Part shown: positions 1 through 44,273 of the stretch, one piece after another
Layout: every line of letters begins with the position of its first letter
Numbering within the stretch: position 1 is the first letter of the stretch
From: a virus
IMG/VR virus record: IMGVR_UViG_3300024265_000102
Span: 1 to 44,273 of that record
Length of the DNA stretch: 44,273 bases
Direction: 5' to 3' (one strand)
Made by a program: the position numbers and the translations under genes
The notes under the pieces: model-generated
Database searches by the model: none
What the model was told of the DNA's origin: nothing
Seen by the model: the letters and a program-made list of their open reading frames with translations, nothing else

Positions 1-67
1 ATTACCTGACCACGATTGCCACACCCCATACCCCCTACCTCGGTTGTGGAAATCGTGGTCAGGTAAT
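1..67. repeat. 17-bp inverted repeat at the left end
   Basis: Bases 1-17 are the exact reverse complement of 51-67, with a 33-base loop that itself holds a CCACA/TGTGG pair (19-23 and 45-49). The second copy of this region near the right end lacks bases 1-16 and instead continues an open gene. This makes the first 16 bases look like a fold-back assembly or read artefact rather than a real terminus. Confidence 0.8.
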
Positions 68-255
68 CCTAACGCCTTGATCAACCTTACGAAATTGTGG
101 ACATGGTCACTATCGTAGTATTCCAGGAGATAAGCATTATAAGGGAGGTCGGGTAATTTGGGCTTAACCTTGGGTTTAGCCTTGGGCTTAAAGATGATGC
201 ACAAAACGAATATGATCGCTACGGCTAAAAATATAGAACCAACTTGATTATTCAT
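1..255 (-). CDS. Membrane-anchored small protein, N-terminal part (gene crosses the junction)
   Basis: The ATG lies at 255-253 with AGGAACAGG just upstream. The protein begins MNNQVGSIFLAVAIIFVLCI, a single hydrophobic helix, followed by a K/P-rich linker (FKPKAKPKVKPK) and a soluble domain. From base 17 the frame should jump to 44147 and continue to the stop at 43946. This gives one 146-residue protein of type N-in/C-out or signal-anchor topology. The last residues encoded by bases 16-1 are artefactual. I do not recognise the family. It follows the 43669-43941 membrane protein gene in the circular map and belongs to the minus-strand early block. Confidence 0.75.
   Translation of the reverse strand, partial: MNNQVGSIFLAVAIIFVLCIIFKPKAKPKVKPKLPDLPYNAYLLEYYDSDHVHNFVRLIKALGLPDHDFHNRGRGYGVWQSWSGN
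17..142 (+). repeat. Left copy of the 126-bp terminal direct repeat
   Basis: This segment is identical to 44148-44273. Such an exact overlap at both ends of a contig is the usual sign of a circular or circularly permuted phage genome that was linearised during assembly. A true short terminal repeat is possible but less likely, because a single gene reads through it. Confidence 0.9.
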
Positions 256-273
256 AATCCTGTTCCTCTGTGT

Positions 274-296
274 TTACTGTTTTACTGGGTTAACTG
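274..296 (-). promoter_or_regulatory. Repeated leader element, copy 1
   Basis: On the minus strand this reads CAGTTAACCCAGT followed by AAAACAGTAA. It lies about 20 bases upstream of the ATG at 255. A near-identical element lies at 993-1014 upstream of the next minus-strand gene. Its role could be an operator, a phage-specific promoter or an mRNA leader element. Only the repetition is seen directly. Confidence 0.5.
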
Positions 297-363
297 TTAT
301 GGTTGCCGGTTACGTTGTCCGGCGCTCAAGTTATAGTGAGCCGCTTATCGCTGGGGAGCGAGC

Positions 364-963
364 TTAAACTAATTCAGCAAACAATTTAGTGAGTTTATCG
401 TCGTCTAGCTTGTCAACGCCGCTTAGGGCTTTAACGCCGTACTTGGCCATAAGCTCTTTAGCTTCGTCACGACCGGTTTCTTTGGCATAAGCTTTAAGAG
501 CAGTCTTTACAGCATCAATACTTGGCACATCATCGCCTAAATCATCGTCATCTTCAAGGTCGTCTTCAAGATCATCTTCTGGCTCATCAGATGCAGCGGT
601 GGTCACCGGCCCGGCTTGCCAAATGGTAATAATGTCGTCGTATTGGTCTTGCTCGACCTTGCTCATAGTGCGGCCTAATGTAGTGGCGACATCAACACCT
701 GCTTCTGTGAGAACCGCCATAGTGAATTCTTCACCGTGGTCTTTCTTACTGGCTTTGGCGGCGGTTTTAAAATCGGCTAAAGTTGTACCTGAGTCAGGTG
801 TATTTTGATCATCAACCGCAGTACTCGATTTACCTTGGCTTGGTGTGGATTTGGGTGTTTCAGCGGGGGCATCATCACCCGTGATAATCAATTTATTTAG
901 CTGGTTAATCAGACTGGCGTTAGCGGGAGTCAATTCTACTTGGTAATTCACATAATTGGTCAT
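364..963 (-). CDS. Acidic phage protein with C-terminal helical domain, function unknown
   Basis: The protein has 199 residues, and the ATG at 963 is preceded by AAGGA. The middle (about 130-147) is a run of Asp/Glu. The N-terminal third contains a P/S/T-rich linker. The C-terminal 45 residues (ALKAYAKETGRDEAKELMAK and onward to FAELV) resemble the short helical tail found on several phage DNA-binding and recombination proteins; that resemblance is from memory and is weak. It is the last gene of the minus-strand block in circular order, divergent from the HTH and primase genes. A role in DNA metabolism is a guess from context only. Confidence 0.7.
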   Translation of the reverse strand: MTNYVNYQVELTPANASLINQLNKLIITGDDAPAETPKSTPSQGKSSTAVDDQNTPDSGTTLADFKTAAKASKKDHGEEFTMAVLTEAGVDVATTLGRTMSKVEQDQYDDIITIWQAGPVTTAASDEPEDDLEDDLEDDDDLGDDVPSIDAVKTALKAYAKETGRDEAKELMAKYGVKALSGVDKLDDDKLTKLFAELV

Positions 964-992
964 TGGTCGTTCCTTATTAAGAATTAGTAAAC

Positions 993-1014
993 TTACTGTT
1001 TAACTGGGTAACTG
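993..1014 (-). promoter_or_regulatory. Repeated leader element, copy 2
   Basis: On the minus strand this reads CAGTTACCCAGTT followed by AAACAGTAA. It differs from 274-296 by one missing A and one A/T change. It lies about 30 bases upstream of the ATG at 963. The rest of 964-1158 is the divergent intergenic region between the minus-strand and plus-strand early blocks. Confidence 0.5.
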
Positions 1015-1096
1015 ATTAGCAGTATCGGCCAGTGGGAGACATTTTGCCTGTGTAAATTGTAAAAAGCAACCTTTTATTTTAATTATAATTGTTAAC

Positions 1097-1125
1097 TTTA
1101 CATTAGGTGTAACTAAAGGCACAAT
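1097..1125 (+). promoter_or_regulatory. Candidate sigma70-type promoter for the primase operon
   Basis: TTTACA (1097-1102), a 17-base spacer and CACAAT (1120-1125) lie 34 bases upstream of the HTH gene. The -35 is good and the -10 is weak. A GTTAAC palindrome and a TGTAACTA string overlap it. TGTAACTA recurs in the repeat region after the primase gene, so the HTH protein may bind here; that is an inference. Confidence 0.4.
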
Positions 1126-1158
1126 GCAGCACAATTCAATAAACAGTAAGGCCGGGAA

Positions 1159-1392
1159 ATGTTAGAATACTTTAAAAAGGAGTTAGTAACCCTCCAACGG
1201 GAACGACTCAATGAATTAATTGAGCAAGCCGATGGGGTTAACTATTTGGCTAAAATGCTAAATATCCATTACACCACTATTAAAGGGTGGGTGACACGCG
1301 GACGTATAAGTAAGAAAGGCGCAAGAATGGTAGAAGCTAATAAAGCATTAGGGGAATTCTTTAAAGCTAAGTACCTACGACCTGACTTATAA
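1159..1392 (+). CDS. Small helix-turn-helix DNA-binding protein (Cro/YdaS-like)
   Basis: The protein has 77 residues. The central part (about 27-50, GVNYLAKMLNIHYTTIKGW) is a typical helix-turn-helix with the second helix TTIKGWV. The protein ends in LRPDL, a common ending in Cro/YdaS-type regulators. It is the first gene of the plus-strand operon and lies 24 bases before the primase-helicase gene. It probably regulates the divergent early promoters around 1000-1150. No lysogeny genes accompany it, so it is better seen as an early-gene regulator than as part of a lysis-lysogeny switch. Confidence 0.75.
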   Translation: MLEYFKKELVTLQRERLNELIEQADGVNYLAKMLNIHYTTIKGWVTRGRISKKGARMVEANKALGEFFKAKYLRPDL

Positions 1393-1416
1393 TTATAACG
1401 ACGAAGGATTTACCCT

Positions 1417-3948
1417 ATGATTGTAGATAAAGAGCAATTACGCCCTTATATTGATCAAAACGCTGATTTAATACCCCTCCACGTATGGAACAAGCAAACC
1501 ACAGACAAAAAAGGTAAAGTACAAAAACGCGGCAAGACACCACTCAGAGCAGATTGGACACAGTCCCCCAAGAATACTAAACAAACGTTAGAGCTCGCTA
1601 AGAAGAGTTATAACGTGGGTTATCGTATAGGCGACGAAGATCTTATAATCGACATTGACCATCGTAACTTTAAAGACGGTGAAGACTCATTAGCAGACTT
1701 ATGTGAGTTCTTGGGTGTTGATGATTTAGCTGAAACTTGCCCCACGGTTGTCACAGGTAGTGGTGGGTTCCATTACTATTTACGCAAGCCAAAAGGGATT
1801 AAGATTAGGGAGACTATTGACCGCTTCCCCGGTATTGAGTTTAAGACCAAGGGGCGTCAGGTTGTCACCGCTGGTAGTAAACACCCTAATGGTAATATGT
1901 ACGAGTGGGATGACTTCAGCCCCGAATTAGGCAAGCAACCCAATGCTCATGCTAATCTTATCGCACTGTTAGAATACGTAGCACCAGAAAACCAAGTAGG
2001 TACAGGTACTATTAATGGGGATCAGTTGTGGCGCTTACTTGAGCAATTACCCATAGAACAATTTAACAACAACGACCCTTGGTTCAAGGTTATGTGCGCG
2101 GCGCATCATGGTACGGCGGGCTTAGGTATTGAAGAATTCCTGGAGTGGTCGTTAGACGGCACAGGTTACGAGGATGATGAGCATCTTATCCGTTGTCGTT
2201 GGACTAGCCTAAGTGATAAGCCTGTTAGTGTAACGGTTAATAGTTTATACAAAGAAGTGTTAACCCACGGTGGAGACACGGGCGTAATTACGGCCAAAGA
2301 AGATTTTGAAGGGGTTAACGATTTCGCTGATGAGGACGATATTGACGATGACTTTGATGATGTGGTATCAGAACCTGAAGTTAAAGAGTCGTATCGGTCA
2401 GGTGTGGCGATACAATTAGCCCAGTGCCTTTCCCCTAGCTCCAGTGAAGAAGATATAATCAAGGCTATCCGCGCGGCGTTACAAGCGGGTACGATAGAAC
2501 AGGTTAAGTCGCTCAAACTCATACAAGATAATATGAAGATAAACAAGGGGGATCTTAACGAAATTATCAAACAGATTAAAGAACAGATTGTAGAAGACCT
2601 TGGCCGCATACTAGCAGAAAAGACTCTAGACATGTCGTTCTATAAAGGTAAGGGGCTTGTGTTCACTAGCAATGGCCAGTTCTGGGCATATAACGGAACG
2701 TTCTGGACACCCATCACCAAGCAATACGTAGGCAAGCAAATAACCAATGTTCTAGACAAGCTCCGTAAGAAGATAGATGTTAAGGTTAAAGAAAACGCAT
2801 TGGTGAACGAGGCCATTGGTATTATGGAGCGCATTGTGGCCACACGTGATGATGTCCTCCGCCTAAGAGATCGCCCACACCCTGTTATTAATTGTAAGAA
2901 TGGGGAATTGTGGATTAAGAAAGACGGGACTAGCGTTCTACGCCCACATCGCCCACAAAGTTACTTACTACAGTTATTAGGCGCTGAATATTCCCCCGGT
3001 AGCGAATGCCCGTTGTTCGATAAATCTATCCGCCAGATATTCGCCAGTTACGACGACTGTGAAGATATCGTCCGCCATTTTGAGGAGTACATGGGGTTCG
3101 TATTGCACCCAGATAAACGCCCCGCTAAGTGGTTCCTGTTCAAAGGGCCGGGCGGCGATGGTAAGACTACTCTTATGAAAATCTTATGTGGTATCTTAGG
3201 GGATTCAGTATTACCGGCTTCCATAGAAAGGTTTAAAGGCGGTAGTGGTGGAGATAACCATGCTACGGAGACTCTCCCCGGCAAGCTATTAATTTACGAT
3301 GATGATCTGAATCGCAATGCTATATTACCAGACGGTACGCTTAAACAGTTGAGTGAAGATGGCGAGTTAACCGCTAACCCCAAGGGGGTAACGGCGTTTA
3401 AGTTTAAAAAGGTGTGTACCGTTACCTTACTGAGCAATGGCTACCCCAAAACAAGAGACCTAACAAGGGGGTTTAGGCGGCGTGCAATGGTTATACCATT
3501 TAACCGTGCATTCCATATTGAAGGGGCTATTTTAGACCTAGCCGACCAAATTATTAAAAAGGAAATAGCAGGGGTGTTAAATAGGGCATTGCAAGGGTTG
3601 CAACGGTTGAGAGCGAGGGGGGATTTTAGAGAACCCAAAAGCTGTGAGTATGCTAAGAATGTTTGGATTAGTGAAAGTAACGCCGTCGCGCTGTTCTGTA
3701 AAGAATGTGTACAGATAACCAAAGCCCATAAGGACACGGCTAGTCTGAATGAGGCTTATGTCCATTATACCAATTGGTGTATTTTGTATGGTATAACCAA
3801 GGTGGATACTAAACAACAATTTAGGGGGACTATGGAAGATATGGACATTTGGTACGGCAAACTGGGTGGGAACAAGAGCGGCTTCCGTGGAGTTAAGCTA
3901 ATTGAAGAACCAATTGACGAGTTTGATGATATCGAGGATTTTGATTGA
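1417..3948 (+). CDS. Bifunctional primase / SF3 replicative helicase
   Basis: The protein has 843 residues. Residues 1-200 look like a primase-polymerase domain: catalytic acidic motif DIDHR at about 79-83, the GSGGFHYY strand, and QVVTAGSKHPNG. A PriCT-like segment (about 205-275) and an acidic linker follow. The C-terminal half is a D5/P4-type superfamily 3 helicase with Walker A GPGGDGKTT (about 576-584), Walker B LLIYDDD (about 624-630), sensor segment TVTLLSNGYP and arginine-finger region FRRRAMVIPF. Such fused proteins open the origin, unwind and prime DNA in P4-like plasmids and phages. The start is supported by GAAGGA upstream. The AT-rich repeat region directly after it may be its origin. 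Confidence 0.93.
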   Translation: MIVDKEQLRPYIDQNADLIPLHVWNKQTTDKKGKVQKRGKTPLRADWTQSPKNTKQTLELAKKSYNVGYRIGDEDLIIDIDHRNFKDGEDSLADLCEFLGVDDLAETCPTVVTGSGGFHYYLRKPKGIKIRETIDRFPGIEFKTKGRQVVTAGSKHPNGNMYEWDDFSPELGKQPNAHANLIALLEYVAPENQVGTGTINGDQLWRLLEQLPIEQFNNNDPWFKVMCAAHHGTAGLGIEEFLEWSLDGTGYEDDEHLIRCRWTSLSDKPVSVTVNSLYKEVLTHGGDTGVITAKEDFEGVNDFADEDDIDDDFDDVVSEPEVKESYRSGVAIQLAQCLSPSSSEEDIIKAIRAALQAGTIEQVKSLKLIQDNMKINKGDLNEIIKQIKEQIVEDLGRILAEKTLDMSFYKGKGLVFTSNGQFWAYNGTFWTPITKQYVGKQITNVLDKLRKKIDVKVKENALVNEAIGIMERIVATRDDVLRLRDRPHPVINCKNGELWIKKDGTSVLRPHRPQSYLLQLLGAEYSPGSECPLFDKSIRQIFASYDDCEDIVRHFEEYMGFVLHPDKRPAKWFLFKGPGGDGKTTLMKILCGILGDSVLPASIERFKGGSGGDNHATETLPGKLLIYDDDLNRNAILPDGTLKQLSEDGELTANPKGVTAFKFKKVCTVTLLSNGYPKTRDLTRGFRRRAMVIPFNRAFHIEGAILDLADQIIKKEIAGVLNRALQGLQRLRARGDFREPKSCEYAKNVWISESNAVALFCKECVQITKAHKDTASLNEAYVHYTNWCILYGITKVDTKQQFRGTMEDMDIWYGKLGGNKSGFRGVKLIEEPIDEFDDIEDFD

Positions 3949-3973
3949 ATTTGGTGGGTCGTTTGGATTTATG

Positions 3974-4123
3974 GTAACTTTTGTAACATTTGTAACTATT
4001 TGGTCTAAAAAGGTTATAAAAGTTAAGTAATTATAAAAATCCTTATTACACTGTTTAAAGTACGTATAATTTGAATTTATATAAAGGCTTATAGGTCTAA
4101 AAAGGTAACATTTGTAACCTTTT
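3974..4123. repeat. AT-rich iteron-like repeats; candidate replication origin or operator
   Basis: GTAAC occurs at 3974, 3983 and 3992, and again at 4105 and 4114, each time 9 bases apart. The 13-mer GGTCTAAAAAGGT occurs at 4002-4014 and 4094-4106. Bases 4100-4110 and 4113-4123 form an 11-bp inverted repeat with one mismatch (AAAAGGTAACA / TGTAACCTTTT). Very AT-rich DNA lies between the two clusters, including TATAAT at 4065-4070, a possible -10 for the next gene. The position right behind a primase-helicase gene fits an origin. An operator cluster for the HTH protein is the alternative. The whole intergenic stretch is 3949-4153. Confidence 0.5.
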
Positions 4124-4153
4124 GGCAAACAGCAAATAAAACTGGAGATTAAA

Positions 4154-4501
4154 ATGATTATCTGTGATTATTGTGGTGATAAAGCAACATACGAGGATTC
4201 TTCTGTAATTTACGGGAGGAGTTACGGCATGGTGTATATTTGCAAGTGTGTAGAAGGGTGGGCTTATGTTGGTGTCCACAAAGGAACAAATAAACCGTTA
4301 GGGAGATTAGCAGATAAAACATTGCGGGAAATGAAGAAAAAGGCCCACTCGGTTTTTGACCCAATGTGGAAGTCTGGGGGATTGAGCCGCAAGCAAGCGT
4401 ATTCTTGGCTCGCTGACAAGCTAAGTATCAAAGGTAAGGATTGTCATATAGGGATGTTTGATTGTGCACAGTGTACTAAAGTTATGAGGATATGTCAATG
4501 A
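4154..4501 (+). CDS. Zinc-finger protein, DUF3268-like
   Basis: The protein has 115 residues. It starts with CDYCG (residues 4-8), then SSVIYGRSYG, an ICKC pair, YVGVHKGTNKPLGRLAD and, near the end, KDCHIGMFDCAQC. This order matches the zinc-finger-containing DUF3268 family known from many phages and prophages, by memory of the family. GGAGAT lies upstream of the ATG. The function is unknown; nucleic-acid binding is the usual guess. The stop overlaps the next gene by ATGA. Confidence 0.8.
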   Translation: MIICDYCGDKATYEDSSVIYGRSYGMVYICKCVEGWAYVGVHKGTNKPLGRLADKTLREMKKKAHSVFDPMWKSGGLSRKQAYSWLADKLSIKGKDCHIGMFDCAQCTKVMRICQ

Positions 4502-4819
4502 AAGATTTAAATTGGGAAGATATCGACGATAAACACACCCGAGCAAAGATCCACGGGGGGCTGGTTAGTCAAAACCTATACACTGGTTTATGATCACGAG
4601 CTTCGTCCGTTAGACACCGTCTTGGCCGCCATGGTCTTTGTCCCTGATCACTACCACCGGTGGGGAAGGGAGGAACAAAAGTTTGTGACGGTTAGTTCGA
4701 GCCTGTACGAGGCAACTGTGCACTGTAGTATGTGCAAATACTCTTATCGAGATGAGGGTGATATTGATGACAAAGAAAGACCAGGATTAATGGCCCATAT
4801 TTGCGAGGACTGGAAATGA
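4498..4819 (+). CDS. Hypothetical protein broken by an extra base in a G6 run
   Basis: The ATG at 4498 overlaps the previous stop (ATGA). The frame MKDLNWEDIDDKHTRAKIHG stops at 4593. With one G fewer in the run 4555-4560 it continues as GWLVKTYTLVYDHELRPLD into the frame that ends at 4819, about 106 residues in all. The distal stop overlaps the next ATG (4816) by ATGA, which supports the joined frame. The product has Cys pair CSMC and a His-rich stretch (DHYHRW); no family is recognised. The break is either a sequencing error, a real inactivation or +1 slippage. Confidence 0.65.
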
Positions 4820-5073
4820 CTGTCTACGTAGATAAACCAATACATAAATACCGTAGGATGATTATGTGTCATATGATGGCAGACTCCATTGAGGAGCTAC
4901 ACGAGATGGCCGATAAGATAGGTATTAATCGTAAATGGTTCCAACCTAAAAGTTCACCTCATTATGATGTTTGTACTTCTAAGCGGAAGTTAGCTATAAT
5001 GAACGGAGCGGAAGAAGCTGATCGTAATAAGATAGTTATGTTGATAAAATATTATAGAGGGTTGAAATCATGA
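4816..5073 (+). CDS. DUF4031-like small protein
   Basis: The protein has 85 residues starting at the ATG overlapping the previous stop; an upstream GTG/ATG-type start at 4801 is less likely. The pattern MTVYVDKP, HMMADSIEELHEMADKIGI, WFQ, SSPHYDV, SKRKLAIMNGA matches the DUF4031 family from memory, a short conserved protein of phages and bacteria without known function. It belongs to the chain of overlapping small genes in the early block. Confidence 0.7.
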   Translation: MTVYVDKPIHKYRRMIMCHMMADSIEELHEMADKIGINRKWFQPKSSPHYDVCTSKRKLAIMNGAEEADRNKIVMLIKYYRGLKS

Positions 5074-5474
5074 CAGAAGCAGATTACATACGGGTACAGA
5101 ACATAGCCTATCTCAATGTGGCTAGACAAGCATTATCCGAGGCAATGGTCACAGAGGACCGTTACAACAATAGTATTACTGAGGAGTTTATTCAGGCCAG
5201 GAAAACGATAACTTTGTTACATACACAACTGTTACACGATGAGATAGAGCGTAATGAGGTAACGCTACCTGAACCCGCGCCACATTACAAGTTAGAAAGG
5301 ACTACTTATCACCTACAGATGGGAACAAGAATGGAACAGGGGACACTCTCACTCGGGATATACCCGACCATAGAAGGAGTAAATAAAGCTAAGGAGATGG
5401 ATAGTAGGTGTATGGCTCCCGGTATGAGTATTTCGTACAGTACAACCCTTGTTGGGCCTACCCATGAAAAATAA
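5070..5474 (+). CDS. Hypothetical protein
   Basis: The protein has 134 residues, with its ATG in an ATGA overlap and GAGGG upstream. The N-terminal 75 residues are predicted helical (ARQALSEAM, EFIQARKTITLLHTQLLHDEIERNE). The rest is polar and mixed, ending in GPTHEK. I do not recognise a family. The gene overlaps the exonuclease gene start by 11 bases and probably shares its transcript. Confidence 0.6.
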   Translation: MTEADYIRVQNIAYLNVARQALSEAMVTEDRYNNSITEEFIQARKTITLLHTQLLHDEIERNEVTLPEPAPHYKLERTTYHLQMGTRMEQGTLSLGIYPTIEGVNKAKEMDSRCMAPGMSISYSTTLVGPTHEK

Positions 5475-6006
5475 ACTAAGACACGCAATGATCGATCTTG
5501 AAACACTAGATACCATCCCATCAGCAAAGATTGTGAGTATTGGGGCGGTGATCTTTGACCCTAGATACGGTAAAATCAGCGATGATAAGTTCTACACCTT
5601 AGTTGATATAAACGCCCAGCCAGAAAGGACTCACAGTAAAGACACTTTGGAATGGTGGAATAAACAACCTACTAACGTGCAGAAGCAGTTAAAAGGTACG
5701 ACTAGCTTAGAGGATGCACTGGAAGACCTGGCCTTCTACCTACCCAAGGATTGTAAAGTTTGGGGTAACGGCGCTACCTTTGATATATCCATGCTTGAGG
5801 ACGCTTACCGACAACTAGGCATAGAGATACCTTGGAAGTTCTGGAACGTTAGAGATTGTCGCACTGTTCTTGATATGCATGAGTCTAGCCGTGGTGGATT
5901 TAATAAGAAGAGCGGAGGTACTTTACACAACGCCTTAGATGATGCACACTACCAAGCTCAATACATCAACATGATGTGGCGTAAACTACTTAAAACAGTA
6001 AACTAG
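5464..6006 (+). CDS. DEDD 3'-5' exonuclease (RNase T / DnaQ-like fold)
   Basis: The protein has 180 residues from the ATG at 5464; earlier non-ATG starts are less likely, and a second ATG at 5488 is possible. Motif I is MIDLETL, motif II lies in WGNGATFDISMLEDA, and motif III is HNALDDAHYQA with the conserved His and Asp. The spacing fits the compact phage/bacterial 3'-5' exoribonuclease group near Rv2179c and T4 DexA. It could trim RNA or single-stranded DNA. It sits among early genes, consistent with nucleotide salvage or replication support. Confidence 0.85.
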   Translation: MKNKLRHAMIDLETLDTIPSAKIVSIGAVIFDPRYGKISDDKFYTLVDINAQPERTHSKDTLEWWNKQPTNVQKQLKGTTSLEDALEDLAFYLPKDCKVWGNGATFDISMLEDAYRQLGIEIPWKFWNVRDCRTVLDMHESSRGGFNKKSGGTLHNALDDAHYQAQYINMMWRKLLKTVN

Positions 6007-6016
6007 GAGAAAAGGT

Positions 6017-6217
6017 ATGTCAGCCGTCATTTGTACACATTGCTCAATAGGGTTAGCGTCACCTACCGTACGTGAACGTATAACTCAAGACTTTTCGTGT
6101 TGGAATTGCCTCACCGCCATGCCTGAACATGTTGGGGATGATAATGTCGGGGAAGCAATATTAGAATTGCTAGATAGGCTTGAATATATAGAGCAAATGC
6201 TCAATATACAAATCTAA
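6017..6217 (+). CDS. Small zinc-ribbon-like protein
   Basis: The protein has 66 residues and a strong AGGAG. Two Cys pairs (CTHC at 6-9, CWNC at 28-31) suggest one zinc site. The C-terminal half (EAILELLDRLEYIEQMLNI) is an amphipathic helix fit for dimerisation. Family and function are unknown. Confidence 0.6.
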   Translation: MSAVICTHCSIGLASPTVRERITQDFSCWNCLTAMPEHVGDDNVGEAILELLDRLEYIEQMLNIQI

Positions 6218-6249
6218 CATTAACTAGTACTCGGATTAGGAAGTGAGCC

Positions 6250-6444
6250 ATGAAACAATACACTCTACAAGATATCAAAGATGCATATGAAGACGGGTAT
6301 TACGAAGGTGCCGGGGACGACGCTTGGTACAATGACCACGATTCTAGCGATGATTCAACACTTAATTCCGATGCGATGGTGAATGACCCTAGGGATAAGT
6401 TTATAGCCGAATTACTTAAAAGGAATGCAAATCATGTTAATTAA
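6250..6444 (+). CDS. Small acidic hypothetical protein
   Basis: The protein has 64 residues and AGGAAG upstream. It is highly acidic (YEDGYYEGAGDDAWYNDHDSS). Such small acidic early phage proteins often bind and inhibit host factors, but nothing here identifies a target. Its end overlaps the start of the next small gene. Confidence 0.55.
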   Translation: MKQYTLQDIKDAYEDGYYEGAGDDAWYNDHDSSDDSTLNSDAMVNDPRDKFIAELLKRNANHVN

Positions 6445-6577
6445 TATATTAGTAGCTGCGGTAGCCGTACTTGCTTGTGACGGCATGGGCATTATTGATA
6501 AAGGTGATCCGGTAGGTGTACTTATCGGGTTAGTCGCTATATTCGTTTACCGGGGAATGGTTAAGGAAACCAAATGA
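6434..6577 (+). CDS. 47-residue two-helix membrane protein
   Basis: A short frame starts at ATG 6434 inside the end of the previous gene and stops in an ATGA overlap with the gene at 6574. It encodes MLINILVAAVAVLACDG, a loop with DKGDPV, then GVLIGLVAIFVYRG and a basic tail. Two hydrophobic helices suggest an inner-membrane hairpin. The overlaps on both sides match the style of the neighbours and argue that it is real. No family is recognised. Confidence 0.6.
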   Translation: MLINILVAAVAVLACDGMGIIDKGDPVGVLIGLVAIFVYRGMVKETK

Positions 6578-6831
6578 AAAATTACATCATGTGTGATTAT
6601 TGCCCAAACTTGGTTGACGAAGAAGATACAGCGTGTAGTCATTGTGGGAGGCCTATGTACACGGATAATCCCCTGATTAAGGTATGTAATCAAGTAGGTA
6701 TCCCAGTTACGATGGTTCAGAACAATAAGGTATGTCCGATTGTTAGAATACAGATCACAGCTGAAGGGCTTGATATTGACTACTTAGAACCGGGGCAAAT
6801 CGTACCCCACACTACAGAGGTTACGCACTAA
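6574..6831 (+). CDS. Small protein with N-terminal zinc ribbon
   Basis: The protein has 85 residues. CDYC (7-10) and CSHC (20-23) form a four-Cys knuckle, followed by a beta-rich domain (VPVTMVQNN, ICPIVRIQITAEGLDIDYL-like strands). It overlaps the genes on both sides by 4 bases and 1 base. The function is unknown; a protein- or nucleic-acid-binding adaptor is plausible. Confidence 0.6.
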   Translation: MKNYIMCDYCPNLVDEEDTACSHCGRPMYTDNPLIKVCNQVGIPVTMVQNNKVCPIVRIQITAEGLDIDYLEPGQIVPHTTEVTH

Positions 6832-7070
6832 TGATAGTATACAACGGTAGTAAAAGAGAAGTCACGCTAGGTGATGAAGTTATCCCGTTCTTTTGTGGAG
6901 AAGTCCTAACTGAAGAGGCTGCGGTATTGCTCCATTTTAAATCGGGCGGGTATACCTTGCAAGACGCATACACCATGATAATGATAATGAAACTGCAACG
7001 GGATGCAATGTTGGCGAGTCGTGCCGTTAAGCCTAAGTATATTTCTAAACACCCAGGAGGTCCATACTAA
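6831..7070 (+). CDS. Hypothetical protein
   Basis: The protein has 79 residues. The start codon shares a base with the previous stop (TAATG), so translation is probably coupled. It is beta-rich at the N-terminus (IVYNGSKREVTLGDEVIPFF) and helical with several Met at the C-terminus. No family is recognised. Confidence 0.55.
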   Translation: MIVYNGSKREVTLGDEVIPFFCGEVLTEEAAVLLHFKSGGYTLQDAYTMIMIMKLQRDAMLASRAVKPKYISKHPGGPY

Positions 7071-7279
7071 TGACTGATAAACTCGTAACAACACAGTTAA
7101 CGAGTAAACACCTGAAGTTCCACATTATCCTATCTAGGTTCTTTATATACGGCGGAATATTGGGTATACTTGTTTACAGGGACGAAACTGATATGGTAGG
7201 TTGGTTCAGCTTAACTACTCTTTACGGGATTTGTCATTTGATTGTGACTAGGATGCGTATTTGGTGGAATCATAAATGA
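7070..7279 (+). CDS. Small two-helix membrane protein
   Basis: The protein has 69 residues. AGGAGG precedes the ATG, and the start overlaps the previous stop (TAATG). Hydrophobic segments lie at about 18-36 (HIILSRFFIYGGILGILVY) and 43-60 (VGWFSLTTLYGICHLIV), with a basic C-terminus, so an inner-membrane hairpin is likely. The function is unknown. Confidence 0.6.
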   Translation: MTDKLVTTQLTSKHLKFHIILSRFFIYGGILGILVYRDETDMVGWFSLTTLYGICHLIVTRMRIWWNHK

Positions 7280-7290
7280 GGAGAATTACT

Positions 7291-7524
7291 GTGAGTCTAA
7301 ACACCTATGAAGTAAAGTGGGTCTCTAAGAGTAAGGGATTTAAAGGCGGTGAAATAACTAACCGTACTCGTATTATCACCACTTCTGAACAATCAGCAAT
7401 AGCGTTCTTAAAAGCCGCAGAGGGTGATGATGTTAAGGAAATCTTAGGTTGTATTAAAGAGCCTGAGGTACATGACAGCAGTTGTCAATATTGTAAGGGC
7501 AACTCAGGATATTTCAATGGATAA
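7291..7524 (+). CDS. Hypothetical protein with C-terminal Cys pair
   Basis: Two starts are possible: ATG 7276 in an ATGA overlap, or GTG 7291 placed 7 bases after AGGAG (7279-7283). The ribosome-binding site favours GTG, giving 77 residues. The body (TYEVKWVSKSKGFKGGEI, SEQSAIAFLKAAEG) looks like a small alpha/beta domain, and the end carries SCQYCKGNSGY, half of a zinc knuckle. No family is recognised. It overlaps the ligase gene. Confidence 0.55.
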   Translation: MSLNTYEVKWVSKSKGFKGGEITNRTRIITTSEQSAIAFLKAAEGDDVKEILGCIKEPEVHDSSCQYCKGNSGYFNG

Positions 7525-8398
7525 AGTAATCAAACCGTTATTAGCCACCAAAGCCGACTATGATAAGATACGTTATCCTGTGTTAGCTACTCCTAAATTA
7601 GACGGTATACGTTGTCTGATGGTTGACGGTGTAGCTATGTCCAGGTCGATGAAGCCTATCCCTAATGAGTTTGTCCAGCAACAATTGAAGGATTTACACG
7701 GCCTCGACGGTGAGTTAATGGTTAACGGAGACTTTAACCAAGTGCAATCCGGGATTATGAAACGTACAGGGGAACCCGATTTTACTTACCATGTATTTGA
7801 TTCTTGGGATATTGAGGAACTCCACAAAGAAGATGTCGGGTACAAAGAAAGGATAGATTTGCTTGAATGGGCTGATTACTGTGACCATCATCGTATCCAA
7901 TGTCTAACCCCTGTCCAAATCAACAACGAACAAGAACTTGACCAATACCTTGATGAGTGTTTAGCCAAGGGCTTTGAAGGTGTAATGATTCGTGATCCAA
8001 ACGGTAAATATAAGTTCGGAAGATCGACCGTCAATGAAGGTATTTGGTTAAAGATTAAACGGTTCCTAGACGATGAAGGAATCTTAATAGATATCACCGA
8101 AAAGATGCATAACGCCAATGAATTAGAAGAGGATGAATTGGGCTATGCTAAGCGGTCATCAGCTAAAGGTAATTTAGTACCCACGGGGACAGCCGGGTCA
8201 CTAACCCTTAGATGGGGCGGTATTGAATTCAAGGTAGGGTTCGGCCCTGGATTTACTGATCAAGATAAGCAAGAAATTTGGGACAATAGAGAGGATCTTG
8301 TTGAGAACATAGTCACGTTTCGTTACCAAGAACTATCTAAGGATGGTGTTCCACGCTTTGGTAAAATGGTTGGTTTCCGTCACCCTGATGATTTGTAA
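7517..8398 (+). CDS. ATP-dependent DNA ligase
   Basis: The protein has 293 residues from the ATG at 7517, which has AGGA upstream and overlaps the previous stop; a longer frame from 7472 lacks such support. Motif I is PKLDGIR with nucleophile Lys27. The chain continues with DGELMV (motif III region), FEGVMIRDP (motif IV, about 150) and WLKIKRF (motif V, about 177). A C-terminal OB-fold-like segment ends RFGKMVGFR. The length and T7-like minimal architecture fit a phage ligase sealing nicks during replication and recombination. Confidence 0.93.
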   Translation: MDKVIKPLLATKADYDKIRYPVLATPKLDGIRCLMVDGVAMSRSMKPIPNEFVQQQLKDLHGLDGELMVNGDFNQVQSGIMKRTGEPDFTYHVFDSWDIEELHKEDVGYKERIDLLEWADYCDHHRIQCLTPVQINNEQELDQYLDECLAKGFEGVMIRDPNGKYKFGRSTVNEGIWLKIKRFLDDEGILIDITEKMHNANELEEDELGYAKRSSAKGNLVPTGTAGSLTLRWGGIEFKVGFGPGFTDQDKQEIWDNREDLVENIVTFRYQELSKDGVPRFGKMVGFRHPDDL

Positions 8399-8426
8399 TT
8401 TAGTTGTTCTTATTTTGTGAAAACGC

Positions 8427-8455
8427 TTTACTTATTGATCAGGTCGTGTAATAAT
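8427..8455 (+). promoter_or_regulatory. Candidate promoter, twin of the one at 41299-41327
   Basis: TTTACT (8427-8432), a 17-base spacer and AATAAT (8450-8455) lie 41 bases upstream of the gene at 8496. The spacer also matches the distant minus-strand copy at several positions (TGAT, then TCGTG next to the -10), and both are followed by GA. Similarity beyond the hexamers suggests a dedicated phage promoter class. Confidence 0.5.
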
Positions 8456-8495
8456 GAGTTCAAGTTAAAGCAAACACCAAACGAGAAACAGACAA

Positions 8496-8714
8496 ATGAC
8501 TAAATTAACAATGACTAACGATACTCTTGCATACACAACTCTGTCAGGCAATGTTGTTTCCTTTTCAAAAGAAAAGTTATTAGAAATACTGACCAATTGG
8601 GAAGGATATATGTGCGCAGACAACTTACCAAAATGGCTAGTTATGAACGGAGACGTAAAGACTTTTAACCAAGCCAAGAAACTAATAACTTTAAAAGCTG
8701 CAGAGTTAGTATAA
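8496..8714 (+). CDS. Hypothetical protein
   Basis: The protein has 72 residues and is preceded by a candidate promoter and a weak ribosome-binding site. It reads as a short beta stretch (TLAYTTLSGNVVSFS) followed by helices (KEKLLEILTNW, FNQAKKLITLKAAEL). No family is recognised. With its own promoter it may be expressed separately from the ligase operon. Confidence 0.55.
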   Translation: MTKLTMTNDTLAYTTLSGNVVSFSKEKLLEILTNWEGYMCADNLPKWLVMNGDVKTFNQAKKLITLKAAELV

Positions 8715-8741
8715 ACCCTAAAGAAAGGAGCGTAGATATCA

Positions 8742-8996
8742 ATGCCTCGTAAACGAGTTGATCACAGACCTATCTGTACGTGTAGAGCTTATGAATTCCC
8801 TCACAAGATAGGCGGTAAATGTGATGGTAGTGCTTTTGCCGAACACCATTGGCTGATGGATAAGGGCTGTTGTGATATGTGTAATTGCAATACAGGCAAC
8901 GATTGTGACGTTATAACCGGGGCTGAATCAATACAAGAAGCTGAATGTTACGACGAAGCAAAGAGACTTTACCCCGGTGAACAATTACCAATGTGA
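8742..8996 (+). CDS. Cysteine-rich hypothetical protein
   Basis: The protein has 84 residues, with AAAGGAG upstream. It contains about nine Cys, including CTCR, CCDMCNCN and NDCD, and several His, so it probably binds one or two metal ions. The CXFAEHHW-type segment (CDGSAFAEHHW) resembles conserved small phage proteins of unknown function. It is the last gene before the terminator at 9014-9045. Confidence 0.6.
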   Translation: MPRKRVDHRPICTCRAYEFPHKIGGKCDGSAFAEHHWLMDKGCCDMCNCNTGNDCDVITGAESIQEAECYDEAKRLYPGEQLPM

Positions 8997-9013
8997 TAAC
9001 CCCTCAAGTAAAT

Positions 9014-9045
9014 AAAGCCTAATTACGGTGTTAGGTTTTATTTTT
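9014..9045 (+). terminator. Rho-independent terminator ending the early plus-strand block
   Basis: AAAGCCTAA (9014-9022) pairs with TTAGGTTTT (9031-9039), with one G-U pair and an 8-base loop, followed by ATTTTT. It lies 18 bases after the stop of the Cys-rich gene and before the terminase genes. Confidence 0.75.
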
Positions 9046-9068
9046 CTACAGATAGACCTCCCTTTAAA

Positions 9069-9097
9069 TGTACATTCCCTAATAGATGATTTATATT
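9069..9097 (+). promoter_or_regulatory. Candidate promoter for the terminase/structural operon
   Basis: TGTACA (9069-9074), a 17-base spacer and TATATT (9092-9097) lie about 34 bases upstream of the small terminase gene and directly downstream of the terminator. Confidence 0.4.
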
Positions 9098-9130
9098 GAA
9101 CCCGACAAAGCCCGGTAATTAAATCATTGT

Positions 9131-9535
9131 ATGCAAAATCAACCTTTAACAATAGATCAGCTCAGAGGCCTCATCAGTAAGGGTGAAGCTAAAGATCCTC
9201 TGATATTTCTAGAAGCCATTATGAACGGGCAAGATCCCCGTAGACTTTCTAGTATCTACGAATTAATATGTGAGGTAGATAGTTTTAATGACGGTGATAT
9301 TTGCCGTAGTGATTGGGTTGAAATTGTAGACCACGTTATAGCTAGGTTCAAATACCACCCTGTCTCAATTGGTGATTCCACGGCTGCGGCCAAAACCCTC
9401 GCTGAATACTTACACCCAAAGCGCAAACATATTGAGCTAGGGGGGAATGTTTCTAACGAGGCTGATCCTAATGCGAACCCGTTAACTGAAGAAGAAATAG
9501 ACTTATTTAAAGAGAAATTCAACGATGAGTTCTGA
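9131..9535 (+). CDS. terS: Probable terminase small subunit
   Basis: The protein has 134 residues. The call rests mainly on position directly before the large terminase gene, with an 11-base overlap, and on size. The middle has helical segments (SSIYELICEVD, SDWVEIVDHVIARFKYH) and the sequence AAAKTLAEYLHPKRKHIEL. That ending resembles the KLLEYLYPKRK-type segment of phage DNA-binding small terminases, from memory. It would recognise the packaging site and recruit TerL. There is no good Shine-Dalgarno before the ATG. Confidence 0.65.
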   Translation: MQNQPLTIDQLRGLISKGEAKDPLIFLEAIMNGQDPRRLSSIYELICEVDSFNDGDICRSDWVEIVDHVIARFKYHPVSIGDSTAAAKTLAEYLHPKRKHIELGGNVSNEADPNANPLTEEEIDLFKEKFNDEF

Positions 9536-10382
9536 TCTACTCATACCGAATTCTTGGTCATACAATGAAAAGCGTATGTTGAAATACATGCTAGAAAAAG
9601 ACGGCATGCAGTTCATGAGGTACTTCTTTAAGATTAGAGAAGATTCCAAAATGATCTGCAACTGGCACCACTACGTTATTGAATATGTTTTACAAGCCGT
9701 GTATGATCTCAAAGTAACTCGCCTCATCATCAATATAGCTCCAGGATATACTAAGACCGAACAAGCGGTTCTCAATTTTATATGTAGAGGGTTAGCCCTT
9801 AACCCTGCATCCAAATATATCCATACCTCATATGCCGGTAGATTGGTGAATACCAATTCAGCTAAGATTAGACAGACAATCAAGTCTAACGAATTCCAAG
9901 AACTCTGGCCAATGAAGATACGAGTCGATGCCGATGCCAAGGGTGAATGGTACACCGAGAAAGGCGGCGGCATGTTAGCGGCTGCGGCTGGTGGCCAGAT
10001 AACAGGGTTCAGAGCAGGTAGAATGGATGAGGGGATATTCACCGGGGCATTTGTAAACGATGACCCTGTTAAGCCTAAAGATGCTTATTCCCAAGTTAAA
10101 AGGTCAGCCATTAATAGCGATTTTAACAACACCATGCGGTCTAGGTTAGCGATAGAATCTGTACCAATGGTTAATATCATGCAAAGAATACATGAAGATG
10201 ACCTCAGCGGGTATCTACTTAGAGGGGGTTCTGGTGATAAATGGCACCACCTCGTTATCCCTACACGGTTATCAGAAGAAGCGTTGTCCGCGCCTTACCC
10301 TGAAGATCATACCCACGGGATACCCATAGATATAAACGGTATCCTAACAGCTATGCACACGGGTCAGGCTTATGCTTTTTAG
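9525..10382 (+). CDS. terL: Terminase large subunit, ATPase part (gene split)
   Basis: The frame has 285 residues. Walker A-like NIAPGYTKTE lies at about 70-79 and Walker B FVNDDPVKPKDAYS at about 175, as in TerL motors. The frame ends at TAG 10380-10382 just after a T5 run (10376-10380). Removing one T joins it to the following frame (AYAF-SVDALTRIPQ), giving about 530 residues, the usual size of this TerL group. The ATPase drives DNA into the prohead. The split is an assembly error, a genuine two-gene arrangement, or a +1 frameshift of the prfB type (UUU before a UAG stop). Confidence 0.9.
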   Translation: MSSDLLIPNSWSYNEKRMLKYMLEKDGMQFMRYFFKIREDSKMICNWHHYVIEYVLQAVYDLKVTRLIINIAPGYTKTEQAVLNFICRGLALNPASKYIHTSYAGRLVNTNSAKIRQTIKSNEFQELWPMKIRVDADAKGEWYTEKGGGMLAAAAGGQITGFRAGRMDEGIFTGAFVNDDPVKPKDAYSQVKRSAINSDFNNTMRSRLAIESVPMVNIMQRIHEDDLSGYLLRGGSGDKWHHLVIPTRLSEEALSAPYPEDHTHGIPIDINGILTAMHTGQAYAF

Positions 10383-11118
10383 TGTAGATGCCCTTACCCG
10401 TATACCCCAAAAAGTAATCCCAGGTACGCCTCTTTGGGCGTTTAAACACACCCTTGAACAATTATCTGTTATTGAAAACGGAGACCCATATACATACTCT
10501 AGCCAGTATCAGCAACACCCTAGCCCTCTTGGCGGAGGTATGTTTAAAGATAAGTACTGGAAGTACTATGACACGTTACCACCTGACATTGATCTAATCA
10601 GGATATATGGGGACACCGCCCAAAAGATTAAAGAACAAAACGATTATTCAGTGTTCCAATGTTGGGCTAGGTCTCGCAGTATGGGTATCTTCTTACTCGG
10701 CCAATGTCGAGGCAAGTGGGAAGCCCCTGAATTAGAATCCAAACTTGTAGAATTCTGGAACAAATATAAGCCCTCCCTCCGTAGACCTTTAGGGGCACAA
10801 GTTGTTAAGATAGAGGATAAAAGTTCAGGATCAAGTTTAATACAATCTATTAAGAAAGATTATATGATCCCTATTGAAGGGATACAAAGGAACACCGATA
10901 AGGTCTTCCGGGCTATGGGGGTTGTTAAGTATTTTGCAAGCGGGTATATCCATTTGCCCCGTGATGCTGATTATGTACACGACTACAAAGAAGAATTCAG
11001 AAAGTTTACACCGCTAAATACTCACAAACATGATGACCAAATCGACCCCACGATGGATGCGGTTGAAGATTTAATTGTGTTTGAAGATATGATGTATAAT
11101 AATAACGCTTTAAAATAA
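10372..11118 (+). CDS. terL: Terminase large subunit, nuclease part (gene split)
   Basis: The frame has 248 residues from ATG 10372, overlapping the ATPase part by 11 bases in the +1 frame. It contains the linker segment PYTYSSQYQQHPSPLGGGMF and then the RNase H-like nuclease motifs YGDTAQ, IEDKSSG and HKHDDQIDPTMDA. These acidic residues cut concatemeric DNA at the start and end of packaging. There is only a weak AGG before its ATG, which favours the view that it is normally translated as a continuation of the upstream frame. Confidence 0.9.
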   Translation: MLFSVDALTRIPQKVIPGTPLWAFKHTLEQLSVIENGDPYTYSSQYQQHPSPLGGGMFKDKYWKYYDTLPPDIDLIRIYGDTAQKIKEQNDYSVFQCWARSRSMGIFLLGQCRGKWEAPELESKLVEFWNKYKPSLRRPLGAQVVKIEDKSSGSSLIQSIKKDYMIPIEGIQRNTDKVFRAMGVVKYFASGYIHLPRDADYVHDYKEEFRKFTPLNTHKHDDQIDPTMDAVEDLIVFEDMMYNNNALK

Positions 11119-11147
11119 AGACCGGGATAACCAGCAAGGACCAAATT

Positions 11148-11963
11148 ATGAGCTCATTGAAAGACAGTTTGCCAAACCTAACTCAGGGGGTTAAGACCGC
11201 TTCTGATTTTAACATGTCTCTGGCCGTCGTACTAAATCTAATTGCGGGGATCAGGCCAGATTTCTTCTTTGGCCATAGCCCTGCCACCGCAGCCCAGACC
11301 ACTGACGTTTGGCCTAGGGGTGATATTCAACCGACATACCTATTCCCAAATGACAGTGGTGAGTTGTTAGAAATCGTATCTGACAATCTAGCAGATACTC
11401 AGCAAATAAAAGTAATAGGGTTAGATGAGACCGGGTTGGACAAAGTTGAATTGGTAACTCTAAATGGTACAACCGCTGTACCATTGACAGGGTTATGGAC
11501 TGCGGTAAATTCAGCAGTAAACAATGATTCTACCGTATTTCTAGGTCAGGTCGATATTCGAGGCGATGGTAGCACCACCACTAATATATTCGCAGTGTTG
11601 TTGGCGATTGATCAAAAGACCGCCCAAGGCGTGTACAAAGTCCCGTCTAACAAGGTAGGGATTGTTACGGCCCTATTAGCGTCTATCAACAAGACGGGAG
11701 GAGCGACAGTTACCTCTACATTTACAATTATAAAAAGACAACCTAATAAAGTATTCACAACCGATTTCTTAGTAGGCTTACAACGAGAGGGTGTTAGCTT
11801 GATAACCAGTGAGTTATCAATACCCTTAGTATTTGCTCCGTCTAGTGAAATCAAGACGAGAGGCGAACCCTCAAGCGGCCCTACAGATATATCTACTATT
11901 GCGGGTATTGTTCTTATTGATAAAAACTTAGTCCCTAGCGATGTCCTCTTAGCTTTACAATAA
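11148..11963 (+). CDS. Putative virion structural protein
   Basis: The protein has 271 residues and AAGGA upstream. The N-terminal 45 residues include a short hydrophobic helix. The remainder is beta-rich and Thr/Val/Ile-rich (SGELLEIVSDNLADTQQIKV, TSTFTIIKRQPNKVFTTDFL), as in head-surface or decoration proteins. It sits between terminase and portal, where several phages encode head fibres. No family is firmly recognised. Confidence 0.55.
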   Translation: MSSLKDSLPNLTQGVKTASDFNMSLAVVLNLIAGIRPDFFFGHSPATAAQTTDVWPRGDIQPTYLFPNDSGELLEIVSDNLADTQQIKVIGLDETGLDKVELVTLNGTTAVPLTGLWTAVNSAVNNDSTVFLGQVDIRGDGSTTTNIFAVLLAIDQKTAQGVYKVPSNKVGIVTALLASINKTGGATVTSTFTIIKRQPNKVFTTDFLVGLQREGVSLITSELSIPLVFAPSSEIKTRGEPSSGPTDISTIAGIVLIDKNLVPSDVLLALQ

Positions 11964-11973
11964 AGGTAACGAA

Positions 11974-13371
11974 ATGAGTGTTAACGAAGCGGCCATATTA
12001 GATGAGAAAGCCTATAAAGACGGTCTTGAAAACCTAATAGCCCAATTAGGTACCGAACAAGATAAGCGTCACAATTCTCGTTTTGTAAATTCTAAGAGGT
12101 TATCTATAGACGGTAATCAGGATGAGCTCAATGCCCTTTACAGAACCGATTGGATAGCGGGTAAAGTTGTTGATATTATCCCCAACGACATGACTCGTGA
12201 GTGGCGGTCTTTCACCGGAGAAATTGAACCTGATGTGGTTAAGTTATTAGAAGCTGAAGAAGATAGGCTTTATCTGATTGAAGCGTTTAATGAGGCTCAC
12301 AAGTGGGCCCGGTTATATGGCACTGCATTTATAGTCATGGTTATTGAGGACGGTGGTCAACCTGAAGACCCTTTAGTACTTGACAATATTGGGCCGGGCG
12401 GGTTAAAACATATTAAAGTTGTGGATCGCCATCGTGTCTCCCATGCCGATGTACAAGTTATTAATGATCCGATGGATCCTCATTTCGGGATGCCTGAATT
12501 CTACAGGTTCAATGAGACTTCTGTTAAGATTCACCACACTCGTGTGTTGAGATTCGATGGAGTTAAGTTGCCTTTTGATGAGTTCCGCCGTAACAATTAC
12601 TATTCAGATTCTGTGTTAGATAGACTATATGACCCCATTACTAATATGGCTACGGTCAACAATAGTGCTGCATCCATGGTGTATGAAACTAATGTGGACA
12701 TAATGAAGATCAAGGGGTTGATGAATTATCTTCAAACACCTGAAGGGGAAAACCTATTACGTAAACGATTTACATTGGCGAGCCAACTTAAGAGTTTCAA
12801 TAATATGATGTTATTGGATGCTGAGGAAGATTTCCAAACTAAGACTAATTCGTTTGCTGGTTTACCTGATTTGTTAGATCGTTACGCACAAGTAGTTACC
12901 GCAGGTAGTGATGTCCCCGCAACAAGGCTATTAGGTAGTTCAGCCAGTGGATTAAACGCAACTGGAGAAGGGGATCTTAAGAATTACTACGATAAAATTG
13001 CTGCTGATCAGGTTAAAGAATATAAACCTCGCCTAGACTATTTCGATAAAATAATGGCTAAGAGTTTAGGTTTATCAGATGATGTGGATTTAACCTATAA
13101 GTTTAATTCACTGTTCCAGATGACACCTAAAGAAATAGCTGATGTACAATTTGCCAATGCCCAACGTGATGCAATCTATTTGGATAGAGACGTCATCACC
13201 GAAGAGATTGTGGCTAAAGAATTAAAACAAGAAGGTACGTACACAAACATCACTGATGAGTACATTACTGAATTAGAAGAACTAGAGGATTTAGACGATG
13301 GCTTTGATACCGATCCCCTTAACATTGAGATTGAATCTGAATCAGGGGACGAAGAGGTCGAAGAAGACTAA
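11974..13371 (+). CDS. Portal protein (DUF1073 / HI1409 type)
   Basis: The protein has 465 residues. It begins with NALYRTDWIAGKVVDIIPNDMTREWR, typical of DUF1073 portals, followed by HKWARLYGTAFIVMVIEDGG, RHRVSHADV, HHTRVLRFDG and ATRLLGSSASGLNATGEGD. The C-terminus is strongly acidic. The dodecameric portal forms the DNA entry vertex and docks TerL and the connector. Its end overlaps the next gene by 74 bases in another frame. Anti-CBASS Acb1-like names sometimes attach to this family through related domains; here the position and length support a portal. Confidence 0.9.
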   Translation: MSVNEAAILDEKAYKDGLENLIAQLGTEQDKRHNSRFVNSKRLSIDGNQDELNALYRTDWIAGKVVDIIPNDMTREWRSFTGEIEPDVVKLLEAEEDRLYLIEAFNEAHKWARLYGTAFIVMVIEDGGQPEDPLVLDNIGPGGLKHIKVVDRHRVSHADVQVINDPMDPHFGMPEFYRFNETSVKIHHTRVLRFDGVKLPFDEFRRNNYYSDSVLDRLYDPITNMATVNNSAASMVYETNVDIMKIKGLMNYLQTPEGENLLRKRFTLASQLKSFNNMMLLDAEEDFQTKTNSFAGLPDLLDRYAQVVTAGSDVPATRLLGSSASGLNATGEGDLKNYYDKIAADQVKEYKPRLDYFDKIMAKSLGLSDDVDLTYKFNSLFQMTPKEIADVQFANAQRDAIYLDRDVITEEIVAKELKQEGTYTNITDEYITELEELEDLDDGFDTDPLNIEIESESGDEEVEED

Positions 13372-14119
13372 ACGAGCAAGACCGGTCAAGACCCCCAAAA
13401 GCCCGGAAGTTAAGTACCGTAGACAATTACAACAATTGACTGCAATGTTGAGGAGAGATGTCCAAACTCAAATTGTACCTATCCTTAGGCAATTTGAATC
13501 CGAATATGTCAACGATGCATACGCCAAAACCTTAGAAGAAGCGTTCGACAACCTAAGAAGGGCGTACTCCGGTATCAATACTACCGCTAGAACAGTCGCC
13601 AGTTCTTTTGTTGAAGGGGCCAATAGCGCTAATAAGAAAAGATTTTATGCTGCGATGGATGACGCGGTAGGGGTCAACCTAGAGAGTATTATTCAGAATG
13701 AAGGGTTAGAGGATGTTCTGATTGCTACGACTCGTGAAAACGTAGGGCTGATACGCTCCATACCTGAGGAATTCTTTAAGAAGATTGAGACGGCGGTATT
13801 CACAGGTACAACCCAAGGTAGCACCGCCGGGGGAATGATTAAGCAGATTCAGAAAATCAGCAAGGTAACGGCTCAGCGGGCCAAGTTAATTGCACGTGAT
13901 CAATCCTCCAAATTAAACTCAGCACTCAATCAACAACGACAACAAAACCTAGGTGTTGAAGAATACATATGGCGCACATCTGGGGATGAAAGAGTTAGAG
14001 ATAATCATAGGTCTAAGAACGGCAAAATATTTCGCTGGGATGATCCCCCCAAGGACACTGGCCATCCTGGGCAAGACATTCAATGCCGGTGCGTAGCTCA
14101 ACCCATAATTAATCTGTAA
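13298..14119 (+). CDS. Minor head protein, Mu gpF-like head morphogenesis family
   Basis: The protein has 273 residues. ATG 13298 has GAGGA upstream and lies inside the portal gene. After a basic N-terminus, helical segments lead to a C-terminal domain with ARDQSSKLNSALNQQRQQ, EEYIWRTSGDERVRDNHRSK, GKIFRWDDPP, GHPGQDIQCRC, the signature of the Mu F / SPP1 gp7 head morphogenesis family. The CRC and the DNHR segment are conserved there. It would act inside the prohead with the portal. Confidence 0.88.
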   Translation: MALIPIPLTLRLNLNQGTKRSKKTKRARPVKTPKSPEVKYRRQLQQLTAMLRRDVQTQIVPILRQFESEYVNDAYAKTLEEAFDNLRRAYSGINTTARTVASSFVEGANSANKKRFYAAMDDAVGVNLESIIQNEGLEDVLIATTRENVGLIRSIPEEFFKKIETAVFTGTTQGSTAGGMIKQIQKISKVTAQRAKLIARDQSSKLNSALNQQRQQNLGVEEYIWRTSGDERVRDNHRSKNGKIFRWDDPPKDTGHPGQDIQCRCVAQPIINL

Positions 14120-14145
14120 ACGGGCAAACAATTCTAGTGAAAAGC

Positions 14146-14174
14146 TTGCTTTTAAATTCTATCCGAATTAATAT
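14146..14174 (+). promoter_or_regulatory. Candidate promoter before the capsid genes
   Basis: TTGCTT (14146-14151), a 17-base spacer and TAATAT (14169-14174) lie in the 81-base gap before the protease/scaffold gene. The match to sigma70 consensus is moderate. Confidence 0.3.
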
Positions 14175-14200
14175 TACGTTCTCAGTTTAAAGGCTATCCA

Positions 14201-15349
14201 ATGTTTTTAAAAGACCTGTTACAAATAACAACGGAACGAACATATACTGACGAAGGGTTCCTAAGGGTCCCTGCTCGTATATCCCGTGTCGGTATCCAAG
14301 AATACCTCGCTGTTGAAATGGGTTTGTCAGATAGAGATCCTGGAGATATTATCAGGGTGTTTAGACCAGCGGAAGAAGTCTTCTCAGAAAAATCCTTATT
14401 ATCATTTAGTAACAAACCAGTCACAGATAACCATCCTCCAGAGTTAGTCACTTCTAAGAATGCTAAAAAGTTTTCAGTAGGTCTTTCAGGGCCGGAAGTT
14501 ACCAAGGATGGGATATTTGCAAAGACAGTGATTCAAGTCACTGATGCGGCGGCTATAGCTAAAATAGAAAGTGGTAAAGTAGAGCTTTCTAATGGTTATA
14601 CCGCTGACATTGATTGGACACCAGGAATTACTCCGGAAGGCGAGCAGTTTGACGCCGTTCAGAGGAACATCAAGGGCAATCACATTGCCATTGTAGAACG
14701 TGGTCGTGCTGGACCTGCTTGCAGAGTGGCCGACAATTTACCCGCAAAAGGAGATAAAGTCATTATGGCTAAAATCACAATTGATGGGGTTGATTTTGAA
14801 GTATCTGATCAAGCTGCTCAAGCGGTTGGGAAACTGCAAGCAAAATTGGTAGATGCTGAACATGAAGCCCAGAACGTAGAGGAACTAGCTAAGAAAAAAG
14901 AAGAAGACACGGACGAAAAGGATAAAGAAACCAAGAAAACCGAAGACTCTTTGAAAGCTAAGCTAGATGCCGCAAATTCAAAAATCCCTACAACTGATTC
15001 ATTAGATCAACTGGTTGCTGACCGTACTGCTGTTGTCGATGCCGTATTGAAAGTTATGCCGGATATCCAATGGAAAGGTAAAGATACTGACACTCTTCGG
15101 AAAGAAGTGGTTGGTTCCATGTGCCCTAACGTACAGCTAGATTCTGTTTCTAAAGAATATATCGCTGCCCGTTTTGATACATTGGTAGACGCTATTGACG
15201 ACAATGGTCAACGTAGACTTGACGATGCCTTCACTAAACAGATTAAAGATGGCAAAACTCAAGATAAAGATAACCGCCCTGCATCAGTCATCGCTCGTGA
15301 AAAGATGATGGCCGATAGCCAGAGTGCATGGAAAGGAGGCGTCAAATAA
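14201..15349 (+). CDS. DUF2213 prohead protein, probable protease-scaffold fusion
   Basis: The protein has 382 residues. Residues 1-180 carry DUF2213 hallmarks: TDEGFLRVPARISRVGIQEY, KPVTDNHPPELV and GNHIAIVERGRAGPACRVAD. The C-terminal half is charged and coiled (EELAKKKEEDTDEKDKETKK), typical of a scaffold. In related phages this protein lies before the decoration and capsid genes and probably processes or shapes the prohead. An internal in-frame start at 14765 may make the scaffold alone. Confidence 0.85.
   Translation: MFLKDLLQITTERTYTDEGFLRVPARISRVGIQEYLAVEMGLSDRDPGDIIRVFRPAEEVFSEKSLLSFSNKPVTDNHPPELVTSKNAKKFSVGLSGPEVTKDGIFAKTVIQVTDAAAIAKIESGKVELSNGYTADIDWTPGITPEGEQFDAVQRNIKGNHIAIVERGRAGPACRVADNLPAKGDKVIMAKITIDGVDFEVSDQAAQAVGKLQAKLVDAEHEAQNVEELAKKKEEDTDEKDKETKKTEDSLKAKLDAANSKIPTTDSLDQLVADRTAVVDAVLKVMPDIQWKGKDTDTLRKEVVGSMCPNVQLDSVSKEYIAARFDTLVDAIDDNGQRRLDDAFTKQIKDGKTQDKDNRPASVIAREKMMADSQSAWKGGVK
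14765..15349 (+). CDS. Internal in-frame start: separate scaffold product
   Basis: ATG 14765 lies exactly at the domain boundary of the DUF2213 protein, in frame, and is preceded by AAAAGGAG (14746-14753, 11 bases away). It would yield a 194-residue coiled, charged protein (MAKITIDGVDFEV...). Nested protease/scaffold genes are known, for example lambda C/Nu3. This is an inference from the ribosome-binding site and domain layout. Confidence 0.5.
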   Translation: MAKITIDGVDFEVSDQAAQAVGKLQAKLVDAEHEAQNVEELAKKKEEDTDEKDKETKKTEDSLKAKLDAANSKIPTTDSLDQLVADRTAVVDAVLKVMPDIQWKGKDTDTLRKEVVGSMCPNVQLDSVSKEYIAARFDTLVDAIDDNGQRRLDDAFTKQIKDGKTQDKDNRPASVIAREKMMADSQSAWKGGVK

Positions 15350-15837
15350 TGACTGCTCAAACTTCTTACGAAATTAAACAACCTATTGCCTATGCAGGTA
15401 TGATCGTTGATTTAGCCCCTCGTGATATTCGCTCACGTGATGTCGAAGGTGCTGCTGGATTTGCTTTCGGTGTTATAGTTAGCCGAGGTACTGACCCAGA
15501 TCGTCAAGCCGTGCTTGGGGGTACTTCAAGCCTCATTGGTGTTACTGTTCGCGAACTTACTCGTGAAGGTGCTATTAACACCGGAGCTATTAAATACAGC
15601 GAAAAAGAAACAGCCGCTATTATGCGTAACGGTTACATCTGGGTGGTGTGTCCATCTGGCTGTGTACCCGGTGACGCTGTCAACTATGATGAGGTAACGG
15701 GTGTTATCGATTCAGGCGCTCCATCAGGTACTGGTGAAACAGGCCTTGATGATTTCTTTTTCGATTCAACCGCAGCGGCGGGTGAGTTGGCGATTCTTAA
15801 AGTTAAGAATCCTCAAAACATCACTGCTGGCACATAA
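15349..15837 (+). CDS. Head decoration / structural cement protein
   Basis: The protein has 162 residues from ATG 15349, with GGAGG 9 bases upstream; an in-frame start at 15328 would run into the previous gene without support. The sequence is beta-rich (GFAFGVIVSRGTDPDRQAVL, SSLIGVTVRELTREGAI, AAIMRNGYIWVVCPSGCVPG), like the gp24/DUF2190-type cement proteins that trimerise on the capsid surface. It lies immediately before the major capsid gene. Confidence 0.75.
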   Translation: MTAQTSYEIKQPIAYAGMIVDLAPRDIRSRDVEGAAGFAFGVIVSRGTDPDRQAVLGGTSSLIGVTVRELTREGAINTGAIKYSEKETAAIMRNGYIWVVCPSGCVPGDAVNYDEVTGVIDSGAPSGTGETGLDDFFFDSTAAAGELAILKVKNPQNITAGT

Positions 15838-15849
15838 GGAGAACTATTA

Positions 15850-16890
15850 ATGAAAACCTTAAAATTACGTGATGGTTCTACTGTTACTTTTGATGGTATG
15901 CAAGCGCATGTCGTTAGCGGTGCTACCAAGATCACATTAGATGGTGCTATCTCAAGAGCAATTGCTGACATGCAATTGGATGCTGATGGCGCTGTATTTT
16001 TTCAACGCCAATTAGAGCATATTAAAGCCAAGAGCTATGATGTCCGTTATGCGGAATTAAAAGCTCGTATGCTTTTCCCTGTCTCTAATGATGGCGGCCC
16101 CGGTGTTACAACCATTACTTATCGTACGTATGATCAAGCCGGTGCAGCTAAAATCATCAATGCTTATGCAGATGATTTACCTCGTGCTGATGTTGCGGGT
16201 AAGGAAACTACTATCCCAGTGCGGTCAGTTGGTATTTCTTACGGTTATAACCTAGACGAGATTCAGTCTTCACAATTGACTGGTGCTGCTCTAGACCAAC
16301 GCCGTGCAAATGCTGCTCGTCGTTCTAATGAGCAAGTTGTTAACGATGTTGCTTATTTTGGCGATGCTACTTCGGGTATGCCGGGCTTATTTGATAACCC
16401 CAATATCCCGACGGGTGCAGTTGTTAATCCAGGTAGTGGTACTGAGTGGGTTAACAAGACCCCTGAGCAAATCCTATTTGACATCAATGATTTGTTTGCC
16501 GATATCTTTGAAACTACTAAAATGGTTGAGAGTGGTAATACATTACTTCTCCCCCCTAGCCAGTGGTCTTTCATTATGGCTACAGCGCGTTCTGCAAATA
16601 GCGATACCACTATCGCACAATATGTTGCCAATAACAGTCCATTCTTAAACAGCATTGACGATATCATCGCTGTGAACGAATTGGTCGCTGCAAATAACCC
16701 ATTGGTAGCTACAGATGCAATGGTTGCATATGATCGTAATCCTGATAAATTACAACTTGAAATCCCTGTTGAATTGGAGATGTTACCAATCCAACAAAGG
16801 GGGCTTGAGTTTATTGTTCCAGGGCGGTCACGTCTAGCTGGGTTGAACATCTACTACCCATTATCATTAGCAATTGGAACGGGGATTTAA
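15850..16890 (+). CDS. Major capsid protein, DUF2184 type
   Basis: The protein has 346 residues, with AAGGAG before the ATG. The segments YDVRYAELKARMLFPVSNDG, TITYRTYDQAGAAKI, YGYNLDEIQSSQLTG, DVAYFGDATSGMPGLFDNPN and EFIVPGRSRLAGLNIYYPLS fit the DUF2184 family, HK97-fold coat proteins of myoviruses and siphoviruses. The codon usage is more regular than in neighbours, as expected for the most expressed gene. There is no obvious N-terminal cleavage propeptide. Confidence 0.9.
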   Translation: MKTLKLRDGSTVTFDGMQAHVVSGATKITLDGAISRAIADMQLDADGAVFFQRQLEHIKAKSYDVRYAELKARMLFPVSNDGGPGVTTITYRTYDQAGAAKIINAYADDLPRADVAGKETTIPVRSVGISYGYNLDEIQSSQLTGAALDQRRANAARRSNEQVVNDVAYFGDATSGMPGLFDNPNIPTGAVVNPGSGTEWVNKTPEQILFDINDLFADIFETTKMVESGNTLLLPPSQWSFIMATARSANSDTTIAQYVANNSPFLNSIDDIIAVNELVAANNPLVATDAMVAYDRNPDKLQLEIPVELEMLPIQQRGLEFIVPGRSRLAGLNIYYPLSLAIGTGI

Positions 16891-16893
16891 ATT

Positions 16894-17358
16894 ATGGCCG
16901 GGATAATGAATCATACCGCTCGCCAGTTTAATCTGAAGTGCATAGGCGAAAATGGGAACCGTGTGGTTATACGCATGGCCCCTGGATTTAATGTTGTGAA
17001 CGACGATCATTGGGGAGCGTTTGTACCTAAAAAGGGCAAAATGGACCCATATGTCGCCGGATTGAAAAAGGCGGGAGAGCTTGAGTTTGGATCACACATA
17101 GATGATTTGGAATTAGAAATGGCTCCAGATACGGTGTCTAAATCCAAATCCGAACCTATCGCTAAGCTCCGTGCAGAAGCGGACAAAGCAACTGCTGAAT
17201 CTGAAAAGAATAAAGCGATTGCTGAGAAGGCTGTCACTGAAGCTGAGACAGCTAAGTTAGAACTTGAAAAAGCCAAGTTAGAACTTCAACAGCTTAAAGA
17301 TAAGATAGCTAATCCTGCACTTGACAACGCGGGTAAGTCTGCACCTGATAACAAATAA
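16894..17358 (+). CDS. Hypothetical head-region protein with C-terminal coiled coil
   Basis: The protein has 154 residues. The first 75 residues form a small mixed domain (FNLKCIGENGNRVVIRMAPG). Residues 85-140 are a long charged Ala/Glu/Lys coiled coil (KATAESEKNKAIAEKAVTEA). It lies 3 bases after the capsid gene, where such phages often carry a small accessory head protein. No family is recognised. A second ATG four codons later is also possible. Confidence 0.6.
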   Translation: MAGIMNHTARQFNLKCIGENGNRVVIRMAPGFNVVNDDHWGAFVPKKGKMDPYVAGLKKAGELEFGSHIDDLELEMAPDTVSKSKSEPIAKLRAEADKATAESEKNKAIAEKAVTEAETAKLELEKAKLELQQLKDKIANPALDNAGKSAPDNK

Positions 17359-17373
17359 GTCTTTGCACAATTG

Positions 17374-17404
17374 CCCCTAGTAAGAGGGGTTACTTTTACT
17401 AGGG
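17374..17404 (+). promoter_or_regulatory. Two mutually exclusive RNA hairpins
   Basis: CCCCT (17374-17378) can pair with AGGGG (17385-17389), followed by a U-rich stretch. Alternatively CCCTAGTAA (17375-17383) pairs perfectly with TTACTAGGG (17396-17404), right before the ATG at 17414. The first resembles a weak terminator and the second could hide the ribosome-binding site, an attenuator-like layout. Confidence 0.5.
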
Positions 17405-17413
17405 TGATTACGG

Positions 17414-17836
17414 ATGCCACCAGATCATAAGTTAAGGGGCGTTACTAATGTGGACGAAACTAGACTTTGGAAAGCATTAGATACAATACTCAGCAGACTC
17501 ACGGGTGTAGAATCCGAACTAAAGGATCTTATTAGGTTACAAGAACGAGTTGATAACCATGACGACGCATTAAGGCGGTATGGTAAGAGATTAGACACTC
17601 ACGATAGCCGAATAAGAGAAGCTGAATTATGGCAAGCACATTATGGCGATAAAGAATCAGTTGAGCGGTTAGTCGCTAATGTCCAAGGGGAGGTAAAGTC
17701 CCTAAAAGGTCAAGTCGACGATTTACAAAAAACAAGAGATATAGGGACGGGTAGTAAGATAATTACGTTACCGATTCTCAAATGGGTATCCGCTATACTA
17801 TTAGTGTTGCTCGCTTGGCAACTTAAAAGGGGTTAA
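17414..17836 (+). CDS. Coiled-coil protein with C-terminal membrane helix
   Basis: The protein has 140 residues. Residues 15-110 are heptad-like (ILSRLTGVESELKDLIRLQE, VEGEVKSLKGQVDDLQ-type), and residues 120-137 are a hydrophobic helix (ILKWVSAILLVLLAW) with a basic end. This is a tail-anchored topology, unusual inside a head module. It could be a membrane-targeted accessory or lysis factor. I see no lipobox or spanin pair nearby. No firm family call. Confidence 0.6.
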   Translation: MPPDHKLRGVTNVDETRLWKALDTILSRLTGVESELKDLIRLQERVDNHDDALRRYGKRLDTHDSRIREAELWQAHYGDKESVERLVANVQGEVKSLKGQVDDLQKTRDIGTGSKIITLPILKWVSAILLVLLAWQLKRG

Positions 17837-17839
17837 ACA

Positions 17840-18235
17840 ATGGCTACAGATGTCACGGCGTTCAGAGCAAGGTTCCCTGAGTTTTCAGATGACACTGAGT
17901 TCCCAGATGCCCGTATTCAATTATTCCTAGACGATACAGTAACCATACATATTGGAGACGATGAAGCTAGATGGGGTGGTAAATATAACATTGCTCAAGC
18001 CTATCTTGCCGCCCATTTGTTAACCTCTGGTACTAATACTGAAGCGGGCGATACCAATTCTAAATCAGGACCAATATCTTCTAAGAGTGCGGGTGGGGTT
18101 TCTGTTTCCAGAGCTGTCACCGTTAAAGACACAGGCGAGGGAGATGACTTTTATAGAGGCACGTCCTATGGCCAGCAATTTATACTTATCCGGAATAGGT
18201 GTTTTGCCGGTGTAGTGGTAGCTAACTGCTTATGA
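17840..18235 (+). CDS. Head-tail connector, DUF4054 type
   Basis: The protein has 131 residues. The N-terminus TAFRARFPEFSDDTEFPDARIQLFLDD and the helical segment NIAQAYLAAHLLTSG, then SAGGVSVSR and YGQQFILIRN, match the DUF4054/gp6-like adaptor family. It would attach under the portal in the filled head. It overlaps the next gene by ATGA. Confidence 0.85.
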   Translation: MATDVTAFRARFPEFSDDTEFPDARIQLFLDDTVTIHIGDDEARWGGKYNIAQAYLAAHLLTSGTNTEAGDTNSKSGPISSKSAGGVSVSRAVTVKDTGEGDDFYRGTSYGQQFILIRNRCFAGVVVANCL

Positions 18236-18687
18236 GCCGGTTTAAATCTAAGATAAAACACAGCCCGGATGAAGCGATAAAGCGATTAGAAGAAATTGCT
18301 AAATCACTCAAAACGCCGGGTTCTGTTTTAGTAGGTTTACCCAAGGGTAGTAATGATTACCCCGACGGCACATCCGTAATAATGGTAGGTGTGGTGCATG
18401 AGTTTGGCAGTCCGTCACGAGGCATACCACAACGTAGTTTTTTAAGAAGCACTATAGTTGAACAAAGAAGCAAGTACAAATCATTGATGAAGAAGCTAAC
18501 TAGACAGTTCGTTTCGGGTAAGATAACTTCTGAAAAAATGATGGGCCTATTAGGTTTAAAACTACAAACTGATGTTCGTGAAAAAATTACGGATATCAAA
18601 GAGCCCGCTCTGAAGAGCAGAGAAGGTAATCCGTTAATCGATACCGGGCATTTACGCCAGAGCATTGTATTTGAGGTTATAACGTAA
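18232..18687 (+). CDS. Neck/tail completion protein, HK97 gp10 / Mu gpG-like
   Basis: The protein has 151 residues. The pattern VLVGLPKG, VIMVGVVHEFGSPSRGIPQR, FLRSTI, then PLIDTGHLRQSIVFEV is characteristic of phage virion morphogenesis / gp10-like neck proteins. It is in the canonical place between connector and tail terminator. It shares a base with the next start (TAATG). Confidence 0.8.
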   Translation: MSRFKSKIKHSPDEAIKRLEEIAKSLKTPGSVLVGLPKGSNDYPDGTSVIMVGVVHEFGSPSRGIPQRSFLRSTIVEQRSKYKSLMKKLTRQFVSGKITSEKMMGLLGLKLQTDVREKITDIKEPALKSREGNPLIDTGHLRQSIVFEVIT

Positions 18688-19040
18688 TGCCCATTAATGT
18701 TGCTGAAGCATTAGATTCTGATACGGCTGAAGTGATAACCGTTGAACGTCGCACGGGTGGTTCTCGCGTAAATAAAAAATGGGTTCCAGGGTCTCCTACA
18801 TTATTTAAAACCCTAGCTAGCGCCCAACCAGCAACAAGTGATGATTTACAAATATTGGAAGAAGGTGAACGGGATAAAGTTATATTTAAGTTTATTTCTA
18901 AGAAACCTTTGTTTACCACAAAAGACAGAGAAGGGACTGAAGCCGATGTGATTATCCACAAAGGCGATAGGTGGAGGGTAGTCTCTGGCGGAGACTGGTC
19001 TTCTTATGGTCACAATACTGTATTGGCGGCTAAAGAATGA
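18687..19040 (+). CDS. Head-tail stopper-like protein
   Basis: The protein has 117 residues. It is beta-rich with the end KGDRWRVVSGGDWSSYGHNTV, which resembles head-closure/stopper proteins of myophages. The assignment rests on that ending, on size and on order (connector, neck, this gene, terminator, sheath). It overlaps the next gene by ATGA. Confidence 0.6.
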   Translation: MPINVAEALDSDTAEVITVERRTGGSRVNKKWVPGSPTLFKTLASAQPATSDDLQILEEGERDKVIFKFISKKPLFTTKDREGTEADVIIHKGDRWRVVSGGDWSSYGHNTVLAAKE

Positions 19041-19573
19041 TATTAGAAGATGCTCTTATTCTTTTAGTGGGCGGGATTGTTGACACGGTATTAGGTATTC
19101 CTGATTTTTCCATCGAAGCTAAAAATGATGGCCCTCGCCCTATTGGGGCATATGCAAGTATTGATTTCGTATCAGACCATTCAGTAGGTTGGGAAGAACG
19201 AACTCTAGTTGACAATACGGGTGACGACGATATAACAGAAACGATTGAAGGTTATCGAGAATTAACGGTATCTTTGGATTTCTTTAGAGACGGGGCAATG
19301 GATAATGCTAGAAAGGTACGAACCGCCTTTCTGCGCCAAACTACCCTGGACACCTTAAGTGCGTCTGGGACGGGGTTTATACAGCATTCGGATGTGAGAG
19401 ATCTATCTGAAGTATTAGAATCGGCATGGGAAAAAAGAGCCCAGTTCGATGTAACATTAAGCGCCATCGGTGCAGATGTAGATATTATTAAATCAATACT
19501 ATCTGTGACAATTACCGGCGGGTTTCAAACATCAGGGAAATCAATCCCTGTTAGCATACAGGTGGATTTATGA
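19037..19573 (+). CDS. Tail terminator (LIC_12616 / gp12-like neck terminator)
   Basis: The protein has 178 residues. It contains RPIGAYASIDFVSDHSVGW and a strand-rich centre (YRELTVSLDFFRDGAMDNA), typical of the neck terminator family next to sheath genes in this myophage type. It would cap the tube after polymerisation and join tail to head. It overlaps the sheath gene by ATGA. Confidence 0.75.
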   Translation: MILEDALILLVGGIVDTVLGIPDFSIEAKNDGPRPIGAYASIDFVSDHSVGWEERTLVDNTGDDDITETIEGYRELTVSLDFFRDGAMDNARKVRTAFLRQTTLDTLSASGTGFIQHSDVRDLSEVLESAWEKRAQFDVTLSAIGADVDIIKSILSVTITGGFQTSGKSIPVSIQVDL

Positions 19574-21060
19574 CAATTCCGATTAGAAGTATTACCCAAG
19601 TCGATATTGTGATAGGGGCTTCTTTCCCGACTCGCAAAGGCTTCGGCGTATTAAATTGTGTAACCGCAGAACTGGGAGTTATCGGTTTTGCCGAACGTAT
19701 TCGTTCGTATAGTGACGCGGCTGGCGTTGCCGCTGATTGGCCTAGTAACTCAGAAGTTGTTAAACTGGCCAACACTTATTTTGGCCAACAACCTAAGCCA
19801 ACTGACTTTAGAGTTTCAGTACGTGCGGCGGCTGGTGTTGCTGCTGAATTGCGCGGCGGTTCGGTTGTTGATAACACTACCAACTTAGCGTTGTTTACAG
19901 CGATTACCGACGGTAGTTTTGCAATCTCTATTGATGGCGGTGCTGAGGACATTACCGCTATGAATTTTAGCGGAGACACTAATCTAACTGACGTTGCCGC
20001 AACTATTCAAACTGCGGTACAAGCTATTGCTACGTTACCATTCCCTACTTCCACTGTTACTTACGATGGTAGCCGATTCTTTATTACATCTGGCACCACG
20101 GGAGCTACCTCTACAATTAGTTTCTTAACTTTGGTTTCTCCGGCTACCGGTACAGATGTCGGCTCTTTGCTACAACTGCAACAAGGCGAAGCGATTAAAA
20201 CAAACGGTATTGACGCCGAAACTATTACCGCAGCGCTTGACGCTATTGAATTGGTTTCTAGCGATTGGTACGGATTAATCTTCACTAAAGAAGTCCGTGA
20301 CTCAATCACTATTAATACTGAAGCCGCTGTAGTCGCCGCCGCAGCATGGGTTCAAGCGAGAGTTAAAACGTTCTTTAATACTTCTAATGACCTAGATGTA
20401 CTCGATGCTATTACCACGAATGATATCATTAGCACCTTAAACGATTCATCTAGCACTCGTACTCTAAGTACTTTTAGTTCTCGCCCTGCTGAATATCCTG
20501 GTGCGTCTATCGCTGGCCGAGCATTTACTGTAGACTTTAGTCAACCTAATTCGACCATCACGTTGAAGTTTAAACAAGGGCCTAGCATTACCGCTGAGGA
20601 TTTAAACACGACTCAGAAGACTACTTTGGATGCTAAGCGTGGTAACGCCTTTTTCAACGTTGGCGCAGACACAGTTATCTATGGTGAGTCATTTATGGGT
20701 GGCGATTTCTTCTTCGATGAAATCCACGGCGTAGATTGGTTAACTGATGCGATGCAAACGGAGGTCTTCGGTTATATTTTATCTCGCCCTAGCAAAGTGC
20801 CTTACACCGATCCCGGTGTAGCATCTATTGAGCAGCAAGCTATTAAGGTTTTAGATACTGCGGTTCTTAACGGTTTAGGATCTCCAGGTGAAACTATCGA
20901 TGGTAAGTTTTTGCCTAATGGATATAGTACAGCTACTGTCCCCGTTGCGGACGTTAGTCAAAGTGAAAAAGATGCTCGCCAGTATAACGGTTTGTCTTTT
21001 GTATTAAAAGGTGCTGGTGCGATACATGGAATACAAATCGACGGCGTATTTGAACGATAA
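19570..21060 (+). CDS. Tail sheath protein, DUF3383 type
   Basis: The protein has 496 residues. N-terminal residues FPTRKGFGVLNCVTAELGVI, the phrase SDWYGLIFTKEVRD, AAWVQARVKTFFNTSNDLD, FDEIHGVDWLTDAMQTEVFG and a C-terminus with LPNGYSTATVPVADVSQSE match DUF3383 sheaths. It forms the contractile outer tube, the main evidence that the phage is a myovirus. The following tail tube gene lies 11 bases downstream. Confidence 0.92.
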   Translation: MTIPIRSITQVDIVIGASFPTRKGFGVLNCVTAELGVIGFAERIRSYSDAAGVAADWPSNSEVVKLANTYFGQQPKPTDFRVSVRAAAGVAAELRGGSVVDNTTNLALFTAITDGSFAISIDGGAEDITAMNFSGDTNLTDVAATIQTAVQAIATLPFPTSTVTYDGSRFFITSGTTGATSTISFLTLVSPATGTDVGSLLQLQQGEAIKTNGIDAETITAALDAIELVSSDWYGLIFTKEVRDSITINTEAAVVAAAAWVQARVKTFFNTSNDLDVLDAITTNDIISTLNDSSSTRTLSTFSSRPAEYPGASIAGRAFTVDFSQPNSTITLKFKQGPSITAEDLNTTQKTTLDAKRGNAFFNVGADTVIYGESFMGGDFFFDEIHGVDWLTDAMQTEVFGYILSRPSKVPYTDPGVASIEQQAIKVLDTAVLNGLGSPGETIDGKFLPNGYSTATVPVADVSQSEKDARQYNGLSFVLKGAGAIHGIQIDGVFER

Positions 21061-21071
21061 GGAGTTAAGTA

Positions 21072-21497
21072 ATGGATATTTATTCATTTGCAGATGTAAG
21101 TTTTTTTGTACAAGGTAATGAAATAACAGGGTATGATGATGGTGATGATGTTATCACACTGGATCGGTTAAATGATTCAGCTTCACACATAATGGGTTTG
21201 GGTGGCAAAATGACGGTATCATTAAGTGATGACCGTTCTGGTTCCGCTGTTTTCAGACTGATGGCTACTTCAAATGATAACATTATCATGACTCAATTAA
21301 TATCCAGTCAAGAAAACGGGCTCTTTATTCCTATCTTTGCTCAAATGAAAGATAACCGAAATAAAGACTTGGGTTCAGGTACACAAGGTTATATTCTTAA
21401 GCCTGCCCCAATGACACGTGGACGAAATGTTCAAGCGCAAGAATGGACTATTGTCTTAGAACGGTTAGACCTGCTACATAAAGGCGGCGGTTTATAA
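21072..21497 (+). CDS. Tail tube protein, DUF3277 type
   Basis: The protein has 141 residues, with AAGGAG upstream. The pattern MDIYSFADVSFFVQG, DVITLDRLNDSASHIMG, GKMTVSLSDDRSG and QEWTIVLERLDLLHKGG is that of DUF3277 tube proteins that follow DUF3383 sheath genes. It builds the inner tube through which DNA passes. Confidence 0.88.
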   Translation: MDIYSFADVSFFVQGNEITGYDDGDDVITLDRLNDSASHIMGLGGKMTVSLSDDRSGSAVFRLMATSNDNIIMTQLISSQENGLFIPIFAQMKDNRNKDLGSGTQGYILKPAPMTRGRNVQAQEWTIVLERLDLLHKGGGL

Positions 21498-21506
21498 TAC
21501 CAGTTT

Positions 21507-21554
21507 GGTAAGGGGATCACTACGTAGTAACCCGGCAACTGCGTACCCCTTACC
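21507..21554 (+). other. Large two-stem hairpin between tube and tail chaperone genes
   Basis: GGTAAGGGG (21507-21515) pairs with CCCCTTACC (21546-21554). Inside, ACGTAGT (21522-21528) pairs with ACTGCGT (21538-21544) with one G-U pair. No U-tract follows, so it is not a plain terminator. Expression balance or RNA processing between the abundant tube and the chaperone is possible. Confidence 0.6.
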
Positions 21555-21596
21555 TACCTTATAAGTCCGGGAATATGATTAACCGGGAGAATAATC

Positions 21597-22055
21597 ATGG
21601 CTTGTGAAACATTTGAACAAGACGTTAGCGGGGCATTCTACGTAACCACACAATGGGATGCTACCAAACAAATGGTGATGAAACTGAAACTGATTAATAC
21701 TTTCGGTGACGCTCTATTTGAAATGTTGTCCATACTTACCAACGATACCAAGTCTAGTGAAAAACAAGACGCCAGCGGGGATAAGTTGAATGCTATTAAA
21801 CTTGCCTTAGACGCTCTGTTTAAGAAGGCGAATCCGGAAGAAGTTGTCCACTTGCTGAAGAGTGTTCTAACCAGCGGCCATACGAAGCGCGAAGGTAAGC
21901 GTATCACTGAAGATAATTTTGATACCATATATAATGACGCAGGCATAAAAGAAGCTTACATGGCTTTTATATTTGTCGTTAAGTCCAATTACTCGGATTT
22001 TTTCAAAGGCCAGAAAGCAGGGGAATTGCTGGCCAAGGTGGAGAATCAACTGTAG
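21597..22055 (+). CDS. Tail assembly chaperone, short form (G-like)
   Basis: The protein has 152 residues. A helical domain (MKLKLINTFGDALFEMLSIL, NAIKLALDALFKKANPEEVV) precedes a slippery site near the end. It lies between tube and tape measure, the position of G/GT-type chaperones in nearly all long-tailed phages. It coats the tape measure during tail assembly and is not in the virion. The GGGAGAATAATC leader gives a ribosome-binding site. Confidence 0.85.
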   Translation: MACETFEQDVSGAFYVTTQWDATKQMVMKLKLINTFGDALFEMLSILTNDTKSSEKQDASGDKLNAIKLALDALFKKANPEEVVHLLKSVLTSGHTKREGKRITEDNFDTIYNDAGIKEAYMAFIFVVKSNYSDFFKGQKAGELLAKVENQL

Positions 22056-22216
22056 ATTCTTCTCATTTCCCCAACATAGATCTATGGTTGCACCGCCCTG
22101 TAATAGCCGAGCCCCCGTTATGTACATTGGCTCAACTACAGGACGGCACATACAATATATGTGACGTAGCTAATATGAACGAATTACTCGACCTAAAAGC
22201 GAGCTTGAAAAAATAA
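21597..22216 (+). CDS. Tail assembly chaperone, -1 frameshift extended form (GT-like)
   Basis: At T TTT TTC (21998-22004) ribosomes can slip back one base after 136 codons and continue for 70 more (QRPESRGIAGQGGESTVDSS...MNELLDLKASLKK). The total is 206 residues, ending at TAA 22214-22216. That stop shares its A with the tape measure ATG, strong evidence that the extension is coding. The extension has no good start of its own. Confidence 0.85.
21998..22004 (+). promoter_or_regulatory. Programmed -1 ribosomal frameshift site
   Basis: This is a perfect X XXY YYZ heptamer (U UUU UUC) in the zero frame of the chaperone gene. The -1 frame is open from the TAA 17 bases upstream to the stop at 22214. 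Downstream GC-rich sequence may form a stimulatory structure, not resolved by eye. Confidence 0.85.
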
Positions 22217-23859
22217 TGGCCACGACAACACTCGACGAATTACTAGTTGGATTGGGTTTCGATTACGATCCAGAAGACCTTGAAAAATTCCAAAAGGATT
22301 TGGACAGTACTGTCGACACCATTAAAAAGCTCGCAACCACCTTGGCCTTGGGTACGGCTGCACTATTCGCTTTTACTACAGCTACTACAGCGGCCACCGA
22401 CGAACAGGGTAAATTAGCTGAGGAAACAGGGGTAGCGGTTGGCGTAATAGATGCTCTGCAATTTGCTAATAAGCGGGCCGGGGGAAGCGCTGATGGGTTG
22501 TCTTCAAGCTTGCAACAATTGGCGCTACGCATTGGTGAAACAGCCCGTGGTGTCGGTTCTGGTATCGAAGCATTCGGGATATTAGGAATATCGGTTACCG
22601 AGGCGAACGGGGCTTTAAAAACTACCGATCAAGTTCTATTGGAAGTTAGTAACCGATTTGAGAAATTAAGCCGTGTTGAACAAATTGAACTAGCTGATAA
22701 GCTGGGTCTACGTGATTCCATACGCTTACTCCAGCAGGGTTCTTCGGGAATACAAACCCTAATTAGAGACGCTCAAGCCCTCGGAGTAACCACCAAAGAA
22801 GACGCAGCATTATCGGCTGAGTTTCAAGACTCATTGACCGACATATGGCAAATCGTTAAACAAGTCTCCAGGGTCATAACCCGATCATTAGTTCCTATTC
22901 TTGATGACGCTAACGATAGTTTCACAGATTGGTGGAAAATCAATAGGCAGATTATCGAGCAGAACATTCCTGAATTTATAGCTCTTGCGGCTAAAGCTTT
23001 ACGCTTATTATCATTGGCGGCATTAGGTTTCATATCCATTAAGTTGTTGGGTACATTAGCTTCCTTAATCACCTTCTTAAATAAAACTACGGTTGCGGCT
23101 TTATTCCTTAATGGGGCGGTAGCTATACTCCCCTTACTCTTTGGTGCTGCGGCTATTGCTATCGCCTTATTAGCTGAAGATGCCAAAGAGTTCTTTGAAG
23201 GTGGGGAAAGCTTCATCGGTGATATGATAGAAAAATACCCCCAATGGGAAGACGAGATACGAAGTGTAGCGGCCCATCTGAATGCCTTAGTAGACATAAC
23301 AGATTTGATATTTAAAGGGTGGGATGAAATATTCAAACTGTTTTCCAGCGGAACGTTTTTCGAAGATTTAGAATTAAATATTAACCGATTGGTAAAAGAC
23401 TTGGGCGCTGCTGCTAGTGGCATTGCCGACGGGATAGAAGACAGTATCTCAGGTTTCCTAACGGGTGTCAAAGCTGATTTCTTTAGTTTTGTTAATGGTA
23501 TTATAGCAGATATCGATTCGTCAATTACCAATCTGATATCTAAGATCAAAGGTGTATTTTCATTCGATCTGTTGGGTAACACAAAGGTTGAGTCGAGTAG
23601 CAATGTCATCCCGTTGATGCAGGGCTTAAGTTCTAACAGGGAAGGAAGTGCTTCTCAGTTTAATCAGCCTTCTTTGTTTTCTAACAGAGATACCATTAAC
23701 AACTCTTCGGCTAGTAACGTGACTAGGTTTGAAGGAGACATTGTTATTAAAATAGACGGTAGTAAATCACCGCAACAAACTGGTATGGAAGTCCGTAAAG
23801 CACTGGAAGACATGACTAGACAAGCTTCTCGAAACTTAAGTAGCGCGGTGAAACTATAA
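22216..23859 (+). CDS. Tape measure protein
   Basis: The protein has 547 residues. The N-terminus has EDLEKFQKDLDSTVDTIKKL and an Ala/Thr-rich helix, then DEQGKLAEETGVAVGVIDAL and GLSSSLQQLALRIGETARG, typical of tape measure proteins. A hydrophobic region (about 255-320) may insert in the host membrane. The C-terminus has a Ser/Asn-rich linker. Length sets tail length; 547 residues implies a short contractile tail. The start is coupled to the chaperone extension stop. Confidence 0.88.
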   Translation: MATTTLDELLVGLGFDYDPEDLEKFQKDLDSTVDTIKKLATTLALGTAALFAFTTATTAATDEQGKLAEETGVAVGVIDALQFANKRAGGSADGLSSSLQQLALRIGETARGVGSGIEAFGILGISVTEANGALKTTDQVLLEVSNRFEKLSRVEQIELADKLGLRDSIRLLQQGSSGIQTLIRDAQALGVTTKEDAALSAEFQDSLTDIWQIVKQVSRVITRSLVPILDDANDSFTDWWKINRQIIEQNIPEFIALAAKALRLLSLAALGFISIKLLGTLASLITFLNKTTVAALFLNGAVAILPLLFGAAAIAIALLAEDAKEFFEGGESFIGDMIEKYPQWEDEIRSVAAHLNALVDITDLIFKGWDEIFKLFSSGTFFEDLELNINRLVKDLGAAASGIADGIEDSISGFLTGVKADFFSFVNGIIADIDSSITNLISKIKGVFSFDLLGNTKVESSSNVIPLMQGLSSNREGSASQFNQPSLFSNRDTINNSSASNVTRFEGDIVIKIDGSKSPQQTGMEVRKALEDMTRQASRNLSSAVKL

Positions 23860-24473
23860 TGGCTTTTGAAAACATATTTATAAGAGTCCCAAACAAAATA
23901 GGGTCTATAACCCTAGACGCGGTGATAGAAGAATCTCATGGTTCCCCTGTGCGATTAACAACCAATCCCGTAGAAGAAGGGGTAGACATAACCGACCATG
24001 CTATTATTGAACCAAAAACACTGAGCATGAGAGCTGTGGTGAGTGATAACCCATTGGGTATCGCAGCATTCACCAAGATTGTAGATGATATAACGGGTTT
24101 ATTTGGCTCATCAACTTCTGAGAACAATACCAGAAGCAACCAAGCATATAGCGCTTTAGTAACTCTTCAAGAAGCTAGACAACCTCTAGAGATAATTACT
24201 TCGCTATTAGTTTATACGGATATGTTCATAACGGATATTAATACTATTAGAGACAAAGATACTTCAAAGATAGTATTCATGGACATCACATTCGAAGAAG
24301 TACTGATAACTTCTTCAGAGATTATTACTTTGTCTGAAGAAGATTTAGCTTCAGGTGCAACACAAAAGCAAGCTGCGTCTAAAACCGAGTTAGGCAGGAA
24401 AGAACCAGTAGAACCGAGTGCAGGCGCACAATCATCTGTTCTTAAAAAATTAATCAAATTTGTGGGGGGTTAA
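23859..24473 (+). CDS. Dit-like distal tail protein (baseplate)
   Basis: The protein has 204 residues. The N-terminal 150 residues (IGSITLDAVIEESHGSPVRL, EGVDITDHAIIEPKTLSMRA, LEIITSLLVYTDMFITDINT) match the Dit-like N-terminal domain of myophage baseplates. The C-terminal tail is Ser/Glu/Lys-rich. It would start the baseplate hub at the end of the tube. Confidence 0.8.
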   Translation: MAFENIFIRVPNKIGSITLDAVIEESHGSPVRLTTNPVEEGVDITDHAIIEPKTLSMRAVVSDNPLGIAAFTKIVDDITGLFGSSTSENNTRSNQAYSALVTLQEARQPLEIITSLLVYTDMFITDINTIRDKDTSKIVFMDITFEEVLITSSEIITLSEEDLASGATQKQAASKTELGRKEPVEPSAGAQSSVLKKLIKFVGG

Positions 24474-24476
24474 GTT

Positions 24477-24812
24477 ATGTTAGAAATATTATTAACTTCC
24501 GAAGCTGAGCAAATATTTTCCTCAACTCTAGATGATACCTTATTTGACTTCAGGGTGATATATAATACTAGGGCCAATGCCCCCAATGGGTTATGGGTTA
24601 TGGATATATCTATCGGGGAGACTTCTCTTATTAATGGCATGGCTCTTGTTTCAGGAGTGAGTTTAACCCAACAATATAGTGTCGGCCCAAAAAACTTATA
24701 TATTATGAATGTCGCTGGTTCTAATGAAGATGCGAACAGCACTAATTTAGGGACTGATGTTAGATTGTTCCAATTAACTGATGAGGAAGTTGCAAGTGCC
24801 TCTTCAGTTTGA
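24477..24812 (+). CDS. Baseplate plug-like protein (DUF6983 type)
   Basis: The protein has 111 residues. DDTLFDFRVIYNTRANAPNG, LWVMDISIGETSLINGMALV and LGTDVRLFQLTDEE fit the small phage baseplate plug family. It is in the standard place between Dit and the hub. The stop overlaps the next gene by about 17-32 bases depending on the start used. Confidence 0.75.
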   Translation: MLEILLTSEAEQIFSSTLDDTLFDFRVIYNTRANAPNGLWVMDISIGETSLINGMALVSGVSLTQQYSVGPKNLYIMNVAGSNEDANSTNLGTDVRLFQLTDEEVASASSV

Positions 24813-25662
24813 TAGAAAATATTCGTTAGAAATAACGTCTGGTTCAGAAACCAAGATCATTACTGATTTACGGGTAAATTTTAATATCGAAAAGAGCCTG
24901 CATAGTTACCCCAACTTAGCTGAAATATCTATCTATAACCCCAATGATGAAACAGTTTCCATGTTGAGGGATAGGTTTTCTAAAATTGTATTTAATGCTG
25001 GCTATAAAGGTAACTTACGATTAATTTTTAAAGGTGATGTACGGAATGTCTTTGACCCTAAACAAGGGGTTGACCGGATAGCTACAATTTTTGCTGGGGA
25101 CGGTGAACGCGATTGGCAGAATTCCACATTCAACAAAACGTTATCCGCCAATATAGCGATTAAACAAGTTATAACGGAAATAGCCACCACCTTTAAAGAG
25201 ACCATATTAGGAGTATTAGGAGGCGTAGATAACGAACCTGATAAATTGGAAGGTCAAACCCTGAGCGGCTCATCTAAAGATATCCTAAACATGTTAGGGG
25301 AAGATTATGGATTCCAGTGGAGCATACAAGACGGGATCTTAACAACTGTACCAGATGACGATATTCTTAAAGATAAAGAAGTGGTGTTAATAAACCCTAA
25401 TACAGGGATGATCGGTTCCCCTACTATCACTGAACTTGGGGTTAATGTTGTAACTCTACTTAATCCCGATTTATTGCCTAACCGGGGGTTTAAGGTAGAG
25501 TCAGCAGGGGCCGAAATAGGTATTGCTAATCTTCAATTTAGAGAAATAAAGCGGACAAAAGCCGAAGGGGTATACAAAGCATACCGAGTAGTTTTTAACG
25601 GAGATACACATGGCCCCAATTGGTTCTCAACAGTTGAGGGGAGAGTTATAAATGTCGGATAG
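24796..25662 (+). CDS. Baseplate hub protein (T4 gp27-like role)
   Basis: The frame can start at ATG 24781 (no ribosome-binding site) or GTG 24796, 6 bases after AGGAAG; the latter gives 288 residues. The segments TDLRVNFNIEKSLHSYPNLA, EISIYNPN, GDGERDWQNSTFNKTLSANI and SKDILNMLGEDYGFQWSIQD match the hub proteins of myophages. These form the trimeric hub that holds the spike. Confidence 0.8.
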   Translation: MPLQFDRKYSLEITSGSETKIITDLRVNFNIEKSLHSYPNLAEISIYNPNDETVSMLRDRFSKIVFNAGYKGNLRLIFKGDVRNVFDPKQGVDRIATIFAGDGERDWQNSTFNKTLSANIAIKQVITEIATTFKETILGVLGGVDNEPDKLEGQTLSGSSKDILNMLGEDYGFQWSIQDGILTTVPDDDILKDKEVVLINPNTGMIGSPTITELGVNVVTLLNPDLLPNRGFKVESAGAEIGIANLQFREIKRTKAEGVYKAYRVVFNGDTHGPNWFSTVEGRVINVG

Positions 25663-26308
25663 TATTTCAAGCTTATCACCTGACCTCAGTCTTATTATCC
25701 GGCAGGCGTTTACTAATTTAATGAAGGACGTCCATACCACTGCTCCGGGGTTAATTATATCGTTTGACCCAGTTAAACAGTCTGCAGAAGTCCAACCTCT
25801 CATAAAGAGGATATTTGTTGAAAAAGATGTAAGTGGTAATGAGATTGAAAGAGTTGAGAGTGTTGGTAAACTTATTAATGTACCAGTAGTGTTCGACAGA
25901 GGGGGCGGGTTTTGTATGACTTTCCCTGTGAACCCCGGAGACGAATGTGAAATACATTATATGGAAAGGTGTAGTGATCTTTGGAGACAACGTGGAGGGG
26001 AGCAGATCCCCAACGCTTGGAGAATGCATAGTTATTCTGATGCAATCTGCAAGGTCGGGTTATCTTCTATACCTAATGCTATAACGAATTTTGACAATGG
26101 TAATTTACAAATACGAACTGAAGACGGTACTGTGTCCTTTACGATGAAGGCCGACGGCACTCAGCGTTATGAGAACCCTAATGGCTTTGTTGAATTACAA
26201 GCAGATGGGAAATTCAATATTAACGGTATTATATTTGAAGACCACTTCCATGATCAGCCAAACGATTCTGGTGGAGACACAGAACAACCTACAGGGCCAC
26301 CACAATGA
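25652..26308 (+). CDS. Baseplate spike, Gp138 N-terminal / gpV-like
   Basis: The protein has 218 residues. An OB-fold-like N-terminus (PGLIISFDPVKQSAEVQPLI, GGGFCMTFPVNPGDECEIHY) is followed by short beta repeats (GNLQIRTEDGTVSFTMKADG, FVELQADGKFNING) and a His-rich apex (FEDHFHDQP) that may bind metal. This is the membrane-puncturing spike. It overlaps the hub gene by 11 bases and the next gene by ATGA. Confidence 0.85.
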   Translation: MSDSISSLSPDLSLIIRQAFTNLMKDVHTTAPGLIISFDPVKQSAEVQPLIKRIFVEKDVSGNEIERVESVGKLINVPVVFDRGGGFCMTFPVNPGDECEIHYMERCSDLWRQRGGEQIPNAWRMHSYSDAICKVGLSSIPNAITNFDNGNLQIRTEDGTVSFTMKADGTQRYENPNGFVELQADGKFNINGIIFEDHFHDQPNDSGGDTEQPTGPPQ

Positions 26309-26670
26309 TAGGTAGAGCATTAGATTCTAACAATGATTTAATTGTTGAAAACGGAAGTTTTAAAACGGTTGGCGATGGTGCAGAAGTTGTCCAACACGTT
26401 CGTTCTCGATTATTATTTTACAAAGAAGAATGGTTTTTAGACAAAAAAGCAGGTACACCATATTACCAAGAAGTCTTTGTCAAACCTGTAAATCTTAACA
26501 ACATTGAAAGCATTTTAAAATTAAGAATATTAGGTACTCCCGGTGTAGAAAAATTAACAGCTTTTGCTATGGTGTTTGAAGGCGGTAATAAGCGCGGGTT
26601 GAGTGTTAGTTTTTCTGCTGAAACAACATTCGGCACAATTGATAATGAGAAGGTGACGATAAATGTCTGA
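26305..26670 (+). CDS. Baseplate wedge protein, gp25/GpW-like
   Basis: The protein has 121 residues. AEVVQHVRSRLLFYKEEWFL, DKKAGTPYYQEVF and SILKLRILGTPGVEKL correspond to the gp25-like fold (EPR-type conserved helix, then short strands). It is found with gpJ and DUF2612 in the wedge of contractile systems. It overlaps the next gene by 8 bases. Confidence 0.83.
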   Translation: MIGRALDSNNDLIVENGSFKTVGDGAEVVQHVRSRLLFYKEEWFLDKKAGTPYYQEVFVKPVNLNNIESILKLRILGTPGVEKLTAFAMVFEGGNKRGLSVSFSAETTFGTIDNEKVTINV

Positions 26671-27841
26671 TTTCGGATTAACTTTAGAAGGGTTTAAGCG
26701 CAAGCGATTAGACCTACTATTGCAAGAACTAAATGATGAGATGAAAAATATATTTGGGGCTAACTTTAATGTTTCCCCTGAATCCCCCGACGGTCAAGTA
26801 AATGGTACTATATCGGAATCCAATGCTAATCTATGGGAGATAGCCGAAGATATCAATACTGCTTTTAACCCATCGAGTTCTACCGGCAATAGTTTGTCTA
26901 ACCTAGTACAGTTTAACGGCATAACCCGATTACTCGCCACTGGTTCAATCGTAGTGCTAACCATCACGGGAACCCAAGGTACATTGGTTGTTGAAGGTAG
27001 CTTGGTTAGTACTTCCGACACCAAGGTTCAGTTTTCTACTGATGCTGAGGTTACTATCCCTGTAAGCGGTTCTATTACGGTATTAGCTACCGCGAGCGTT
27101 ACGGGACCAATAGTCGCATTAGCAGGGACAATAACAGTTATCGATTCGCCTATTACAGGCTGGGTTTCTGTTACGAACGTAGCGGATGCAATATTGGGGC
27201 GGGATTTAGAAACCGATGCCGAGTTAAGGGCTAGACGAGAAGGCTCGGTCGCAAGGGATGCTCAGGCTATTGTTGACGCAGTATTCGCAGAAGTTAGCGC
27301 GGTATCCGGAGTGACTAATGTCAAGGTGTTGGAAAACGACACAGATACCGGGCCTGATACCAATGGTTTACCCGCGCATTCTATGCAAGCGATTGTAGTT
27401 GGCGGGTCAGACGCAGACATAGCCCAGGCTATATTTATTAAGAAAACATTAGGGGCTACCCCATTTGGCACAACAACCGTACCCGTCACAGACGATCAAG
27501 GTATCCCCCATGATATTTCTTTTTCAAGACCGACTACAATCCCAATATTCGTAATTGTTAATTTAACGACGTTTGCAGGATATCCCGTTGATGGCGACGC
27601 TCAAATTCAACAAGCAATTATCGATTACGCAAATGGCCTATTAGTGTCCACACGTGGGTTCTCTTTAGGTGATGACGTTATTCATTCTGAGTTATATACA
27701 CCTATTAACTCCATACCCGGCCATACGGTAGATAGTTTATTTATAAAGATCAGTTCTCCTGCTGACCAGACCGCAGATATAGCTATCTCGTTAACAGAGA
27801 TTTCTCAATTCTTAACAGCTAACATAACGGTAAACTCGTAA
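26663..27841 (+). CDS. Baseplate J-like wedge protein
   Basis: The protein has 392 residues. NVSPESPDGQVNGTISESNA, AFNPSSSTGNSLSNLVQFNG, LGRDLETDAELRARREGSVA and a C-terminal FSLGDDVIHSELYTPINSIP match the baseplate J family (Mu gp47 / P2 J, T4 gp6-like). It forms the wedge ring that triggers sheath contraction. The stop shares a base with the next ATG. Confidence 0.92.
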   Translation: MSDFGLTLEGFKRKRLDLLLQELNDEMKNIFGANFNVSPESPDGQVNGTISESNANLWEIAEDINTAFNPSSSTGNSLSNLVQFNGITRLLATGSIVVLTITGTQGTLVVEGSLVSTSDTKVQFSTDAEVTIPVSGSITVLATASVTGPIVALAGTITVIDSPITGWVSVTNVADAILGRDLETDAELRARREGSVARDAQAIVDAVFAEVSAVSGVTNVKVLENDTDTGPDTNGLPAHSMQAIVVGGSDADIAQAIFIKKTLGATPFGTTTVPVTDDQGIPHDISFSRPTTIPIFVIVNLTTFAGYPVDGDAQIQQAIIDYANGLLVSTRGFSLGDDVIHSELYTPINSIPGHTVDSLFIKISSPADQTADIAISLTEISQFLTANITVNS

Positions 27842-28545
27842 TGACCGATGTTATTAACCATAAAGAATTAGCGATAAAACGATTAGCCGTAGAATTTAGA
27901 GAATCTACTAATCTCATCGCGTACATAAAAACACTACTTGTCGAAGCTGATACACTGGAAGAGGTTTTTCAAGACCTACTTGAGAAGCGATGGATAGACA
28001 CTGCGGAAGGTGTCCAGTTAGATGTCGTTGGGGCTATCGTAGGCCAGCCGAGAATCTTGGTTGATGCAACCATCCTTTTCTATTTTGGCTTTGCAACCGC
28101 ACCTGGAGCGCAATCCTTTGGTACTTTAACTGACCCGAATGTTGGAGGGAGATTTAGAAGTAAAGATGAGCTGACTACAGGCAACCGCACATTAACTGAT
28201 GATGAGTATCGATTGTTTATACGCGCTCGGGTTATTAAGAATTCGATAACACCTACTTTACCGGCTTTACAGGACTTTTTAAAATTCTTATTTAATGTTG
28301 ACCAAGTCATAATAATCGATGGTAAAATGCATTATAATGTACAGATAGGTAGGATATTAACACTTAACGAAAAAGCGTTTTTGTTAAACACAGATTTGGT
28401 TCCTAAAGTTAAAAGTGTCGGTGCCAGTTATCAAGAATACGATTCAACTAATGCTTTTGGTTTTAAAGGGGTCCCCACGAGTCTAGGGTTTGGCTCAGTA
28501 AACGATTCGTCTATCGGCGGTAAATTTTCAACTATTATATCTTAA
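27841..28545 (+). CDS. DUF2612 baseplate protein (gp48/I-like)
   Basis: The protein has 234 residues. LVEADTLEEVFQDLLEKRWI, EGVQLDVVGAIVGQPR, FRSKDELTTG and YRLFIRARVIKNSITPTLPA fit DUF2612, the wedge tip protein that carries fibres. The C-terminal part contains FKGVPTSLGFGSVN, resembling an earlier FGFATAPGAQSFGTL, probably an internal duplication. Confidence 0.85.
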   Translation: MTDVINHKELAIKRLAVEFRESTNLIAYIKTLLVEADTLEEVFQDLLEKRWIDTAEGVQLDVVGAIVGQPRILVDATILFYFGFATAPGAQSFGTLTDPNVGGRFRSKDELTTGNRTLTDDEYRLFIRARVIKNSITPTLPALQDFLKFLFNVDQVIIIDGKMHYNVQIGRILTLNEKAFLLNTDLVPKVKSVGASYQEYDSTNAFGFKGVPTSLGFGSVNDSSIGGKFSTIIS

Positions 28546-28554
28546 AGGATTATT

Positions 28555-29649
28555 ATGACTACTAAACCTGACCTAACAAGAACATGGGCTGCGGGCGCAC
28601 CGGGCGGTAATATAGAAGACCCGGATATAACTGTACCGGGTAAATTTGATGCTGGATGGGCAGCCGAAATCCCCCCATTTGAAAACTTTAATTTCTTACA
28701 GCAATTGTTTTCTCAAGGTCTTGCTAATCTCAATGAGCAAGGTATTTTCCAATACGATGTAGTTACCGATTATCCGGTTGACGGCTTGGCAAAAGGCACT
28801 GATGGTAATACTTATAGAGTATTGATAACCAATGGCCCAGCAACATCGGTGGTTGACCCGGTAGGTGACTTGACGGATACGTGGATTCTTGCGGTCACTA
28901 ATTACGAGGATATGAAGGGTGGTAGAAAAAATCTACTTATAAACGCAGCCTTTAGAATAAATGAGCGGAATTATGTTTCCGGGACGGCCACAACTAGCGC
29001 AAATCAGTTTACGGTAGACCGTTGGCGCGTTGTAGTATCTGGGCAAAGCGTGACATTCTCAGCCCTCGGCACTGACAATACTTTAACTTGTCCTGCGGGA
29101 GGTCTTGCATCCACTGTGGAAGCGGGCGATGTTGATGGTGGCGATTATGTTATTTTTTGGGAAGGTACTGCTACGTGTACAGTAGGTGGGATAGCAAGAA
29201 ACAAAGGCGAGACGTTTACCCTAGTAGCAAACACCAATGTGATTGTTGAATTCAGAGGGGGAACATTAAAACACCCTCAACTAGAGACCGGGACTTTCAA
29301 GACCGTTTTTGAGTTTTTACGTCGCTATGTAGATTTACAAATTTGCAAGTTTTATGGTAGAAGTTATAACGGGAGTAATGCTGCGGGCCAAGTTGTAGCG
29401 ACAACTGCGGGAAGATACAGCGTATCGTTAGGGGATGGCATGCGGATAGCTCCCACCCTAACGCTAGTTGTATCTAATGGATCTGTAACTAACGCTATAG
29501 GTAGTAACCTAGCAGTAACATCACTTACGTCCACCGGCAATAGCAAAGAACACGCCAGGTTATTGGCCTCGGTGGCCTCTGGTCTCGTTGTGGGTAACGC
29601 ATCGCAGATATTGCTTGGTAATTTCTTCCTAGATTCGGAGCTTGTGTAA
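28555..29649 (+). CDS. Tail fibre protein
   Basis: The protein has 364 residues, with AAAGGA upstream. The N-terminus (TWAAGAPGGNIEDP, AGWAAEIPPFENFNFLQQLF) is the attachment module found in fibres that follow DUF2612. RKNLLINAAFRINERNYVSG and QFTVDRWRVV begin a receptor-binding beta domain, with WEGTATCTVGGIARNKGETF and a C-terminal domain for host recognition. It probably determines the host range. Confidence 0.85.
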   Translation: MTTKPDLTRTWAAGAPGGNIEDPDITVPGKFDAGWAAEIPPFENFNFLQQLFSQGLANLNEQGIFQYDVVTDYPVDGLAKGTDGNTYRVLITNGPATSVVDPVGDLTDTWILAVTNYEDMKGGRKNLLINAAFRINERNYVSGTATTSANQFTVDRWRVVVSGQSVTFSALGTDNTLTCPAGGLASTVEAGDVDGGDYVIFWEGTATCTVGGIARNKGETFTLVANTNVIVEFRGGTLKHPQLETGTFKTVFEFLRRYVDLQICKFYGRSYNGSNAAGQVVATTAGRYSVSLGDGMRIAPTLTLVVSNGSVTNAIGSNLAVTSLTSTGNSKEHARLLASVASGLVVGNASQILLGNFFLDSELV

Positions 29650-29650
29650 C

Positions 29651-30100
29651 ATGAAAAAATATTATGAAGATGAGTTTGGCGGGTTGTCGTGCGATGCGTT
29701 TTATGGTGCTGTAGAGGGCTCCTACCTATATTTGGCTGCGTTAGCAGAAGTCGAAAACGGTAAGGCGGAAATCACAATATACTCTCCCCCAATCCCGTCC
29801 CCGGGAAAAATCCGAGACTTAGCGCTATCTGGTTTGGCACATGACTTTGGCGACGGTCGTTTAATGCAGACCCGTCCCAGGGATGAATTCAATATACGGA
29901 ATGCTATTGAGGTAATGCAGGCCACTAACACATCCTCCATAAAATGGAGGATGGCGGACAATTATGCATACCCTATAACTCTGGAGGAGTTAAAGGATGC
30001 CTTCGCTTCTGGCCAGTTAAAAGCGATGGTTTTATGGGGTGTGTTTAACGAGTCAACACAAGATGGGCTAAGTATAGTTAGCGCTGAGGTTTCGGAGTGA
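29651..30100 (+). CDS. Probable tail fibre-associated or assembly protein
   Basis: The protein has 149 residues from ATG 29651, 1 base after the fibre stop. GGLSCDAFYGAVEGSYLYLA and the C-terminal YPITLEELKDAFASGQLKAM look like a small alpha/beta protein. Position suggests a fibre chaperone, but no clear family motif is seen. The stop overlaps a GTG start (GTGA). Confidence 0.5.
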   Translation: MKKYYEDEFGGLSCDAFYGAVEGSYLYLAALAEVENGKAEITIYSPPIPSPGKIRDLALSGLAHDFGDGRLMQTRPRDEFNIRNAIEVMQATNTSSIKWRMADNYAYPITLEELKDAFASGQLKAMVLWGVFNESTQDGLSIVSAEVSE

Positions 30101-30666
30101 GCTTGGTAGCTCTTACGTTGCTATGTGCTCTATGTGCCCTATGTGCCCGGCTTGTTGGTTCCGATAGAGGCCCCGGTGCATTTGTAGAAGCATCTGTATG
30201 GGGTGGCGCGATATACGGTCTCGGTTATTTCACCGGGTCGGAAGCGTTTAACGTTTGGTTTCTGGTCGCATCTTGCGTTGCGGTTTGGCTGGGCGAGATG
30301 CCCGGATTAGGGAATGTCGTAGGGGCTTGTATTCACCACAAAGAGATGAATCCAGACCATGCTAAGTGGTGGCAGTTTAACGACAGGTTAAAAAATGACA
30401 AATGGCTAGCGGCTTGCCTCAGGGGTTTGATTTACGGGGCACCAATAGGCGTTCTAAACCCAGCGGCATTCATGGCGTTAACTATAGCCTTCCCTTTGTC
30501 TTTATGGTTAGCAAGTACAAAATTTATCAGTGATGATAAAGAATGGGTGTTATCTAAGTATACTCCACATTGGTTTATTTCTACCAAGAAACCTCGTTGG
30601 GATAAAAGTGAAGTGATTAAAGGTTTATTGTCGGGAATATTAATGGTGATATTCTCTTATTTATGA
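30097..30666 (+). CDS. Integral membrane protein, function unknown
   Basis: The protein has 189 residues from GTG 30097. About four hydrophobic segments are visible: LVALTLLCALCALCARL, VWGGAIYGLGYF with FNVWFLVASCVAVWLG, GAPIGVLNPAAFMALTIAF and VIKGLLSGILMVIFSYL. It contains CALCAL repeats. It sits between fibre and lysis genes and could be a lysis accessory or superinfection-exclusion protein. Family not recognised. Confidence 0.6.
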   Translation: MSLVALTLLCALCALCARLVGSDRGPGAFVEASVWGGAIYGLGYFTGSEAFNVWFLVASCVAVWLGEMPGLGNVVGACIHHKEMNPDHAKWWQFNDRLKNDKWLAACLRGLIYGAPIGVLNPAAFMALTIAFPLSLWLASTKFISDDKEWVLSKYTPHWFISTKKPRWDKSEVIKGLLSGILMVIFSYL

Positions 30667-31052
30667 GCACTACTATGAAAAAAGAAAAATGCAACAAAGA
30701 AAAAACCAAATTAACATTAGGTCAGAAACAGCGTGTGTTCACATTGAACATCGCCAAGCTGATTACCTTCGCCTACGAACAGGGTTATGAATTAACACTG
30801 GGGGACGCTTATCGAGACCCGCGTGTATTCGGTGCCCTAGGCGAACGTAAAGGTTACGGGCAAGCCGGTTCTAATCATAAACAGCGCTTAGCTCAGGATC
30901 TTAATCTTTTCAAGGGTGGTAAATACTTACAAGAAACGGAAGACCATAAACCATTGGGTGAGCACTGGGAATCTCTGCATGAAGAAAATAGTTGGGGCGG
31001 TCATTTCAACGATGGCAACCATTACAGTATGACACATAACGGCCATCGCTAG
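30663..31052 (+). CDS. Endolysin, M15-type L-Ala-D-Glu / D-Ala peptidase
   Basis: The protein has 129 residues. SNHKQRLAQDLNLF (zinc His72 and Asp79) and GNHYS (His120), with HWESLHEENSWGGHF between, match peptidase M15 endolysins. It cleaves peptide stems of peptidoglycan. There is no signal peptide, so release depends on the holin encoded immediately downstream. The overlap with the membrane protein is ATGA. Confidence 0.88.
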   Translation: MSTTMKKEKCNKEKTKLTLGQKQRVFTLNIAKLITFAYEQGYELTLGDAYRDPRVFGALGERKGYGQAGSNHKQRLAQDLNLFKGGKYLQETEDHKPLGEHWESLHEENSWGGHFNDGNHYSMTHNGHR

Positions 31053-31061
31053 GAGGGTATT

Positions 31062-31508
31062 ATGAGCTTTGACCCATTAAGTGCTGCGTTTGATTTAGGA
31101 AAAACCCTTATAAGTACTATCTGGCCAGACCCTGTTAAGCAAGCGCAAGAGTTAAGATTGCTTGAAGAATTAAAGCAAAAAGGTAGTCTTGCTGAACTAC
31201 AAGCCCATGTAACTTTATTGCAAGGCCAGATGGCTATCAATGCTAAAGAGGCTGAGCACAAATCGGTGTTCGTAGCCGGGTGGAGACCTTTTGTAGGATG
31301 GGTAGGGGGGTTTTCTCTAGCGTATGTTTCTATCATAGAACCATTGATGCGATTCATCGCTACAATGACAGGCTATACCGGGGACTTCCCAATTATAGAT
31401 ACTACATTAAACATGCAGATATTAATGGGCATGTTAGGTATTGCAGGTATGCGTAGTTATGATAAGAAGCAGAAAACTCAAACAGATAATGTCAATAGGG
31501 CTAAATAA
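31062..31508 (+). CDS. Holin with three transmembrane segments (GTA holin-like)
   Basis: The protein has 148 residues and AGGAGGG before the ATG. After an amphipathic N-terminus, AGWRPFVGWVGGFSLAYVSI is the signature of 3-TM holins of the gene-transfer-agent type, followed by further hydrophobic helices (NMQILMGMLGIAGMRSYDKK). It forms the lesion that releases the endolysin. Its stop overlaps the convergent helicase gene by 8 bases. Confidence 0.85.
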   Translation: MSFDPLSAAFDLGKTLISTIWPDPVKQAQELRLLEELKQKGSLAELQAHVTLLQGQMAINAKEAEHKSVFVAGWRPFVGWVGGFSLAYVSIIEPLMRFIATMTGYTGDFPIIDTTLNMQILMGMLGIAGMRSYDKKQKTQTDNVNRAK

Positions 31509-32931
31509 GATCTAGACGATACTGTTTAAGAGCGTCCCTGAGGTCTTGTTGTTGCGTAGTGCGTTCGCCTAATCGTGACAACATGGCCTCATCAATTGTC
31601 CCTTTACCGATCAAATGGTGTATTCTAACCGCCCCCTTAACACCCTGACGATATATCCTAGCATTGAATTGCAAATACTCCTCCAGATTCCAAGTAAGGC
31701 TAAACCAACATATGTCATTCCCACTGGCTTGTAAATTTAACCCATGAGCCATACTTGTGGGGTGGCCTAATAATATCTGGATTTTCCCGGCGTTCCAGTC
31801 GCTTACAATACGTTCTGTCTGTTTTGGTGTAACCCCACTGCCGATAAAAGGGACGTCCCCTAGGAGCTCTTTCAGGGCGGCTAAGTCATGTTTATAATGG
31901 TACGCTATTAAAAGGGGCTTACCATTCAGCTCATCTATTAAATCTTGTAATGCTTGGGTCTTCGCTTTGTGTACATGTAATGTTTTACGGTTACGTCTGA
32001 ATGCTCGTTCTTCGTCTTCATTCAACTCCTCAGGGATATCTTCGTAAACTTTACCATTGGATATCTGGTGACACTTCATACCTACTTGAGCGGCCTGATC
32101 AGCCGATGCTTCCATATCATCCAATTGCAAGAAGAACTCTTTTTCCATTTGCTTATAATGTTTGAACGCTTTGGTGGGCAATTCTACAGCAATGTTATTA
32201 TACGTTATAGGAGGCATATCTAGATAGTCTTCGGAGGACATCTCTAACACTAGGGGGGCTATTGCATCATGAATCGCTTCTTCGCAGAAATCTTTTAGAT
32301 ACCAATTGTATTTATTCCAATCATCGGTTTGGAAATACTTTTGTCTAAACTTGTAGTAGTTGTGTCCAAGGGCTTGACCTTCGTCCAGTATGTAGATTTG
32401 AGACCACAAGTCTAATAACCCTTTTGGGGCCGGAGTACCTGTCATTATGTGCCGTCGCTTAAATAACGGTAAGATATCAACAACTAATTGCAATCTAGTT
32501 GATTCATGACTTTTAAACTTGGTACTTTCATCAATCCATAAAACATCAAAGGGGGGTTTCTTACCAGCTTGTAACCCTGTTAATAATTCTTGATGCAACC
32601 ATTTAAGGTTTTCAGGGTTGATTATATAGATGTCTTTTTGTTCACCCCATAACGTGCCCCTATTATCTCCATGGAGAATAGTATGGGATAGACAATGGAA
32701 GTTAGACCATTTTTGCATTTCTGCAGGCCATACTGAATAGCACACCCTCAAGGGTGCAATGAGCAAGACCCCTCGCATTTGATTAGCGTATTTTAATATT
32801 TTAATAGTGGCTAAACTAATAGCGGTCTTACCTAAGCCGGGGTCTTGAAATAACCCTGAACATAGATTGGACAATAAGAATGAGACCCCTGTCCGTTGAT
32901 AATTATGAGGTTTCCATATTTTAGAAATCAT
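31501..32931 (-). CDS. SNF2/DEAD-type superfamily 2 helicase
   Basis: The protein has 476 residues. Motif I is DPGLGKT (30-36), motif II DES (134-136, a variant of DEAH), motif III TGTPAPKG, and the C-terminal RecA domain has LLGHPTSMAHGLNLQ and QFNARIYRQG (motif VI). Such helicases occur in phage replication modules beside VRR-NUC nucleases. It probably remodels replication forks or recombination intermediates. It converges on the holin gene and overlaps it by 8 bases with no visible terminator between. Confidence 0.92.
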   Translation of the reverse strand: MISKIWKPHNYQRTGVSFLLSNLCSGLFQDPGLGKTAISLATIKILKYANQMRGVLLIAPLRVCYSVWPAEMQKWSNFHCLSHTILHGDNRGTLWGEQKDIYIINPENLKWLHQELLTGLQAGKKPPFDVLWIDESTKFKSHESTRLQLVVDILPLFKRRHIMTGTPAPKGLLDLWSQIYILDEGQALGHNYYKFRQKYFQTDDWNKYNWYLKDFCEEAIHDAIAPLVLEMSSEDYLDMPPITYNNIAVELPTKAFKHYKQMEKEFFLQLDDMEASADQAAQVGMKCHQISNGKVYEDIPEELNEDEERAFRRNRKTLHVHKAKTQALQDLIDELNGKPLLIAYHYKHDLAALKELLGDVPFIGSGVTPKQTERIVSDWNAGKIQILLGHPTSMAHGLNLQASGNDICWFSLTWNLEEYLQFNARIYRQGVKGAVRIHHLIGKGTIDEAMLSRLGERTTQQQDLRDALKQYRLDLI

Positions 32932-33265
32932 TATCTAAGAACTCAGTTAATATCTTTTCAGCTTGGCCTTTTTGGTCACACACGTAGTATTCAAAACTAA
33001 ATGACTCTAATAGGATTTGGACTAACTTTTGCGAGGGGGATTGCTTTTTACCATCTCGTTTGAATTCTATAAAGAATATTCGTCCGCCGGGACACAATAT
33101 GGTACGGTCTGGGAACCCTTTCTTGTTAAGAAAGATTAGCTTTAATGCTTTACATCCACATCTTTTAGCGTATTTAACAAAAGGGTTTTCTATATCTATT
33201 TCTTGTACTTCAGCTTTTTTAGCTATTGTTTTTAGTGCGCGGGATAGGAATTCTTGAGAGGACAT
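32921..33265 (-). CDS. VRR-NUC domain nuclease
   Basis: The protein has 114 residues. The C-terminal core GFPDRTILCPGGRIFFIEFK holds the PD-(D/E)XK residues (PDR, EFK), preceded by a conserved Cys/Lys region and followed by SQKLVQILLESFSFEYYV. Stand-alone VRR-NUC proteins act as structure-specific or Holliday-junction endonucleases. It overlaps the SNF2 gene by 11 bases, as in many phages. No clear ribosome-binding site is present; an RNA hairpin lies just upstream. Confidence 0.88.
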   Translation of the reverse strand: MSSQEFLSRALKTIAKKAEVQEIDIENPFVKYAKRCGCKALKLIFLNKKGFPDRTILCPGGRIFFIEFKRDGKKQSPSQKLVQILLESFSFEYYVCDQKGQAEKILTEFLDNDF

Positions 33266-33276
33266 GATAGTGAGAA

Positions 33277-33307
33277 ATTAGCATAAGGTTAGGAACCCTA
33301 CACTAAT
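33277..33307 (-). other. Long RNA hairpin before the VRR-NUC gene
   Basis: In the minus-strand RNA, bases 33307-33294 pair with 33290-33277 over 14 positions (11 Watson-Crick, 3 G-U), with a 3-base loop. The G-U pairs appear only on the minus-strand transcript. It could be an RNA-processing site or a weak attenuator. Confidence 0.5.
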
Positions 33308-33320
33308 TCCAAATAGCTAA

Positions 33321-33641
33321 TTAAAGCTCATCCAGAGTGGTAGCAGCTTCTCCGAATTTACGGATAGTACCTGCCAATTCTGCACAGACTTCCATGATTT
33401 CGTCAGCTAATTTAGCTACATCTTCAGCCGTACCTTTTGAAAAAGTGGTGTAAGTTTTAGCTGTCAAATCGCGTAAATCTGCTTTTTGTTCAATAACCGC
33501 TTTACGTGCTTCTGCTTGAACTTTACGTGCGGCAATACGCTCAGTCTTATTAGCATTCAATTCTTCGCGAAGTTCTTTTTGCTTTTGGTTAAGGGCTTTC
33601 TTTTCAGCGTTTAACGCTTTTAAATCTTCAAGTTTAGACAT
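33321..33641 (-). CDS. Coiled-coil hypothetical protein
   Basis: The protein has 106 residues, almost entirely helical: LEDLKALNAEKKALNQKQKE and a long charged region, then a second helix with TFSKGTAEDVAKLADEIMEV. CGGAG lies upstream of the ATG. It has its own promoter-like sequence at 33690-33718. Similar small coiled proteins occur beside phage replication genes; function not known. Confidence 0.6.
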   Translation of the reverse strand: MSKLEDLKALNAEKKALNQKQKELREELNANKTERIAARKVQAEARKAVIEQKADLRDLTAKTYTTFSKGTAEDVAKLADEIMEVCAELAGTIRKFGEAATTLDEL

Positions 33642-33689
33642 GGTGTATCTCCGGTCAATTAACAGTCCAGCCTTATTGCTAGTGGGTCT

Positions 33690-33718
33690 ATTATGGGGGC
33701 TAGGGGCTGCAATGTAAA
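33690..33718 (-). promoter_or_regulatory. Candidate promoter for the coiled-coil, VRR-NUC and SNF2 genes
   Basis: On the minus strand TTTACA (33718-33713), a 17-base spacer and CATAAT (33695-33690) form a good sigma70-like promoter about 49 bases upstream of ATG 33641, in the 95-base gap after the polymerase gene. Confidence 0.5.
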
Positions 33719-33736
33719 GGTCTTTGTATAATCAAG

Positions 33737-35611
33737 CTAAAGCAATTTTGTGTAACCTATTTCCTTTAAGAATTTATAAGTTTCGGCTATATACCAATCA
33801 TAGTCTATATCGCTTGGGAGTGTATTTGGTAAGTCCATTATGGGTTTAGCCCCGTCAGACCTGGGGACTTTGTTGCCGCTAGTTTTATAATACATAGCAT
33901 CTAATTCGTGCTTTCCATAATACCATCTGACCGCCTTACCGACTAACCCCCCTTCGTACAATGCCCCGCCATTAACAGTCCTGATTGTTACAAATTTCCT
34001 TATATCTGTGCATTCTTTTATGGTGTCTTCTATGGATTTGTTTTTACTCAGGAACAATTTAACAGCTTCGGTACATATCAGATTAACTGGGTTTTTTCTT
34101 AACTTATAATAATGTTCAGATTGATCAGCATAAGCCCCTTTACCCTTAATTTCCCCATTACTTTTAACAGCTATATAATTATTAACATCACGACTGTACA
34201 GGCCTGAGTAATCTGAGTAATCCATTTTATATTCAGTTTCAAATTCCCAATCTTCTACTATTTCTTCAACCATAGATAATTGGTTAGGTAGCATCTTAAC
34301 CACAATACCATCGGTGTTACCACTCACCACACTAACCCCCGCTAATTCTAGGCGTTCAATTAGCATGAATAGCGTTAACTGCCCGGTTATCGTAACTTGC
34401 ATCATCATGTCAGGTGAGAATAAGAATGACCACTTACTAGCTAGTTTTCCAAAAGTACCGTTGATAGTAATTTTTAGACTTTCATTTACTGGCTTATTCC
34501 CTGTTCTTTTGGCTTCTAATCGCCTATTAACTATGTGTTCATAGATTGTTAAAAAGGGCTTGCCAAGATGTTTAGGGGCTAATTTATTATTCAGAATTAT
34601 GCGAGGGTAATAACTTTCCACATCGATTTCTTTCAATAAATATTTACCAGCTACGTGAGCCGTTTTCTTTTCAGCACTGTGTAATCCACCCATGCCAATC
34701 TTATAAGGTGTATCACCTATCTTAAATGTCTTGTTAGCCAAAGGATGAGGGATTTCAATCTGCTTACCTTTTTTATTCAGTATGAAATTACCCTCATCGT
34801 CTTTTTGATACTTACCTGTCCTTATTTCCATATGACCCCCTTTACCTACTATAAAGGGTTCAGTCTTAAACAGGTGTAGTATCTCCTGCATTTGTTCGGT
34901 TTGGAATGAGATGTTACTTGGTGCTTTAAACTTAAAACGTGTTCCCGGTTCAATCTTAGTTCGTTTTGGATTGATGCCGTATGTCTCGTTCATTTCGTGC
35001 TTTATTACTGCTTCCGCAATTTGTGAATCTGACTTAGACCTAACATCTACACTATATTCTTTAGACATTACAATTCTCAGGTCTAGTTCTTTTTCAAGAA
35101 CTTTTAATAACAGAATAGTTACATCTAGATCGTTCTCACAATAATACCTCATTTCCAATAAATCTGATTCCAATATTGTAGCATAGGGGTCTATAGGTAA
35201 GTCTTTCATTTTAGGGGAATGGATACGACCACCATAAATCTTAAGAGAGGCACCGAGAGGGGCTACTTCTATTAAATCAATATGATTTAATTCTAGAGCA
35301 GCTACCCCCATCTGCTTCCTAACCTCCCAGGGTTGCTTCCTTTCGTCAATTAGCATTTTACTAGCTTTGTGTATAGACGCATTGCTAAGCCCGGCTATAG
35401 CCACTTCCAGGATAGTCTTGTCATACTTATTACCATTAAACGTGACTATGGTGTACTTGTTTAAAATATGGAGGATGTTGGTTCGGTTTAATGTAGAATC
35501 ATTGAATTTTTCAAAATACAGTATTTCACCTGAAGTTACCTTCTTAAACATAATTAATAGGTAGTTCTCATAACATTCTATATCGCATGCTAATAGGTTA
35601 TTGTGATCCAT
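33737..35611 (-). CDS. Family-B DNA polymerase with 3'-5' exonuclease
   Basis: The protein has 624 residues. The exonuclease domain begins LLACDIECYENYLL (Exo I Asp10/Glu12), has TIVTFNGNKYDK (Exo II) and MRYYCENDLDVTILL (Exo III). Polymerase motif A is IDVESYYPRII (about 328-338), motif B SLKITINGTFGKL (about 379), motif C NTDGIVV (about 431). It replicates the phage genome. It closes the modification-linked operon, 3 bases after the DUF3310 gene; a polymerase that accepts modified dNTPs would fit, which is an inference. Confidence 0.92.
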   Translation of the reverse strand: MDHNNLLACDIECYENYLLIMFKKVTSGEILYFEKFNDSTLNRTNILHILNKYTIVTFNGNKYDKTILEVAIAGLSNASIHKASKMLIDERKQPWEVRKQMGVAALELNHIDLIEVAPLGASLKIYGGRIHSPKMKDLPIDPYATILESDLLEMRYYCENDLDVTILLLKVLEKELDLRIVMSKEYSVDVRSKSDSQIAEAVIKHEMNETYGINPKRTKIEPGTRFKFKAPSNISFQTEQMQEILHLFKTEPFIVGKGGHMEIRTGKYQKDDEGNFILNKKGKQIEIPHPLANKTFKIGDTPYKIGMGGLHSAEKKTAHVAGKYLLKEIDVESYYPRIILNNKLAPKHLGKPFLTIYEHIVNRRLEAKRTGNKPVNESLKITINGTFGKLASKWSFLFSPDMMMQVTITGQLTLFMLIERLELAGVSVVSGNTDGIVVKMLPNQLSMVEEIVEDWEFETEYKMDYSDYSGLYSRDVNNYIAVKSNGEIKGKGAYADQSEHYYKLRKNPVNLICTEAVKLFLSKNKSIEDTIKECTDIRKFVTIRTVNGGALYEGGLVGKAVRWYYGKHELDAMYYKTSGNKVPRSDGAKPIMDLPNTLPSDIDYDWYIAETYKFLKEIGYTKLL

Positions 35612-35614
35612 GAT

Positions 35615-35989
35615 CTACCCTTGATCTACATATGCAGGTGTTGCCCCACATTCAATTTCTGAAATCAATTGTGACAACATCCCAATAGCGAGATAGTGTT
35701 GGCCTAAACATATGTTGTAAATGATAGTTTTTGAACTATCCGGTAAGTCGGACACCAATCTAACTACTGGCCCCATAGGCATGTGGGGATTGATACCTTT
35801 ATCTTTAGCTTTGGAAATAAAATGTATAGCTTTTCTTAAATCTTCCACTCCGTTTTTATGTTCATACCTCACAACATATTTAGTTGCACACGCTAATAAA
35901 TAATGTAAATTAGTATCACATACCATGTCCCAATGTTGGTAATCGCCTTTATAATGGTCTCCCCCTATCTGTACAGTATTAGGTTCCAT
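35615..35989 (-). CDS. DUF3310 protein (T7 gp1.7-like nucleotide kinase relative)
   Basis: The protein has 124 residues. GGDHYKGDYQHWDMVCDTNL and YLLACATKYVVRYEHKNGVE match DUF3310; T7 gp1.7, a member, is a dTMP/dGMP kinase by published work. The location between the HD hydrolase and polymerase genes suggests a role in dNMP phosphorylation, possibly of a modified nucleotide. The start shares its base with the upstream stop (TAATG). Confidence 0.75.
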   Translation of the reverse strand: MEPNTVQIGGDHYKGDYQHWDMVCDTNLHYLLACATKYVVRYEHKNGVEDLRKAIHFISKAKDKGINPHMPMGPVVRLVSDLPDSSKTIIYNICLGQHYLAIGMLSQLISEIECGATPAYVDQG

Positions 35990-36510
35990 TACAGTTTACC
36001 CTCTGATGCAAAATAATTCAATATTTGATTCACGCCCGTGACTTCAGTATTCGTATCGACAAATAAATCATTGGCATAAGAAACTACAGTTGCTAGAACA
36101 TGTTTCAGATTAGAGTTACCCATAGCCAATTCATCTAAGGCATAAAACCCTAGCTCAAGTAGATCAGAAGCCTTAGCTATCCAGGTTTCATTCGGTTCTA
36201 ATTTAGGAATGTCAGGTAAGAAGGTACGTTCCCAATCCTTTTCAGCTGCTGCAAGAGCACCTTTAACCGCCGGGAATTCCTTCTTAACATAAGCAGGTGT
36301 ATCCCCAACATAACCCTCCGCTACGTCGTGTAATAGCATGTATCGGATAACGTTAGCACTGTCTATATTGTTGTCTGTACATAGTTGATGGGCGATTAAG
36401 GCCGCATTAGCACTATGTAACCCATTACTATATGGGATAATATGGGGAACTGTATGTAAGCGTTCGACGTTTAAACCTTTACGTATTGTCTTTAGTTTTG
36501 AAATATCCAT
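35989..36510 (-). CDS. HD-domain nucleotide phosphohydrolase (YfbR-like)
   Basis: The protein has 173 residues. His32 (NGLHSAN), His61-Asp62 (LLHDVAEGYVGDTP) and Asp116 (KASDLLEL) form the HD metal site, as in 5'-deoxynucleotidase YfbR. It may remove competing dNMPs such as dTMP. GGAG is present and the start is TAATG-coupled to the upstream thymidylate-synthase-like gene. Confidence 0.85.
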   Translation of the reverse strand: MDISKLKTIRKGLNVERLHTVPHIIPYSNGLHSANAALIAHQLCTDNNIDSANVIRYMLLHDVAEGYVGDTPAYVKKEFPAVKGALAAAEKDWERTFLPDIPKLEPNETWIAKASDLLELGFYALDELAMGNSNLKHVLATVVSYANDLFVDTNTEVTGVNQILNYFASEGKL

Positions 36511-37571
36511 TATTTATTCTCCAAATTTGTAATTCTGTTTTCCAACCAACCGTTACAGGCTATCCGCCAATCATCAGATTTAATCTGTTTTGTCCAATCC
36601 AACGCGGATGGTGGTCCGTTCTGTTTGTGGACCAAATATACACATAACATCGGTATTATCAGTTCTTTAAAATAGTTAGACTTCCAACATTTTATTTCCC
36701 CGATTTCATGTAACCCAAACTTATCGTAAGTATAGAAAAACAGACTAAGGTCGTATTTGAAATCATCCATGTTAGACTCTGACATGCGCACAATGTTGTT
36801 CACGTCATTATATGGGTTGCGGTTGTCCTCGTAATTAGCCAGCAATTTACCCCAAAGATCACCTCCTGGGCCGTCGATATATACATGGAATGCATTACTG
36901 ACATGGGTATACGTGCCCATAGGAATACCGATACATGCCGCAACATATTCCTGAATCATGCTAAATTGCACTACATTAGCTCCGTATGCCCCCCAAAGCA
37001 TATCGTTAGACCGGTTGTACACCGTTATGTCTAAGCGACCATTTCGGACACGGAATACAATGGACATGTTACATGCTTTATCTTTAGTGTTTATTTCGGG
37101 GGCTAAGTCTTTTGCATCCCATATTTGTGCCACTGCTTGACGACTGTTTGGGTCATCTCGTAACATGTTAATAATAACTTTTAACTGGTCTAATGTCTTT
37201 TCCCCATAATAAATACTAGGGAAGTGGTTACTTAACCGATGACCATAAGGGGCGTTAAATGTCACCCCATCATCGCTGTAATCCCCCATCCGTTTGTTGA
37301 ACTCAGTTAGGAATTTAACATCATCGCGACCAGCTAAAATCCACATGGACTCCATTAAGTGAAAGAAAGGATTAGCGTCACGAACTTTGCTCATTAACAC
37401 GCGGTGTAGTGGGTTATGGAAAATAGTAGTTACGGGGCACGGTATTTCAAAAGTGTCTCCGTTACGACTCTCAATTCTAACCCCTCTAGATATTATTTCC
37501 TCAATACCTACACTTAACGCATGGTTGACATTGTCTGCATCTATTATTAACATTTTATTTACCTGTTCCAT
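36510..37571 (-). CDS. Thymidylate synthase-fold enzyme, possible dUMP hydroxymethylase
   Basis: The protein has 353 residues; ATG 37553 with AGG upstream is an alternative start. SRQAV (143-147), nucleophile Cys167 in ACNMS, NRSND (186-190) and GANVVQFSMIQEYVA (Asn199) place it in the ThyA superfamily. The usual PCH is ACN and QRS is NRS, as in phage hydroxymethylase-like members. Asn199 fits a uracil rather than cytosine substrate. The product may be dTMP or 5-hydroxymethyl-dUMP; the flanking modification genes favour the latter. Superfamily certain, reaction inferred. Confidence 0.85.
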   Translation of the reverse strand: MEQVNKMLIIDADNVNHALSVGIEEIISRGVRIESRNGDTFEIPCPVTTIFHNPLHRVLMSKVRDANPFFHLMESMWILAGRDDVKFLTEFNKRMGDYSDDGVTFNAPYGHRLSNHFPSIYYGEKTLDQLKVIINMLRDDPNSRQAVAQIWDAKDLAPEINTKDKACNMSIVFRVRNGRLDITVYNRSNDMLWGAYGANVVQFSMIQEYVAACIGIPMGTYTHVSNAFHVYIDGPGGDLWGKLLANYEDNRNPYNDVNNIVRMSESNMDDFKYDLSLFFYTYDKFGLHEIGEIKCWKSNYFKELIIPMLCVYLVHKQNGPPSALDWTKQIKSDDWRIACNGWLENRITNLENK

Positions 37572-38421
37572 TATATTTTTGCCTAAGAAACCCTTTCTGG
37601 GTCTTCACCCGCTGGTACTTATCAAACTCACAAAGAGAGTGTTCTATATCCCTCATTTCAAGCTTAGGGAATGTGTCCGGTAGATAGAACTCAGCTTCTT
37701 GTAGTAATTGTTGCGTCTCTCTATTACTTTGTAAAGGTTTTAATTTCTTTTGTAACGGTCTTTTAAAGATTCTATTCAGCCCTCTCATCGCCCCTGGCCC
37801 AACATTAGCCCAAGTATAAATATCTGAGGCTCTTGTAAACTGTCTGGTGTGGCGCATATCTGTGACAATTTCGTAAGCTATGAAATCACTATACCCCACA
37901 TGACCATTAGCAAATAACTTATGAGCTTGTTCCAAAGTTTGTAGGGATTCCAATTTGGCGGTTATTTCGTGCCGTTTTTCCCAAAGAGGTTCTAATATAT
38001 TGTAACAAAGATCTTCGTTCTTAGGGACAGAACGGCCACCTGTAGTTAACATATACGCACTACTGTAATTTTTAAGCCCTGATGATTTACGGCGTTCCAA
38101 GATGTCAAAAACAGCTTCGGTATCCCAATCAAGTAAGTACTCACTAATATCGGACAGAGTGCTAGGTAGATTAATTCGCCTAGCTACACAAAACGCAAAC
38201 CATAAATAAGGGTTATCTGGATGACCCTCTCTTATATTTTCTTTAATCCAAATAGTGGTGGTGTCCAATTCTCTGAACACATTACAAAACCTATATGATT
38301 GGAGTATGGGGTCTTGTGTCCATGGCTTAGGTTGTCCCGCCTGCTTATGCAGATAAATAGCGTGACGTTCTGTCATCCAATAGAATAAGGTGTTTACCTC
38401 ATCTTCATTATAATCCTGCAT
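37555..38421 (-). CDS. Alpha-glutamyl/putrescinyl thymine pyrophosphorylase family (5-hmdU kinase helical domain)
   Basis: The protein has 288 residues. The sequence SYRFCNVFRELDTTTIWIKE (about 42-61), NPYLWFAFCVARRINLPSTL, a GGRS segment, TWANVGPGAMRGLNR (about 204-217, helix-hairpin-helix-like) and MRDIEHSLCEFDKYQRV match the helical family named from predicted thymine hypermodification systems. No P-loop is seen, so it is not itself the kinase. It probably acts on 5-hydroxymethyl-uracil in DNA. It overlaps its neighbours by 14 and 17 bases. Confidence 0.8.
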   Translation of the reverse strand: MQDYNEDEVNTLFYWMTERHAIYLHKQAGQPKPWTQDPILQSYRFCNVFRELDTTTIWIKENIREGHPDNPYLWFAFCVARRINLPSTLSDISEYLLDWDTEAVFDILERRKSSGLKNYSSAYMLTTGGRSVPKNEDLCYNILEPLWEKRHEITAKLESLQTLEQAHKLFANGHVGYSDFIAYEIVTDMRHTRQFTRASDIYTWANVGPGAMRGLNRIFKRPLQKKLKPLQSNRETQQLLQEAEFYLPDTFPKLEMRDIEHSLCEFDKYQRVKTQKGFLRQKYNGTGK

Positions 38422-39133
38422 TAGCTAAGCCCCATTGGTAAGCTTTCTTCCATTGGACTATCATCCCCAAATTAGTTATATGTCGCTGATGCTTACCTCC
38501 TTCTTTTTCTCTTAATTTTACAAATGACGGGTGTAATTTCTTAAGTTTAAACATGGCTTCTCGTATATGTTTACTATTTCGTAAATATTCAAGTCCACCT
38601 TTACCGTTACTCCCATCTGTCACACACCAATCTGATGTAAATTTACCCCTAACGCCATGTTCATACATACTCAACGCAACATGCCAATCTTCACACAAGG
38701 GTATGTCATCAAACCTTATATTGTTGTCATCCATGAATTTTAAACAGATTCCGTAAATCATAGACGGTGCAGAATTATAATAGACACTTGGTTTTGTATT
38801 AGCCATAAATCTATTTGAAACTCCTACATATTTATCTCCTGAATCTAGCCATGATTGGAGCTTTTTGAATAGAACTAATATATCTGCGCTGTTAGCGGGC
38901 ACATGGTTATTATCTAAATCTCGAACGCCAAACACTAAGTCATCGTCTAGCATTATTATATTTTCATGCCCGTCAAATAAATACTCATCTATATATTGTT
39001 GTCGCATCCACCCTATGTTATATCCATTTTTAGGCATATGATGACGAACAATGTCTGTTATATCTAGTAATTCATCAGGAAAATGGGCTATAGAGGTAAC
39101 GATCTCTCTATTACTTGGAATTACTATTTTCAT
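38408..39133 (-). CDS. GT-A glycosyltransferase, TET/JBP-associated type, paralogue 1
   Basis: The protein has 241 residues. MKIVIPSNRE opens a GT-A fold; MLDDDL (Asp63-65) is the metal/nucleotide-sugar motif. LCEDWHVALSMYEHGVRG and the C-terminal MIVQWKKAYQWG are shared with the next gene. The N-terminal region is shorter than in paralogue 2. It would transfer a sugar to a hydroxymethylated base in phage DNA. Donor sugar and base cannot be told from sequence. Confidence 0.75.
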   Translation of the reverse strand: MKIVIPSNREIVTSIAHFPDELLDITDIVRHHMPKNGYNIGWMRQQYIDEYLFDGHENIIMLDDDLVFGVRDLDNNHVPANSADILVLFKKLQSWLDSGDKYVGVSNRFMANTKPSVYYNSAPSMIYGICLKFMDDNNIRFDDIPLCEDWHVALSMYEHGVRGKFTSDWCVTDGSNGKGGLEYLRNSKHIREAMFKLKKLHPSFVKLREKEGGKHQRHITNLGMIVQWKKAYQWGLANAGL

Positions 39134-39923
39134 TTTTAATACCCCATTCGTAAGCCTTCTTCCATTGCACCCTTACATCTGTTCGGGTCTGCATCCCTTT
39201 CCAACCTGTCTTATTGGTTTTTTCCACCACGGTTACAAAATCAGGATAATCGAATTCTAATTGTTCAGCGCATTCTTTTTGCAATTCAGGGGTCCGGTAA
39301 GTACTACACCCTCCTTCAGCACCGGAACCTAATTGGTTCCAGCAATATCCGTACAAAACACGATTGGGGATCCCTTGCGTTAATAATGATAATACTAAAT
39401 GGAAGTCTTCCATCAAGGTAATACTATTAAATTTAAGATTTAATTTCCGAAATGGGGGGATATGGATACCATGGAAATTCATTTGGCGGGTAGCCTCTTT
39501 ATAAAATTCAGACGTATGATTATTCCCCTGCCTAGCACTTACCCCAACCAGCGGATAACCATCAGTATCCATCCAACTTAATAAAAGGGAAAACATGTTA
39601 TATTGATTATCATCGCTACATTTATCGAGTTTAACTGAACCTTCTTGCCGTTTAAAAAAGGCTAGATCATCATCTAACATAAACAAATATTCAGTTTTGC
39701 AAACGTCAATGCAATGTTGGCGCTTATTAGCGATACCCTTAATAGTGTTTGGTAATGAATAAACTTTACATTTATTACCATATTCCATGTAGTGATCAAA
39801 CCATTCATCCGGCTCAACAACGATTATGGTACGTTCCAGCAATTTAGGAGCAAGCTGAGATAATGTTTTCTGATTATGTAATCTCCCTTTAGTTGGGATT
39901 ATTATTGTGATGGCATTGAACAT
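39111..39923 (-). CDS. GT-A glycosyltransferase, TET/JBP-associated type, paralogue 2
   Basis: The protein has 270 residues. ITIIIPTKGRLHNQKTLSQL, NKRQHCIDVCKTEYLFMLDDDL (DDD at 84-86), VGVSARQGNNHTS, LMEDFHLVLSLLTQGIPNRV and EGGCSTYRTPELQKECAEQL are typical of the TAGT family as I recall it. The C-terminus VRVQWKKAYEWG matches paralogue 1. It is fuller-length than paralogue 1. The two overlap by 23 bases and may act in sequence, each adding a sugar. Confidence 0.8.
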   Translation of the reverse strand: MFNAITIIIPTKGRLHNQKTLSQLAPKLLERTIIVVEPDEWFDHYMEYGNKCKVYSLPNTIKGIANKRQHCIDVCKTEYLFMLDDDLAFFKRQEGSVKLDKCSDDNQYNMFSLLLSWMDTDGYPLVGVSARQGNNHTSEFYKEATRQMNFHGIHIPPFRKLNLKFNSITLMEDFHLVLSLLTQGIPNRVLYGYCWNQLGSGAEGGCSTYRTPELQKECAEQLEFDYPDFVTVVEKTNKTGWKGMQTRTDVRVQWKKAYEWGIKNENSNSK

Positions 39924-40149
39924 TACCCTTCCCCTCGATAAAATATTTACGTTTACCAGATAACCATTCGAAAATAGAAGGTCGCTTCCATTTACCTGAT
40001 ATTTTTACGGCATGAGTAACGGAACTTTTACTGCAATGACCGCAAAATCTACAGACCCCCCCCCACGAACTCATCTTACCCGCAAAACTTTCAGTTATCC
40101 TATTTGTCGGGCAGACCAATTCCGCTGAAAACTCTTTGTCTAATTCCAT
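39889..40149 (-). CDS. Small Cys-rich protein with a G9 run
   Basis: The protein has 86 residues. The start is TAATG-coupled to the upstream gene. VCRFCGHCSKSS (about residues 32-43), with an earlier Cys13 and a later QCHH, suggests a zinc site. KMSSWGGVCRF is encoded by nine consecutive G (40064-40056 on the minus strand), prone to slippage. It overlaps glycosyltransferase 2 by 35 bases, the longest overlap in this operon. Function unknown. Confidence 0.55.
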   Translation of the reverse strand: MELDKEFSAELVCPTNRITESFAGKMSSWGGVCRFCGHCSKSSVTHAVKISGKWKRPSIFEWLSGKRKYFIEGKGNVQCHHNNNPN

Positions 40150-40787
40150 TACAGTCCCTCCTCAATATAACCTTCGTTGAATGCGCCGCGTATGTATCCC
40201 AGTGCGTATTTTTCATCAATGGTGGCGGTTGATTTCTTAGGTTCGTAATTGTTAATAAACTCTTCAACCAGTTCTTCTAACGATGCTTCACCTAAGTTCC
40301 CGTTAATAAACTCAGTTATAACAGCCATAGCAGAACCCGTACGGGGGCTCTTAGGGGTGTTGTTAAAAGACATACCTATCAGATCCTTAGCACGTATGCG
40401 TTTTGGCTTAGACGTAGGCTTGGTGGTACTGTTTTTAGGGCTTGCTGGGGCCTGTTTTTCAGGCTTATCTGCCGATTTTAATAGCTTCTTACCTAGTGCT
40501 TTAGTAAAGGTAGGGATGTGTTCTTGGTGTTCCTCCAAGATATCCCAAAGTACCTTAGCACCATCATCTTCTGATTTGAATTGGTAATCTCTAGGGTATC
40601 CGTGGTTAAGATTATTGAAAATACCTTTCATCTCTTCCAACGACAATTCTAAAAGCAATTCATCTTCATTACTTACTAGGGTTATCGCTAAGGACAAATC
40701 GTTATCTATCACATATGAGGCGAGCAAATCGCCATCCTCACTTTTAGACTCTACCCTACGAGTATCAAAATCTATAGCATAAAACAT
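40149..40787 (-). CDS. Hypothetical protein, tandem paralogue A
   Basis: The protein has 212 residues. The N-terminal 100 residues are alpha/beta, with DFDTRRVESKSEDGDLLASY. A Lys/Pro/Thr-rich linker follows (about 115-140). The C-terminal domain AMAVITEFINGNLGEASLEE and ATIDEKYALGYIRGAFNEGY is shared with paralogue B just upstream. It resembles a small winged-helix domain, perhaps regulatory. The GAGGAATAAACAATG context gives a good start. Confidence 0.6.
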   Translation of the reverse strand: MFYAIDFDTRRVESKSEDGDLLASYVIDNDLSLAITLVSNEDELLLELSLEEMKGIFNNLNHGYPRDYQFKSEDDGAKVLWDILEEHQEHIPTFTKALGKKLLKSADKPEKQAPASPKNSTTKPTSKPKRIRAKDLIGMSFNNTPKSPRTGSAMAVITEFINGNLGEASLEELVEEFINNYEPKKSTATIDEKYALGYIRGAFNEGYIEEGL

Positions 40788-40790
40788 TGT

Positions 40791-41251
40791 TTATTCCTCG
40801 AACTTAATGTGACCGGCACGAATTGCTCCGCTGAGATAACCACGGGCAACCCATAATCAATAATAGCATTGCTACGTTTTGGCTTGTAATGTATTAGGGA
40901 ATCCTTTAGGAGATGAGAGGCGGTTAATTTTCCTGGCATCAAAGAGTCGGTAAAAATACTCATCGCAGTATCTGGTTTAGTACGGACATCACCCAACTCA
41001 AATACGGTATCTAATCCGAATTTGCCGGCCTTGTTGTTTGAAAGGGTCGATTTGGGTACTTGGTTCTTTTTACGCCATTCGTTATACGCTAGTTGATTTA
41101 CCAAGCACTTCTTAATTGCAGCGGGCTTGCTCGCAAAACGCTTAGTGGTCTTAATACCAACTACACTAGCATAGCGATTAGATACTTCAGTAATCTCTTT
41201 TAGACTGAGTTCTTTAGAATCAAGTGCTGTGAATATAGGTAAGATTTTCAT
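40791..41251 (-). CDS. Hypothetical protein, tandem paralogue B, frameshifted near its end
   Basis: As read, the frame runs 41251-40772 (159 residues) and ends in an unrelated tail after NAIIDYGLP. Adding one base at the GGG run 40844-40846 restores RGYLSGAIRAGHIKFEE and a stop at 40791-40793, matching GYIRGAFNEGYIEE of paralogue A. The corrected protein is about 153 residues. The homology of the out-of-frame tail is strong evidence of a frameshift. The N-terminal part has Lys-rich helices. Function unknown. Confidence 0.7.
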
Positions 41252-41298
41252 GACTGTTTTCCTGTTGGGCTGGTTAGTGACTTCTTTAACTTGGAATC

Positions 41299-41327
41299 AT
41301 TATTGCACGAGACAATCAGGAAGTAAA
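41299..41327 (-). promoter_or_regulatory. Candidate promoter, twin of the one at 8427-8455
   Basis: On the minus strand TTTACT (41327-41322), a 17-base spacer and AATAAT (41304-41299) lie about 48 bases upstream of ATG 41251. TGAT and TCGTG in the spacer match the plus-strand copy at 8427-8455. It would drive the modification and polymerase operon down to 33737. Confidence 0.55.
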
Positions 41328-41357
41328 CCAATTTGTGAAACTAATTTAAAATAAATG

Positions 41358-41380
41358 AAAAAGGGGCCGAAACCCCCTTT
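41358..41380 (-). terminator. Rho-independent terminator after the DUF2815 gene
   Basis: On the minus strand AAAGGGG pairs with CCCCTTT (41380-41374 and 41366-41360), followed by a T-run (TTTTT to 41358). It separates the DUF2800/DUF2815 operon from the downstream operon. Confidence 0.8.
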
Positions 41381-41388
41381 AAACGGGG

Positions 41389-41955
41389 TTACAAATCGTC
41401 GTCATCAAAATCGTCATCATTACCGTCATCTGCAAAATCAGCAAAATCGCTAGTAGCTGCAACACTACCGTCTAAGCGATCGCCTTTCTTGCGGAACATC
41501 ACATTGTTCAACCCTAATGCGACACCCGGCTTACCACCGTCTGTGGCTTTAAAGAAATAAGGATTAACGCTAACGTGAAAATATGCCCCACTGTAACAAT
41601 ATTCTTCAATATCATCTTGGTCAGCAGTTTCATTGTTCTTGTTCACCATTCCAGGTTTTTTATTTTTGGAATTGGCATTCATGAACATCATACCTTCGTA
41701 TTCTTCACCATCGCGTTCATCATCGCCATCTCGCACAGGTAATTTAAACTTGCCTAGCTTCTTGGCTGATTCCTCACCGACGGCTTCCACGAGCACCTTT
41801 TTAACAAGCTTGGTTAGCTTCTTTAACTGAGGGTCATCCTTGGCTAACAGTATTTGAATACCGTAACCGCCGGGACTTCCGTCTTCTTTATTCTTACGTT
41901 GTTGAGCTACGTAAACATATGAACAACGGACATTCTGTAATATAATTTTAGCCAT
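41389..41955 (-). CDS. DUF2815 protein, probable single-stranded DNA-binding protein
   Basis: The protein has 188 residues. MAKIILQNVRCSYVYVAQQR, an OB-like strand pattern, YCYSGAYFHVSVNPYFFKAT, GVALGLNNVMFRKKGDRLDG and an acidic tail (FADDGNDDDFDDDDL) are typical of DUF2815 phage proteins, considered SSB-like. The acidic tail would recruit replication partners. It follows the DUF2800 gene, as in many phage replication modules. ATG with CAGGAAACAG upstream. Confidence 0.85.
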   Translation of the reverse strand: MAKIILQNVRCSYVYVAQQRKNKEDGSPGGYGIQILLAKDDPQLKKLTKLVKKVLVEAVGEESAKKLGKFKLPVRDGDDERDGEEYEGMMFMNANSKNKKPGMVNKNNETADQDDIEEYCYSGAYFHVSVNPYFFKATDGGKPGVALGLNNVMFRKKGDRLDGSVAATSDFADFADDGNDDDFDDDDL

Positions 41956-41982
41956 GTTACTGTTTCCTGTTTTATTAAGTAA

Positions 41983-43218
41983 TTACTCAAGGTCATCAAA
42001 ATCACTGACAATAGAAGGTTGAGCGGCCTTTCTTTTGTCAGATAACGGTGCAATCACTAGCGCCCCTTCAGGCTTAATAGTAACCTCACTCATTATTTCT
42101 TTGGCAATCTCCTTGCCGTGTTCTTTCTTCAACACACGTTCAATATCTGTCATTGTACGTGGCTTACTAATGAATATTTGGTCATGGTTTAGATGGTCTA
42201 ACAAGGAACCAAAATCAGGGTCGAGGGCATCTTCTGTAAATTTACGATGAGTTGTCTTGCGTACTAACTTATAGACATCCTCGTAATCTTTGGAGCCTTG
42301 GTCAACCTCTAATTTGATTTGGTTTTCAACCGCTGTTATAAATGACCGTAACATAACTGCGTGATCCATGACCAATCTCTTCTGTTCTGAAGTCATAGCA
42401 ATGGGTTCTGGGAAACTGTCATCGGCAAAATCAGCTAACGCGATATCCTGGGTCTTTTTGTACAGCGCCGGGCATTGGCCAGCGGCATCGCAAAAACGAC
42501 AACCGTCATCGCTAGGGTTAAGTTCTGCATCGGCGTCTTGAGTTCTTTTAGCGGCGGGAACTAAAACATCGTTAGCCCAGTTATGTAAATCTTCACCACT
42601 GATTTTACAACTACGGATTGGGCCATCGCGGTGATGTGCCCTTGGTTGCACAATGGTCATCCAGATTTCCCAATCCTCTGGCTTTGTCTTAGTCTCTTTA
42701 GCAATCTTTATTAGTGCACCTGAGCCGTAACTTAATAACTGAGGATTATCGTCAACATCTACCGCCACACCCTGCCCGTGCTTGTAATCGATAACTTCAA
42801 TAAATTGGTGTTCTTTACAGATTAAAACGGTATCACTTGTACCGCCGTCCATACCCTCTACACCTAACGATTTAAGTGAACAACGGACTTCTATCTGTTT
42901 TTCAACGTGCACATCCGCACTCATTTCTGCGTTGTTGATTTGGTCTTCAACATAATCGACATAAACGTCAACCGCTTCGACCATGTTTTGATTGACTTTG
43001 AATTTAAACCCATCGGCCTCAAGGGTTTTACCGAGGAAAGATTTAGGTTCTAAATTTTTAAGCAAGCATTGTTCACCGACTTCGTGAGCGACTGTCCCTT
43101 CTGCTGCATATTTAGAAGTCTTGTTCTCAATACCCAAGCCGTCTACTAAATTGATAGAACCGGGACAAGTCATCCACCTTTTGGCGGCGCTGGGTGATAA
43201 TTTTGCGTGGGTGCTCAT
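41983..43218 (-). CDS. DUF2800 protein, RecB/Cas4-like PD-(D/E)XK nuclease
   Basis: The protein has 411 residues. KLSPSAAKRWMTCPGSINLV, the catalytic EGMDGGTSDTVLI and EVIDYKHGQGVAVDVDDNPQ, and the Cys cluster CRFCDAAGQCPAL (possible Fe-S site with Cys18) define the family. It is expected to be a recombination exonuclease paired with DUF2815. The start is TGAGC-proximal, with AGGAAAATAAT upstream. Confidence 0.88.
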   Translation of the reverse strand: MSTHAKLSPSAAKRWMTCPGSINLVDGLGIENKTSKYAAEGTVAHEVGEQCLLKNLEPKSFLGKTLEADGFKFKVNQNMVEAVDVYVDYVEDQINNAEMSADVHVEKQIEVRCSLKSLGVEGMDGGTSDTVLICKEHQFIEVIDYKHGQGVAVDVDDNPQLLSYGSGALIKIAKETKTKPEDWEIWMTIVQPRAHHRDGPIRSCKISGEDLHNWANDVLVPAAKRTQDADAELNPSDDGCRFCDAAGQCPALYKKTQDIALADFADDSFPEPIAMTSEQKRLVMDHAVMLRSFITAVENQIKLEVDQGSKDYEDVYKLVRKTTHRKFTEDALDPDFGSLLDHLNHDQIFISKPRTMTDIERVLKKEHGKEIAKEIMSEVTIKPEGALVIAPLSDKRKAAQPSIVSDFDDLE

Positions 43219-43394
43219 ATTATTTTCCTTTCTGATAACTGGTTAATAACTTCTTCATCGAAATTGACGACTTCTTCGTTTACGCACCATGCTAAATAAT
43301 CGGGGTGATCGTGAATTAAGTCTTCTATTTCCTGACCTTTATGTTTACCGAAAGGCATAACGTCAGATAACCTTAACTCATTAAGAGCGCTCAT
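43215..43394 (-). CDS. DUF3820-like small protein
   Basis: The protein has 59 residues from ATG 43394 in an ATGA overlap; an upstream GTG at 43403 is less likely. LSDVMPFGKHKGQEIEDLIH with DYLAWCVNE matches the short DUF3820 / exonuclease-associated motif often fused to or encoded next to phage exonucleases. It overlaps the DUF2800 gene start by 4 bases. Confidence 0.75.
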   Translation of the reverse strand: MSALNELRLSDVMPFGKHKGQEIEDLIHDHPDYLAWCVNEEVVNFDEEVINQLSERKII

Positions 43395-43672
43395 GTGTAC
43401 CACATCTCCTTAAGTTTGCACCAATCAGCCACCACTAATTGGCCATTATTGTCGTCTGATATAATGGCTGATCTTGGGCACCAAAAACCTCGGTCACCAT
43501 CTCCGCCGCTATACGTCATAAAGAATTGTGCTTTAGGGGTTCCCCGGCCTTCTTTGTACAGGTAAGTATAGGTCTTCTCGATTATGGGTCGTGGTAGGTT
43601 ACATAGAGGTTCTTGACGGAATACCGCATCGCTCCACTCTTTATGGTGTTTCTTGAAATCATCTTCTGTCAT
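43391..43672 (-). CDS. Hypothetical protein
   Basis: The protein has 93 residues. It is overlapped by 4 bases on both sides. The N-terminus is helical (TEDDFKKHHKEWSDAVF), followed by aromatic-rich strands (RGFWCPRSAIISDDN, ADWCKLKEMWYT). No family is recognised. Confidence 0.5.
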   Translation of the reverse strand: MTEDDFKKHHKEWSDAVFRQEPLCNLPRPIIEKTYTYLYKEGRGTPKAQFFMTYSGGDGDRGFWCPRSAIISDDNNGQLVVADWCKLKEMWYT

Positions 43673-43941
43673 GAGTTAACCCATTTAGTTACGTAATGTA
43701 CTACCGCAACAAGCAAGACCATCGGTATAATAAAGCGAAGTAATTGTATAAACACCCATAGGGCCATGGGCCAAAATAATACACATAAAGTGTAGTCGGA
43801 CACATCCCGGTGAGGGTGGTTACGTTTGTATCGCTTGGTAAAATACAGCCCTACCCCGACTACGGATAAGTAAAGACATACCGCTACTAAGGGGAATAAG
43901 GGGTGGTTTCCAAATAGGAGTTCGTTCATAAATTCCCTCAT
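43669..43941 (-). CDS. Membrane protein with two or three helices
   Basis: The protein has 90 residues. Hydrophobic segments are LFPLVAVCLYLSVVGVGLYF (about 15-34) and TLCVLFWPMALWVFIQLLRF with IIPMVLLVAVVHYV, separated by a basic loop (KRYKRNHPHRD). It overlaps the downstream gene by 4 bases and lies 4 bases after the junction gene. Function unknown. Confidence 0.55.
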   Translation of the reverse strand: MREFMNELLFGNHPLFPLVAVCLYLSVVGVGLYFTKRYKRNHPHRDVSDYTLCVLFWPMALWVFIQLLRFIIPMVLLVAVVHYVTKWVNS

Positions 43942-43945
43942 AGTA

Positions 43946-44273
43946 TCACCATTTATTCCCGGTATAGTGAATGGGTCTAGGCATACCGCCGCCGCTGCTG
44001 CTGCTGCTGCTCAAGAACGCATCGTGGTTTTTATCTCTGCGGTCTCGTTGTTCTTGGGTCGGCGCGGGTATTAACGAGAAATAATTCTTAATTATTTCAA
44101 ATTGTGGCTCGGGACAGCTGACTTCAACACGATCATCGTAATCATCGTGCCACACCCCATACCCCCTACCTCGGTTGTGGAAATCGTGGTCAGGTAATCC
44201 TAACGCCTTGATCAACCTTACGAAATTGTGGACATGGTCACTATCGTAGTATTCCAGGAGATAAGCATTATAA
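43946..44273 (-). CDS. Membrane-anchored small protein, C-terminal part (gene crosses the junction)
   Basis: The frame enters from base 17 of the left end (equivalent to 44148) and stops at 43946, completing the 146-residue protein that starts at ATG 255. In this half it reads LGLPDHDFHNRGRGYGVW, DRVEVSCPEPQFEIIKNYFS and ends with a Ser6-Gly3 run from a (CTG/CCG) trinucleotide tract. No complete gene is visible without joining the ends. Family unknown. Confidence 0.75.
   Translation of the reverse strand, partial: YNAYLLEYYDSDHVHNFVRLIKALGLPDHDFHNRGRGYGVWHDDYDDRVEVSCPEPQFEIIKNYFSLIPAPTQEQRDRRDKNHDAFLSSSSSSGGGMPRPIHYTGNKW
44148..44273 (+). repeat. Right copy of the 126-bp terminal direct repeat
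   Basis: This segment is identical to bases 17-142. It indicates end redundancy of a circular or permuted genome assembly. Confidence 0.9.

Follow-up and report, generated by a model that had tools for sequence, protein, structure and literature searches.

A probable programmed -1 frameshift in the tail assembly chaperone gene of a contractile-tail phage, and a conserved structured leader RNA in front of it

Genes and reading frames at the chaperone locus

The stretch of DNA analysed, referred to below as the window, comprises the 44,273 nt of an IMG/VR virus record (IMGVR_UViG_3300024265_000102), from whose sequence open reading frames, frames and junctions were read; all features described here lie on its plus strand. 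The gene of interest (21597..22055) encodes a zero-frame product of 152 aa, putatively equivalent to G or TAC-N, which matches Pfam PF21822 (Phage_TAC_15) at 4e-17 and the PHROG tail assembly chaperone family phrog_1613 at 1.3e-11, three PHROG chaperone families being matched altogether. Its AlphaFold model (pLDDT 81) retrieves predicted tail chaperones of other phages when BFVD is searched with Foldseek (best E 4e-13), among them the 'tape measure chaperone' of Citrobacter phage Moogle. Pfam, PHROG and Foldseek agree in placing this product among the tail assembly chaperones. A Foldseek search of the PDB yielded no significant match (best E 0.07), a search of solved structures by sequence nothing credible. 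As neither tblastn with the short form nor a megablast of 20.5 kb returned an annotated phage, no close isolate is known.

The neighbouring genes show the order typical of this chaperone system in lambda, as discussed below. The gene 5' of the chaperone (21072..21497) encodes a tail-tube-like virion structural protein (phrog_280 virion structural protein, 4.6e-30; PF11681, 5.2e-5), for which gene order suggests the role of tail tube, and the tail tape-measure protein (22216..23859; phrog_8125 tail length tape measure, 1.5e-58) is encoded directly downstream. A DUF3383 tail sheath is also encoded upstream of the chaperone gene, as befits a contractile-tail phage.

Near the 3' end of the chaperone gene the -1 frame has no stop between 21983 and a TAA at 22214-22216, which overlaps the tape-measure ATG at 22216 (TAATG). 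The slippery heptamer T TTT TTC (21998..22004) lies within this overlap, with zero-frame codons GAT TTT TTC, and a slip there joins 136 residues to 70 others, giving 206 aa with the junction peptide SNYSDFFQRPESR. The sequence-only reading that preceded this work had placed the heptamer in the zero frame and the end of the extension on the tape-measure start, and both placements prove correct to the base. It had also held that the extension lacks an independent start, which is borne out in substance, as among open reading frames of at least 20 aa this frame offers a single start codon, a TTG at 22088 that lies 28 residues inside the extension. The word TTTTTTC is neither rare nor enriched in the window (13 occurrences vs 15.3 expected in shuffles), so the meaning of this copy rests on its frame and position and on its conservation.

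The extension (22004..22216, 70 aa plus stop), a presumptive T or TAC-C equivalent, matches Pfam PF21829 (DUF6889) at 5.6e-7 and phrog_4364 at 1e-15, both of which are labelled 'unknown function'. Its structure model has a low pTM (0.58), and the best viral match of that model is the GJ1 homologue.

Conservation of the slip site, the extension and a downstream stem

Homologues were collected as 80 IMG/VR loci fetched via the extension together with phage records, which reduced to 66 distinct loci. A canonical heptamer occurs at the homologous place, in the same frame, in 59 of the 66 (27 TTTTTTN and 32 AAATTTN), while the bodies of the same genes carry canonical heptamers at 20 of 8343 zero-frame codons, a background of 0.24% per codon. 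A heptamer is likewise present in each of four loci added later from contigs of bacterial genomes (L097 AAATTTT, L098 and L099 TTTTTTT, L100 TTTTTTC). The codon just ahead of the slip has T as its last base in 27/27 TTTTTTN loci and A in 32/32 AAATTTN loci. These counts are in part a product of the classification, for which a locus needed the heptamer; the weight lies with the 59/66 and with the varied amino acid of that codon, which can be D, S, A, G or R. This codon is read in the zero frame only, and a kept base under a varied amino acid points to selection on the nucleotides.

A canonical heptamer is missing in the other seven loci. In three of them (L017, L053 and L059) the homologous position reads G GAT TTG or G GAT TTA, with no TTTTTT, and four (L049, L056, L062 and L076) show no obvious slip site; L049, L056 and L062 retain the extension even so. 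In L061 (positions 661-921) and L069 (positions 2453-2713) GTCCTC and GAGGAC, downstream of T TTT TTA, might form a long-range stem (GTCCTC:GAGGAC) that encloses a loop of about 30 nt, which would be a different possible stimulator.

The extension has tblastn matches in 473 annotated phage records at the loose cut-off of E<=1, those in Chaseviridae reaching roughly E 1e-9 to 1e-11. Beyond the zero-frame stop, homologue pairs unsaturated in dS give dN/dS of 0.01-0.11; between the window and its relatives L001 and L002 dS is saturated and pN is 0.14-0.16. These values indicate that the extension is protein-coding and evolves under strong purifying selection. In the reference records its treatment varies: PM1 (PM1_050), phiEcoM-GJ1 (gp61) and PP101 have it as a separate hypothetical protein, most of it is left out of the annotation in SSEM1, pAh6.2TG and 4HA13, and a join of chaperone and extension is absent from all six records. 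The Chaseviridae reference records NC_010106, NC_023865, NC_047791 and NC_048875 carry it as a separate hypothetical gene or leave it unannotated, with no frameshift join. Among openly accessible papers on DUF6889, or on Chaseviridae or phiEcoM-GJ1 with frameshift, no title or abstract reports the site.

Downstream of the heptamer the sequence can form a stem-loop (22008..22034) by pairing of GGCCAG (22008-22013) with CTGGCC (22029-22034). In 34 of 65 loci all 6 bp of the stem can form in this register, compared with a mean of 1.9 and a maximum of 7 after shuffling of the sequence that follows. Both reading frames are coding here, so that a lack of variation would say little by itself, and it is the compensating changes that constitute the evidence. 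Of the 9 pairs in an alignment of 25 sequences, 5 have changed on both sides; the covariation of 0.229 exceeds that of shuffled alignments (0.121; reached in 0/500) and that obtained when the pairing is slid (at most 0.114). Compensating variants are GGCCAA:TTGGCC in L017, GGTCA:TGACC in L053 and L059, and GGGCTG:CAGCCC in Acinetobacter phage Ab105-1phi (L089). The comparison thus argues for a conserved, covarying stem downstream of the slip site, which is probably stimulatory. Folding of the 86 nt downstream in the window is overall no better than that of shuffles (z -0.19), so the stem rests on comparison and not on energy. The window could also form a pseudoknot between the loop GGGGAA (22020-22025) and TTCCCC (22067-22072), a candidate that was discarded, as it is not conserved in L001 or L002.

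Frameshifting and the competing explanations

Taken from comparative sequence evidence, a programmed -1 frameshift that makes two tail assembly chaperones from the gene at 21597 is very likely. Most ribosomes would stop at 22053-22055 and release the 152-aa form, and a minority, as we infer, would shift back by one base on the run GGATTTTTTC (21995-22004), presumably aided by the stem-loop at 22008-22034, and would continue to 22213 to give a 206-aa form of about 23 kDa with a C-terminal DUF6889 domain.

The sequence-only reading had called this frameshift textbook. The chaperone identity, the conserved slip site, the selected extension, the covarying stem and the gene order all sustain that description; the site itself sustains it less well, because a second heptamer, G GAT TTT (21995..22001), overlaps T TTT TTC. 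Slippage there, instead of or besides T TTT TTC, is a serious if less probable alternative, in which the P-site GAU would re-pair with GGA and the A-site UUU with UUU, the protein being identical. G GAT TTT matches the A AAT TTN of the relatives column for column, one codon upstream of T TTT TTC, and the three loci that have G GAT TTG or TTA manage with no TTTTTT at all. Spacing also speaks for it, as the stem begins 6 nt after G GAT TTT, the distance seen in the AAATTTN relatives, and only 3 nt after T TTT TTC. Moreover, G_GAU_UUU is a documented shift site, that of pea enation mosaic virus (PMC5009743, PMC4737148), although this is an unrelated plant RNA virus. However, GAU re-pairs with GGA more poorly than UUU with UUU, and in most Chaseviridae relatives T TTT TTC is preceded by a GAT with a non-G base before it, so that T TTT TTC appears to work alone there. 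We think that T TTT TTC is the more slippery of the two, with G GAT TTT possibly contributing. Both heptamers yield the same protein, and mass spectrometry could therefore show frameshifting and not which site slips.

The alternatives to ribosomal slippage fare much worse. The six-T run at 21998-22003 could in principle make RNA polymerase slip, the extension then being translated from mixed mRNAs, yet a run of six bases is short for bacterial transcriptional slippage, and the conserved downstream RNA stem fits slippage by the ribosome. Transcriptional slippage is highly improbable because half of the relatives, 32 homologues, use A AAT TTN at this place, most of them as AAATTTA or AAATTTG, forms with no long homopolymer. 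Even less credit is due to the extension as a small gene translated on its own, which is how the records of PM1, GJ1 and PP101 list it: the only start in the window with enough frame left is the TTG 28 residues in, in 55 of 64 loci the extension frame contains none of ATG, GTG and TTG upstream of the conserved core, and a separate gene would leave the conservation of the heptamer without a reason. That the overlap and heptamer reflect chance, or a sequencing error in a continuous gene, can be dismissed, for such heptamers do arise by chance in the window but isolate genomes share the arrangement, as do dozens of contigs that were assembled independently.

Programmed ribosomal frameshifting, the favoured explanation, is of the well-known lambda G/GT kind, and the present case is a new, unannotated member of it. 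The lambda slip site is G GGA AAG; here T TTT TTC overlaps G GAT TTT, the tail is contractile with a DUF3383 sheath, and the extension is DUF6889. The two systems share a chaperone gene directly before the tape measure, a -1 slip near its 3' end, and a short and a C-terminally extended form. The lambda chaperone gpG forms a coat around the tape measure, and gpGT binds the tube protein through its T part (PMC5009743). By analogy, the short form here may coat the tape-measure protein and the extra domain of the long form may recruit tail-tube subunits. That DUF6889 takes the role of lambda T is suggested by homology of position, not by sequence similarity to lambda T.

A close parallel is found in the TAC-N/TAC-NC chaperones of Vandenendeviridae and Andersonviridae (phage Adele), produced by a -1 frameshift at the motif GTTTTT (PMC12846349). 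They too are myovirus chaperones with a conserved T-rich -1 site and a downstream region mis-annotated as a hypothetical gene (PMC12846349), and the match of the window's chaperone model to the Moogle protein is a further point of agreement; the difference is that in the homologue set described here a covarying stem-loop accompanies TTTTTTN or AAATTTN. Chaseviridae (phiEcoM-GJ1, PM1, PP101, SSEM1 and pAh6.2TG) have a homologous extension and T TTT TTC at the homologous place, but differ in the sequence downstream, which has no GGCCAG stem.

If the frameshift is accepted, the annotation would be corrected for a whole group of contractile-tail phages, including the reference Chaseviridae, in which the extension is missing or appears as a separate hypothetical gene. 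DUF6889/phrog_4364, so far of 'unknown function', would gain a probable role in the long tail chaperone, as its C-terminal domain. The homologue set, in which the slip site varies between AAATTTN, TTTTTTN and GGATTTN over a covarying stem, offers a natural series on the evolution of a bacterial -1 site.

A structured leader RNA before the chaperone gene

The tube-like gene is separated from the chaperone ATG by 99 nt, and this interval holds a conserved structured leader RNA (21500..21598), recognised by comparative pairing and by a covariance model. Hairpin A (21507-21554) carries the loop CCCGG (21531-21535), to which two downstream copies of CCGGG (21567-21571 and 21583-21587) are complementary. 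The second copy overlaps GGGAG (21585-21589), the presumed Shine-Dalgarno sequence, and lies between the arms of a second predicted hairpin, B, formed by ATGATT (21575-21580) and AATCAT (21593-21598).

Leaders of similar length and build are present in 31 loci, and their loops and complements change together, as UAUCCCGG:CCGGGAUA in L001, UUUACCCG:CGGGUAAA in L002, CCGAUCG:UGAUCGG, found twice, in L017, and ACCAGCC:GGCUGGU in L058 and L070. For the two copies respectively, pairing of a loop with its own leader's copy exceeds pairing between the leaders of different phages (18.7 vs 15.3 and 16.2 vs 14.2), an excess reached in 0/5000 permutations and inflated by relatedness between loci. In the window itself the loop pairs with each copy over just 5 bp, which is not significant alone (p 0.075). 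An alignment of 16 leaders shows double changes at 19 of 33 pairs and a covariation of 0.332, compared with 0.200 in shuffled alignments (0/500) and at most 0.148 when slid; most of the double changes come from hairpin A, and few from the pseudoknot and hairpin B.

The covariance model was built from those 16 leaders, the window being excluded, and it scores the window leader at 33 bits (E 2.5e-6), the sole real match in 44 kb. Further matches to the model, with E no higher than 1.7e-5, lie in L001, L058, L097 and L017, in each case immediately upstream of the chaperone gene. When the model was run as a genome search the window leader was not reported, presumably owing to the looser first pass. 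Rfam gave no gathering-level match in the window and not even a weak one to the leader in seven relatives. The leader is absent from Chaseviridae, which have an intergenic region of 12-22 nt before the chaperone gene in its place. It is a conserved RNA outside Rfam and apparently undescribed.

We read the leader as a translational control element. We lean, by a small margin of belief, towards a more specific proposal, namely that it is an undescribed cis-regulatory RNA of about 100 nt in which the loop of hairpin A pairs either with the free copy or with the copy in the hairpin of the ribosome-binding site, a bistable pseudoknot or kissing-loop switch that would set the amount of chaperone. 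As a lead, the leader RNA is more novel than the frameshift. Should the switch be true, one gene would carry two RNA devices that set the ratios of short to long form and of chaperone to tube. The leader, if confirmed, would mean that a phage gene for a structural function is under translational control of a new type.

Follow-up and report, generated by a model that had tools for sequence, protein, structure and literature searches.

At the HMUDK_hel loci surveyed, a recognizable partner gene is either a kinase or a glycosyltransferase and never both, and among close relatives one type of glycosyltransferase stands in the slot of another; this partner exclusivity and slot replacement are new here. 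The window analyzed (positions 1 to 44,273 of IMG/VR virus record IMGVR_UViG_3300024265_000102; 44,273 nt) carries the glycosyltransferase form as a compact cassette on the minus strand. We think it probable that this cassette directs a thymine hypermodification ending in glycosylation, in which 5-hydroxymethyl-dU (5-hmdU) would be made at the nucleotide level, polymerized, and then glycosylated in DNA. A 126-nt exact repeat at its ends closes the record on itself, and it is probably a complete phage genome. Megablast of the window's first 20 kb returned no closely related phage.

Cassette layout and gene assignments

The cassette is read from 39,923 to 35,615 in the order TAGT1, TAGT2, HMUDK_hel, a ThyA-fold dUMP hydroxymethylase, a YfbR-like HD protein, and a DUF3310 protein, with successive overlaps of 23, 14, 17, 1, and 1 nt. 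Proteins were assigned by Pfam and PHROGs profile searches (Table 1). These searches and the open frames, all at the noted place, bore out the overlapping six-gene run described in the initial annotation, and the families it expected (TAGT, HMUDK_hel, Thymidylat_synt, HD, and DUF3310) were found, the polymerase being assigned through PHROGs. The run had also been described as ending at a family-B polymerase (PolB); this gene does follow, 3 nt past DUF3310, but just outside 35615–39923. Because relatives show the same gene order again, the cassette is not a chance assembly. Upstream of TAGT1, the C-terminal domain of a companion ORF was found again before a transferase or HMUDK_hel gene at ~20 related loci.

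Table 1. Features of the cassette and adjoining genes in the window
Feature	Position	Strand	Evidence
Upstream companion ORF	40149..40787	-	no Pfam/PHROGs match; iterated HMM search
Small cysteine-rich ORF, overlaps TAGT1	39889..40149	-	no Pfam/PHROGs match
TAGT1, GT-A DNA glycosyltransferase (predicted)	39111..39923	-	TAGT PF20691 E 1e-18; phrog_842 E 2e-52
TAGT2, divergent second GT-A, same family	38408..39133	-	phrog_842 E 3e-18; Pfam TAGT 25.0 bits
HMUDK_hel protein	37555..38421	-	PF18723 E 3e-51
dUMP 5-hydroxymethylase, thymidylate synthase fold (predicted)	36510..37571	-	Thymidylat_synt E 1e-22
YfbR-like HD 5'-deoxynucleotidase	35989..36510	-	PF12917 E 4e-10; HD + downstream Asp present
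DUF3310 protein	35615..35989	-	PF11753 E 2e-7; phrog_236 'nucleotide kinase' E 2e-11
Family-B DNA polymerase, downstream of cassette	33737..35611	-	phrog_1252 E 2e-186

TAGT1 scored 68.5 bits against PF20691 (curated cut-off 27.5), with the GT-A DxD motif present and D84-D85-D86, E172-D173, G204-G205, and W254-K255 conserved. TAGT2 fell below this Pfam cut-off and retains the DDD, ED, GG, and WK motifs. The ACN/NRSND residues noted earlier in the ThyA-fold enzyme were read correctly, and catalytic Cys167, Arg187, Asp190, and Asn199 are all present. Its best solved relative in the PDB is a CMP 5-hydroxymethylase (E 2e-25; thymidylate synthases 2e-12), and its base-specificity position, Asn199, is of the uracil type rather than the cytosine-type Asp; 93/97 related enzymes have this Asn. 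Together, the PDB match and Asn199 favor a hydroxymethylase over an ordinary thymidylate synthase.

The same residue bears on the idea that the cassette serves 5-hydroxymethyl-cytosine (5-hmC) glycosylation of the T-even type, which we regard as improbable. The best-known TAGTs come from T-even phages and use glucosyl-hmC as substrate (PMC13216743); the beta-glucosyl-HMC-alpha-glucosyltransferase of T6 combines PF20691 with a GT-A fold, as do the window TAGTs, and the hydroxymethylase of Brevibacterium phage LuckyBarnes is annotated as a dCMP-hydroxymethylase (PMC6588365). However, the T6 enzyme is a second transferase on glucosylated 5-hmC, whereas the window hydroxymethylase is of the uracil type, and LuckyBarnes likewise has Asn, not Asp. 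The window hydroxymethylase is related to those of the M6/YuA group, and the DNA of M6 has thymidine-derived bases. A cytosine route was rejected on the Asn at the specificity position.

Neither the TET/JBP dioxygenase family (Tet_JBP), the P-loop 5-hmdU DNA kinase (PF18748), nor the amino acid:DNA transferase ADDT (PF18724) had a match anywhere in the record, and no T4-type alpha-GT or beta-GT occurs among the cassette genes. Genome-wide, only two ORFs carry a Walker-A motif, that of the primase and another located in the plus-strand structural region. A hidden kinase was rejected, HMM, Pfam, and Walker-A scans of the window all being negative, in agreement with the earlier remark that no kinase P-loop is visible. 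A TET/JBP route to hydroxymethylation was rejected as well. Since a dUMP-type hydroxymethylase is present and Tet_JBP absent, hydroxymethylation is best placed at the nucleotide level; and because TET/JBP, 5-hmdU DNA kinase, and ADDT are all missing, glycosylation is the sole visible end step. Both points, and the reading of the run as a thymine (5-hydroxymethyl-uracil) modification cassette, had been proposed in the initial annotation and are supported. Its pyrophosphorylase-family label names the right family, "aGPT-PPlase clade 1" being an older annotation name for HMUDK_hel, but ADDT does not accompany it.

Comparison with known systems and the partners of HMUDK_hel

M6/YuA-type cassettes (5-hmdU DNA kinase plus ADDT), as in Pseudomonas phages M6 and MP1412 and Stenotrophomonas phage Sonora, share with the window the dUMP hydroxymethylase (38% identity to MP1412), HMUDK_hel (41–46%), HD, DUF3310, and a location adjoining the polymerase. 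In contrast, the window has two TAGTs instead of a P-loop kinase and ADDT, neither PLP nor radical SAM enzymes were found in it, and its polymerase is PolB rather than PolA. The cultured phage LuckyBarnes resembles the window in its Asn hydroxymethylase, two adjacent TAGTs, and HMUDK_hel, with no kinase in its whole record; it differs in having PolA, no adjoining HD or DUF3310, the gene order ThyA-TAGT-TAGT-HMUDK_hel, and an HMUDK_hel only 24% identical. We found no report of its DNA base in the accessible papers. According to the accessible text on HTVC023P-type pelagiphages, a thymidylate synthase, aG/PT-PPlase1, a 5'-deoxynucleotidase, and a putative glucosyltransferase lie near the polymerase (PMC9599517); aG/PT-PPlase1 is HMUDK_hel, as in the window, but the polymerase is PolA. 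That text interprets these cassettes as M6-like hypermodification and does not remark on the replacement of a kinase by a glycosyltransferase (PMC9599517). The gene set is thus not unique, occurring in LuckyBarnes, in these pelagiphages as far as the same text describes them, and frequently in IMG/VR, and the suggestion that the combination was new is not supported in that form.

Among 96 HMUDK_hel loci with a recognizable partner, 30 had a P-loop kinase, 48 a TAGT, 16 a GT-B glycosyltransferase, and two both TAGT and GT-B, and a kinase co-occurred with any glycosyltransferase in none (0/96). ADDT was present in 22/30 kinase loci versus 0/66 glycosyltransferase loci. In whole records, PF18748 was absent from the glycosyltransferase type (0/22), and TAGT from the GT-B or kinase types (0/16). 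The HMUDK_hel tree required at least 18 changes of partner class, or nine when scored as kinase versus glycosyltransferase only, and independent pairs on its supported branches differed in 6/6 cases (sign test, p 0.031). In the window's nearest kin (L004–L006), a single GT-B enzyme (Glycos_transf_1) occupies the slot of the TAGT pair. These patterns suggest a DNA-armouring system with interchangeable parts, in which the attaching enzyme is swapped and HMUDK_hel is kept.

Thymidylate synthase, HD, and DUF3310 genes are common phage nucleotide genes, and glycosyltransferases may target the host surface, so the cassette might be read as a chance grouping of genes for ordinary nucleotide metabolism and for glycosylation of the cell surface. 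We consider this very improbable: TAGT is a DNA-glycosyltransferase family, the closest PDB relative of the ThyA-fold enzyme is a hydroxymethylase, and a hydroxymethylase-type ThyA lies nearby in 66/66 glycosyltransferase-type HMUDK_hel loci.

The role of HMUDK_hel

Across 61 relatives, 21 residues of HMUDK_hel are invariant, polar ones including R19, R50, D53, K134, D188, D200, E265, D267, and K268. The AlphaFold2 model (pLDDT 96; four GenBank-derived rows left out of the input) had a DNA glycosylase as its best PDB matches in Foldseek (probability 0.92–0.98, E 0.1–0.4). In all, the models of two distant members ranked HhH DNA glycosylases first, at E 0.1–0.5, below significance per match, and TM mostly <0.5. 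PDB sequence searches with single sequence and profile gave no match, and hhalign against HhH-GPD glycosylases of nine genomes was not significant, a weak negative in that a few of the 24 frames were on the wrong strand. In a viral library, HMUDK_hel matched the SP10 5-hmdU DNA kinase, which contains this domain (E 3e-9). A bacterial-genome scan for the family returned 11 loci only, and as all were in MAGs, no host name was obtained.

HMUDK_hel, we infer, acts as a reader or flipper of hydroxymethyl bases for interchangeable transferases. It seems unlikely, though less so than the readings weighed above, that the TAGTs alone glycosylate 5-hydroxymethyl-uracil and HMUDK_hel is a separate enzyme, for example for a further base-modifying step. 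The many invariant polar residues, the six further loci that lacked a recognized partner, and MW202897, whose TAGT, hydroxymethylase, HD, and DUF3310 cassette lacks HMUDK_hel, would agree with such an enzyme; MW202897 also indicates that HMUDK_hel is not always needed. Yet a shared substrate handler fits better, because the domain belongs to 5-hmdU DNA kinases such as SP10 and its partner swaps among three unrelated transferase types. HMUDK_hel is not strictly bound to uracil either, since a side clade (L021, L022, L024, and L027) pairs it and TAGT with an Asp (cytosine-type) hydroxymethylase.

Proposed pathway and implications

In the glycosylated-thymidine pathway that we favor, the ThyA-fold enzyme would convert dUMP to 5-hydroxymethyl-dUMP. 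Clearing of competing dTMP would fall to the HD phosphatase, whose predicted effect is a smaller dTMP pool, and phosphorylation of 5-hydroxymethyl-dUMP may be aided by DUF3310, a possible nucleotide kinase for hmdUMP similar to T7 gp1.7. The polymerase would insert 5-hydroxymethyl-dU in place of T, partly or wholly. HMUDK_hel, DNA-glycosylase-like and with no transferase of its own, would then recognize or flip the hydroxymethyl base and hand it to TAGT1, the predicted transferase of a first sugar onto 5-hydroxymethyl-uracil. For TAGT2, the prediction is transfer of a second sugar, or action at other sites or in another context; it could also be inactive. In relatives, the same HMUDK_hel slot would serve either a GT-B glycosyltransferase or a P-loop kinase whose step leads into ADDT chemistry. 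More tentatively, HMUDK_hel may derive from a DNA glycosylase and, catalytically repurposed, serve as a platform that flips 5-hydroxymethyl pyrimidines in DNA for interchangeable P-loop kinase, GT-A, and GT-B partners, such that a one-gene swap alters the genome's chemical armour; the two-sugar thymidine version would be the one in the window.

If this holds, a large class of phages, marine ones included, has glycosylated thymidine derived from 5-hydroxymethyl-dU, unlike the amino-alkyl thymidines of M6 and ViI. The kinase-associated HMUDK_hel domain would gain a testable job, and the cassette enzymes would be new tools for labeling 5-hydroxymethyl-uracil in DNA. As LuckyBarnes is a cultured phage with the cassette, a direct test is feasible. 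Partner exchange would also account for quick changes of DNA chemistry in phages under restriction pressure.

Cassette layout and the fate of the hydroxyl

An exact 126-nt repeat lies at both ends of the 44,273-base record, so that its two ends join up and the genome is probably complete. Bases 1-16, which fall outside this repeat and start a 26-nt inverted repeat, are probably a fold-back assembly artefact. The large terminase consists of two overlapping ORFs, one corresponding to the ATPase part and the other to the nuclease part. Successive genes of the six-gene cassette overlap by 23, 14, 17, 1, and 1 nt; the PolB gene (family-B DNA polymerase) starts 3 nt past the sixth. Pfam and PHROGs profiles named them, in order, TAGT (GT-A DNA glycosyltransferases), TAGT (weak match in Pfam, clear in PHROGs), HMUDK_hel, Thymidylat_synt, YfbR-like HD, DUF3310, and DNA polymerase, in agreement with the gene list of the initial annotation. 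Its name "alpha-glutamyl/putrescinyl thymine pyrophosphorylase" is an older label for Pfam's HMUDK_hel family, and the amino-acid:DNA transferase family (ADDT) is absent from the record.

Coordinates of features in the window
Feature	Position (nt)	Strand
End repeat, left copy	17-142	
End repeat, right copy	44,148-44,273	
Inverted repeat, partner arm	42-67	
Large terminase	9525-11118	
Six-gene cassette	35,615-39,923	-
Hydroxymethylase	36510-37571	-
HMUDK_hel	37555-38421	-
TAGT2	38408-39133	-
TAGT1	39111-39923	-
Companion protein	40149-40787	

The ThyA-like protein retains the catalytic residues Cys167, Arg187, and Asp190. At the specificity position of the ThyA fold, Asn denotes uracil and Asp cytosine (thymidylate synthase and T4 dCMP hydroxymethylase, respectively), and the window protein carries Asn199. 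Its closest solved structure was a CMP 5-hydroxymethylase (E 2e-25; true thymidylate synthases, 2e-12), and its phage relatives include Pseudomonas phage MP1412, whose protein is annotated as thymidylate synthase/deoxyuridylate hydroxymethyltransferase. Judged from sequence, it is a putative dUMP hydroxymethylase. Since Tet_JBP had no match across the record, the hydroxyl group would already be in place when the nucleotide is polymerised, consistent with the initial proposal of nucleotide-level hydroxymethylation without a TET/JBP oxygenase. A dCTP deaminase lies between DUF3310 and PolB in L004, L005, L006, and L035 (collected loci with an HMUDK_hel gene) and is missing from the window; the dUMP source therefore differs.

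In the M6/ViI route, 5-hydroxymethyl-dU (5-hmdU) in DNA is phosphorylated and amino groups are then transferred (PMC6449724). By contrast, the window encodes two TAGTs, and neither the P-loop 5-hmdU DNA kinase nor ADDT was found in the record. The only small Walker-A proteins are a primase and one plus-strand ORF in the structural region, in agreement with the earlier remark that no kinase P-loop was visible. TAGT1 scored well above the Pfam cut-off. TAGT2 is highly divergent (25.0 bits; end branch of 4.1 changes per column) and is assumed to be active because it retains DDD, ED, GG, Arg, and a C-terminal Trp-Lys. A TAGT family member of T6 adds a second glucose onto glucosyl-hmC (PMC13216743); by analogy, TAGT1 and TAGT2 together may build a two-sugar chain.

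The gene combination, initially suggested as one that could define a new glycosylated thymidine, has precedents: the cultured Brevibacterium phage LuckyBarnes likewise has ThyA, two TAGTs, and HMUDK_hel, and a pelagiphage study describes TS, aG/PT-PPlase1, 5'-deoxynucleotidase, and a putative glucosyltransferase, interpreted as M6-like hypermodification (PMC9599517). Solitary TAGTs in 288 of 753 phage genomes were flagged as potentially novel transferases in a 2026 study (PMC13216743). We found no statement in the open-access literature of a glycosyltransferase replacing the kinase beside HMUDK_hel. The new parts are this exchangeable-transferase pattern and the possibly glycosylase-like fold of HMUDK_hel.

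Transferase exchange beside HMUDK_hel

Partners were typed with iterated HMMs on same-strand genes within 6 kb of HMUDK_hel in 106 loci from GenBank phages and IMG/VR. These loci were chosen by similarity to the window, and their counts are not frequencies in nature: the partner was kinase alone in 30, TAGT alone in 48, and GT-B alone in 16 (the GT-B groups seeded from L010 and L015 are defined by HMM similarity among loci, with weak or no Pfam support). TAGT and GT-B were both present in two loci, six had no partner seen, and four were too short for typing. Kinase co-occurred with a glycosyltransferase in none of the 96 loci with a recognised partner (same strand, within 6 kb). Whole-record searches found no kinase in 22 glycosyltransferase-type records and no TAGT in 16 GT-B or kinase records. 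ADDT was present in 22/30 kinase loci versus 0/66 glycosyltransferase loci, and a small Walker-A ORF near HMUDK_hel in 28/30 versus 3/66. Among these three is L021, where a P-loop kinase-like ORF immediately precedes HMUDK_hel; it may be an exception to exclusivity. An HMUDK_hel tree (quick method) required at least 18 partner-class changes, nine when scoring kinase versus glycosyltransferase alone, and a sign test on phylogenetically independent pairs from supported branches gave P = 0.031, all six going in opposite directions.

The cleanest case of partner swapping is that between the window and L004-L006, whose HMUDK_hel proteins are 62-67% identical to the window's. Their flanks match (two upstream companions, HMUDK_hel, hydroxymethylase, HD, and DUF3310, followed by dCTP deaminase and PolB), and the slot of the TAGT pair is taken by a single GT-B protein of 415-419 aa (E 1e-7 and 4e-9 to Glycos_transf_1). 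In this slot, unrelated glycosyltransferase folds have replaced one another with nearly all surroundings kept.

About 20 related loci (the window, L004, L005, L006, L009, L010, L015, L020, L026, L038, L083, L096, L101, L104, L108, L110, L113) encode, upstream of the transferase gene or of HMUDK_hel, a companion protein that has a basic linker and whose conserved C-terminal domain ends in GYI(K/E); the window copy had no match in Pfam or PHROGs. A SPASM radical SAM enzyme (~300-350 aa), possibly tailoring the sugar or base, occurs in glycosyltransferase-type loci (L010, L038, L088, L094, L099, L102, L106, L113) and in none of the kinase-type loci. One HMUDK_hel clade (L097, L103, L105, L109, L111) has no hydroxymethylase or transferase nearby; several of its genes come from very large contigs, the largest 463 kb, and a nucleoside-hydrolase-like ORF is immediately upstream of HMUDK_hel in L111.

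Fold and proposed role of HMUDK_hel

The AlphaFold2 model of the window's HMUDK_hel (alignment of 61 relatives) reached pLDDT 96, and its four top PDB matches were all M. jannaschii 8-oxoguanine DNA glycosylase (probability 0.92-0.98, TM 0.34-0.51, E 0.10-0.38, not significant singly). The model of a distant, kinase-type relative (L026, 30% identical, pLDDT 89) likewise ranked DNA glycosylases highest, namely AlkA, MjOgg, AGOG, and OGG1, then NTHL1 and Tm1821, with single E-values likewise not significant. Profile-profile comparison of HMUDK_hel with real glycosylases was negative. Chance is hard to credit for two rankings of predicted structures led by one base-flipping superfamily, although the two models share an alignment and so are not fully independent. 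Matches in a viral library were other HMUDK_hel proteins, the 637-aa SP10 5-hmdU DNA kinase, and an ADDT protein. HMUDK_hel would flip 5-hmdU out of the helix and serve kinases and glycosyltransferases alike, a proposed role that fits the fold, fusion, and partner swapping jointly.

In L021, L022, L024, and L027, HMUDK_hel and TAGT are paired with an Asp-type (cytosine) hydroxymethylase, with PCT and Asp in place of PCN and Asn, which suggests a hydroxymethyl-cytosine version of the cassette. This side clade would carry the HMUDK_hel partner rule over to hydroxymethyl-cytosine.
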